Source: Microcaldota archaeon
Lineage (GTDB): Archaea; Micrarchaeota; Micrarchaeia; Micrarchaeales; Micrarchaeaceae
Reading direction: 5' to 3'
DNA length: 45,237 nt
Assembly: GCA_021801385.1 (NCBI GenBank)
Contig: JAJYYC010000002.1
Location: 1 to 45,237, forward strand
Shown: piece by piece, positions 1 through 45,237 of the stretch
Layout of the letters: every line of letters starts with the position of its first letter
Position numbering within the stretch: position 1 is the first letter of the stretch
Translations under genes and position numbers: made by a program
Notes under the pieces: model-generated
Seen by the model: only the letters and a program-made list of their open reading frames with translations
Database searches by the model: none
Told to the model about the DNA's origin: nothing

Positions 1-2
1 AG

Positions 3-509
3 AACAACCAGTGGGCGATATCTGTTCCAAGGGATAAGCAGAGCGCCGCAAAGACGCTCGCACAGAAGGGCTTCTCTGCAGGCATAAAGGTTCTCCAAGT
101 TGACGGCAATGACGTGATTGCGGTATACAAGGCGGTGCGCGATGCGATAGGTGCCATCGGCGATGGACCGACGCTCATAGAATGCGTGACATACCGTATG
201 AGCATGCACACGACCGCAGATGACCCCACCAAGTATAGGCCGGACGAAGAGGTCGCTAAATGGATGGTCAAGGATCCTATCGAACGTGTCAGGAAATACC
301 TTGTAGGAAAGGGGCTATGGAATGATAATAACGAGAATGAGATGAGGGAATCTCACCGGTCTGCGATAGATGCAGGGGTTGAGAAAGCTGAAAAATTCGT
401 GCCAGACCCTAAAACGATGTTTGACCATGTATACAGCTACATTCCGCAGACGCTGAAGGAGGAGCTTGACGAAGCGCTCGCTTCTGACTTCTATACAAAG
501 GTGAATTAG
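3..509 (+). CDS. pdhA: Pyruvate/2-oxoacid dehydrogenase E1 component, alpha subunit (C-terminal part, truncated by window start)
   Basis: Frame is open from nt 3 (NNQWAISVPRDKQSAAKTLAQKGF...); contains TLIECVTYRMSMHTTADDPTKYR typical of E1 alpha; followed directly by E1 beta. Confidence 0.93.
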   Translation, partial: NNQWAISVPRDKQSAAKTLAQKGFSAGIKVLQVDGNDVIAVYKAVRDAIGAIGDGPTLIECVTYRMSMHTTADDPTKYRPDEEVAKWMVKDPIERVRKYLVGKGLWNDNNENEMRESHRSAIDAGVEKAEKFVPDPKTMFDHVYSYIPQTLKEELDEALASDFYTKVN

Positions 510-1475
510 ATGAATGTAAATATGGTTGGAGCGCTCAACAACGCTCTTGAGCAAATAATGAAAGCGGATGACAAGGTCGTACTACTTGGCGAAGACATAG
601 GAAAGGAAGGCGGCGTATTTAGGGTGACAGACGGGCTTGAGGATAAGTTCGGCAGTGGAAGAGTTGTCGATACGCCGCTCGCGGAATCGGTGATACTCGG
701 ATCTGCGATAGGTATGGCGATATCGGGAATGCGCCCGATCCCTGAGATACAGTTCGCAGGATTCATGCTCATGGGATTCGACCAGCTCGTGAACCACGCG
801 GCAAGATATAGGACCCGTTCCCGCTCAAGGTTCTCTGTTCCGATGATAGTAAGGACCCCTGTTAGCGGTGGAGTGCGCACGCTGGAGCACCATTCCGACA
901 GCCCAGAGGCATATTATTCGCACATAGGAGGTCTTATCGTTGTTGAACCTTCCAACCCTTACGATGCGAAAGGTCTACTCATGCGCGCAGCGAAGATGGA
1001 CGACCCGGTGATATTCCTTGAACCGACTAAGCTGTACAGGCTGTTCAAGCAGGAGATACCTGATGAGGCCTATGAAGTCCCTATTGGAAAGGCGAATATA
1101 GTCCAGGAGGGCGATAAACTAACAATCGTCACATTAGGAACTATGGTCCCGTTAGTCAAGGAGGTTGTCGCTAAGAAGGGCGTGTCTGCTGAGATCATAG
1201 ACCTGCGTACCATAAACCCGCTTGATGAAGAGACGATCATAAACAGCGCAAAGAAGACAGGAAGAGTGGTGATAGTACATGAGGCACAGACGAGCTTCGG
1301 TGTCGGAGCGGAGATAGCCGCACGCATCGCAGAAAAGGCGATATTCGAGCTCTCTGCGCCCATTATCAGGGTGGGTTCGCACAGCCTCCCGTATCCGTTC
1401 CCGGGGTATGAGAACTATTACATACCGAACGCGATCAAGGTCTCAAAGGCTATAGACAAGGTGCTTCAGGCGTGA
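510..1475 (+). CDS. pdhB: Pyruvate/2-oxoacid dehydrogenase E1 component, beta subunit
   Basis: GEDIGKEGGVFRVTDGL, DTPLAESVILGSAIGMA, PEIQFAGF, GGGVRTLEHHSDSPEAYY-like E1 beta motifs. Confidence 0.95.
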   Translation: MNVNMVGALNNALEQIMKADDKVVLLGEDIGKEGGVFRVTDGLEDKFGSGRVVDTPLAESVILGSAIGMAISGMRPIPEIQFAGFMLMGFDQLVNHAARYRTRSRSRFSVPMIVRTPVSGGVRTLEHHSDSPEAYYSHIGGLIVVEPSNPYDAKGLLMRAAKMDDPVIFLEPTKLYRLFKQEIPDEAYEVPIGKANIVQEGDKLTIVTLGTMVPLVKEVVAKKGVSAEIIDLRTINPLDEETIINSAKKTGRVVIVHEAQTSFGVGAEIAARIAEKAIFELSAPIIRVGSHSLPYPFPGYENYYIPNAIKVSKAIDKVLQA

Positions 1476-1479
1476 TCTG

Positions 1480-1935
1480 ATGGAATGTGAACTATGCGAC
1501 TTCAAAAAATGTTCTGACTACAGAATCATCGAGGATCCGTACTGGATCGCAACGCCCACATATGATGACAGATCCCATCTCGGACGCGCATATGTCACAT
1601 TAAAAAGCGATTGCGGGAATCTCTCTGACCTGAAGGAAGAGGAATGGAATGATCTTCGCATGGTTATAAGCAGGTACAAAAAAGCTTATAGGTCCGCTTT
1701 CGGGACATGTCTGTTCAACAGGTCATGCTTTATGAACGACGCATTCAGGCCGCAACATCCATCTCCACACACACACTTCCATGTGAGGCAGAGATGCAGC
1801 ACTTGTTTGTGTTTCTCTGGCGTGAGCTTTGATTACAAAGAGTTTGGAAGCGATTGCGCAAGGGAACGAAAAAGTCCAGATGATCAGACGGTGAAAGTAA
1901 CAATTAGAGGGATTAGAATAAACGATAAGGGTTGA
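1480..1935 (+). CDS. HIT-family (histidine triad) nucleotide-binding protein
   Basis: N-terminal CELC pair and HPSPHTHFHVRQR histidine triad motif. Confidence 0.75.
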   Translation: MECELCDFKKCSDYRIIEDPYWIATPTYDDRSHLGRAYVTLKSDCGNLSDLKEEEWNDLRMVISRYKKAYRSAFGTCLFNRSCFMNDAFRPQHPSPHTHFHVRQRCSTCLCFSGVSFDYKEFGSDCARERKSPDDQTVKVTIRGIRINDKG

Positions 1936-1939
1936 TCTT

Positions 1940-3163
1940 TTGAAAGAGCTTAGATTTGTTGATGTGGGCGAGGGGATAACTGAGGGGCACGTAAGGAAGT
2001 GGATGGTTAAAGACGGCGATCAGGTGAAGGAGGACCAGACGCTCGTGCAGGTTGAGACCGACAAAGCGGTAGTAAATCTTCCATCTCCGATAGACGGCAC
2101 CATAAAGATAGTCTCTCCGGAGAACACCACGCTCAAGGTTGGCGATTACATCGCATATGTGGGAACAAAGGATGAGCTTTCATCGATAGGCAGCATGCAT
2201 GCAACAGACTCGCCAAAACAAACGCCGGCAGTTCAGGCCGCACAGGTTCAACCTCAAAAACCAATATCGGACCCCAATGAGGTGCTCGCCACACCGTATG
2301 TTAGGAAGCTCGCAAGAGACCTCGGCGTTGACATAATGACAGTCACAGGCACCGGACCGAACGGAAGAATCCTTGAGAATGATATCAGAGGCCATCTCAC
2401 CTCCTCTGTTCCTCAGAAGGTAGTGCAGAAGTTTTCAGAGACGCTTGAGGAACGGCACGCAGGCGAAATAGAACGCGTGCCATTATCTCAGACCCGAAAG
2501 GCTATAGCCAAGAACATGGAGGCATCATGGACAATCCCAAGGGCAACGCACATGGACATGATAGACGCAACTGCTCTCTATAGAATAGTGAGCGGCGAAA
2601 AGGAACGGATGATGAAGGAACGTAATGTGAAGCTCACCTTCCTGCCTTTCGTGATAAAAGCGGTGGTGCAGGCGCTCAAGGAGAATCCGAACTTCAATGC
2701 GAGCTACGACCATGAGAGGGTCGAGATTATAAGGAAGAGGTATTACAACATAGGGATAGCCGCGGAAGCGCCAGATGGGCTTAAAGTTATAGTGATAAAG
2801 GATGCGGATAAGAAGAGCATAATCGAGATAGCCGCTGAGCTTGCCGCTCTTGCAGAGAAAGTCAGGAGCCAGACCATAACAATCGATGAGATGAAGGACA
2901 GCACCTTCACAATAACGAACATAGGCAGCCTTGGCGGAGGCTTCCTCTCTGTGCCGATGATAAATTACCCTGATGTTGGAATACTTGCGATCCATATGAT
3001 AAGCGAACGTCCTGTCGTTTCAGACGGCATGGTGAAGATAGGCAGGGTGCTGCCGTTCTCCCTATCATTCGACCATAGGGTGGTTGACGGATTTGAGGCC
3101 GTAGGATTCGGCAACGCATTGATTAAATACCTCCAGGACCCCGAGTTCCTGGAAATGCTGTGA
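1940..3163 (+). CDS. pdhC: Dihydrolipoamide acyltransferase E2 component (lipoyl domain, peripheral subunit-binding domain, catalytic domain); TTG start
   Basis: Lipoyl motif VETDKAVVNLPSP, PSBD VRKLARDLGVDI...GTGPNGRILENDI, catalytic SFDHRVVDG. Confidence 0.95.
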   Translation: MKELRFVDVGEGITEGHVRKWMVKDGDQVKEDQTLVQVETDKAVVNLPSPIDGTIKIVSPENTTLKVGDYIAYVGTKDELSSIGSMHATDSPKQTPAVQAAQVQPQKPISDPNEVLATPYVRKLARDLGVDIMTVTGTGPNGRILENDIRGHLTSSVPQKVVQKFSETLEERHAGEIERVPLSQTRKAIAKNMEASWTIPRATHMDMIDATALYRIVSGEKERMMKERNVKLTFLPFVIKAVVQALKENPNFNASYDHERVEIIRKRYYNIGIAAEAPDGLKVIVIKDADKKSIIEIAAELAALAEKVRSQTITIDEMKDSTFTITNIGSLGGGFLSVPMINYPDVGILAIHMISERPVVSDGMVKIGRVLPFSLSFDHRVVDGFEAVGFGNALIKYLQDPEFLEML

Positions 3164-3167
3164 TTAT

Positions 3168-4556
3168 ATGGTAATGGGATCGCTTCCGGAACAGGTCGAT
3201 CTTGCGGTTGTTGGGGCAGGCGTAGGCGGATACATAGCGGCGATACGCGGCGCAGAGCTCGGACTCAGCGTCGCGCTTGTAGAAAAGGAGAAACTTGGGG
3301 GCCACTGCCTAAACTATGCATGCATACCATCAAAGACGCTGATACACATAGCGGACATATACTGGAAGGCGCAGAATTCAGAGAAGTTCGGCATAAGCAC
3401 GGAGAGCATACATCTTGATGCAAAACGCATGCTCGAATGGCGCAACGGGGTTTCCGCCAAACTTGAAAACGGGGTTGGGTTTCTTTGCAAAGCGAACGGC
3501 GTTGACGTGCTGAAAGGCGCCGCAACATTCCTGAATTCGCATTCGCTCCAGTTGACCGACGGAGTGACACTTGAATTCAAGAAAGCGATCATCGCAACAG
3601 GTTCTGTTCCTGCGCCGCTCAAGGGGTTCGAATTTTCAGAAACGGTAATAGACTACAAGAAGGCGCTTCAGCTAGACCATATACCGAAATCGATGGCAAT
3701 CATAGGTGCGGGTTATGTGTCTGTCGAGATAGGCATGCTGTATGCTAAGATGGGGTGTGCGGTTTCTATTGTGGCGAGGAGCGACGTGCTATCAAGATTT
3801 GACCAGGAGGCGGTCGCGCTGATAAAGAATAAGATGGATGCGCTCGGAATCAGAGTCTACAAAGGGGTCTCGCCTAAATCGCATGCCGAGGGAAGAATGG
3901 AGCTATCAGATGGAACTGTCATCGAATCGGAGTTGATTGTGGTTGCGATAGGCCTCCTGCCCTACACATCAGGCTTAGGGCTGGAGAACACGTCCGTTAA
4001 GCTCAACGATAAGGGTTTTGTGATAGTGGATGAGAGGCTAATGACATCTGATCCAAATATATATGCGATAGGTGATGTGATAGGGGAACCAATGCTCGCG
4101 CATAAGGCGATGCGCCAAGGCGTAGTTGCCGCAGAGTCGGCATCAGGTGCAAACGCCGCATTTGATAATATAGTTGTGCCAGCGGTCATATTCTCAGATC
4201 CCGAGGTTGCGATAGCCGGAAGCATGGATGAAAAAGAGGGCATAACAGTTTCGAAGTTTCCTCTAACAGCGCTTGGCCGTGCGATAGCGCTTGACGCCAC
4301 TGATGGTTTTGTTAAAATAGCCGCGGACAGTTCAGGCACAATAAAGGGCATAGAGATCGTTTCTGAAGATGCGAATGCGCTGATATCCGAGGCCGCGCTC
4401 GCTATTGAGATGGGAGCAAACCTGGTGGACATCGCAAACACTATACACCCGCATCCGACATACGGCGAAGCGGTTCAGGAAGCGGCGGAGCTTGCGCTCG
4501 GCAGGCCGGTCCACATTTTTTCAGGACGAAAACCGCACCAGCCCAATCCGGTGTGA
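3168..4556 (+). CDS. lpdA: Dihydrolipoamide dehydrogenase (E3)
   Basis: VGAGVGGYIAAIRGAELG, redox CLNYACIPSK, GAGYVSVEIG, YAIGDVIGEPMLAHKA, C-terminal HPHPTYGE. Confidence 0.95.
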   Translation: MVMGSLPEQVDLAVVGAGVGGYIAAIRGAELGLSVALVEKEKLGGHCLNYACIPSKTLIHIADIYWKAQNSEKFGISTESIHLDAKRMLEWRNGVSAKLENGVGFLCKANGVDVLKGAATFLNSHSLQLTDGVTLEFKKAIIATGSVPAPLKGFEFSETVIDYKKALQLDHIPKSMAIIGAGYVSVEIGMLYAKMGCAVSIVARSDVLSRFDQEAVALIKNKMDALGIRVYKGVSPKSHAEGRMELSDGTVIESELIVVAIGLLPYTSGLGLENTSVKLNDKGFVIVDERLMTSDPNIYAIGDVIGEPMLAHKAMRQGVVAAESASGANAAFDNIVVPAVIFSDPEVAIAGSMDEKEGITVSKFPLTALGRAIALDATDGFVKIAADSSGTIKGIEIVSEDANALISEAALAIEMGANLVDIANTIHPHPTYGEAVQEAAELALGRPVHIFSGRKPHQPNPV

Positions 4557-5300
4557 GTGATGAGTATATCGCTAGAACTTGAAAGTGGATATTATAGGAC
4601 AGTGCACGGTTACCTGTTTTGCCAGCGCAGACCCGGCACGGGCCGCGCGCTGGTGTTGCTGCATGGCCTTGGCGCGAACTCCAATACATGGAAAAAAATA
4701 ATAAAGTTCCTTCCCGGCGATGCTGACATATACATGCCAGATCTGCTCGGGCACGGAAGGTCCGATGCGCCAGACATAGATTATGGTATAAACGTGGAGC
4801 TAGAATCAGTATCCGATTTTATCGTTTCATCAAAAATCAAGAGCCCAATAGTATTCGGGAACTCCTATGGTGCATGGATCGCAGGCTTATATGCGGCCGC
4901 AGGAAAGAATTGCGGCGGGATAGTCTTGGAGGATAGCGCAGGGCTCGAACCCTTCTCCGAACATCTGCGTGACACTGCGAAGGAGAGCGCATACAGGGCG
5001 TGGCTGCTTGATGAGTCTCTGAAAATGTCGCCTGAGCGGTCACATGTGATGAGCAGCATAATAAACAACATGGATAAAGGAACACTCACGAGCTCCATAC
5101 TTTCGGGAATAAAATGCGGCGCGCTTATCATCTGGGGCGGCGCAGACACAGTGGTGCCATCATCTCTTGGCAACTGGCTTTCTGGAGAGATTGCGGGCTC
5201 TAAATTAATTATTATAGATGGCGCAGACCATGTTCCCCACATATCAAAACCAGACATTGTTGGATCTGCGGTATCTGAATTCATGGGTCTGATGCACTAG
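4557..5300 (+). CDS. Alpha/beta hydrolase
   Basis: LVLLHGLGANSNTWKKI, nucleophile elbow GNSYGAW, LIIWGGADTVVP, GADHVPHISKP. Confidence 0.85.
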   Translation: MMSISLELESGYYRTVHGYLFCQRRPGTGRALVLLHGLGANSNTWKKIIKFLPGDADIYMPDLLGHGRSDAPDIDYGINVELESVSDFIVSSKIKSPIVFGNSYGAWIAGLYAAAGKNCGGIVLEDSAGLEPFSEHLRDTAKESAYRAWLLDESLKMSPERSHVMSSIINNMDKGTLTSSILSGIKCGALIIWGGADTVVPSSLGNWLSGEIAGSKLIIIDGADHVPHISKPDIVGSAVSEFMGLMH

Positions 5301-5303
5301 CCA

Positions 5304-6086
5304 TCATTCTATATGTATAAGTTCAGAGCCCATGTTCCACTCCTGCTTGGAGTATTTGCCTTCATAGAGCCTTTTCGCGAGCGATTCTTCATCCTCTGTC
5401 AGCTTGCCCGGCACTGTCTTGAATCCGTAGAATGTTGAATAGCCTATGAGCAGCGAGTCGTGGATCTTCTGACTATCCTTACCGCACAGCTCCTTTATGT
5501 TCGCGACCCTCTCCCTTATGCTCTTGATGCCCTTGTCCTTCAGTTTTTCGCCGGGGACCTTAAGCACTGATGAGAGTATGTTAAGATCCGTTTGTATGAG
5601 CATTGTGGCATGGAACATCAATGCGCCTTTCTTCAGCGTAGCCGCTGCACCGAACACTTTCTTTCCGTTAGATGTTATGTCGTTCATGCTGTTCTTTATT
5701 TCTGGGACGCTTGCGAGCGCAAGCGACCGGACCGCTCCGTTCATCATGCCGCTGAAGAGCCGTTCGACGTTCATTCCGATGCCGAAGAGATCAGGCGATA
5801 TGATAGAATAGTTGAGCGCACCCATGTCATGGTAGACCGCACCGCCCCCAGTAAAGCGCTTCACAACCTTTATGTTGTTTGCTTTTGCATACTCCAGATC
5901 GAGCTCTTCATCCGCAAGCTGGAAGCACCCCAACACCGCTGCGCTTCTGTTCCTGTAGAATCGCATCGTCGGCTGAGATTTGCCTTTCGATACCTCCTGG
6001 AATATCGCCTCGTCTACGGCCATATTCATATATGGATCGTCAGGATAATCCTGCTCAATTAGTCTTACGTTCACCAACAACAACAC
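5304..6086 (-). CDS. lplA: Lipoate-protein ligase A, catalytic (large) domain; GTG start, exact start uncertain
   Basis: PYMNMAVDEAIF, FYRNRSAAVLGCFQ, VVKRFTGGGAVYHDMGALNYSI, NGKKVFGAAATLKKGALMFHATML. Confidence 0.92.
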   Translation of the reverse strand: MLLLVNVRLIEQDYPDDPYMNMAVDEAIFQEVSKGKSQPTMRFYRNRSAAVLGCFQLADEELDLEYAKANNIKVVKRFTGGGAVYHDMGALNYSIISPDLFGIGMNVERLFSGMMNGAVRSLALASVPEIKNSMNDITSNGKKVFGAAATLKKGALMFHATMLIQTDLNILSSVLKVPGEKLKDKGIKSIRERVANIKELCGKDSQKIHDSLLIGYSTFYGFKTVPGKLTEDEESLAKRLYEGKYSKQEWNMGSELIHIE

Positions 6087-6357
6087 CCATTATGGCTGTG
6101 ACAAGGTCGAGCTTCGTCACCATCGGGGTCATGACCCCGCTAAGATAAAATTTGTTCACAGCATCAGAAACGCTAGTGTATTCAAGCTTTGTCCCTTCAA
6201 GATACTTCTCAAGCGTCAGTATCGAGTCCTCCGGCACCATGAAGAAGTCGCCTGTTATCCGGACATTTGACATCTTATTATCATTCACTTCAGCGCTTAT
6301 GCGTATGATCCCCTTTGGGGCCTTATAGATTGTATTTACGTGCATTCTCCACGCCAA
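6055..6357 (-). CDS. lplB: Lipoate-protein ligase accessory/C-terminal domain (LplB-like)
   Basis: KAPKGIIRISAEVNDNKMSNVRITGDFFMVPEDSILTLEKYLEG; immediately upstream of and overlapping lplA. Confidence 0.85.
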   Translation of the reverse strand: MAWRMHVNTIYKAPKGIIRISAEVNDNKMSNVRITGDFFMVPEDSILTLEKYLEGTKLEYTSVSDAVNKFYLSGVMTPMVTKLDLVTAIMGVVVGERKTN

Positions 6358-6454
6358 AGGTGCATTTATGCACCTACAGAGCTATAATTATCGGCAAAAC
6401 ATTAAAAAGATTGAGGTAAAATTAGGTGTGGCATTTGCCTTTATGGTAGTTTAA

Positions 6455-7189
6455 ATGGATGCGATACCGGTAGTTGAGAGAAGATATGTACTGAAGGAGA
6501 AGATAGACGAGACCCCTGACGTTCTGGTGCTTAAGTTCATGCCAGAGGACGGGAAGCCGTGGGCGTTCGATCCCGGGATGTTCATGATGATATCAGGCAT
6601 CGATAGTGCGGGCAAAAAGTATGTGGCACGCGCCTTCTCCATCGCGTCAGACCCTTCGACTCCCGGCATGGAATTCATGGTCATCAAGGAACCGAGGCAT
6701 GGAGACCACATAGGCAGGTCGCATTTTGTCGATTCGAAGATCGGCGATGTGTTTGTAATGCGCGGGCCTAACGGACAGTTCAGATTTGACCCAAAGCAGA
6801 ACAAGAAAGTGGTCTTTATAGCCGGAGGTACAGGCCTTGCGCCTTTCATATCGATGGTCAGGCACATCAGAGTGACAGATTCCAAGACCGATGCGATACT
6901 GCTCTACAGCACAAGGTTTCCAACAGAGGTCATATACAAGAATGAGCTGGAGAGCTATAAGGAGCTAGGCGTTAGGGTCGTTGTCACAGTCACAAGACCG
7001 GCTGATGGCGATGGATGGACAGGCCAAACTGGCCATATCGATGCGCCAATGCTGCAGAAATATGTGCAGGATCTGCATGAACGGACCTACTACATCTGCG
7101 GACCGCTCGCTTTCGTCAAAGCGGTAAAGGATGCGCTAGCGCTTTTGAACATAGATCAGTCGAAAGTGATGGCCGACGTTTGGGGATAG
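6455..7189 (+). CDS. FAD/NAD(P)-binding oxidoreductase (ferredoxin-NADP reductase family)
   Basis: ARAFSIASDP, VFIAGGTGLAPFISMVRH, TYYICGPLAFVKAVKDAL. Confidence 0.9.
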   Translation: MDAIPVVERRYVLKEKIDETPDVLVLKFMPEDGKPWAFDPGMFMMISGIDSAGKKYVARAFSIASDPSTPGMEFMVIKEPRHGDHIGRSHFVDSKIGDVFVMRGPNGQFRFDPKQNKKVVFIAGGTGLAPFISMVRHIRVTDSKTDAILLYSTRFPTEVIYKNELESYKELGVRVVVTVTRPADGDGWTGQTGHIDAPMLQKYVQDLHERTYYICGPLAFVKAVKDALALLNIDQSKVMADVWG

Positions 7190-7290
7190 GCGCTTTTAGA
7201 CCTTTCCGTGTTTCGCCGTGTTTAAAAACAGATATGATGCGTAGTGTCGTGGTTTTTAAACTTAGCTTACATATATAGAAAGGCGATTTT

Positions 7291-7440
7291 ATGGCAGGAA
7301 AAGTAGAAGCGTATTGCGTTAAGTGCAAACAGAAAAGGGAGATGAAGGATCCGGCAGAGGTGACGATGGCCAACGGAAAGAAGGCCAGAAAGGGAACCTG
7401 CCCGACATGCGGGACGAAGATGTTTAAGATAGGAGGTTGA
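7291..7440 (+). CDS. Small zinc-ribbon protein, DUF5679-like (49 aa)
   Basis: MAGKVEAYCVKCKQKREMKDPAEVTMANGKKARKGTCPTCGTKMFKIGG; two CxxC; not in the supplied ORF track because it is short. Confidence 0.85.
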   Translation: MAGKVEAYCVKCKQKREMKDPAEVTMANGKKARKGTCPTCGTKMFKIGG

Positions 7441-7477
7441 ATATGATGCGCACGCTTTTGCGTGCGCTCTTTTTATT

Positions 7478-7729
7478 TCAGTTTCTCAGCAGCCTTTGCA
7501 TGTTTGTACCATCAAAATGTTTTATCACGTCTTTTGCTCTTTCATCACCGCGTAGTGCCAGTCTCTTTATGAGCTTGGCAGCCGCGATCACGGGTTTGTC
7601 TGGCCTCATACATCGTTTTTCAGCCTTCGCCAGATATCTTACATAACTGAACATATCAAGCCTGTCAAGTGCTGTTGCTACCATGTCGCGTTTATGGGGC
7701 CTTGGTCTTGCTTCTGCCATATCAAACAC
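7478..7729 (-). CDS. Hypothetical basic protein
   Basis: 83-aa ORF filling an otherwise empty interval, same strand as the following gene. Confidence 0.5.
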   Translation of the reverse strand: MFDMAEARPRPHKRDMVATALDRLDMFSYVRYLAKAEKRCMRPDKPVIAAAKLIKRLALRGDERAKDVIKHFDGTNMQRLLRN

Positions 7730-7752
7730 CTAAATTCTTGGAGATTATATAT

Positions 7753-8454
7753 TTATATTTTCTCCAGTCGGTCGTAGAGTTTATCGATATCCAGTTTGGT
7801 TACGATGAGTGGTATCTTCTCGACCTGCGCTATCTTTATCGCAAGCTTATCCACATTCGTCACGTTATGTATGACGATTATCTTTGGCTTTATCGGTGCT
7901 ATCCTTACCACCACGAGCGGTGATCTTCCTGTAGAAACGCGCTCAAATATGAATGCGCGTTCTGTGGTTGATCCGAAGAGCTTTGTGTATTCTGACGGGG
8001 CCATTTCCAGGATAACTCGCAGGCTGTCCAACCGCGTGTATCCGAAGAGCTTAACAGAATCGAGATATGCGGGGTTGGCAACCACCTTCCCTTCTATGAT
8101 CCTGTTGAAATCGGTTCCGCTTATCGGGGCCATGAAGTCGTGGATCTTATAGTATGAGTCCTTCCCGTCATTCGTGCTGATGTTCTTCTCAAGGCTTGAG
8201 ACGACGTTTCCGCCGCGTTCCTTGTCTATCTTGAAGAGCGTGTCAACAAATCTGCGTATTACGCCAACGCCAGGGCTTAGCCGCCTGTTGCTCTCGTAGT
8301 CGCTTATCGTAGATGTGGAGATCTTTATCTGTTTCGCAAGATCGATCTGTGTTACGCCGAACAGCTCACGCCATTTCTTCATTGTGCTGCCGGGGCTGTC
8401 CGAAAGCGTAATCTCTCCTGCTATCTTCTCCTTTAGCTCATCCATTGTTACCAT
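7753..8454 (-). CDS. Archaeal XRE-type HTH transcriptional regulator with conserved C-terminal domain
   Basis: MKKWRELFGVTQIDLAKQIKISTSTISDYESNRRLSPGVGVIRRFVDTL. Confidence 0.85.
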   Translation of the reverse strand: MVTMDELKEKIAGEITLSDSPGSTMKKWRELFGVTQIDLAKQIKISTSTISDYESNRRLSPGVGVIRRFVDTLFKIDKERGGNVVSSLEKNISTNDGKDSYYKIHDFMAPISGTDFNRIIEGKVVANPAYLDSVKLFGYTRLDSLRVILEMAPSEYTKLFGSTTERAFIFERVSTGRSPLVVVRIAPIKPKIIVIHNVTNVDKLAIKIAQVEKIPLIVTKLDIDKLYDRLEKI

Positions 8455-8461
8455 CGTCGGT

Positions 8462-9178
8462 TTATGCGTTATCCTGCTTGCTCCTCTTTTTGCCTGTCTT
8501 CTTTCTTGGCTTATGTTCTGATTTGCCTACGTTCTTGTATATGCTGTCCACGTAGGCCTTATCTTTTTCGTCCATTATAGGACTCTTTTCCTGCGGCAAT
8601 GGCGTTTTCTTTACAAGACCATATATTATTAGTGCCGCACCTGCGATGAGACCGGCTATCGCGACTGCGCCTAGCGCCACAATATCTGTACCTGCGGAGT
8701 TTGACAGATAAACCACATCAACATATCCTGAGACCGCGTTTGATGATCCGGTGTTGTCAATAACAACGTAATAGTTGTATGCGCGCGGAGCGCCATTTGG
8801 ATTCTCCAGAAGTGCGATAGTGTTTGTCGTGTTGGTTAATATCTCGGCTCCCTCTATGGTGTTCGCGTTAGCCGCCCTGAATTCTGATAGTGATACTGCA
8901 TTTGCGGCGGCAGATTTGAAGCTTGAGAATTCGGATCCGTTAAGCGCATAGATGTCGGTGCTTTGATTTGTGGTCACATATGCGGCAGCGGGTGTGTTTG
9001 CGACCAGTGTAACGTTAATGTAAGCGTATCTGTTTGGAGGCGCGACCATCGTGTAGTTATGACCGTTGGATAGCACGCCAGATATCACCGATCTTCCGAC
9101 AACTGGCAGTAGAAGTATGGTCGCCGCTATTATTGCAAGTCCAAGAAGCACAAAATTTTTCCTCATCTGCTCTTCCAC
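8462..9178 (-). CDS. Membrane protein with N-terminal and C-terminal TM segments and an extracytoplasmic domain
   Basis: N-terminal LLGLAIIAATILLLPVVG, C-terminal IVALGAVAIAGLIAGAALIIYGLV, basic cytoplasmic tail. Confidence 0.65.
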   Translation of the reverse strand: MEEQMRKNFVLLGLAIIAATILLLPVVGRSVISGVLSNGHNYTMVAPPNRYAYINVTLVANTPAAAYVTTNQSTDIYALNGSEFSSFKSAAANAVSLSEFRAANANTIEGAEILTNTTNTIALLENPNGAPRAYNYYVVIDNTGSSNAVSGYVDVVYLSNSAGTDIVALGAVAIAGLIAGAALIIYGLVKKTPLPQEKSPIMDEKDKAYVDSIYKNVGKSEHKPRKKTGKKRSKQDNA

Positions 9179-9200
9179 CTAATGATACTATATTTTTAGG

Positions 9201-9692
9201 TTAAGCTTTAATACTCGCCGTATCGGCCGAGTATTCTACTTGGTCCCCAACGTTTCCAGACGCTTTGAACCCCATCAAATTAAGGAGCGCGATTGATGCG
9301 CTGTTCGAACGCATCACAATAGCACGGATTCTTCTGACGCCAATCAGGTATGCTTTGCCTGCTAGGATGCGTATCGCTGCGGTCGCATAACCTTTTCTCC
9401 TATATGCTGAGCACACCCAATAGCCTATCTCAGCTCCGTCATTATATATATTATAAAGCACACACATGCCGACCGCAGTACCGTCTGCCTCAATCACAAA
9501 ATGATGCTCTTTGAGCTCTGCGGACAACAACAGCGCATGGTTCAGTATCTGATTCGCAGATGATATGCCGGCAGAACCGAGACCGGGAATAGATTCCGCT
9601 ATATCCTTCTCTTTTAGGGATTCGCCTATCCAGTCTGCGTCTGAAGCTCTTGGAGAGCGCAGCGTAACATGAACGTAAGCGGCGTTTGTCAT
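9201..9692 (-). CDS. GNAT-family N-acetyltransferase (RimJ/RimL-like)
   Basis: VTLRSPRASDADWI, AEIGYWVCSAYRRKGYATAAIRIL, NSASIALLNLMGFKASG. Confidence 0.88.
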   Translation of the reverse strand: MTNAAYVHVTLRSPRASDADWIGESLKEKDIAESIPGLGSAGISSANQILNHALLLSAELKEHHFVIEADGTAVGMCVLYNIYNDGAEIGYWVCSAYRRKGYATAAIRILAGKAYLIGVRRIRAIVMRSNSASIALLNLMGFKASGNVGDQVEYSADTASIKA

Positions 9693-9843
9693 TTACCTAC
9701 CATTATGTATAAATTAGGTTAGCTAATTAATAATCGGCTGTTCGGATGCTGTCCAGATATATACTAGGTAAGCCACTAAATCCCGTATTAGGCAAGGATA
9801 ATAAGCGTTCTGTATCATCTACTCTTGCTCATTTGGGGGTAGA

Positions 9844-11904
9844 ATGGCGGATGCTGCGGTTAACGCGATAATCGATAGGCTCGACGAATTCCTTGACACG
9901 TATTACAAGGACGGTATAGCCGAGATAATGGTCGGTTTCCCTGAAAAACGTAGCCTTATGCTCGACATAAAACTGCTTGAGGAGTTCGACCCGGAGCTCG
10001 CAGCAGAAGCGATAGAAAGGCCCGAGATCATACTCGATGCCGCGCTTGAGGCGCTCAAACGCAAGACTGTGGATCTTGACATGCGAGAGAACGAGCTCCA
10101 TATCAGGCTCTTCGGACAGACTATAAACAACCCGCTTGTGCAGGACGTTGGTTCAGCATATATTGGAAAACTTGTTGCGCTTGACAGCCTTGTGATAAAA
10201 AGATCTGAGATAAACCCAAAAGTGAAACGCACGATGCTTAAGTGCATCTACTGCGGCACGCAGATCCAGATAAGGACGGACAAGGAGGAGATACCAGACA
10301 TATGCCCGCAATGCAAGCGCAGAGGCATGAAAGCTGATGAGGCGAGCGCGAAATTCATAAACCTGCAGAAGATCGCTGTCCAGGATCCGCTTGAGAAGCT
10401 TAGGGGCAGTACGCCAACATGGCAGCTTGAGGTCTGGATAGAGGACGACCTTGTTAATACTGTTCTGCCAGGGGAAAGGGTGGAGATAACCGGCATACTG
10501 AAGATCAGGCAGCGTAGGAACATCCGCGGGAAGCTTGAGAAAAATCTTTACACGATGTATCTTGAGGCGGTTTCTGTAGTGCCTAAGCAGAAGGACTTTG
10601 CGGATATCCACATAACTGAGAGCGAGGAGCGTGAGATACGCGAACTGTCCAAGGATCCGATGGTCTTCGAGAAGATGGCTAAATCTATCGTACCTTCGAT
10701 ATATGGATTCAACGAGATAAAGGAGGCGGTGACGCTCCAGCTATTCGGAGGCACGCCCGGAAAGAGGCTCATAGACGGGGGTGAGATAAGGAGCGACATG
10801 CACATGCTACTCATCGGAGACCCCGGAAGCGCAAAGACAAGGGTCCTGCAAGCGGTCGTCAGGCTAGTACCTAAAGGCATATATGTGAGCGGAAAGTCAG
10901 TCACAGGCGGCGGAATGACAGCGGTTGCGGAGAGGGATGAATTTTCAGAGGGTGGCTGGACGCTCAAGGCTGGCGCAATGGTTCTTGGCTCCGGAGGAAT
11001 CGTATGCATAGATGAATTTGACAAGATAGGTGAAGAAGACAGAGCATCGCTCCACGAGGCGCTTGAATCGCAGACTATAAGCGTCGCTAAAGCGGGAATA
11101 GTCGCGACCTTCAGGGCCCGCGCATCGGTGCTTGCAGCAGCGAACCCTAAGTATGGGAGATTCGACCCTACGGCGTATCCCGCCGAACAGTTTGACATAC
11201 CCACAACCCTACTTTCCAGGTTCGACCTCATATTCCCAATACGTGACGTGATGGACGAAGAGCTCGACAAGAACATCGCGATGCACATACTCACGCAGCA
11301 TGGAGCCGCTGGTGCGATGATAGCAGAGATGAAGGGGTTCGAACAGGTCGAAGCGCCGCCTGTGGACAGTGAACTCCTTAGAAAGTACATCGCCTACGCC
11401 CGCAAGAACATACTGCCAAGATTAGGTGATGAGGCTTCGAAGAGGATACAGGATTATTACATAGAGCTCAGGAAGGCCGGAGCGAAGAACGGCCGCGTAG
11501 CCATAACCCCAAGGCAGATAGAGGGTCTGATAAGGATGTCAGAGGCGAGCGCGAAGTCCAGACTTGCGGATGTTGTGGAGCTGATTGATGCGGAACGCGC
11601 GATAGCGCTGAGCGAATACATGTTGCGCACGCTTGCGATGGACAAGGTGCGAATGCGTGACATAGACATAATACTTACAGGTAACCCTAGAGAGAAGGTC
11701 GATAAGATCAATTCTATAATGGGGGTACTCAGAAACCTTTCTGCAAAGTCAGAGGAGGTCTCGTTAGTAGCGCTCAACGATGAGTTGGGCAAAGAGGGAA
11801 TCGACAGCCCAACTGTTGAAAAATACCTTGGCGAACTTGAGAAGAGCGGCGACATTTACAGGCCAAAGCACGGGTTTGTCAAGATAGTTAGGCATGACGA
11901 TTAG
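9844..11904 (+). CDS. mcm: Replicative DNA helicase MCM
   Basis: Walker A GDPGSAKTRVLQ, Walker B GGIVCIDEFDKI, arginine finger LLSRFDLIF, Zn motif CIYCGTQ...CPQCKRRG. Confidence 0.97.
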   Translation: MADAAVNAIIDRLDEFLDTYYKDGIAEIMVGFPEKRSLMLDIKLLEEFDPELAAEAIERPEIILDAALEALKRKTVDLDMRENELHIRLFGQTINNPLVQDVGSAYIGKLVALDSLVIKRSEINPKVKRTMLKCIYCGTQIQIRTDKEEIPDICPQCKRRGMKADEASAKFINLQKIAVQDPLEKLRGSTPTWQLEVWIEDDLVNTVLPGERVEITGILKIRQRRNIRGKLEKNLYTMYLEAVSVVPKQKDFADIHITESEEREIRELSKDPMVFEKMAKSIVPSIYGFNEIKEAVTLQLFGGTPGKRLIDGGEIRSDMHMLLIGDPGSAKTRVLQAVVRLVPKGIYVSGKSVTGGGMTAVAERDEFSEGGWTLKAGAMVLGSGGIVCIDEFDKIGEEDRASLHEALESQTISVAKAGIVATFRARASVLAAANPKYGRFDPTAYPAEQFDIPTTLLSRFDLIFPIRDVMDEELDKNIAMHILTQHGAAGAMIAEMKGFEQVEAPPVDSELLRKYIAYARKNILPRLGDEASKRIQDYYIELRKAGAKNGRVAITPRQIEGLIRMSEASAKSRLADVVELIDAERAIALSEYMLRTLAMDKVRMRDIDIILTGNPREKVDKINSIMGVLRNLSAKSEEVSLVALNDELGKEGIDSPTVEKYLGELEKSGDIYRPKHGFVKIVRHDD

Positions 11905-12051
11905 TTGTATGTAGATGCATAGAGCCTTGTCTTTGAAACAGTCTTGAATGTAGAAAGGCTTCGAATTGTGCAATGCTTAAGAATATGTGAAGAGCGCAGT
12001 TATGACAATGATCGCCGAGCTTGCCATCCATGGCAAGAGGAGCGGATTATC

Positions 12052-13455
12052 CTATTTTTGTATGCTTTTTGCATTTACACCGGCAGACATGTTTGCGCCT
12101 GAACCGCCGGCATTTATTCCGACGGAACCGGATGCTGAAACAGGCACATTTGTCGTTACGGTTGTTTTTATTATGGTGTTTGATGTACCGGAAGCTGAGC
12201 TTGTAGATTTTGTCTCGGTATTGCTAGATGACACATTACCAGAGTTAGAGACAGATGCGCGATTATGTGATTGTGCACCTATAGAGATACCGATTATCTC
12301 TGGTATGCTTTCTGAGACATTCGCTGAAGAGGATGTATTGCATTCTACTGAACCGGATTCTGATGCGCATCTGATTTTTGAACCTGCTGCAGCGCCAATA
12401 TTGGTTATTGTGGAGAGGCTTGTATTAACAACCAGGTATAGATGCCCATTCGCCACTATGACAACAGGAGTATTTGCGGTGCTCACAGAAACAGATACAT
12501 GACCATTGCTTATTGAAACGCTCGCATTCTGTGGTATGTAGAAGCCTTCATGCATAGTGCCGTTTTCATCCATGCCCTCTGATAAAATCACTCTGGAATT
12601 TCCTTTTCCGCTTGATGAAACTGTGCCGTTTTCGTTGGCGGTCAGGTTGTATCCGTTCTTGCTATCAATATTTATAACAGGCATCAATATCACCCTACCG
12701 TTACCGGTGACATGTACAGACTTGCTTAGGTTGAAATCAAGGTTAAACCAGTTTGTCGTGTTGTCAGAAACATTGAACTGAACTGGTATTATCAGTTTTC
12801 CGCTTGGCAAAAACGCGGGCTTTTCTGTTCCGTTTACAGTTACGCTTGCATTTGATACGTGAAGGACTATTTCATTGTATGCGCCCTGGGGTATGTTTGC
12901 AGCCACAACCAGTGCGGATATGTTACGCAGTGCTGCAAGATTGTATTGTGCTGAAGCGCTTTCATTGAATGTATACCACTTGCCTGATGTGGTGCTATGC
13001 ACGCTCAGGTTGCTTATGCTAACATTTACTGCGCTGACGCTTGACACTGCTGGAGAGTCTGAGACTGTGAATGCAGTTGCTCCTGTAGGTAGTTGCGCGC
13101 CTGGAGCCAGATATATGCTCTTATACCCATTTTGACTGCTTGTGTTGAGTGATGCAAGACCGATTGCAATCAAAGCGACCAACACAATCGCAGCGACCAC
13201 TGTTACGATTATTTTGTTTTCCATAGAGATCCCGTTTTTATTATAAATTCTGCCTGTTGAAGAATCACGCGCAGCGTAATACTTCCATTTTTTTGAAAAG
13301 GAGTTGTCGAGCTGTTCTATCATTCCATGTGATTCTAGCTCCTTTAGATGCTGGCTTACAGTAGAGGTAGATAGGCCAAGTTCCTCAGAGATTTGGCTCA
13401 TCGTGCGAGGCTTTTCTCGAAGCATTGACAGAATCCTGCTTTTGGTATGTAGCAT
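12052..13455 (-). CDS. ArsR-like winged-helix domain fused through one TM segment to a DUF4382-like extracytoplasmic domain
   Basis: N-term SRILSMLREKPRTMSQISEELGLSTSTVSQHLKELESHGMIEQL; TM IIVTVVAAIVLVALIAIGLA; DUF4382-like AFTVSDSPAVSSVSAVNVSISNLSVHSTTSGKWYTF...VVAANIPQGAYNEIVLHVSNASVTVNG. Confidence 0.8.
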   Translation of the reverse strand: MLHTKSRILSMLREKPRTMSQISEELGLSTSTVSQHLKELESHGMIEQLDNSFSKKWKYYAARDSSTGRIYNKNGISMENKIIVTVVAAIVLVALIAIGLASLNTSSQNGYKSIYLAPGAQLPTGATAFTVSDSPAVSSVSAVNVSISNLSVHSTTSGKWYTFNESASAQYNLAALRNISALVVAANIPQGAYNEIVLHVSNASVTVNGTEKPAFLPSGKLIIPVQFNVSDNTTNWFNLDFNLSKSVHVTGNGRVILMPVINIDSKNGYNLTANENGTVSSSGKGNSRVILSEGMDENGTMHEGFYIPQNASVSISNGHVSVSVSTANTPVVIVANGHLYLVVNTSLSTITNIGAAAGSKIRCASESGSVECNTSSSANVSESIPEIIGISIGAQSHNRASVSNSGNVSSSNTETKSTSSASGTSNTIIKTTVTTNVPVSASGSVGINAGGSGANMSAGVNAKSIQK

Positions 13456-13573
13456 CTTGCTCGTTTAAGCACCGAAAGTCTATCTTTCTAAAAATATAAA
13501 TACGGGTGTTAAACGTTGCGGTTTTATTTCGGTTTATGTGCCGCGTTGTTTGCCTGAGTCTAATCGCATAATT

Positions 13574-14839
13574 TTAATACCAGCCCCGGTATTTCATGGC
13601 CTTTGCAACCCTGTCCACTGATATTGTATATGCTGCGGTCCTGAAACTTATCCGCTTCCCAGACTTTGCATACGCTTCATGGGCCTTGGCAACATCATTA
13701 AACGACTTGGTTATTATCTCGTCGAGCTTGCTGTATACCTCTTCCGCTTTCCAGTAGTATCCGCTCGTGTTCTGGAGCCACTCGAAGTATGAGCCGATCA
13801 CCCCACCCGAGTTGACCAGAAAGTCCGGCAGATCGAAGACCTTCTTTTCGGAAAGTATCTTGTCTGCCTCATTTGTTACAGGGCCGTTTGCAAGTTCAAG
13901 CAGTATCTTGGCATTTATCCTGTCTGCGTTTGCGCCCGTAACTTGGTTCTCAATAGCAGATGGTATCAGCACGTCAACCCCGAGCTCAAGAAGCTCTGCG
14001 TTTGATATATGATCTACGCCTTTTACTGATGCGAGCTCGCCAGACTTCGACTTCATTTCGGAGAGTTTGGCATAGTTAAGCCCCGACTTTGAATAGATCG
14101 CACCGCTGGAGTCGCTTATCGCAACGACCTTTGCGCCGAACATGCTGGTGACAAGGTCGAACGCGAACTTGCCGGCGTTGCCGAATCCTTGAATCGCGAC
14201 GGTCGCACCCTTCAGCTTCAGCTTCTTGTACTTCGCCGCTTCGCGAAGCACATACATCGCCCCCATCGCCGTAGAATTGTTCCTGCCCTCTGAGCCCCAT
14301 ACCTCAAGGGGTTTACCGGTTATTACGCCAAATTCATTGTAGCCTACTATCTTGCTGTATTCGTCCATCATCCACGCCATTATCTGAGGTGTAGTATAAA
14401 CATCAGGAGCGGGTATGTCCTGCTTCGGCCCGATGAACTTCCATAATGCGCGTATGTATGCACGTGAGAGGTTCTCGAGCTCATAATCGTTCATTGTTTT
14501 TGGATCGCAAATCACGCCGCCTTTCCCTCCACCGTATGGTATGTTGGCGAGAGCGTTCTTCCATGTCATCCATGCCGAGAGCGCCTTCACGGTCTCTATG
14601 CTCTCTTTCGGGTGGAACCGTATTCCTCCTTTGCACGGGCCTCTTGCGTCATTGTACTGGACCCTGAATGCGGTGAAAACCTTTGTCTTTCCATTGCGCA
14701 TCTTTACGGGAAGATTAAATGTAAGGGTGCGCATCGGCTCCCTCAATATCTGGTGGGCCGCATCATCAAGCCCCATAATCTCAGCTGCCTCATCCAGCTG
14801 TGCCTGCGCTATCTTGAACGGGTCTAAATCTTCTGCCAT
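13574..14839 (-). CDS. gdhA: Glutamate dehydrogenase
   Basis: GPCKGGIRFHP, MTWKNALANIPYGGGKGGV, PAPDVYT, VAIQGFGNAGKFA. Confidence 0.96.
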   Translation of the reverse strand: MAEDLDPFKIAQAQLDEAAEIMGLDDAAHQILREPMRTLTFNLPVKMRNGKTKVFTAFRVQYNDARGPCKGGIRFHPKESIETVKALSAWMTWKNALANIPYGGGKGGVICDPKTMNDYELENLSRAYIRALWKFIGPKQDIPAPDVYTTPQIMAWMMDEYSKIVGYNEFGVITGKPLEVWGSEGRNNSTAMGAMYVLREAAKYKKLKLKGATVAIQGFGNAGKFAFDLVTSMFGAKVVAISDSSGAIYSKSGLNYAKLSEMKSKSGELASVKGVDHISNAELLELGVDVLIPSAIENQVTGANADRINAKILLELANGPVTNEADKILSEKKVFDLPDFLVNSGGVIGSYFEWLQNTSGYYWKAEEVYSKLDEIITKSFNDVAKAHEAYAKSGKRISFRTAAYTISVDRVAKAMKYRGWY

Positions 14840-14934
14840 GAAACCACATCGCTAATACGCTTGTAAAACTTATAAATATGATGCATTACGCTTCAATCAT
14901 ACAATTTATAAAACCATGATGACCAATAAGAGCA

Positions 14935-15726
14935 ATGGCAGAAGCACAGTCTGGCGTAGAGTATATTGCGGTGATAACGATAGCATTGCTGATACTCATG
15001 GTAGTCGTTGCTGTGGTTTTTTCTATTACCCCATCTGCGATTTCTGCCGCTCCTGGTGTTTGCAGCTTCGTTGAGCCTCAGGTCTCATGTGACAGTCTTA
15101 TGGCAGTTGTCAACACCAATACCCACAATACGCTAGTAGTTATGGAGTTGACCAACAGCGGAGAGTATGCGCTCTCAAGTATGAACACATATATGTATAT
15201 AGGACAATGGAACTCATCATCGTTCGCATGTTCGCCTTCATATGTAAAGCCAGGATCCACCGCCATATGCGAGATAACGCTTGTCGGCAATGTTGTCGGC
15301 GGAGAGAGCCTCAGCGGTTATATGTACACGTCGTTCAATTCGTGCGGTCTTTCAACCCAGAACACTGCGAATTCGTGCGGCGGCGTACCCACAAAATATG
15401 AGGGCTCTTACAAGGTGCAGGTGCAGTCATCAAAGACCCAACAGAACCTAATCAGCCTTTCGATATCTGCCAGTAGTCCGAGCGTACTTTCCAACTGCGA
15501 AACTGACAATGTTAGCGCACAGCTCAAGTTCAATGGATATCCAATCCGCAGCGCAGATATCGCATTCACATCGAACAATCTTCTCCCGAAGATATACAGT
15601 CCGATAGCTGTGACCAACTCTAATGGGATAGCGAGCACGGATATATGCAGCTACACGGTTGGCAGTTCTGAGATAGTCGCATCTTTCGGATCTTACAACG
15701 GTGAGTATCAGATATCATTCACTTGA
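14935..15726 (+). CDS. Archaeal type IV pilin-like protein with class III signal peptide
   Basis: N-terminus MAEAQSGVEYIAVITIALLILMVVVAVVF (short hydrophilic stretch, SGVEY, long hydrophobic helix), Ser/Thr-rich secreted domain. Confidence 0.7.
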   Translation: MAEAQSGVEYIAVITIALLILMVVVAVVFSITPSAISAAPGVCSFVEPQVSCDSLMAVVNTNTHNTLVVMELTNSGEYALSSMNTYMYIGQWNSSSFACSPSYVKPGSTAICEITLVGNVVGGESLSGYMYTSFNSCGLSTQNTANSCGGVPTKYEGSYKVQVQSSKTQQNLISLSISASSPSVLSNCETDNVSAQLKFNGYPIRSADIAFTSNNLLPKIYSPIAVTNSNGIASTDICSYTVGSSEIVASFGSYNGEYQISFT

Positions 15727-16574
15727 TGCTTCGCTCTTGCCCTCTCGTTTAAGTGCGTTTTGATTTTATTTCTTACTGCAGCTACGAGCAGATCTTGTCG
15801 TTTTTCATCCAAACAGATTTTATGATCACGCAGCATTTCGCCTGCCCTTATAGCCGATGAATAATGATTGTTAACAGCATCTTGCGCAACGCTCTGTGTG
15901 TCCACACATAAGGGCAGAGAATATATGTTAGGGTAATTAAGCACAAGAAGGGAAAAGTTCTTATGGATCGTGCCAACGCTCGCTACTGTTACGCGGGCAT
16001 CGTTTTCTATTGAAAGAAACGTTTCTGCGTCTTTACCTTTGAGCAACTCGATGATTATTGGCTCGTGATGTTTGGCCACTTCATGTCCGACAGTGTCGCC
16101 AGTATTAGGGTTTTCTATTTTCCAGAGCTCGATATTCTTCGACGCCTTTGTTGCTGCGCTATTGTACATCCTAATGGCATCGATACATATCGAATCGCCA
16201 TTGTCATTCGAGATTGCCGCATGTTTGGGATTGTTAAGTATCGTTAGCGCATACTCTTCGCTCATACGAGCTAGAACGTGCCCCACAGTGTTGCCTTTCC
16301 CGTCCACTTTCATGGCAAGCGATGTGCTGTCTTCAAGTACGTGATTGATGATTATGCTGTTCTCATTTACCCATGCTACAAGCGCATTGCTGCCTTTTTT
16401 TACCGAATCGATGAGGCCGCCTTTTCCTTTCATTATCTCTGCCATAAGCGCGCTCTCCTCTGTAGGCTTAGGTTTAGGCTTAGGCTTTGTTTGAGTTGCA
16501 TAACAGATATCTGTTCTGATTATAGTAGGAAAATACTTTGTCTTTTGATTAGTTCTGTTGTTCGTGCTTTGCAC
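15708..16574 (-). CDS. Ankyrin-repeat-like protein
   Basis: Repeated units such as KVDGKGNTVGHVLARMSEEYALTILNNP / ENPNTGDTVGHEVAKHHEPIIIELLKGK. Confidence 0.55.
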   Translation of the reverse strand: MQSTNNRTNQKTKYFPTIIRTDICYATQTKPKPKPKPTEESALMAEIMKGKGGLIDSVKKGSNALVAWVNENSIIINHVLEDSTSLAMKVDGKGNTVGHVLARMSEEYALTILNNPKHAAISNDNGDSICIDAIRMYNSAATKASKNIELWKIENPNTGDTVGHEVAKHHEPIIIELLKGKDAETFLSIENDARVTVASVGTIHKNFSLLVLNYPNIYSLPLCVDTQSVAQDAVNNHYSSAIRAGEMLRDHKICLDEKRQDLLVAAVRNKIKTHLNERARAKHQVNDI

Positions 16575-16648
16575 ATTATCACATGCTATCCTGTAATTAC
16601 ACTAATATAAATAGATTGACTGCCTCGTGGCATCTGTCTAACTTTTTA

Positions 16649-16993
16649 TTATTTTCTGTGTGAATTAAATTTTTCTTTTGGAAATTCAATAGGATTGGAT
16701 GTTAACGCCTTTATTGTGCCTGATGATCCAATGGTATAAAATGCGAGATCCGTATCATTGATACGCTTTATCAATGCTAGCGCGGCTATCGTATCCTTGT
16801 ATTTCTCCAACCCCACTCTTAATATGAAGCTATGTTTACCGAACCTTATTATTTTAGGATTTGCCTTGTGGTAGACCATTGCGCCGAGCTCTTCCGCAAG
16901 AGCGCGGTAGAGCCCGTCCTCTAAATGCTCAAACCCATCAGTAGGCAGGTTGGCCACTTTTACGGCTATGTATCTGCGCTTGGTACGCATCAT
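16649..16993 (-). CDS. rnp2: RNase P protein component 2 (Pop5/Rpp14 family)
   Basis: RRYIAVKVAN...GKHSFILRVGLEKYKDTIAALALIKRINDTDLAFYTIGSSGTIKAL; adjacent to Rpp30. Confidence 0.8.
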   Translation of the reverse strand: MMRTKRRYIAVKVANLPTDGFEHLEDGLYRALAEELGAMVYHKANPKIIRFGKHSFILRVGLEKYKDTIAALALIKRINDTDLAFYTIGSSGTIKALTSNPIEFPKEKFNSHRK

Positions 16994-17541
16994 TCCAATA
17001 ACCTCATGTTGACCCTTCCTATTGAGTCGCGTGCCTGCGACTCATCAGCCCCGATCAATTCTGCGAGAGCGATTAGCTGCATCGCAGAACACAGGTATAG
17101 ACTAGATCTCGCTATGGTGACAAACGCGACATCGATTCCTTTCTTATCGCATAAATCCAACATATTGCCTGCGAAATGTATGCGCTTGGATCTTTTGATC
17201 CCGCTTGTTGACATTATTGGATATGTGCTGATGCATAGTATCGTTCCTTTGTCGAGCATGTGCGCAGCGGCTTTAGGCTCCAGCCTATAGTCTTCAGGTG
17301 CCACCGCCTTTGCACCTGCCTTCGATGCGCGCTCTATTCCTTCGCCAGAACCGATATATATGCAGCCCGATGACTTCGCAGGATCTCTAGACGCGTTTAT
17401 GTCTCTGTCTACAGATAAGATCTTTTTAAATCCGAGCATCTGAGATGATACTCCATTTATGGCTTCGGCATATGCGAGGTCGTAGAAGTCCAAATAACCA
17501 CTATGATTGCTGCTGCTCTTGTCCAAAGAGCTGACCCTCAA
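16990..17541 (-). CDS. rnp3: RNase P protein component 3 (Rpp30)
   Basis: ILSVDRDIN, RIHFAGNMLDLCDKKGIDVAFVTIARSSLYLCSAMQLIALAELIGADESQARDSI; 4-nt overlap with Pop5-like gene; start uncertain. Confidence 0.8.
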   Translation of the reverse strand: MRVSSLDKSSSNHSGYLDFYDLAYAEAINGVSSQMLGFKKILSVDRDINASRDPAKSSGCIYIGSGEGIERASKAGAKAVAPEDYRLEPKAAAHMLDKGTILCISTYPIMSTSGIKRSKRIHFAGNMLDLCDKKGIDVAFVTIARSSLYLCSAMQLIALAELIGADESQARDSIGRVNMRLLE

Positions 17542-18712
17542 GCACGCTCTTTGTCTTGTCTGCGGGGTACATCAGCTTTATAAGTTTGGTGTGGCCGCGA
17601 ATACCTTTGCTCGATTCGAGCGAAGCGATCAGCCCTTCCATTGCGAGCTCCGATATATACTTCCTGTACCAGCGCTCGCTCTTTGGTTCTTTTTTCATGC
17701 TCTCTGATATGCTCTTGTACCTGCTGTAGACCTCCCCGCTGAAAAGATATACGTCAGATCCATCTGTCAGCTTCTTGTATGAGCCGCCGCCTTTGGTGAG
17801 CACTGCTATCGAGTAGAGCACAAGCTGATGGTGCAACGGCAGCGTTCCTATCATGTCGTAGACAATCTCGTTGTCTGCTATCTTTAATGCGCTTGTAGCG
17901 TCTTCAATCGTGACCGTGTTGCTTCCGTGCTCCTCAGCTATCTCCCCTGCTTTTGACATTACCTTGAGAGATAGCCTCGCATCGCCGCTCTCCTTAGCTG
18001 ATGTGGCGGCTATATAATGTAGTACGTCGTCCCCCACCACCCCTGGCTTGAATGCTACTGCCGACCTGTCTTTCAGTATCTCATACAGATCGGTCGCATA
18101 ATAAGGTGGAAATACGATTTCTGTCTCATATAATGTTGATAACCCCCTCGGGTCGAGCGTCTCCTTGAACGATACTCTGTTAGATATCCCGACGGTTGTG
18201 ACACCGCCGCTGCGTATGTCGCTGTTTATCCTCGCAAGCGTGTATATCAGGTCGTCGAGATCCTTGACAACATCGATCTCATCGAGTATGACAACCAGTA
18301 TTTTTGTGTCCTCCTCGATCCATGATGTGAGCTTCTCATAAAGGTCTACAGTCCCGTATCCGCGCTTTGCATATGCGGGAAGGTTGTCGCCCACTATCTT
18401 GTTCAGTACCCTGTACCTTGAATTGTATATCTTGCAGTTTATGTACGAGATTTTTGCGTGGCCGTTAGGTATCATCTTTATCTCATCTAGCACATATCTT
18501 GTGCAGAGCGTCTTTCCTGTGCCGGTCTTGCCATATATGAATAGGTTGCGACCGCGTTCGCCTTTAAGCGATGGGGCCAACGCCTTCTCTATGCTGTTTA
18601 TTTCCTTTGCCCTTGATATGAGGTGTTTAGGCATGTAATGAGGCGACAGCGCTTCTCTCTTGGCGAATATTTTTGATTCGGCAAGCATCTCGTTAAGCGT
18701 CTGCATGTACAC
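17501..18712 (-). CDS. cdc6: Orc1/Cdc6 origin recognition protein
   Basis: LFIYGKTGTGKTLCTRYVLDEI, ILVVILDEIDVVKDLDDLIYTLAR, sensor VGISNRVSFKETLDPR, winged-helix C-terminus. Confidence 0.95.
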   Translation of the reverse strand: MYMQTLNEMLAESKIFAKREALSPHYMPKHLISRAKEINSIEKALAPSLKGERGRNLFIYGKTGTGKTLCTRYVLDEIKMIPNGHAKISYINCKIYNSRYRVLNKIVGDNLPAYAKRGYGTVDLYEKLTSWIEEDTKILVVILDEIDVVKDLDDLIYTLARINSDIRSGGVTTVGISNRVSFKETLDPRGLSTLYETEIVFPPYYATDLYEILKDRSAVAFKPGVVGDDVLHYIAATSAKESGDARLSLKVMSKAGEIAEEHGSNTVTIEDATSALKIADNEIVYDMIGTLPLHHQLVLYSIAVLTKGGGSYKKLTDGSDVYLFSGEVYSRYKSISESMKKEPKSERWYRKYISELAMEGLIASLESSKGIRGHTKLIKLMYPADKTKSVLEGQLFGQEQQQS

Positions 18713-18873
18713 CCCGACTATATAATCAGCAAAGTGGTTTATATAACTAATCTTTGGGATTTTGATATTTTGGTCTGATAGTGTTTCACACTGAGTAGGT
18801 GCATGACAACTCCATCACAAATTATATGAATATGCAACCAATATGTTCTAATAATATATCTTCGGTTTAAGAC

Positions 18874-19935
18874 GTGCAGCTATATGGGTTAAAATGGTTC
18901 TGTTACAAATATTCAATAGGTGTTAGGTTGGCAAGACGCAGATCACACGAAAGGTCTAATCAGATCAGAATTATAGACATCGCGCTTATTGCAGTTATAT
19001 TAGTCCTTGTTGCATACATAGCATACCCTGCCATAAAATCAGCTTTCACGCCTGCACCCGCCGGTAAGACGCTCGCAGGCATAGACACTCCTCTCACGCA
19101 GTCACAGCTCAGTGTTATAAACAATGCGCCTGACAGCTACTTCGAAAGTGCAGGAGAGATGCTTATGAACGGATCGATCAGCGGCATCGCAGAGAGCAAT
19201 AACATCTACTATGGCAATGGTTTTGAGGCGGTGCTCTCGAACAGCACCGCGCCGAGAACTTCTGTATACACCTATGACAGTAAACCAAGCGTCATATACG
19301 CAGGTGCGATCTCATGCATATACTGCGGTGAGAGCAGATGGGCCATGGCTATGGCGCTCTCAAGATTCGGAAGCTTTAACAGCTTATATATCGGCTACAG
19401 CTCATTCGGCGATGCTGACGTTCCAACACTCTACTGGAAACCAAACGAGTATAAAACGCCAAACAATTTCACTTATGGGAACTACTATAGCAGTCCTTAC
19501 GTCAACTTCTTCTCTGCAGAATATGACTCTAATATAACCCAGGGCTTCCAGCTGCCACAGGTTACAGACCCAATATCGGTTTTTGTCTCGCGTGCCCCGA
19601 ATGCCAGCTATGAAGAGGCATATGCATACCTAAACAACACAAAGGACTTCCAAGGAACGCCTTTCACAATATGGGGCAACAGCATCGACGTTGGCGCGGT
19701 CTCAGTTGTGTTCGGCGAATCGAACAATCAGTCAGCTACCAACGCTGTCCCGCTGACAGATATGACACATCAGCAGATACTATCTCAATTGTCTTCGTTC
19801 AACACCACATTCGCTTATGAGGAATATGCTGGCGCAGATGTTTACATAGCGCAGCTCTGCGCCGGAATGAATAACAGCGCGCCTATATGCAAGCTGCCTG
19901 CGATAAAGGCGTTCGAACATAAGATGGGACTTTAA
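18874..19935 (+). CDS. DUF929-like membrane-anchored thioredoxin-like protein; true start probably downstream of 18874
   Basis: TM IIDIALIAVILVLVAYIAYPAI, then PSVIYAGAISCIYCGESRWAMAMALSRFGSFNSLYIGYSS with CxxC. Confidence 0.75.
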   Translation: MQLYGLKWFCYKYSIGVRLARRRSHERSNQIRIIDIALIAVILVLVAYIAYPAIKSAFTPAPAGKTLAGIDTPLTQSQLSVINNAPDSYFESAGEMLMNGSISGIAESNNIYYGNGFEAVLSNSTAPRTSVYTYDSKPSVIYAGAISCIYCGESRWAMAMALSRFGSFNSLYIGYSSFGDADVPTLYWKPNEYKTPNNFTYGNYYSSPYVNFFSAEYDSNITQGFQLPQVTDPISVFVSRAPNASYEEAYAYLNNTKDFQGTPFTIWGNSIDVGAVSVVFGESNNQSATNAVPLTDMTHQQILSQLSSFNTTFAYEEYAGADVYIAQLCAGMNNSAPICKLPAIKAFEHKMGL

Positions 19936-20441
19936 TGGATAGAATTAGCAAGATTGTTGGATTGCTTCATAGGATATACAACCTAAAGTACATCGCATTC
20001 AACCTTCTTGTTTTCATCGTATACTATACGACCATCACCTACCTACTCAAGATACAGGAACAGGGCATAGCGTTCACAGCGGTTCCTGTCGCATACATAT
20101 ACGCGCTATCGTTCGTATCATCCATTCTTATGACATTAGCAGTCTACTCTGTTTTTAGCAGCAGGAACAACAACGCCAAGTACAACGCAACCACAGGCAG
20201 CGCGGTCACCGCAGTCGCAGGCGGGCTTGTCGCAGGATGCGGCTGCCAAGGCACCATAATGTACGGTGCGTTTGCCGTGGTGCTTGGAAGCGGATACGCA
20301 ACGCTCCTAAACAACACGATAGCAGACCACGTGAATCTGGTCTTTTCCGCGCTTATAGCGATAAACATTGTGATATTGTCTTATTATCTCGTGAGGCTGT
20401 CGAGCCCTAGGTGCTCAACAAATAAGAGGTCGAGGAATTGA
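19935..20441 (+). CDS. Small polytopic membrane protein with GCGCQG motif
   Basis: Several TM segments; AVAGGLVAGCGCQGTIMYGAFAVVLGSGYATLL; start overlaps the DUF929-like stop. Confidence 0.65.
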   Translation: MDRISKIVGLLHRIYNLKYIAFNLLVFIVYYTTITYLLKIQEQGIAFTAVPVAYIYALSFVSSILMTLAVYSVFSSRNNNAKYNATTGSAVTAVAGGLVAGCGCQGTIMYGAFAVVLGSGYATLLNNTIADHVNLVFSALIAINIVILSYYLVRLSSPRCSTNKRSRN

Positions 20442-21406
20442 AACGTGTTGTACCGGTAGAGATCGGCCAGGAGCCCTATTCTTTTGAAGATGCGCTTATT
20501 AAGAGCATACTGAACGGTGATGCCGATACACGAGTCTGCGAGGAGGCGATACTGACAGGCGCGGTGCTCGAAAGCCTTACGCCTGCGATAAGGGCGCTCA
20601 GCACAGAAAATGGGAGGCAGATAGGCAGATCCCTGTTTAAGCACACGCATGCATCGAATATGTCTAGAACTGATGATCTTCGTGCGCTCTATACGTTCTT
20701 AAAATCGGTCGGATATGCCAATTCGACAATAACCGATTCAGTCACAGCGGTTTCTGTTAAAATATACAGGTCATGCAATGCAGACATGGGAGGCCGTATA
20801 CACCATTTTGAAGCTGGCCTCATATCTGGATTTGTTGGCTCATCATTTGGCATTCCGATCAATGCGGTCGAGGTTGAATGTGCCAACAATGGCGGAAAGT
20901 GCTGCATCTTTGAGATAGGGATGAGCAACAGGCCAAAAGGCAAGGCCGATGCTAACCTTTATGATTACATAAACATGATCGGAAATGTAGAATTGGGAGA
21001 ATGCACCTTCTTGCAGAGGTACCAGATACTATCTGAGATGCCGCTGCTCGGCGTTGCGGATAAGAGCACCATGAAGGCGATACTCTCATACATAGGCGCA
21101 TGCACCGCGATTGCGCGTTTCAGGCGCGTGAATGCCAAAAGCACCGCATCGAAATTGGCTGAGGTTGCGCGCACAGCGACCGCGCTAGGATTTGGCTCTG
21201 TCAGTTACAGGTCAAACCCCAGAACTGTGACTTCGACTCTCTCAGACGCAGCGGCAAGGATCGACTTCGCGAACCTCTCAGGCAACTTCATAGACGGAAT
21301 GGCATCGAAAACCGCAAAATGCAGATGGGCGCAGAGCATGGTCATTAGGGGAGGTATTTATAAGGTAAGCATCAAAGATAGTGGGACTAACAGGCGGAAG
21401 AAGTGA
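20438..21406 (+). CDS. V4R (4-vinyl reductase)-domain protein
   Basis: GGRIHHFEAGLISGFVGSSFGIPINAVEVECANNGGKCCIFEIGM is V4R-like. Confidence 0.65.
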   Translation: MKRVVPVEIGQEPYSFEDALIKSILNGDADTRVCEEAILTGAVLESLTPAIRALSTENGRQIGRSLFKHTHASNMSRTDDLRALYTFLKSVGYANSTITDSVTAVSVKIYRSCNADMGGRIHHFEAGLISGFVGSSFGIPINAVEVECANNGGKCCIFEIGMSNRPKGKADANLYDYINMIGNVELGECTFLQRYQILSEMPLLGVADKSTMKAILSYIGACTAIARFRRVNAKSTASKLAEVARTATALGFGSVSYRSNPRTVTSTLSDAAARIDFANLSGNFIDGMASKTAKCRWAQSMVIRGGIYKVSIKDSGTNRRKK

Positions 21407-21410
21407 AGCA

Positions 21411-22877
21411 ATGGCTCTGGAGTTTATAGATAATATATCAAAATACGTGCCGGCAATAAAACCACCGAGCAGGGCGCTCTCGCTAAGAGAGAAGATGTAC
21501 TGGACAGCAGGAGTCATAGCGATATTCTTCCTGCTTTATAACACCTATGCGCTCGGCGTAAACCAACAGGCGGTGAGCCAGCCTTTCCTGCAGTTGATAA
21601 GCATAGTGTTCGCGGCGAAGATAGGCAGCGTAATAACAGTGGGTATAAGCCCGATAATACTCTCAAGCATAGTGCTGCAGCTGCTCTCCGGATCTGGGCT
21701 GCTTGATATAGACATGAACGACCCCGCGCAGAAGGCACGATACCAGACGGTGCAGAAGCTCGCGAGCATGTCAATAGCGGTCATTGAAGCGGTAGTGTAT
21801 GTCGCGACAGGGTATGTTCCGATATCGAGCCCTGCGCTGTTCGGGATAGTGGTCCTGCAGTTAGCGATAGGCGCAATAATAATGATCTATCTTGACGAGA
21901 CAATGAGCAAGTATGGTATAACCTCAGGAATAAACCTGTTCATAGCAAGCGGCGTATCATATTCGATAGTCGCAGGCACTGTGGCGATACTCATACCTGA
22001 GGCAGTGGCTGCGATACAGGCGGGCGGTGCGGCTGCGATATCGAACGCGATAATAGCGTTCGGTCCGCTCTTCTTCGCAATACTCGTGTTCCTTGCAAGC
22101 ATATACGCATATGAGATGAAGGTGGAGCTGCCGCTTGCGTTCGAGCAATTCAGAGGCATAGGCGGCAGATTGCCCATACCATTCCTTTATGTGAGTGTAC
22201 TGCCAGTAGTGCTCGCATCTTCGCTTGAGCTGAGCTTCACGGTGTGGTTCAGGTTCCTGGCAGGTGTGCACGGTAGTCTGCAGAACCTTGCGCGTTTCAT
22301 AGCATACTACCAACCGGTAGCAGCAGGAACAGGCACGTCATTGCAGCTGAGCGGAGGGCTCGCATACCTGATATCTCCGACATTCCCGTATCCGTATTCG
22401 GCGGCATACGGCGGAATAGGAGGTTACGGGCCATATTTCACTTATCTTATGACACACACCACACAGCTATTCATACCATGGGGAGGAGTGATGCTCGTAC
22501 CGGAATGGATCCATATGATAATCTACACCGTTGTGCTCGTAATATTATGTGTTATATTTGGACGCTTCTGGATAGAACTAACAGGTCAGAACCCCAAGAA
22601 CATGGCAGAACAGATAGGGTCAGGAGGCTGGCAGATACCAGGGTTCAGGCGCGATCCACGCATAGTTGAGAATGTTCTGAACAAGTACATACCCACACTG
22701 ACAGTACTTGGCAGCATATTCGTCGGCCTGCTTGCGGCCTTAGCGACACTTACCGGAGCCATAGGTACGGGAATGGGTGTGCTGCTTACCGTAGGAATAA
22801 TATACATGCTATACCAGCAATTGGAGCAGGAGCGCATATATGAGACATACCCGATACTGCAGAAGATAACGCAGTGA
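21411..22877 (+). CDS. secY: Preprotein translocase subunit SecY
   Basis: ALEFIDNISKYVPAIKPPSRALSLREKMYWT, SPIILSSIVLQLLSGSGLLDID, GGRLPIPFLYVSVLPVVLASSL; start at ATG 21411 preferred over 21381. Confidence 0.96.
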   Translation: MALEFIDNISKYVPAIKPPSRALSLREKMYWTAGVIAIFFLLYNTYALGVNQQAVSQPFLQLISIVFAAKIGSVITVGISPIILSSIVLQLLSGSGLLDIDMNDPAQKARYQTVQKLASMSIAVIEAVVYVATGYVPISSPALFGIVVLQLAIGAIIMIYLDETMSKYGITSGINLFIASGVSYSIVAGTVAILIPEAVAAIQAGGAAAISNAIIAFGPLFFAILVFLASIYAYEMKVELPLAFEQFRGIGGRLPIPFLYVSVLPVVLASSLELSFTVWFRFLAGVHGSLQNLARFIAYYQPVAAGTGTSLQLSGGLAYLISPTFPYPYSAAYGGIGGYGPYFTYLMTHTTQLFIPWGGVMLVPEWIHMIIYTVVLVILCVIFGRFWIELTGQNPKNMAEQIGSGGWQIPGFRRDPRIVENVLNKYIPTLTVLGSIFVGLLAALATLTGAIGTGMGVLLTVGIIYMLYQQLEQERIYETYPILQKITQ

Positions 22878-22911
22878 GAATCGTTGCTTTTTCAGTGTTC
22901 GTTTTTGGTAT

Positions 22912-23406
22912 TCAGTATCGCAATCGCTTATTGGAATTAGTTAGTATCGCTAGAAGCTCCGGATCTTTGTCAAGATAGTGAACGATTATCGCATTAGAGT
23001 GGGCATGCCGAAGTTCATCGATTGCACCGACAGAATGTTCCCATCTAGGAGTCATGAATATGTCGGTGACTCTGCTTTCGGAGATCACACCCCTCCAGAA
23101 GTAGCGCCAGTCGGATTCATCTTTGCTTATCCTGTCTGCATTATCGCCGTCGAATATGTCAGTAGAGGAGAATATCGGAAAACGCACACGGACCCTAAGC
23201 AGTTTTGTGTATTCCTCGAGCAAAGCGAGGTTATTTTGCATCCTGTGCGGCCCGTCAGATGATATTATACCAGATACATAACCTAAGGCTCTGTGCCTGT
23301 TAGCTGCGGCCCTCAACGCTGGCGTAACCCTCTCTTTAAGCTCCTCTAACGTTTTAACGCGTCTTGCGTGCTCCTTCAGGCCATTAAGATGTGCGGTCTT
23401 GTCCAT
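22912..23406 (-). CDS. Hypothetical protein (possible nucleotide/nucleoside-processing Rossmann-like protein)
   Basis: 164-aa ORF; ALGYVSGIISSDGPHRMQNNLALLEEYTKLLRVRVRFPIFSSTDIF. Confidence 0.6.
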   Translation of the reverse strand: MDKTAHLNGLKEHARRVKTLEELKERVTPALRAAANRHRALGYVSGIISSDGPHRMQNNLALLEEYTKLLRVRVRFPIFSSTDIFDGDNADRISKDESDWRYFWRGVISESRVTDIFMTPRWEHSVGAIDELRHAHSNAIIVHYLDKDPELLAILTNSNKRLRY

Positions 23407-23452
23407 TCGAACGCCATGCTAAGCAAAACATTATAATTAGCAGATTAAGCGG

Positions 23453-23527
23453 CTAGAGCTCGCCTACCCTTCTCTTCTGCGCTCTCTTAAGCCTCTTTCT
23501 TCTCTTCTTAAGCCACTTCCAGCGCAT
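23453..23527 (-). CDS. rpl41e: Ribosomal protein eL41-like (24 aa; may start at TTG 23566)
   Basis: [24 protein letters not shown] matches the Arg/Lys-rich eL41 pattern MRxKWxKKRxxRLKR; absent from supplied ORF track. Confidence 0.75.
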
Positions 23528-23746
23528 TCTTCCTTTCTTTTTCCACTTTCTTGGAATACTTCCCAAACTAAGCACCAATGATTACAAGATAGTTTATGCC
23601 TAACAGCTTAAATAGATTATGTTGTTTCCATTGCTTTCATAGACCTTAGATATCTGCTTGATATTTTTGATATACATTCACTTACGGCATTAGGCGAACC
23701 ATCCTGGCGCATATTAAAGGGTTAAAAGCTAAGTTGTGGTGGTTGA

Positions 23747-24424
23747 ATGGGTGAGTTAGGGGCAGTCATATTAGCAGCAGGATCTAGCTCTCGTATGAAG
23801 GGTATAAACAAGATATTTATGCCTGTAGAGGGCAGGCCGCTAATATGTTGGACAGTTGACGCATTCGAAAATTCTCCGCACATAGATAAGATATCGCTCG
23901 TTTTCTCTAGCGAAATGATAGAGAATGGCAGGGCTCTTGTTGAGAATGAAAAGTGGAATAAGGTGTGTGCGGTCGTGAAGGGCTATGGTCGCAGGCAAGA
24001 TTCAGCAAGAGAGGGACTTATTGGACTGGGCGAATGCGATATTGCGATGATACATGATGGCGCAAGAGCGTGTGTGACAGGCGACATAATAGAGCGGGCT
24101 GTGGATTCAGCAAGGAAACATGGCGCCGCGGCCGCGGCAGTAAGGGTAACCGATACCATAAAGGAGGTTGAGGAAGGGATAATAACCAGAACGCATGACA
24201 GGAGCAAACTCTGGGCTATGCAGACGCCGCAGGCGTTCGATTATAGATTGATATCAGATGCGCATGCCAAGATTAATGAAGACGTCACGGATGATGCAAC
24301 CATGGTGGAGATGCTTGGCCATAAAGTTGCGGTATTTGAGGGGTCTTATTCGAACATAAAGGTCACTACGCCTGAGGACATAGAACGGATATCAATCATA
24401 ATAAGATCACGCAACAAGAATTAG
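23747..24424 (+). CDS. ispD: 2-C-methyl-D-erythritol 4-phosphate cytidylyltransferase
   Basis: VILAAGSSSRMKGINKIFMPVEGRPLICWTVDAF, GYGRRQDSAREGL, MIHDGARACVT, MQTPQAFDYRLI, DDATMVEMLGHKVAVFEGSYSNIKVTTPEDI. Confidence 0.9.
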   Translation: MGELGAVILAAGSSSRMKGINKIFMPVEGRPLICWTVDAFENSPHIDKISLVFSSEMIENGRALVENEKWNKVCAVVKGYGRRQDSAREGLIGLGECDIAMIHDGARACVTGDIIERAVDSARKHGAAAAAVRVTDTIKEVEEGIITRTHDRSKLWAMQTPQAFDYRLISDAHAKINEDVTDDATMVEMLGHKVAVFEGSYSNIKVTTPEDIERISIIIRSRNKN

Positions 24425-24427
24425 ATT

Positions 24428-25399
24428 TCAGAGAAGGCCTAGCTCTTTTGCGGTTGATTCTATTCGTTTTATTAGCAGAGATCGGCCACGTTCTGTGCGC
24501 AGGTCATATCTGTTTTTACTGAATTCAAACCCAGCTGCGCATGGGTGCCCTCCTCCGCCCATTGATCTTGCGATCCCGCTGATATCAATGCCTGTGCTGC
24601 GAATCGAACCTTTGCACAGGTCTGTATTGACATATATCGCTATCGGCCGCCCAGCTTTTCTGAATATCAGGCTTGCCGCATAGGTTGGTTGGATCGTGTC
24701 TGCGAATCCGACCGCGATATTTTTACCTACAAAGATAAGCCTTTCGAGCATCTCCATTGTCCGCTCCTTGCTCGCACGCTCGAATTCATCGGCATCGAAC
24801 AAAATGATAGGGTTTTCCATGTCGCCTTTCGATATAATATCGGAGAGCCATGCGAGCTTATCTGATTTGTCCTTCTCAGGTAAGGTATTGTAGTACGTTA
24901 TTGCCATCGAATATCTCCTTATCATCGTTCGTTCCGCTTCACTCTTCGCCTTTATGTTATTATCAGAAAGATGGCACATGTGGAGCAGGCGCTTGATGCC
25001 CTCTCCTTTAAGTTTGAGGTATTTTGCGGTTAGCTCAGATGCACACAGCTTTTGTTCGCCGAATGTCGCATGGTCGCACATCTTTGCGACCTCCTTTGCA
25101 GCGGTCTCGCTCCAGGGATGGTGGTCTAGGTATATGACCTTGCCGCCTTTCGATTTGACCGACATGATTATCTTCTTGTATATTCCCGCTTTTGAATCGT
25201 TCACAGAGAGGTCTGTGATGAAGAGCGTCGTTTCCGGCGTTGCGAGCGATTCCACCCAACGGCCTGCACTCTCAAGTCTGTCTGTCGAATAATCGATATA
25301 CATTACTCTGTCTGCTGGCAGGCCATATTTCATCCTTATCAGTGTTGCAGCTGCTATGCCGTCAAGATCCTCGCTATGGCTTATAGACATCACATCCAT
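24428..25399 (-). CDS. DHH-family phosphoesterase (archaeal RecJ/NrnA-like)
   Basis: SHSEDLDGIAAATLIRMKYG, YLDHHPW, GGGGHPCAAGFEF. Confidence 0.9.
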   Translation of the reverse strand: MDVMSISHSEDLDGIAAATLIRMKYGLPADRVMYIDYSTDRLESAGRWVESLATPETTLFITDLSVNDSKAGIYKKIIMSVKSKGGKVIYLDHHPWSETAAKEVAKMCDHATFGEQKLCASELTAKYLKLKGEGIKRLLHMCHLSDNNIKAKSEAERTMIRRYSMAITYYNTLPEKDKSDKLAWLSDIISKGDMENPIILFDADEFERASKERTMEMLERLIFVGKNIAVGFADTIQPTYAASLIFRKAGRPIAIYVNTDLCKGSIRSTGIDISGIARSMGGGGHPCAAGFEFSKNRYDLRTERGRSLLIKRIESTAKELGLL

Positions 25400-25403
25400 C
25401 GCA

Positions 25404-26210
25404 TCACGCTTTTATTCTTGGATCGATACGAGGTAAAGAACTCGCTATGAATGTGTCCCCCTTGAACCATCCTAATATTTTGCGCGCCGCTGCCGCTGCA
25501 ATCTCGTAGCTTTTGTATCCTGCAAAAACTGTCGGGCCCTTGCCTGTCATCCCGTGCTCTTCCGAACCCGCACTGATATCGCCCAACAGTCTGCTTATGT
25601 CTGGGCATCGCTCTCCCGCTATCTCCGCAAAGCTCCTTCCGCTCCTGTCGAATTCCGCATACATCTCCCTGGTGGACATCTCCATCCTTGGATGCGCTAT
25701 GAGATAATGCAGTTCCGGCACATCCATGTCTGTTATCGTGTGCTTCTTTGAGCCCTCTACCTTAGCCCTGCCGCCATTAACCAGAAACGCGACGTCATTA
25801 CCGATCGATTGTGCAACCTCCTGGAGCTCGTCTTGAGTCATATTGAGACCGTATGCGATGTTTGCAAGATTCAGCACCATCGCCGCATCTGAGCTGCCGC
25901 CGCCCATCCCAGCCGCTGACGGTATCACCTTATGGCATATGATCTTTGCGTTTATGCGCTTTCCGGTATGGCTTGAAAGCTTTTCTAACGTAGATTCGAC
26001 TATGTTGCCGTCAATCTGGCTCCCATAGATTTGCGTGTCTTCGGACTTAACGAATGTCACATAGTCGAAGAGCGAAACAGACTGCATGATTGATGATACA
26101 TAGTGGTAACCGGTGGTGCTGTCAAGCTTTCCGATCGATAGCGTCACGTTCAGCTTTGCCGGAGCTAGCCCCAGCAGCGCACCGTCGCCAATCTCGAATA
26201 TCTGTTTCAT
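25404..26210 (-). CDS. ispE: 4-diphosphocytidyl-2-C-methyl-D-erythritol kinase (GHMP kinase)
   Basis: LAPAKLNVTLSIGKLDSTTGYHYVSSIMQSVSLFDYV, VIPSAAGMGGGSSDAAMVLNLAN, QSIGNDVAFLVNGGRAKVEG. Confidence 0.87.
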   Translation of the reverse strand: MKQIFEIGDGALLGLAPAKLNVTLSIGKLDSTTGYHYVSSIMQSVSLFDYVTFVKSEDTQIYGSQIDGNIVESTLEKLSSHTGKRINAKIICHKVIPSAAGMGGGSSDAAMVLNLANIAYGLNMTQDELQEVAQSIGNDVAFLVNGGRAKVEGSKKHTITDMDVPELHYLIAHPRMEMSTREMYAEFDRSGRSFAEIAGERCPDISRLLGDISAGSEEHGMTGKGPTVFAGYKSYEIAAAAARKILGWFKGDTFIASSLPRIDPRIKA

Positions 26211-26219
26211 TTTGTCACG

Positions 26220-27017
26220 TTAGTAATCGAATGATTTGAGAGCTGACCATACGCTCTCATTCTCGATATTTTCATATAACGATTTAATATATGGCAGGAG
26301 CGCTTTTGTCACGGCTTCTGAGCGTGGATTTGCAAGTATGTTGTGCTTGGCGTATTCATCCACAGATGCCTTTTCTACCAGGCCTAATTTCTCTGCCATT
26401 ATACCATACGGGGCAAAATAATTTATCAGCGCCTCCTCTGTGTCGAAGCTCATCGCATGCTGCCTGCTCATGACTATTCGTATGAGTTCATGGATAAATA
26501 TTGGGACCGCTTCCTTTGCGGCCTGCTTTGGATCTTCAGATGAAAAGAAACAACATATGATCAATGGATCGGTATAGTTGAACGAAGATCCCAGCGCATC
26601 TGTTGCGACAGAACCAGAATCGGAGAGCACGACAATCACCTTTTCAGGCAAAACCGATTCGAACAGCTGTTTTATCCATCGCTCTAAATCTGTGCCGACC
26701 GAACCTATTATGGAAGTCATTTCGTTGATCATCACGTCAAAGAACTTGTCGCTCTCAGCGAGCATTGGGATCTTTAGCATATACAGCAGCTCGCTCACAG
26801 AGGGATTCTTGACAGGATCTAACATCGCCTCTGCGGATGAGATCCGTGCTTGGTTTAGAAACATCCTTCTGTATATCTTTGCCTCAGTGTAAAAATCCTT
26901 GCCGATTAGCGCGGGCATGCGCTTCATGCCATCAGGTAGGAGGCCTGGCCGTTCAAACATGCTATGTATCAGCAGAAGCTTGCGTGCGTATTCCTTTGTG
27001 TTGAAAATAATCTCCAT
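26220..27017 (-). CDS. Hypothetical protein (possible degenerate metallopeptidase-like fold)
   Basis: 265-aa ORF; EAVPIFIHELIRIVMSRQHAMSFDTEEALINYFAPYG. Confidence 0.6.
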   Translation of the reverse strand: MEIIFNTKEYARKLLLIHSMFERPGLLPDGMKRMPALIGKDFYTEAKIYRRMFLNQARISSAEAMLDPVKNPSVSELLYMLKIPMLAESDKFFDVMINEMTSIIGSVGTDLERWIKQLFESVLPEKVIVVLSDSGSVATDALGSSFNYTDPLIICCFFSSEDPKQAAKEAVPIFIHELIRIVMSRQHAMSFDTEEALINYFAPYGIMAEKLGLVEKASVDEYAKHNILANPRSEAVTKALLPYIKSLYENIENESVWSALKSFDY

Positions 27018-27094
27018 ATTTTCACTAGATTGCTTGTCCTGCTCGTTAATATTAGTTTAGTAAGGATTATAGAATTGGCGTATAAAACAGATGC

Positions 27095-28153
27095 ATGGCA
27101 AATGAGTATGTAATGTGCGCAGATCCGCGTTTCGTTGGCAGAGCAACCGCAGAGGTCGCATCCGCATCTGGAGACAAAAGAATTCCGTGCAGATATATGA
27201 CGCATTCCGCATACATCATTGAAGCCACGCTACCGTCTGATGAGTTGCTGCCGCGTATAATGGATGCCAATCCTGTGTTTGTCTATTCGCTGTTTCCTGT
27301 CCTGTTGCATACATCGTTCAAAGGGACAGCAGAGCTTGCGGGCGAGATGGAGAAAACGATGATAAAGGGACGGAGCTTCAGGATAGAGGTTATAAGGGAG
27401 AGTTCTGCAGCGGAAGGGAGCGCGAAGACCCTTGAGGTTGAACTCGGAACTGCTATAGAGAGCATGGGTCATATAGCAGACCTCAAAAACCCGAAACAGA
27501 TTATGGTAGTGATAATCGTAGGCAGTAGGGTTACCGTATCAGGAGGCATAACAGAGTCACTGATAGACATAACAGCAGATTACTCAAGGTGGGGCCAACG
27601 ACACATTGACATACTTAATAGGGCCGAGATGAAGATTATAGAGGCGTTTGCGCTCATGAAAATAAATATACCGATAGGCATAAAGTCGATAGATATCGGA
27701 GCAGCACCTGGAGGCTGGACTAAGTTCCTTGTAGAGAAAGGTTCGAACGTTTTTGCCATAGATGCGGCAGATATGGACTACGCTATGCTCGGGGAAGAAT
27801 GCACGGTGGTAAAACATGGAGGGCAGCTGCAGAAAGGTCCAAGGATCATTCACCTGAAGATGGGATTTGACGATGCCATAAAGATGCTCTCCGAAGAGCG
27901 GTTCGGCTTCGCCGGCATCGACATGAATGTCTCTCCAATGGAGAGCGCGGAATCCGCCGCAAGGATATCTGGGCTCATGGAGCCGGGAGCGCCGTTGCTT
28001 ATGACACTAAAGCTCTGCAAACCATCCGACATTGACGGAATCGATAACGTAGTGAAACGCCTAAATGAGTCATATGAAGGTTTCATTTTCAGGAAGCTAC
28101 CCCATAACAGGCAGGAGATAACGATGGTGGCGCATAGGAAAGCAGGTATCTGA
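27095..28153 (+). CDS. FtsJ/RrmJ-like SAM-dependent RNA methyltransferase with N-terminal THUMP-like region (RlmM-like architecture)
   Basis: SIDIGAAPGGWTKFLVEKGSNVFAIDAADMDY; N-terminal FRIEVIRES region. Confidence 0.8.
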   Translation: MANEYVMCADPRFVGRATAEVASASGDKRIPCRYMTHSAYIIEATLPSDELLPRIMDANPVFVYSLFPVLLHTSFKGTAELAGEMEKTMIKGRSFRIEVIRESSAAEGSAKTLEVELGTAIESMGHIADLKNPKQIMVVIIVGSRVTVSGGITESLIDITADYSRWGQRHIDILNRAEMKIIEAFALMKINIPIGIKSIDIGAAPGGWTKFLVEKGSNVFAIDAADMDYAMLGEECTVVKHGGQLQKGPRIIHLKMGFDDAIKMLSEERFGFAGIDMNVSPMESAESAARISGLMEPGAPLLMTLKLCKPSDIDGIDNVVKRLNESYEGFIFRKLPHNRQEITMVAHRKAGI

Positions 28154-28155
28154 TT

Positions 28156-29133
28156 TCAATTTATCATTGTTGTGTTGCAGCCAGCTGGCTGGCCCAACTG
28201 GTCGCTCAGTACTAGCTTAAGGTACCCCAGATATGGGATATCAAGTATCACCTTCCCCTGCACTTGCGACAGGTTCGCAGGATAATTCCCATACTGCATA
28301 TCTAAACCTGGATTGTTATCCCCTTTTGTGAGCGTATAATATTTTCCTGATGCGTTTATTATTGCGTATACCCGGTGAACTATGAAGCTATCCCCTTCCT
28401 TATAAAACAGGTCTGATGGCACTGTTGAATAGACTATGGGCGTGTTGTTCTGATCTCCAGTGATCACTGTGTTTCCTATTATGATCGCTTTTGTAGCCGC
28501 ATACTCTATTTGCCCTGTCGATGTTTTGACAGGGGTCGTGCCACATATGAACCTGACCAGATTGCCTGACTGTGATGAATTTGAAACGATGCTTCCGCCA
28601 TAAGGTGAGTATTTGTACAGACCGATGGTGTCACCAGTATGGTACTCCTGTGAGATAGTTGCGCTAGATCCGTTCTGGGTGTATGCGACGCATGATAGGA
28701 ACTCATTCCCTATGTTAGAGAGCATCGCGTTGTAGCTTGATGCACTCACATTGACAATCGGTGCATTGATCGTTGTTGGTGAATTGAGGCCCCGTATTAA
28801 GATTATGTCCCCTCTATGGAACGTAGGGAGCATGCTGCAGCTGGGCACCACGTCGATTGGATAGTTCGTCCCAAGCGCGTATTTTATCACAACCCATGCT
28901 ATTAAAACCAGTGCCACCATCAAGACAAGCTCAATTATATCTCTCTTTATCATACCTCCTTTCGTGCTGTTCGTGACCTCTAATATTATTATGCCTATTA
29001 TGAGGAGGAATATCGCTATACCAGCCAGATAGGATATGAAAACTATACTTTGCATGGTTATGTATACCACGAACAGAACCACAAGCAGTATGTATAGAGG
29101 GAGCGTGTTTGTGTTATGCTTTTTGCGCGCCAT
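28156..29133 (-). CDS. Signal peptidase I (S26)
   Basis: DVVPSCSMLPTFHRGDIILIRG, TKAIIIGNTVITGDQNN, FIVHRVYAI, TLTKGDNNPGLD. Confidence 0.9.
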   Translation of the reverse strand: MARKKHNTNTLPLYILLVVLFVVYITMQSIVFISYLAGIAIFLLIIGIIILEVTNSTKGGMIKRDIIELVLMVALVLIAWVVIKYALGTNYPIDVVPSCSMLPTFHRGDIILIRGLNSPTTINAPIVNVSASSYNAMLSNIGNEFLSCVAYTQNGSSATISQEYHTGDTIGLYKYSPYGGSIVSNSSQSGNLVRFICGTTPVKTSTGQIEYAATKAIIIGNTVITGDQNNTPIVYSTVPSDLFYKEGDSFIVHRVYAIINASGKYYTLTKGDNNPGLDMQYGNYPANLSQVQGKVILDIPYLGYLKLVLSDQLGQPAGCNTTMIN

Positions 29134-32100
29134 CTATGCCCCCTCTGTCGCAAGCGCACTGACCTGATCGAGGTTTATCCCAACCACCTGCGATTCGTTT
29201 CCGCGCCTGACGACACCTATTGTTGTGTGCGCTGCGCTGAGCATGTAGTCTCTATGGCTAACCACAATCATCTGGGAGCGTTTGCTGAGCTGCGATATTA
29301 GGGTAGAGAGCTTCTTTGTGTTATCCTTGTCAAGCGCAGTGTCGACCTCGTCGAACAGGTAGAATGCCATAGGATTGCGCATCTGTATTGAGAACAGCAG
29401 TATCAGGCTATTGAGTGATTTCTCTCCTCCGCTCAGCTGGTCATGGCCCATATTCCTGTTCTTTCCTCGGGTCACCACGATGCTCATGCCTGACATCAAC
29501 GGATCTTTCCTGTCATCTAATTCAAGCGATGCGGCGTCTTCTAATACGTAGCCATGCAGCTGCTTGAATTTCTCGTTTACCTCTTCGAACGTCTGCATGA
29601 ATACCGAGAGCTTGCGAGTCTCTATCTCGTTTATCACCGACATTATTGACCCTTTTTCCTTCTGGAGCACATCCATCTTGCTGACAGCCTCTTCCAGCTC
29701 GGTTTTCTTCTGTTCGTATATCTCAGGCGCCTTGAGGTTGACACCGCCAAGTCGCTCCATCTGTGATTTGTATGATGCGAGCTTCTGCTCTATCAGATCG
29801 GTGCTCTCTTCGGTTATTGGCTCGATGTTGCTGTATGCTGCAAGGTCTGCGCGTATGTCCGAAAGCCTGATCTTCTGTTGCGACATACGGACTCGCGATT
29901 CCGCTACCTCACGCTCGTACCTTGAGAGCTCAGCGGATCTGCGCCCGCGCTCCTCTGTGAGTTTCGACAGCTTTGCATTCACCTGGTCGAGCTTTGACAT
30001 GATGCCGCCATGCTTTGAGCCATGCGACTTGTATTCCTCTTGCAACTCCGAATGCAGGCGCCTCAGTTCGGTTAATTCCGAACCTATTGCAGAAAGGGAT
30101 GTCTTCCCTTCATTCAGCTGCTTCCTTGAATTTTCTATCTTTATGTCAATCTCTGAGACTCTTTTTGATGATATCTCGTATTCCTTGCGCTTTTCCGCAA
30201 GCGACGCCGTTAGGGACTCTATTTCAGCCCTGGCGATGTTGTACCGCTCAACCTCTTTCATGCGCTCGGCTTCGCCGCTGCCGCGCTTCGATAATGCGGA
30301 TAGGCGAGCGTTTTCCGCTTCGAGCGCACGGATCTCTGAAGATATGCGTTCTGATTCCGCAGCATTGGACGATTTTGAAGCGCTGAGCCTGCGTATCGAT
30401 TCTGAAAGCCTTATTAACTCCGACTCTGCTGAATTTATCTCCGCTTTCAGCGAGGCCGCTGAATCAGTGATTTGGCGCTTTATGAATTCGGCCTCGTGCT
30501 TATGCGCTTCCAGTTCTGAAAGCCTTTTGGCGCATATGGATGATTCCGCTTCAAGCGATGTGCGCTCCTTGAGAAGATTGGTTCGCTCTTTTAGTATAGC
30601 ATTAAGCTTGGCCTCCAGCGCAGGCAGCGATGCCCTTGATGAGATTACACCGCCGGTTATTACGCCAGACTGCTCTATGAGTTCCCCGCCCAATGTGACA
30701 TAACGATGGCGGGCGGCGCCATGCTTCGCCGCTTCGGCTATCGATTCTGTGATGTAGGTGTCTGCGAATATGAACGCAAACGCTTTCTCGAACTTGGTAT
30801 CGTATGTAACGTGCGATATTAAGGAATCGAGGCCCTTCTCAGGGGGCTTCTGTTCTATTATCCTGTTTAGCGGTATGAACGATGCGCGTCCCATCTTTTT
30901 GTCCTTGATCAGCTTTATCGCCTTATCCGCGACCGACTCGTTTTCCACTATAAAATAGCTGAGCCTTGCGGAGGATGCGGCGGTAACAGCGACCGAATAG
31001 TTATCATCGTAACTGCAGAGTTCGTATGCGCGGCCGTAGACGCCTTTTACCTGATCCTTCAAAAGGTCAGATATTCTGCGTTCAGCGGAGCCGCCTGACA
31101 TCGCAATATGTTCCCGCGCCTTGAACTCATCGCTGTCGAGCGCGCCTATTCTCGCGGTCATTTCGGCCAACCGCTTGGATGCGGCGGTGTTGCGTTCTGA
31201 CAGATCGGTGCGCTCCTTTATTATGCTGTCGATCTCCTTTCCCGAATTGATTAGATCGGATTCTGTTTTGGCCAGACTGGAAGATTTTGATTTGATGGCC
31301 TCTTTATTCTGTAAGATTAGGTTTTCGATCTGAGTGAGTTCTGCTTCAGAGGACGCAATCCGAGATGATATTGATGACAGGTCTGACTGGAGCTTGCGTA
31401 TTGAGGCCTGGTTTTTCTCATATGCTGCGAGCAGCTCCTCTGTCGCTTCCTTCCCTGAAGTCAGGAGCTTCTCAAGCTTCTTATCTCCAAGCGCGCCAGA
31501 TTTTGCGGCGAGCTCTGCGGTTATCTGATCCACCGACGCTGATGATTCCCTTGCTGACTTAGATGCTGAATCCCTGTCCGATATCAGTCCTGCGAGCTCT
31601 GCCTCACGTTCGGCTATGCGCGATTGCAGCGCCTTCTCTTCTGAATTCTTGATTGCGATCTGCTTTTCGACCTCGTTGAGCCTGCCGCTTATCCGTGTAG
31701 CCTCTATCGACTTCTCGTTTAGCTTGCCGGTGAGTTCCGCCCGTTCCTTCGACGACGATGACTCCTCAGATTCAAGGGTTAAGAGCCTTGATTTGGTATC
31801 TGCAGCTTTTGTCTCTATCGCCTTTATCGCCGACTCTCCCCCATTGTATTCCTGTGCGACCTGCTGCTCCTTCGCCTTTAAGATGGTGAATGTTCCGCGG
31901 GTTACGTAGTCCTTGAGCTTTAGGTATGATTCCGCGTCTCCTTTCTGCTTCTCTATGTCAGCAAGGAACCCTTTTTTAAGATCAAGCTCTATTTGCGCCT
32001 CACGTATCTTATTGTCGACCTTCTCCAGCTCCTTTATCGAGGCTCCGCGTTTCTCATCGAATTCTTTTATTCCGGCCGCGCTGTCGATCAGCTCCCGCCT

Positions 32101-32544
32101 CTGCTTTGCGGTAAGCTTCTCCATGTAGACAATCTCTCCCTGGGCGATCGTGTTCGTATCATCTGCAAAGCATCGGTATGACCTAAGGGCATCTATCGCC
32201 TCCTGTCGGGTCGCGCGTTTGCCGTCTATGCGATAGCCGATCTTCCTGTCTGATTTTATCATCCTGGTGACCTCGAATTTTCGGTCGCCGTTGAAATGTA
32301 GCGTGACGTATGCGCGGCTTATGCCCTTCTTGCTCTTTGCGCCCGCGCTAATCAGCTTCTCGGCGCGATCCACTCTTAATCTGCGCAATGATGTCTCTCC
32401 CAAAGCGAAGAGCAGCGCGTCCCAGATGTTGGACTTGCCTGAGCCGTTCGGCCCCACGATGCAGTTAAAGCCATTGCTGAACTTTATGTTAGTGTGTCTG
32501 AAAGACTTGAAATTGTGTATTGTCATGCCTTCCAAGTAGAGCAT
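29134..32544 (-). CDS. smc: Chromosome segregation protein SMC
   Basis: N-term FNCIVGPNGSGKSNIWDALLFALG, long coiled coils, hinge, C-term LSGGEKSLNSLILLFSIQMRNPMAFYLFDEVDTALD. Confidence 0.97.
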   Translation of the reverse strand: MLYLEGMTIHNFKSFRHTNIKFSNGFNCIVGPNGSGKSNIWDALLFALGETSLRRLRVDRAEKLISAGAKSKKGISRAYVTLHFNGDRKFEVTRMIKSDRKIGYRIDGKRATRQEAIDALRSYRCFADDTNTIAQGEIVYMEKLTAKQRRELIDSAAGIKEFDEKRGASIKELEKVDNKIREAQIELDLKKGFLADIEKQKGDAESYLKLKDYVTRGTFTILKAKEQQVAQEYNGGESAIKAIETKAADTKSRLLTLESEESSSSKERAELTGKLNEKSIEATRISGRLNEVEKQIAIKNSEEKALQSRIAEREAELAGLISDRDSASKSARESSASVDQITAELAAKSGALGDKKLEKLLTSGKEATEELLAAYEKNQASIRKLQSDLSSISSRIASSEAELTQIENLILQNKEAIKSKSSSLAKTESDLINSGKEIDSIIKERTDLSERNTAASKRLAEMTARIGALDSDEFKAREHIAMSGGSAERRISDLLKDQVKGVYGRAYELCSYDDNYSVAVTAASSARLSYFIVENESVADKAIKLIKDKKMGRASFIPLNRIIEQKPPEKGLDSLISHVTYDTKFEKAFAFIFADTYITESIAEAAKHGAARHRYVTLGGELIEQSGVITGGVISSRASLPALEAKLNAILKERTNLLKERTSLEAESSICAKRLSELEAHKHEAEFIKRQITDSAASLKAEINSAESELIRLSESIRRLSASKSSNAAESERISSEIRALEAENARLSALSKRGSGEAERMKEVERYNIARAEIESLTASLAEKRKEYEISSKRVSEIDIKIENSRKQLNEGKTSLSAIGSELTELRRLHSELQEEYKSHGSKHGGIMSKLDQVNAKLSKLTEERGRRSAELSRYEREVAESRVRMSQQKIRLSDIRADLAAYSNIEPITEESTDLIEQKLASYKSQMERLGGVNLKAPEIYEQKKTELEEAVSKMDVLQKEKGSIMSVINEIETRKLSVFMQTFEEVNEKFKQLHGYVLEDAASLELDDRKDPLMSGMSIVVTRGKNRNMGHDQLSGGEKSLNSLILLFSIQMRNPMAFYLFDEVDTALDKDNTKKLSTLISQLSKRSQMIVVSHRDYMLSAAHTTIGVVRRGNESQVVGINLDQVSALATEGA

Positions 32545-32611
32545 CGGTTCACCGGTCAGAGATTTATCTTTAGACGTTTATTTAAGCGTTATTGTGATAG
32601 GCCATATACAT

Positions 32612-33700
32612 TCAGCGGTTGCGGCCTTTGCCAGTATTCTTGAACCGCATGCGCAACATCATAAGATATTCCAATCGCTGGCGCCTTATTATCCCGGCCG
32701 GTTTCCCTTTTTTCACCACAACAGCCAACGGTGACTCTTCCGACTCAAGAGTCTGGAATGCGTTGAACATAGAAGTACCATAATCGAGTGTCGGAATTGG
32801 GACACAGAGTTTTCCTATTCTGGCATCTGAAGCTGTTGTCTTGAGCGCCTCTTTACGGAGACGCTGATTTGAGAGCACAGCATACCCGCCTTCTGATTTT
32901 GTTATCACGGTGTGCGAATATGGATTTACGACAAGCGAATTGAGAGAGCTTATTTTCATTCCGGGATTTATTAAAGTGTAGTCTTTGCTTATTCCGCGCT
33001 TTATGTCAATGCTGCCGGTGCGCTCCTTGATGCGCGCCATGAGCATCTCAGATTCAGTCCCGCCATATATGAACAGCGCTATCAGTGCGTTGAAGAGCAA
33101 AAGAAACTCTTTGTATGAAACGGAGTATTTTGCTATTATTATGTATGCACTCGATAGCACCACATATGCGACCATTGTTATCCTGCTGGCAGTGAGTGTG
33201 AGCCGCGTAGCCTCTGTGTGGCTGCGGCTCTTCTCGAGCCACCCCCTTAGCGCACGGCCTCCGTCAAGAGGCATCCATGGCAGCAGATTAAATATGCCAA
33301 GCAGCAGATTAAGGACTGCAAGCAGATATAACAGGTTTGATAATGTTCCTGCTGTTGGTATAGAGGCGAGATACAGGATTAACGCGAGCAAGAGTGTTGC
33401 GATAGGGCCCGAAATGGATACTGCTGCCTCAGTGTCTGGGGACATATTATTTTGGTCTATGACCGTGCCTCCGCCCAGAGGGTAGATCACAATGCGTTTT
33501 ATCTTCACCTTTCTCCTTGATGCGACCTCAGCATGAACCATCTCATGGAGCAGCACGCATACGAAGAAGAGCGCGAGCAGGAAGAACGCCTGAACGTCGA
33601 ATACGAGAACGAAGAGCATGAGCAGTACGAATGTCCAATGCAGCTCAACGTTGGCTCCCCTGAACTTGCCTAATATTATAGAAAGGTCAGCCATGGCCAC
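32612..33700 (-). CDS. Site-2 protease-like M50 metallopeptidase with C-terminal CBS-like region
   Basis: LLHEMVHAEVASRRKVKIKRIVIYPLGG, LLPWMPLDGGRALRG, CBS-like C-terminus. Confidence 0.88.
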   Translation of the reverse strand: MAMADLSIILGKFRGANVELHWTFVLLMLFVLVFDVQAFFLLALFFVCVLLHEMVHAEVASRRKVKIKRIVIYPLGGGTVIDQNNMSPDTEAAVSISGPIATLLLALILYLASIPTAGTLSNLLYLLAVLNLLLGIFNLLPWMPLDGGRALRGWLEKSRSHTEATRLTLTASRITMVAYVVLSSAYIIIAKYSVSYKEFLLLFNALIALFIYGGTESEMLMARIKERTGSIDIKRGISKDYTLINPGMKISSLNSLVVNPYSHTVITKSEGGYAVLSNQRLRKEALKTTASDARIGKLCVPIPTLDYGTSMFNAFQTLESEESPLAVVVKKGKPAGIIRRQRLEYLMMLRMRFKNTGKGRNR

Positions 33701-33755
33701 ACTTAGACACTAACTATTTAAGGGGAACATCAATAAACCTATTGCGGGTGCTAGA

Positions 33756-35207
33756 ATGGAAGGCGAAAAGGCAGACAAGGGAATCAAGTTTAAGAAATCC
33801 GAGAATTTCTCAGAGTGGTACACTGATGTAATAATAAGGTCTGAGTTCGTGGACTACAGCTCAGTTTCCGGAATGATGGTACTGAGGCCGGACAGCTACT
33901 TCTTATGGGAGCAGATAATGAATGTTACTGACAGGCTATTGAAAGAGAATGGGGTCACAAACACCGCGTTCCCTATTCTAATACCGGAGAGGCTGCTACA
34001 GAAAGAGGCAAAGCACATAGAGCATTTCAAGGCGGAGGTCGCGTGGGTCACGCACGGAGGGGACAGCGAACTCGAGGAGAGGCTGGCGATAAGGCCGACT
34101 TCTGAGACTATAATGTACGAGTCGGTCGCAAAATGGGTGAGGTCGTGGAGGGATCTTCCGATGAAGCTGAACCAGTGGAACAGCGTTGTCCGCTGGGAGT
34201 TCAAGCACCCGACCCCGTTCCTCAGGACAAGAGAGTTCCATTGGAACGAGGGCCACAGTATATATGCGACCGAAGAGGAAACGATAAGGGAGAGAGACGT
34301 CATATTGGGGATATACGAGCATGTGCTCAAAGACTATCTTGCGCTTCCGTGCATTGTTGGGCGCAAGACAGAGCAGGAAAAGTTTGCCGGAGGGGTGGCG
34401 TCTTACAGCATTGAACAATTGATGCCAGACGGATGGGCAATACAGGGTCCTGACTGGCATTTCGACGGCCAAAACTTTGCAAAGGTGTTCAATATAGAAT
34501 TCCTTGACAAGGATGGAAAGAAAGCATTAGCATGGCAGAGCACTTATGCAATAAGCACCAGAGTGCTGGGCGCTTTGATAGCCACGCATGGCGATGACAG
34601 AGGGCTTGTGATACCCCCGATGATGTCACGGATACAGGTGGTGGTCGTTCCGATATACAAGACAGATAACAGGGATAAGGTGATTAAAGCCGCCATGGTG
34701 GTGGCATCAGAAATAGGCAAAAAATCAAGAGTCCACCTTGATGACAGGGATGATGTCTCACCCGGATGGAAGTTCAACGAATGGGAATTGAAGGGCGTGC
34801 CGCTAAGAATAGAGATAGGAGAGCGCGACATAAACGAGGGCAAGGTGGTCGCGGCGAGAAGGGACACGTTAGAAAAAACAGATATCAAGATTGACGCGGT
34901 CGGGAAGGAGTCGCAAAAACTGCTCAAGAATATACAGAAAAGTATGTATAAGAGGGCTGTCAATTTGATGAAGTCGATGAGATCGACAGCATATAGTTAT
35001 GCATCGATGAAGTCCGCTCTCGAAGTAAAAAAGGGCTTCGTGCTTGCGCCATGGTGCGGAAGCGATGAATGCGAGAACAAGATAAAGGAGGAAACAGGCG
35101 CAAAAATAACAAACATGCCACTTGACCAGCAAAACAAGCTTAAAGGCAACTGCATATACTGTGGAAAGCAGGCAAAACACATGGCAAACTTCGCGAAATC
35201 CTACTGA
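33756..35207 (+). CDS. proS: Prolyl-tRNA synthetase (archaeal/eukaryotic type)
   Basis: LAIRPTSETIMYESVAKWVRSWRDLPMKLNQWNSVVRWEFKHPTPFLRTREFHWNEGH. Confidence 0.97.
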   Translation: MEGEKADKGIKFKKSENFSEWYTDVIIRSEFVDYSSVSGMMVLRPDSYFLWEQIMNVTDRLLKENGVTNTAFPILIPERLLQKEAKHIEHFKAEVAWVTHGGDSELEERLAIRPTSETIMYESVAKWVRSWRDLPMKLNQWNSVVRWEFKHPTPFLRTREFHWNEGHSIYATEEETIRERDVILGIYEHVLKDYLALPCIVGRKTEQEKFAGGVASYSIEQLMPDGWAIQGPDWHFDGQNFAKVFNIEFLDKDGKKALAWQSTYAISTRVLGALIATHGDDRGLVIPPMMSRIQVVVVPIYKTDNRDKVIKAAMVVASEIGKKSRVHLDDRDDVSPGWKFNEWELKGVPLRIEIGERDINEGKVVAARRDTLEKTDIKIDAVGKESQKLLKNIQKSMYKRAVNLMKSMRSTAYSYASMKSALEVKKGFVLAPWCGSDECENKIKEETGAKITNMPLDQQNKLKGNCIYCGKQAKHMANFAKSY

Positions 35208-35509
35208 TCGGCAGTCCCAACCATCTTGAAAATTCGCGTGCTCGCCCAGGAAGTGTCTGATATGAGCAATCAGGCTTTACCTTAAGGCCTTTTTCCTTGC
35301 AAGTCAAATGCAATCAGCACAAGCGCCTCCGCGATCCCATGGCCAATATCTGTTTCTGGCACATAAGTTACTAAATTTTGTGAAAATTAATAGAGAATAT
35401 ACCGGTTCAGATAATATATGACTCAAAAGGTGTATGACATATATATTGTCAAGAGTAAATAATCAGCAAACTTGAGAAATTGAATAACACAATGTAAATT
35501 AATTGATGA

Positions 35510-35638
35510 TTCAGAAACCTAGACGAAGTATTTAGGTTCTATAATGAAAAGAAGCCCAACATAAGTCTTACAAATAGTATCTGAGAATCTATTACAGAAA
35601 TTCTATGAAAAGAAATACATATGCCCAACGAAGCTTAG
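35510..35638 (+). pseudogene. Decayed integrase-core (rve/DDE) transposase C-terminal remnant
   Basis: Frame reads FRNLDEVFRFYNEKKPNISLTNSI*ESITEIL*KEIHMPNEA* with two internal stops; resembles the D-E-FYN-x-K/R-P-H-x-SL...TP-E-A tail of DDE transposases. Confidence 0.5.
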
Positions 35639-35706
35639 AGGAACTTTAAAAAGCGGTGGACAGTAATTATCTTTATTAATTATTCTGCTGATTTTATTCT
35701 GATTTT

Positions 35707-36276
35707 ATGGCTAGAAAGCTCCAGATAGGAGTGATGGGCTCCACATCTGATCTTAATTACACAGATGAAGTCGCGAAGGCCGCAGAAGAACTTGGGCGGA
35801 ACATAGCGAAGAAGGGTGGTATACTTTTCTTTGGAGCTGAAAAGGACTTTGATTCACTTTCGACTGCAGCTTGCAGGGGTGCCAAGAGTGCGGGCGGAAC
35901 GACTGTGGGGGTAACTTACGGCAAAAGCAAGGACATATGGCAGAAAAAGGATGTAGACATTATAATACCGTGTGGTCTCGAACGCGGTGGAGGTCGCGAA
36001 CTTGTTCTAGTGCTTGCATGCGACGCGATAATTTCGATAAGCGGAGGTTCTGGTACCCTTACTGAATTAGCAATTGCTTACCAGGCTGACATACCGATGA
36101 TTGCCTTAAATGGATTTGGAGGTTGGTCGGACGAACTTGCAGGTAAGTACTTTGACAATAGAAAAAGAAGAATGGTACTGCGGGCAAATACGCCAAAAGA
36201 GGCGGTAGAAATGGCATTCAGTGAAGCTGAGCAGTATAGAAAAAAATATGAAGAGGCCAAATCTAATAAAAAGTAG
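35707..36276 (+). CDS. LOG/TIGR00725-family Rossmann-fold protein
   Basis: QIGVMGSTSDLNYTDEVAKAAEELGRNIAKKGGILFFG, AIISISGGSGTLTELAIAYQ. Confidence 0.85.
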   Translation: MARKLQIGVMGSTSDLNYTDEVAKAAEELGRNIAKKGGILFFGAEKDFDSLSTAACRGAKSAGGTTVGVTYGKSKDIWQKKDVDIIIPCGLERGGGRELVLVLACDAIISISGGSGTLTELAIAYQADIPMIALNGFGGWSDELAGKYFDNRKRRMVLRANTPKEAVEMAFSEAEQYRKKYEEAKSNKK

Positions 36277-36284
36277 TTTCTAGA

Positions 36285-37160
36285 TCAGTCGATTATTTTA
36301 TGTATTGGGTATTCTACGATTCCCTCTGCACCAACCTCCTTTAGTTTTGGTATTATTTTTCTTACTATATTCTCATTGATCATTGTTTCCACAGCCACCC
36401 AACCCTCATTGCTTAACTCAGAGATTGTAGGACTGTTTAATGCGGGTAGTATAGGGAGCAGATCTGGAAGTTTTTTGCGCTGAATGTTGAGCTTTAGACC
36501 CACTTTCTCCTGTGCATTCAAAGCGCCCTTTAGCAACATAGCCATGTTCATTATCTTCTGGTTCTTCCACGTATCTCTCATGGATTCTTTGTTTGCGATT
36601 AATTTTGTATTTGATTCAAGTATGGTATCAAGTACCCTGAGGTTGTTTGCTATAAGCGAAGTACCAGTCTCTGTAAGGTCTGCAATCGCATCTACTAATT
36701 CAGGCACCTTGACCTCGGTTGCACCCCACGAGAATTCGATCTTAGCCTTCACACCCCTTTTCTCAAGATACTCCCTAGTTACGTTGACCAACTCTGTTGC
36801 AACCGTCTTGCCGTTCAAATCTTCAATAGACTTTATCTTTGAATTCTTTGCAACGGCAAGAACGAGTTTTACGGTCCCCATGCTAGTTTTTGAATATATC
36901 AAATCTTCTATTTCAACAACATTAGCTTTTGTTTCTATTATCCAGTCCTTACCGCATAGGCCGATGTCTAGTATGCCTTCCGCCACATATCTAGGTATCT
37001 CTTGTGCTCTTATTAACATACATTTTATTTCGTCGTCATCTATAATGGGTTTGTAAGATCTATCCTTTATGTATATAGAGTATCCCGCTTTCTTAAACAA
37101 CTCTATTGTCGCATTCTGCAGACTCCCTTTTGGTATGCCGAGAATCAAATTGTTTGACAT
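36285..37160 (-). CDS. hisG: ATP phosphoribosyltransferase (long form)
   Basis: LGIPKGSLQNATIELFKKAGY, DIGLCGKDWIIE, ATELVNVTREYLEKRGVKAKIEFSWGATEVKVPELVDAIADLTETGTSL. Confidence 0.93.
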   Translation of the reverse strand: MSNNLILGIPKGSLQNATIELFKKAGYSIYIKDRSYKPIIDDDEIKCMLIRAQEIPRYVAEGILDIGLCGKDWIIETKANVVEIEDLIYSKTSMGTVKLVLAVAKNSKIKSIEDLNGKTVATELVNVTREYLEKRGVKAKIEFSWGATEVKVPELVDAIADLTETGTSLIANNLRVLDTILESNTKLIANKESMRDTWKNQKIMNMAMLLKGALNAQEKVGLKLNIQRKKLPDLLPILPALNSPTISELSNEGWVAVETMINENIVRKIIPKLKEVGAEGIVEYPIHKIID

Positions 37161-37337
37161 ATAATTACCAATTCATTTTGACGGCTATAGCGTACACATA
37201 TAACCATATAGTTTATGAAAGTTAAGGTTAAAAATATCAATAGGCATATTAGTCATAGAGTTACGTACTTTTGGTATAGACAAATATGAGTTCTGAGGTA
37301 GCATAAAACCAATAAGAGAGGTTATTAAGTTGATTAA

Positions 37338-38486
37338 ATGGTCGAAACCAGTCTAATAAGTTTGGCTAAGAAGCTCATTTCAATACCGAGCTATGTTGAT
37401 GATGAACATAATGAAATAGAATTGGGCAAGTTCATTTTAAACTATATTAAGAGTAATGCGCGCTACTTAAAAGCCAGTCAACAAGAAGTAATCGATGGGC
37501 GATTTAATGTTATCGCAAGCGATGATCATGAGCCGAGACTTATGTTTGTGTGCAACATGGATACTGTGATACCTTCGGCAGGATGGAAGCACTGCCGAGT
37601 TGATGAATCTGTTGAAGATGGCAAACTCTACGGGCTTGGCGCTTCTGATATGAAGGGTGCGATTGCGTGCGTGCTTGACGTGCTCACCGAATTTGATCAA
37701 ACAAAAGGTCTCATGCTACTATTTGACATTGGAGAAGAGCACCGGTTCGAAGGTATTAAAAAATTTCTTGAAGAGTACAATGTAAAACCAGAACTTGCTG
37801 TTTTTCCAGAACCCGGTATGGCAATAAGGAATGGACATAGGGGTGTTATAGATCTTAAACTTACGATATATGGAGTCACGGGTCATGCGGCAAGGCCGCA
37901 ATTTGGGAAAAATGCAATAACACTTGGGATTTCTGCCATCGAAGCTTCAATTAAGGATTTCAAAGCGTTTGATAATCCATCGTTTGCTAACACTACCTGC
38001 AATATCGCACATATAAAAGGGGGGATTTATGGGGGGAGTGATGAGAGCGGCAAAGCGATAATTTTAGAAAAGGGAAATAAGATACCTGACATTGCTGTTC
38101 TGCATCTCGATATAAGGACCGCATCTGAAAAACTTGACGGGAAAAAGTGCGTATCAATAATAAATACCCATCTTAATTCGATGGGGCTTAGGTTAGGTAA
38201 TGCCGAGGTAATGGTGGACTATGCGCCTCTTTTCATTCCTAGGTCTTTGTTAACCAAGGCGGAAAGATGTGCTGAAGCGGTTCTTAAGGGCAACCTATAT
38301 GCCGATCTTGGGCTGTTTGGATTTGGTGAAGGGCAGCTATTAAATAGTAAAAATGGAACACCATGTGTATATATTGGGCCTGGTTTGCCTGAGATGGCGC
38401 ATAAAGTTGATGAATATGTCATGGTAGAAGACCTTGAAAGGGCAAGGGAACTTTTTCGCAATTTAATACTAAGCTACTGCTATTGA
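37338..38486 (+). CDS. M20-family deacylase (ArgE/DapE-like)
   Basis: FVCNMDTVIPSAGW, LYGLGASDMKGAIACVLDVL, GEEHRFEGIKKFL, FPEPGMAIRNGHRGVIDLKLTIYGVTGHAARPQFGKNAI. Confidence 0.9.
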   Translation: MVETSLISLAKKLISIPSYVDDEHNEIELGKFILNYIKSNARYLKASQQEVIDGRFNVIASDDHEPRLMFVCNMDTVIPSAGWKHCRVDESVEDGKLYGLGASDMKGAIACVLDVLTEFDQTKGLMLLFDIGEEHRFEGIKKFLEEYNVKPELAVFPEPGMAIRNGHRGVIDLKLTIYGVTGHAARPQFGKNAITLGISAIEASIKDFKAFDNPSFANTTCNIAHIKGGIYGGSDESGKAIILEKGNKIPDIAVLHLDIRTASEKLDGKKCVSIINTHLNSMGLRLGNAEVMVDYAPLFIPRSLLTKAERCAEAVLKGNLYADLGLFGFGEGQLLNSKNGTPCVYIGPGLPEMAHKVDEYVMVEDLERARELFRNLILSYCY

Positions 38487-38498
38487 GGACATGACTAT

Positions 38499-38813
38499 AT
38501 GGAGAAACCGGATTTTGAAAAGATGAACGGGCTTGTACCAGCGATAGTGCAGGACAGCAAGAGTTCTGAGGTGCTCATGATGGGATTCATGGACGAGGAG
38601 GCGTTCAAAAAGACGTTGGAGAGTGGCAAGGCAACCTTCTGGAGCAGGAGCAGAAAAAGGCTGTGGACCAAGGGAGAGACTTCAGGCAACTTTCTCTTGG
38701 TGGAAAGCGTGTACATCGACTGTGATAAAGATGCCATACTCTTAAAGGCAGTACCTAAAGGGCCAACGTGTCATACGGGCAATAGGAGCTGTTTCTTCAA
38801 GCGATTGAAGTAA
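38499..38813 (+). CDS. hisI: Phosphoribosyl-AMP cyclohydrolase
   Basis: VPAIVQDSKSSEVLMMGFMDEEAFKKTLESGKATFWSRSRKRLWTKGETSGN...DCDKDAILLKAVPKGPTCHTGNRSCF. Confidence 0.95.
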   Translation: MEKPDFEKMNGLVPAIVQDSKSSEVLMMGFMDEEAFKKTLESGKATFWSRSRKRLWTKGETSGNFLLVESVYIDCDKDAILLKAVPKGPTCHTGNRSCFFKRLK

Positions 38814-38837
38814 CGGTGGTTCTTTATACAATTAATA

Positions 38838-39893
38838 TCATTTGCTGATATTTTTAGCCTGTATTCTCCTACGATGTTCTTCGGTTATTAGGGTGATAAA
38901 CAATCTTGTTCCATCTAAATCATCCCTATCGTATTGTTGCCGCCAAGAGTCTATTTTCTGTTCGTCAACCCGGAGGTAGTTTATAACTCCTTTTTCTGCC
39001 TTTATTTCATGTGTTATATCAAGTTGTTCTTTTCTAGCTTCTGGCGTATAATGTGAAAGGGCATTGAATTCCCTAAGTAAATAAAAATAATTATGTATAG
39101 TAAAGTTTAGGTTAGGTATCTGACCCCTTTTTATATAATATAGGATGTCTCCCGTAAGATATGATGCAGTGCAGAGGATCCGTTTGTAATCTGTTGGTGT
39201 GAGCTCCTCTTCTGTGTTTATTTTGTTGATTTTCACATAAAGCTGGAATAGTCGTTTAAGGATAGGTTTATTATTTAATATTTTAGCCATATCACCATAT
39301 GTAATTCGTGATTCAAATGCCATTATTTTGAAGTACCTATTCGTACTTTTTGCAAGGTTTTCATAATAGTCAAATCGGTGGTTAAGGTAATAATTTCTGC
39401 TAAGCTTCCTTTCAGTACCTCTTATTTCTGGGTCAAAAAAACAAAGACCAGAATAGATTGCAGCATTTTTTCTATATAACCTTCTTTGATAAGAATCGAA
39501 ATATCTGTGCCCAGATCCACTTAATTCTCTCTTCCTTACTTTAAAACCATCAACATCTGCTTCTTTTACAATTCTATGGATATCATTCTTAAATGCATCA
39601 CAAATCCCTTCATCAGTATCTATATAGAATATCCACTCTGCTCTACATTTATCCAATCCATACATCTGGTATGGTTCTGGATGCCCTAATGCAACCACAG
39701 GAAAGACTCGGACCCTATTCAACTTTTGTTCATCAAGCTGTTGCAAAAGTTGCCTTTTGTTAGTTGGAGTACTTGAATCTACTATGACAACTTCTGAAGA
39801 AAATGGATAAACGTCCTTCACCAAGTTGATTAGGTCAGGTATTCCATCCTTTGCAAAAATCAGCGTTGAAATATCAGGCATTTGAGCACCCAA
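38838..39893 (-). CDS. Family 2 glycosyltransferase-like protein
   Basis: DISTLIFAKDGIPDLINLVKDVYPFSSEVVIVDSSTP, WIFYIDTDEGICDAF (DxD), KVRKRELSG. Confidence 0.75.
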   Translation of the reverse strand: MGAQMPDISTLIFAKDGIPDLINLVKDVYPFSSEVVIVDSSTPTNKRQLLQQLDEQKLNRVRVFPVVALGHPEPYQMYGLDKCRAEWIFYIDTDEGICDAFKNDIHRIVKEADVDGFKVRKRELSGSGHRYFDSYQRRLYRKNAAIYSGLCFFDPEIRGTERKLSRNYYLNHRFDYYENLAKSTNRYFKIMAFESRITYGDMAKILNNKPILKRLFQLYVKINKINTEEELTPTDYKRILCTASYLTGDILYYIKRGQIPNLNFTIHNYFYLLREFNALSHYTPEARKEQLDITHEIKAEKGVINYLRVDEQKIDSWRQQYDRDDLDGTRLFITLITEEHRRRIQAKNISK

Positions 39894-40191
39894 TATACGT
39901 TTTGTCTGTGAAACTCTGCTGTCCCGCTAGCGCTTTGGATGCACCATTTATGCGATTTGCATTCAGGAGCGATATACCTTCAGAATAATTTGTGTCTTGT
40001 GTCGAAACAAAATGGGCAAATTTAGAACCATCAGATGTATGCTTTTTTTGAACTTGCTCGTATTGTATAAGGTATGTGAGTATATGCATTATTTCCTTAT
40101 GCTTATGATCTACCAGAGTCGGATGTTTTTCCGATGGTGTTTTCTTGTTGTTCGTAAACACCAGTCGCGCCGTCTTCCTCTGATGTTTCAT
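39874..40191 (-). CDS. Hypothetical small protein
   Basis: 105-aa ORF between the Ntn-hydrolase and glycosyltransferase genes, overlapping the latter's start by 20 nt. Confidence 0.5.
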   Translation of the reverse strand: MKHQRKTARLVFTNNKKTPSEKHPTLVDHKHKEIMHILTYLIQYEQVQKKHTSDGSKFAHFVSTQDTNYSEGISLLNANRINGASKALAGQQSFTDKTYIGCSNA

Positions 40192-40200
40192 TATACTCGC

Positions 40201-40893
40201 CTAATTACTATTTGCAAACTTTTGATCCATCAGTTTCCATCTTCTGCATATTGACTCTAATAGTTTCAGATCTTTCGGTGAAAAAATCTTGATTTCTCCA
40301 TTATTTTTCATAGTCCATATTGATATGGGGTCTTCAATTCCAATCAATGTATTTATGGTCTCTTTAATTCCTCTATACATTACTGTTGTTGCAACCTTTA
40401 TTGTTCGAGTTACAGGCAGAAATGCATTCAGCATCGTGTGCATTGGTACCTCACCGCTGCCGCTGCAATAGTGCCCCACAGCGTCTATAAATTCGTCATG
40501 CGTATCACCTGACATATGCCATATTCTGAGTTCATTTGAAACGTCAAGCCCGCATAGAGCGATATTAAGTTTTGGTGTACCTTCTTCTTTTCCATTATAA
40601 GCAATGTAAGTTTCTTTAGCAGACCTTAAGATAGGAAATATTTCTCTTTTGATACTTTCCAAAGTCTGGGTATTTAAACCCTTATCCAATTCTTTTGAAT
40701 AACCTCTCAGAATATCCATACTTTTTTGTATTAGCCCTATGGTTCCACTTGCTATAAAGACCGTCCTATCTCCCATTTTATGAATTTTTTGTATATCGTG
40801 TTTAATATATCCACTTGTGGTGGCCATACTTGCCTTACCATCAGAGCCAATCGCAACCCCATCGTTACATTTCACGGCACAAACTATGGTCAT
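40201..40893 (-). CDS. Proteasome-beta/HslV-like Ntn hydrolase
   Basis: MTIVCAVKCNDGVAIGSDGKASMATTSGYIKHDIQKIHKMGDRTVFIASGTIGLIQKSMDIL aligns with proteasome beta/HslV N-termini (Thr1 after Met removal, Asp17, Lys at ~33-35), later SGSGE and AT..MYRGIKETINTLIGIEDPISIWTMKNNGEIK. Confidence 0.75.
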   Translation of the reverse strand: MTIVCAVKCNDGVAIGSDGKASMATTSGYIKHDIQKIHKMGDRTVFIASGTIGLIQKSMDILRGYSKELDKGLNTQTLESIKREIFPILRSAKETYIAYNGKEEGTPKLNIALCGLDVSNELRIWHMSGDTHDEFIDAVGHYCSGSGEVPMHTMLNAFLPVTRTIKVATTVMYRGIKETINTLIGIEDPISIWTMKNNGEIKIFSPKDLKLLESICRRWKLMDQKFANSN

Positions 40894-41423
40894 TTTCCCA
40901 CTTCTAGCAATTTTATTGCACTAATAATTTTTGCTGCAGCAGGTATCATATGTGTTTTGTAACCAAACCTTATTGCCTTATCAAAGGCATAGAATTGCAA
41001 TGGGGTGATACTGAGCTTAAAATCGGTAAGGGTGATAAACGTGTCCAATATTTTACTGATTTTACGTATAGGCTTTGAATTATTATCCAATGTTGATAGG
41101 CTAGACTTCCCTCTGATTAGATGGACAAGCGATTTTTCATTTCCTTCTCTATCTTCTAGTACTACTTTCTCTATATCTTTTGGGACTTTCCGTAGAAACA
41201 TAACAAACATTGGGCTTATTGTCATTCCGATTGTTCCAACCTCATTTATATATGAAAGTTCCCGTAACTTAATGTCATCATTTTTATCAAAATTGTTATC
41301 GGCAACCTTCCTAACAACTTCGGAAAGTATTCGGATATCTGAATTACATGCTGGACATGGCTGATACTTTGCCGCCAAATTCAGTTCTTCGTGTAGGGTT
41401 ATCAATGCTTTCATGACAATCAA
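40890..41423 (-). CDS. Hypothetical protein with CPAC motif
   Basis: 177-aa ORF; stop overlaps the Ntn-hydrolase start by 4 nt; YQPCPACNSDIRILSEVV. Confidence 0.65.
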   Translation of the reverse strand: MIVMKALITLHEELNLAAKYQPCPACNSDIRILSEVVRKVADNNFDKNDDIKLRELSYINEVGTIGMTISPMFVMFLRKVPKDIEKVVLEDREGNEKSLVHLIRGKSSLSTLDNNSKPIRKISKILDTFITLTDFKLSITPLQFYAFDKAIRFGYKTHMIPAAAKIISAIKLLEVGK

Positions 41424-41432
41424 ACCAATATA

Positions 41433-41454
41433 ATGAGAGGAAATTTCCTCTCAT
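41433..41454. promoter_or_regulatory. Perfect 22-bp palindrome (operator or stem-loop) between repeat-peptide gene and downstream operon genes
   Basis: atgagaggaaatttcctctcat equals its reverse complement. Confidence 0.8.
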
Positions 41455-41459
41455 AAAAT

Positions 41460-41678
41460 TTATGACTCTAGTTTTGTTGATGTACCGCCTTCGCACCCAG
41501 GATGGCTGCATCCAGGATGACTTGATTCCAGTCTTGCCAACTTACCTGGTTCACACCCTGGATGTGAACATCCCTCATGTGGTGCTTCTAATCTTCTAAT
41601 GGATGTTATATCTGTCTTTCCTGCTCCCACAATCTGTGCCTGTTGTACAGGCATACCAGTTTTTCTATTCGTGTTCAT
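41460..41678 (-). CDS. Precursor-like peptide with tandem His/Cys repeats (72 aa)
   Basis: MNTNRKTGMPVQQAQIVGAGKTDITSIRR-LEAPHEGCSHPGCEPGKLAR-LESSHPGCSHPGCEGGTSTK-LES; exact 20-residue period. Confidence 0.75.
   Translation of the reverse strand: MNTNRKTGMPVQQAQIVGAGKTDITSIRRLEAPHEGCSHPGCEPGKLARLESSHPGCSHPGCEGGTSTKLES
41463..41591 (-). repeat. 60-nt (20-aa) tandem coding repeat, two full copies plus a 3-residue third
   Basis: LEAPHEGCSHPGCEPGKLAR / LESSHPGCSHPGCEGGTSTK / LES. Confidence 0.85.
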
Positions 41679-41682
41679 AAAA

Positions 41683-41850
41683 TCACGCGTTATATTTGAT
41701 ATCTACTACGAACTCTTTGAAACAGTAACTTACAGCTTGCATAAGTTTGTAATACCAGACCCCTGATCCGGTCTTCTGCTTTCGCAACTCCTGTTTTATA
41801 TTGCCATTTTTATACCGATTAATAAAATCCCCTATTTTGTTCGCTGTCAA
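41683..41850 (-). CDS. Possible small ORF (55 aa, TTG start) directly upstream of the repeat peptide
   Basis: MTANKIGDFINRYKNGNIKQELRKQKTGSGVWYYKLMQAVSYCFKEFVVDIKYNA; ends 4 nt before the repeat-peptide ATG; below the ORF-track cutoff. Confidence 0.4.
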   Translation of the reverse strand: MTANKIGDFINRYKNGNIKQELRKQKTGSGVWYYKLMQAVSYCFKEFVVDIKYNA

Positions 41851-42139
41851 TTTCAGACCAAGGCCAAAGCGCGCCAGTTTTTGGAAGCAGTTGTGACTCT
41901 AGTTTACTTTCAACACCAAAATAAGGTCCTGTTCTGAGCAAAATATGATGGGAAAGCATGCTATCCTCGTTCGGACAACTTGATTTATTATTATTTGACT
42001 TAACTATTTTGTGCCCACTAATCCTGCGCAGTAAATGAGTTAGCACAAGTCTCGTAGTTCGGGGTCTTGGCGTTGGGTTCGGAGTGGTTGATATGGTTTG
42101 CCCAGCCGATGCAGAGATCAATGCACGTTGTTCTCTCAT
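41819..42139 (-). CDS. Hypothetical protein, first gene of the minus-strand accessory operon
   Basis: 106-aa ORF in operon position; no recognisable family. Confidence 0.45.
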   Translation of the reverse strand: MREQRALISASAGQTISTTPNPTPRPRTTRLVLTHLLRRISGHKIVKSNNNKSSCPNEDSMLSHHILLRTGPYFGVESKLESQLLPKTGALWPWSEIDSEQNRGFY

Positions 42140-42283
42140 CTATTCACCACAGTAAGGTTCTGAACCAAAACATTTTAATAATCTTCTATATTAAAATATA
42201 ATATAGTAAAAAAATATAATTATATTGAATATAAATAGAATTAAAACAAAATAATTAATAGTTTTTTATAATTTTATGGTTAT

Positions 42284-43327
42284 ATGGCTAAAACTAAACT
42301 TGAAAAAGACGTGACGTTTAGCAAACTGTCTTACGAATTGTACTTAAATTCTAGAGTTCCGATTAGTGAACTTGTTGATAAACTCATGACTTCGCACCAG
42401 ACGACTTCAAGATACATTAAAGAACTGGAGAAAGACTATGGTCTAGATTATACCATAGATATTGATACAACTTTGCTAGGATTTACAGAGGCAAGAATAT
42501 TTGCCATAAAATTCGATGCAAGACCCGAAGTTAAGACCTTAAAAAATAGATTAATAAAAGATCATTATGTTCAAAACGCATATCTGGCCACAGGGGATTT
42601 TGATTTGATACTCCATGTGATATGCACAAGTGAAGTTGAGTATATTAAATGGTTATTTAAATTTAGAGTAGAATTTAGCAATTATAGACACATCATTAAA
42701 GTTGCCACTCTTAATGATGTTGCAGAAGGTTTTATGCCAATCCGGAATGAACTCATAAAATATAGTAATAAAATAAACGAAACGGAAAAAAAAATTATGA
42801 AAGTTTTACTTTCTAATTCTAGGATAAGACAGAAAAGTTTGATTAGACAAACAAACATTACTCAAATGAGAGTCATTTATGTATTAAAAAAATTGGTGGA
42901 AAGAGGCATAATAAGAAGATTTACTGCTACTATCCAGAACCCTAATAACAAAATATTTCTTTTTTTCGCCTTGGTTATAATTCCAAACCAGCATCATAAG
43001 CCACAATTGCAAGCATCTCTCATAAAAGAGATAATAAACAGAAAAGAAGTTAACCAATTAACAACAGATTATTCTGTGGTATATGATACTTCAGGTCATT
43101 TTGATTCTGTGTTCTTTTGCAATTTTAAAGATGGGGCGAGTTTAGATAACAGTGGCCCTAATCTTTTTAATAGAGTATGGGAAAGTGAATATCCTAAAAT
43201 TGAGAAAGCTATTCTGACAGATTTAGTTATAGGCAAGTGGCCATTTAACAATAATGCTTATAAACATTGGGAAGATATAATATTAAAAGAACTAAATCAC
43301 CCCACAAAGTATAATATCATACCGTAA
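42284..43327 (+). CDS. Two-module Lrp/AsnC-like transcriptional regulator (HTH plus ligand-binding-like region, repeated)
   Basis: SKLSYELYLNSRVPISELVDKLMTSHQTTSRYIKELEKDYGL, NAYLATGDFDLILHVICTSEVEYIKWLFKFR, second HTH NETEKKIMKVLLSNSRIRQKSLIRQTNITQMRVIYVLKKLVERGIIRRF. Confidence 0.7.
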   Translation: MAKTKLEKDVTFSKLSYELYLNSRVPISELVDKLMTSHQTTSRYIKELEKDYGLDYTIDIDTTLLGFTEARIFAIKFDARPEVKTLKNRLIKDHYVQNAYLATGDFDLILHVICTSEVEYIKWLFKFRVEFSNYRHIIKVATLNDVAEGFMPIRNELIKYSNKINETEKKIMKVLLSNSRIRQKSLIRQTNITQMRVIYVLKKLVERGIIRRFTATIQNPNNKIFLFFALVIIPNQHHKPQLQASLIKEIINRKEVNQLTTDYSVVYDTSGHFDSVFFCNFKDGASLDNSGPNLFNRVWESEYPKIEKAILTDLVIGKWPFNNNAYKHWEDIILKELNHPTKYNIIP

Positions 43328-43729
43328 TTTTAAACATTAGAATTAGGAACTTGATAAATCTTAAGCCTTTATATATCAGGTAATAGAAAATTGTTATTTT
43401 CTTTACATCGCTAATTAAAGGATTGTTAAAAGTTTTATGGTATAATTACCTGATTACATGATTATATTAAACATCTGGTTAGCGAGTTTTATCTTTTATA
43501 AATTTACGTTATCGAATCTGTGGTACAGATCGCCATACCTTTTTCAGTAACATCCTATTTTGTTGCAATACATAGATTGACATTTCTCTTCATGCATTAT
43601 TATCAAGTGCAATCCTCTTTAGTTCAGTGTCTTCACGTGTAAGTCTTCGTCTAGAGGCCTTTTTCTATTTTACGAGAGACCTTATTTCAGGATAATACAA
43701 AAGTCAGCTTAATCAAAAACTATAAATAC

Positions 43730-44350
43730 TTGATTTTGGTAAAAAATTATAAGGGTGGTTGTCTGTCTAGCAATGACTGGAAAGAATTCAATATGTATTG
43801 GGCGCAAGCGAAGCAGGAGATATTTAGACTACAACTTTTAAATACATATAATGTGCCGCAAGAAGAAACACAATTTAGAAACTATATGAATGGCATTCCT
43901 GTTGTTTTGGATTCTGATACAAAAGAATGGTTGTCTAGCTTAAACGCAAAGAGAAAGGCAGGAATTAGAAACCTCAACATTATTGTAACCGACCTTCCTT
44001 TAAGTGATTATCTCAAATTTGCGATAAATGTTTATTATATCGATCAACAGAAAGCAGGTCGTGAAACGCTTCTAGTTAATAGAAAAAATGTGGACACACT
44101 AGTTTCATCGGCAAAAGATTATTGGATGTTTGACTCTAAAAAAGTATTGCCAGTTAGTTATGATGCTGAAGGGCGTTTCCTAAGTATAGAGAAAGGTTTG
44201 GTAAATCCTGCAGATATAACCAAAGCGGTGAGATTAAGAGATGAACTATTAAGAGTTGCAAAACCAATTGATGAGTTTCTCAAAGAAAATAGTATAGATA
44301 TCAGCCCACCAAAAGCTAAGACACAAAAAAAATTTAGTAAGTCTTATTAA
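43730..44350 (+). CDS. DUF6879-like protein (TTG start uncertain)
   Basis: EIFRLQLLNTYNVPQEETQFRNYMNGI...LPLSDYLKFAINVYYIDQQKAGRETLL...KDYWMFDSKKVLPVSYDAEGRFLSIEKGLVNPADITKAVRLRDELLRVAKPIDEFL. Confidence 0.7.
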   Translation: MILVKNYKGGCLSSNDWKEFNMYWAQAKQEIFRLQLLNTYNVPQEETQFRNYMNGIPVVLDSDTKEWLSSLNAKRKAGIRNLNIIVTDLPLSDYLKFAINVYYIDQQKAGRETLLVNRKNVDTLVSSAKDYWMFDSKKVLPVSYDAEGRFLSIEKGLVNPADITKAVRLRDELLRVAKPIDEFLKENSIDISPPKAKTQKKFSKSY

Positions 44351-44371
44351 TAATAGTATATAGGTGAAAAT

Positions 44372-44587
44372 ATGGAAAAAACAATATATGATGCGGATCC
44401 GTCCCAAGAGTGCGCCACAGGTACATGTCCAAAGTTTGTTGTAAACGACGAGACACAGATTGTAACATTAATAGACAAACAAGGTAATAGGGCAAATATG
44501 TCTATCGAGCATTTTAATAAATTTATTAAGGCCGCAAGAAGTGGCGAAATGTCAGAGTTGCCAACAAAGTCCATATTAAGAAAATAA
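44372..44587 (+). CDS. Small protein, possibly DUF397-like
   Basis: ECATGTCPKFVVNDETQIVTLIDKQGNRANMSIEHFNKFIKAARSGEMSEL resembles the C.EVA...V.VRDSK.......S...W..FV...R.GEFD pattern of DUF397; immediately downstream of DUF6879-like gene. Confidence 0.5.
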   Translation: MEKTIYDADPSQECATGTCPKFVVNDETQIVTLIDKQGNRANMSIEHFNKFIKAARSGEMSELPTKSILRK

Positions 44588-44635
44588 GAATAAAGCGGTG
44601 CGTTCGTTTCTTGATACTATAGCTTGTGTTCGGAG

Positions 44636-44773
44636 ATGGTGTCTGATGACCGAGCAAATCTGCTCCTTAACGGTCTGTATAATTCATGTAAAACAGTAAC
44701 TCGAAAGAATCTATACTTTTATTGCTTTGGAAAGAACTGGTTAGTAGGTGTAAGAGATACTAAGAGGAAATAA
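44636..44773 (+). CDS. Possible small ORF (45 aa)
   Basis: MVSDDRANLLLNGLYNSCKTVTRKNLYFYCFGKNWLVGVRDTKRK; short, low confidence. Confidence 0.25.
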   Translation: MVSDDRANLLLNGLYNSCKTVTRKNLYFYCFGKNWLVGVRDTKRK

Positions 44774-44976
44774 ACTTTTCATTACAGATATTATGGTATT
44801 AGTTTGAAGCTGTTAGACTAGATTCAGCTTGAAGATATGCTAAAAATCTTATGTTAATTAGAACATACTTGTCATCCTTCAGAGACTAGGTATTATAGAG
44901 TTCTTAATGCATCTATCAGCTCCATCTTCGAGGCGTTGCCATCACAAAAATAATGCGCATCCAACAACACACACGT

Positions 44977-45008
44977 TGCAGGGTCGCAGACTTTTCTGCG
45001 GCCCTGCA
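44977..45008. other. Strong 13-bp hairpin
   Basis: TGCAGGGTCGCAG-ACTTTT-CTGCGGCCCTGCA, complementary arms with one G-T pair, ~50 nt beyond the tRNA-Leu 3' end. Confidence 0.75.
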
Positions 45009-45060
45009 GATGCGACATAAATGACATATATGGTTTTTCGCTGGTCGGAAATTAGTTAAT

Positions 45061-45164
45061 GCAGGGGGAGGGATTTGAACCCACGTAGGCGCTAGGCCGC
45101 AGGATCTTAAGTCCTGTGCGATTTTCCGGGGCCTTCTGGCCAGACCAGACTCCGCCACCCCTGC
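45061..45164 (-). tRNA. tRNA-Leu (anticodon UAA) with expanded D-arm
   Basis: Reverse complement gcagggg...CAGGA-cTTAaga-TCCTG...ggttcaaatccc...cccctgc; acceptor 7 bp and anticodon stem 5 bp pair, long variable arm; 104 nt in total. Confidence 0.9.
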
Positions 45165-45237
45165 GTGAATAACATTCTTGACTAAAGTATATAACGCCTT
45201 CCGCTATGCATACATAGAAGGCCCTGCGCCATCCGCC

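Follow-up and report, generated by a model that had tools for sequence, protein, structure and literature searches.

The tandem His/Cys repeat peptide encoded on the minus strand of the window, i.e. of the whole stretch of 45,237 nucleotides that was analysed, belongs to a gene cassette together with a proteasome-like peptidase (PLP) and an all-helical protein of an orphan family (CP). At five independent loci, and in three gene orders, the peptide gene has the same neighbours, PLP and CP. Retention of this linkage despite reordering argues for a functional unit, and we consider the peptide-CP-PLP module to be almost certainly real. The cassette hints at a so far undescribed system for protein processing or metal handling, and the genes beside the peptide, which its initial annotation had overlooked, are the main point of the finding. 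The explanation that we favour, at somewhat less than an even chance, is that a metal-binding repeat polypeptide is the dedicated partner, probably the substrate, of PLP.

The repeat peptide and its relatives

The window derives from a 620-kb, 77%-complete MAG with MCM, Cdc6/Orc1 and SecY genes, which we take to be archaeal gene content; the lineage is probably Micrarchaeota. An open reading frame at 41460..41678 had been annotated with its strand omitted; the ORF list, homologues and a codon-pattern scan confirm it on the minus strand, where it encodes a 72-aa tandem HxGCxHxGC peptide (MNTNRKTGMPVQQAQIVGAGKTDITSIRRLEAPHEGCSHPGCEPGKLARLESSHPGCSHPGCEGGTSTKLES). The Cys-free N-terminal part (residues 1-29; 41592..41678), of which neither length nor sequence is kept in relatives, is followed on the same strand by two repeat units of 20 residues, LEAPHEGCSHPGCEPGKLAR (41532..41591) and LESSHPGCSHPGCEGGTSTK (41472..41531), and, directly after unit 2, by a terminal LES (41463-41471). 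For this peptide the initial annotation was accurate in placing each of the four Cys within H-[EP]-G-C, a basic residue ahead of each LE, and no Cys in the first 29 residues.

The HxGCxHxGC codon pattern was found 2 times in the window and 0 times in 400 Markov-shuffled windows; the ORF is real, beyond chance. Units 1 and 2 encode the same residues with different codons (e.g. Ser as TCA versus AGC). Summed over all unit pairs, 319, 204 and 548 differences were counted at codon positions 1, 2 and 3, respectively, and this concentration at third positions indicates that the peptide is a coding sequence under protein-level constraint. A self-match on the plus strand of the window was discarded as a near-palindromic codon artefact (GGATGT...ACATCC) that includes a stop. 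As the start codon ATG1 was preferred to an alternative GTG at residue 17, given a GTGA-type site just upstream of ATG1, likewise present in relatives. The peptide is unmatched in Pfam, NCBIfam, PHROGs and PADLOC, in line with the earlier impression that it belongs to no known family, and known zinc-finger or metal-binding families gave sub-threshold matches only (Zf_WRKY19, RING-like and EsV_1_7; 11-14 bits).

Homologous peptides occur in five independent genomes from two families of one archaeal order, with 2, 2, 2, 2 and 4 units and a period of 20-27 residues. Those of G003 (56 aa) and G025 (52 aa) came from a protein search covering 85 family genomes, those of G217 (two units) and G202 (131 aa, four units) by scanning around phylum-wide CP matches. 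The ORF recurs in related genomes with protein-level selection on its units, and the variable copy number that had been predicted is indeed observed. The conserved leader predicted alongside it is not, as N-terminal parts vary from ~7 to 29 aa and also in sequence. Similarly, the exact 20-residue period holds for the window peptide but does not extend to its relatives, where units are spaced by 21 residues in three genomes and by 26-27 in the four-unit peptide of G202. Throughout 301 phylum genomes the codon pattern gave 11 matches, 10 of them inside the five homologous cassettes, and a reversed control pattern gave 2; the pattern is specific to the five cassette loci. The single match in G173, antisense within a large surface-protein ORF and without a cassette, was treated as chance, and an Arthrobacter match (L006) was spurious, being antisense to another gene. 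A search of viral contigs and plasmids for the peptide cassette found nothing. G249 was dropped as an independent locus, since its contig overlaps that of G217; the two genomes, nominally assigned to separate genera, are 100% identical over 2620 bp where their contig ends overlap (L027 4306-6925 in G217; L028 in G249), suggesting one population binned as two genomes.

Each peptide consists of two to four short units with a compact H/D-x-G-C-x-H-x-G-C ligand set. G-C, H and G-C are invariant in 12/12 units, the first ligand is H in 10 and D in 2 of the 12, and positions -4 and -2 are always L or I and A, S or T, respectively. Most units are preceded by a [R/K/T]x[LI]E-[AST] junction, the sole recurring part of the N-terminal regions, and LE(S/A) forms the C-terminal end of two-unit peptides. 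Motif and end resemble processing junctions, and the last unit stops at a would-be cut. In the G202 peptide, V or A replaces E at two junctions and the C-terminus is not LE, so that a strict cut after E is not general.

Three further CP genes, in G201, G256 and G014, adjoin small ORFs with CxxC pairs (MNTKQTGLEAGQGGCQGCGNGNCGGCTEEGIDLKITGMSAE, MRDIRNENETRCPICHMTCQGCGSTCPGCGGKAVVRPMR and MENIERVGKVEDSCQECGKECDDCHGAGISGTPVSK, respectively), whose CxxC-pair stretches read GGCQGCGNGNCGGC, CPICHMTCQGCGSTCPGC and CQECGKECDDC. For such short peptides we infer homology to the repeat peptide from position and layout; for that of G201, its LEA start and its genus also point this way. Among two-knuckle small ORFs in 17 CP loci, 7/11 lie <1 kb from CP on the same strand, a supportive count and not a formal test, because we set the cut-offs ourselves and the CP search had been seeded with 2 of the 17 loci. 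Ligand identity (H, D or C) would vary among all these peptides while the paired-knuckle layout stays, which fits metal-ligand interchange and is unlike residues kept for one enzymatic modification. Judged from ligand conservation and interchange, the peptide probably binds metal. The initial annotation had proposed either a RiPP precursor or a metal-binding repeat: the metal option fits better because H-to-D and HxxC-to-CxxC swaps between relatives keep the paired knuckles, and a classical RiPP is weakened by the absence of a conserved leader and of a recognised RiPP enzyme.

The genes of the cassette

Downstream of the peptide, and all on the minus strand, the window encodes CP (40890..41423), PLP (40201..40893; 4-base overlap with CP) and a GT2-family glycosyltransferase (38838..39893). 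A putative 105-aa ORF without family match (39874..40191, minus strand) lies between PLP and GT2 and overlaps the GT2 start. The order pep-CP-PLP-GT2 of the window is replaced by pep-PLP-CP-GT2 in G003, G025 and G217, by PLP-pep-CP in G202 and by CP-pep-PLP in G201. Within the close PLP clade, 7/7 independent members adjoin a CP gene and 6/7 also a small ligand-rich peptide; in G049, PLP and CP are present with no detectable peptide. CP may have a wider role, given that several genomes carry it without PLP or peptide. Decayed copies of CP (G207, truncated; G014) and of PLP indicate an accessory cassette that is frequently lost. In G060 (L029 4767-4979) a C-terminal PLP remnant immediately precedes an intact CP gene, a case of partial cassette decay, and G012 (L153 4698-5492), of the same genus as the window, holds a truncated cassette-type GT2, likely a remnant, with no detectable CP or PLP. 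The cassettes show no consistent link to any metal transporter or metal-sensor family, and they hold no recognised RiPP enzyme, transporter or double-Gly site.

By Pfam, structural model and conserved residues, PLP is a proteasome-beta/HslV-like N-terminal-nucleophile peptidase. It scores 34 bits against Pfam Proteasome (cut-off 22.4) and stays far below the cut-offs of the NCBIfam equivalogs (beta, 20-36 bits against 224; HslV, ~21 or less against 137-158), which sets it apart from canonical archaeal proteasome beta and HslV. The model (pLDDT 91) superimposes on the archaeal proteasome beta subunit 1j2q_H with a TM of 0.70 at 16% identity. Thr occupies position 2, right after Met, in all cassette members (at the annotated start or at an internal GTG/ATG), and neither Asp18 nor Lys36 varies among 12 sequences, in agreement with the Thr/Ser nucleophile, Asp17 and Lys33 that define proteasome-like proteins. 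Helices H1/H2 are modelled at 52-70 and 75-100 and an extra C-terminal helix at 206-229, and strands 20-25 and 28-33 are joined by a turn of just two residues. PLP shares the proteasome-beta fold, exposed Thr and conserved Asp/Lys with the HslV/Anbu/WPH/ACC proteasome-like family, and its C-terminal helix with Anbu, WPH and ACC, but differs as a distinct archaeal clade tied to a dedicated small peptide and CP; it may or may not belong to one of the 22 groups of Fuchs et al. 2021 (PMC8665760).

Canonical proteasome subunits were not found in the window genome, which is incomplete (77%); they are also present in 8 other genomes checked, 6 of these with a PLP of the cassette clade. That related cassette genomes hold canonical subunits indicates that PLP is an extra, specialised copy. 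More distant PLPs (G036, G020, G021, G057 and G058) have no CP or peptide neighbours and were not counted as cassette members. Two tandem proteasome-like genes each, in a different context, were seen in G058 (L060 5020-6527) and G057 (L061 3-1328), one of each pair having Ser instead of Thr at position 2.

The CP family was detected in 18/301 phylum genomes (E<=0.001), some copies being decayed. Its invariant PCxxCxxD comprises P22, C23, C26 and D29 (CxxC-x2-D), and its AlphaFold model is a confident all-helical fold (pLDDT 90). CP has no Pfam family and no significant relative among PDB or viral structures; helical-bundle matches, including copper-storage proteins, were weak and not significant. 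The GT2, a usual cassette member that adjoins CP/PLP in G000, G003 (truncated), G025 and G217, forms its own clade (E near 1e-195 versus 1e-64 for the next genomic relatives), and the truncated G012 copy matches this clade at 1e-105.

Candidate functions of the cassette

According to the explanation that we favour, each unit would chelate a soft transition-metal ion (Zn or Cu(I)-like) via two HxxC knuckles. PLP would act at the recurring [LI]E-[AS] junctions ahead of the units, in most relatives also at the C-terminus, and would thereby either free units or turn the peptide over, with CP as a dedicated binding or hand-over partner. Archaeal proteasomes usually prefer hydrophobic residues, and the L or I of the junction would suit. 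Whether PLP acts on the peptide is a close call that falls slightly on the negative side, and cleavage specifically at the junctions is rather doubtful. A fuller scheme, with roles for CP and GT2 inferred as well, seems a shade more doubtful again. In it, a metal-chelating polypeptide of several units would be cut or joined by PLP at [LI]E[AS], the product would be loaded or carried by CP, and in most lineages GT2 would modify this product.

The presence of GT2 brings to mind the glycocins (SunS-type), which likewise have a small Cys-containing peptide encoded near a glycosyltransferase and receive their sugar from dedicated peptide glycosyltransferases (PMC12457901, PMC6405829). The peptide would then be the multi-core precursor of a RiPP whose Cys or Ser/Thr are sugared by GT2 and whose leader is removed and cores separated by PLP, the product being a signal or antagonist. 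In four independent cassettes GT2 comes immediately after CP or after the PLP/CP pair, its separate clade there keeps a glycosylated product possible, and tandem units, variable copy number and a protease homolog would all suit such a pathway. However, an NCBIfam search up to E = 1 matched GT2 neither to a SunS-type enzyme nor to any other peptide S-glycosyltransferase, the G202 and G201 cassettes have no GT2, and a conserved leader, double-Gly site and cassette transporter are all absent. Moreover, S-glycosylation would leave the conserved, invariant His unexplained, and we regard a glycocin-like product as quite unlikely. The ligand pattern could also describe an intact small zinc-knuckle domain that remains uncut as a structural or regulatory subunit on PLP or CP (assembly factor, gate or inhibitor), for which the repeated LE flanking each unit could be structural. 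Small proteasome partner proteins acting through C-terminal tails are established. The peptides, however, have no conserved C-terminal HbYX-like tail, and their copy number, spacing and C-terminus vary more than expected of a fixed-stoichiometry subunit, a role that we consider unlikely.

A toxin-antitoxin, conflict or mobile element, with the peptide as effector and PLP or CP as immunity or degradation partner, would account for the patchy distribution and the decayed copies (PLP in G060, CP in G207, GT2 in G012), and two cases have a DUF6879 module next to them. Against this, there was no convincing PADLOC match, mobility genes were absent except for a transposase beside G003, and viral contigs and plasmids had none of it; such an element is very unlikely. 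Since one proteasome homolog, the archaeal connectase, ligates proteins in a sequence-specific manner at a conserved peptide motif (PMC8665760, PMC11961121), and the junction motif recurs along the units, PLP might also cut and religate at [LI]E[AS], joining units mutually or to another protein. Connectase has no H1/H2, and two helices are inserted between its S3 and S4 (PMC8665760), whereas the PLP model keeps H1/H2 and has the two-residue turn without that insertion. PLP does not group with connectase on these features, the likeness is one of analogy only, and ligation appears highly improbable.

The metal-binding polypeptide that we favour resembles metallothioneins and short Cys/His metal-binding peptides in being small, ligand-dense and tandem with H/C/D interchange, but it has no sequence match to them and is encoded beside a protease homolog and CP. 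Family libraries miss the peptide, and libraries, PDB and structure searches miss CP. We rate the combination as unlike any known system; it would be less novel if the peptide proved to be a simple metal buffer. Many proteasome homologs are known from sequence alone. The 2021 survey (Fuchs et al., PMC8665760) described new proteasome homologs without genomic context suggestive of function, and the cassette is context of the kind that it did not report. The linkage, which recurs at five independent loci across several gene orders, provides a concrete, testable substrate-partner hypothesis for a proteasome homolog, and the peptides form a new His/Cys repeat family in archaea with reduced genomes. 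If the fuller scheme is true, an orphan proteasome-like group gains a defined substrate.

The adjacent regulator and its neighbours

A divergent tandem Lrp/AsnC-like HTH regulator is encoded at 42284..43327 on the plus strand; such a gene often accompanies the cassette and may regulate the operon. The closest relatives of the window gene adjoin the cassette (G217) or a CP gene (G014, G207 and G056); as HTH genes of the wider family abound throughout the order, only local linkage counts. In the window the regulator forms a trio (42284-44587, plus strand) with a DUF6879 protein and a 71-aa protein. The same trio occurs with the cassette in G217 (L027), and without the peptide cassette in G253 (L155), G029 (L156) and G012 (L154). 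DUF6879 is present in 15/164 genomes of the order. The 71-aa protein has no Pfam match, displays a conserved CPKF...D..GN...M....FN...A..SGE pattern and may resemble actinobacterial DUF397/BldB.
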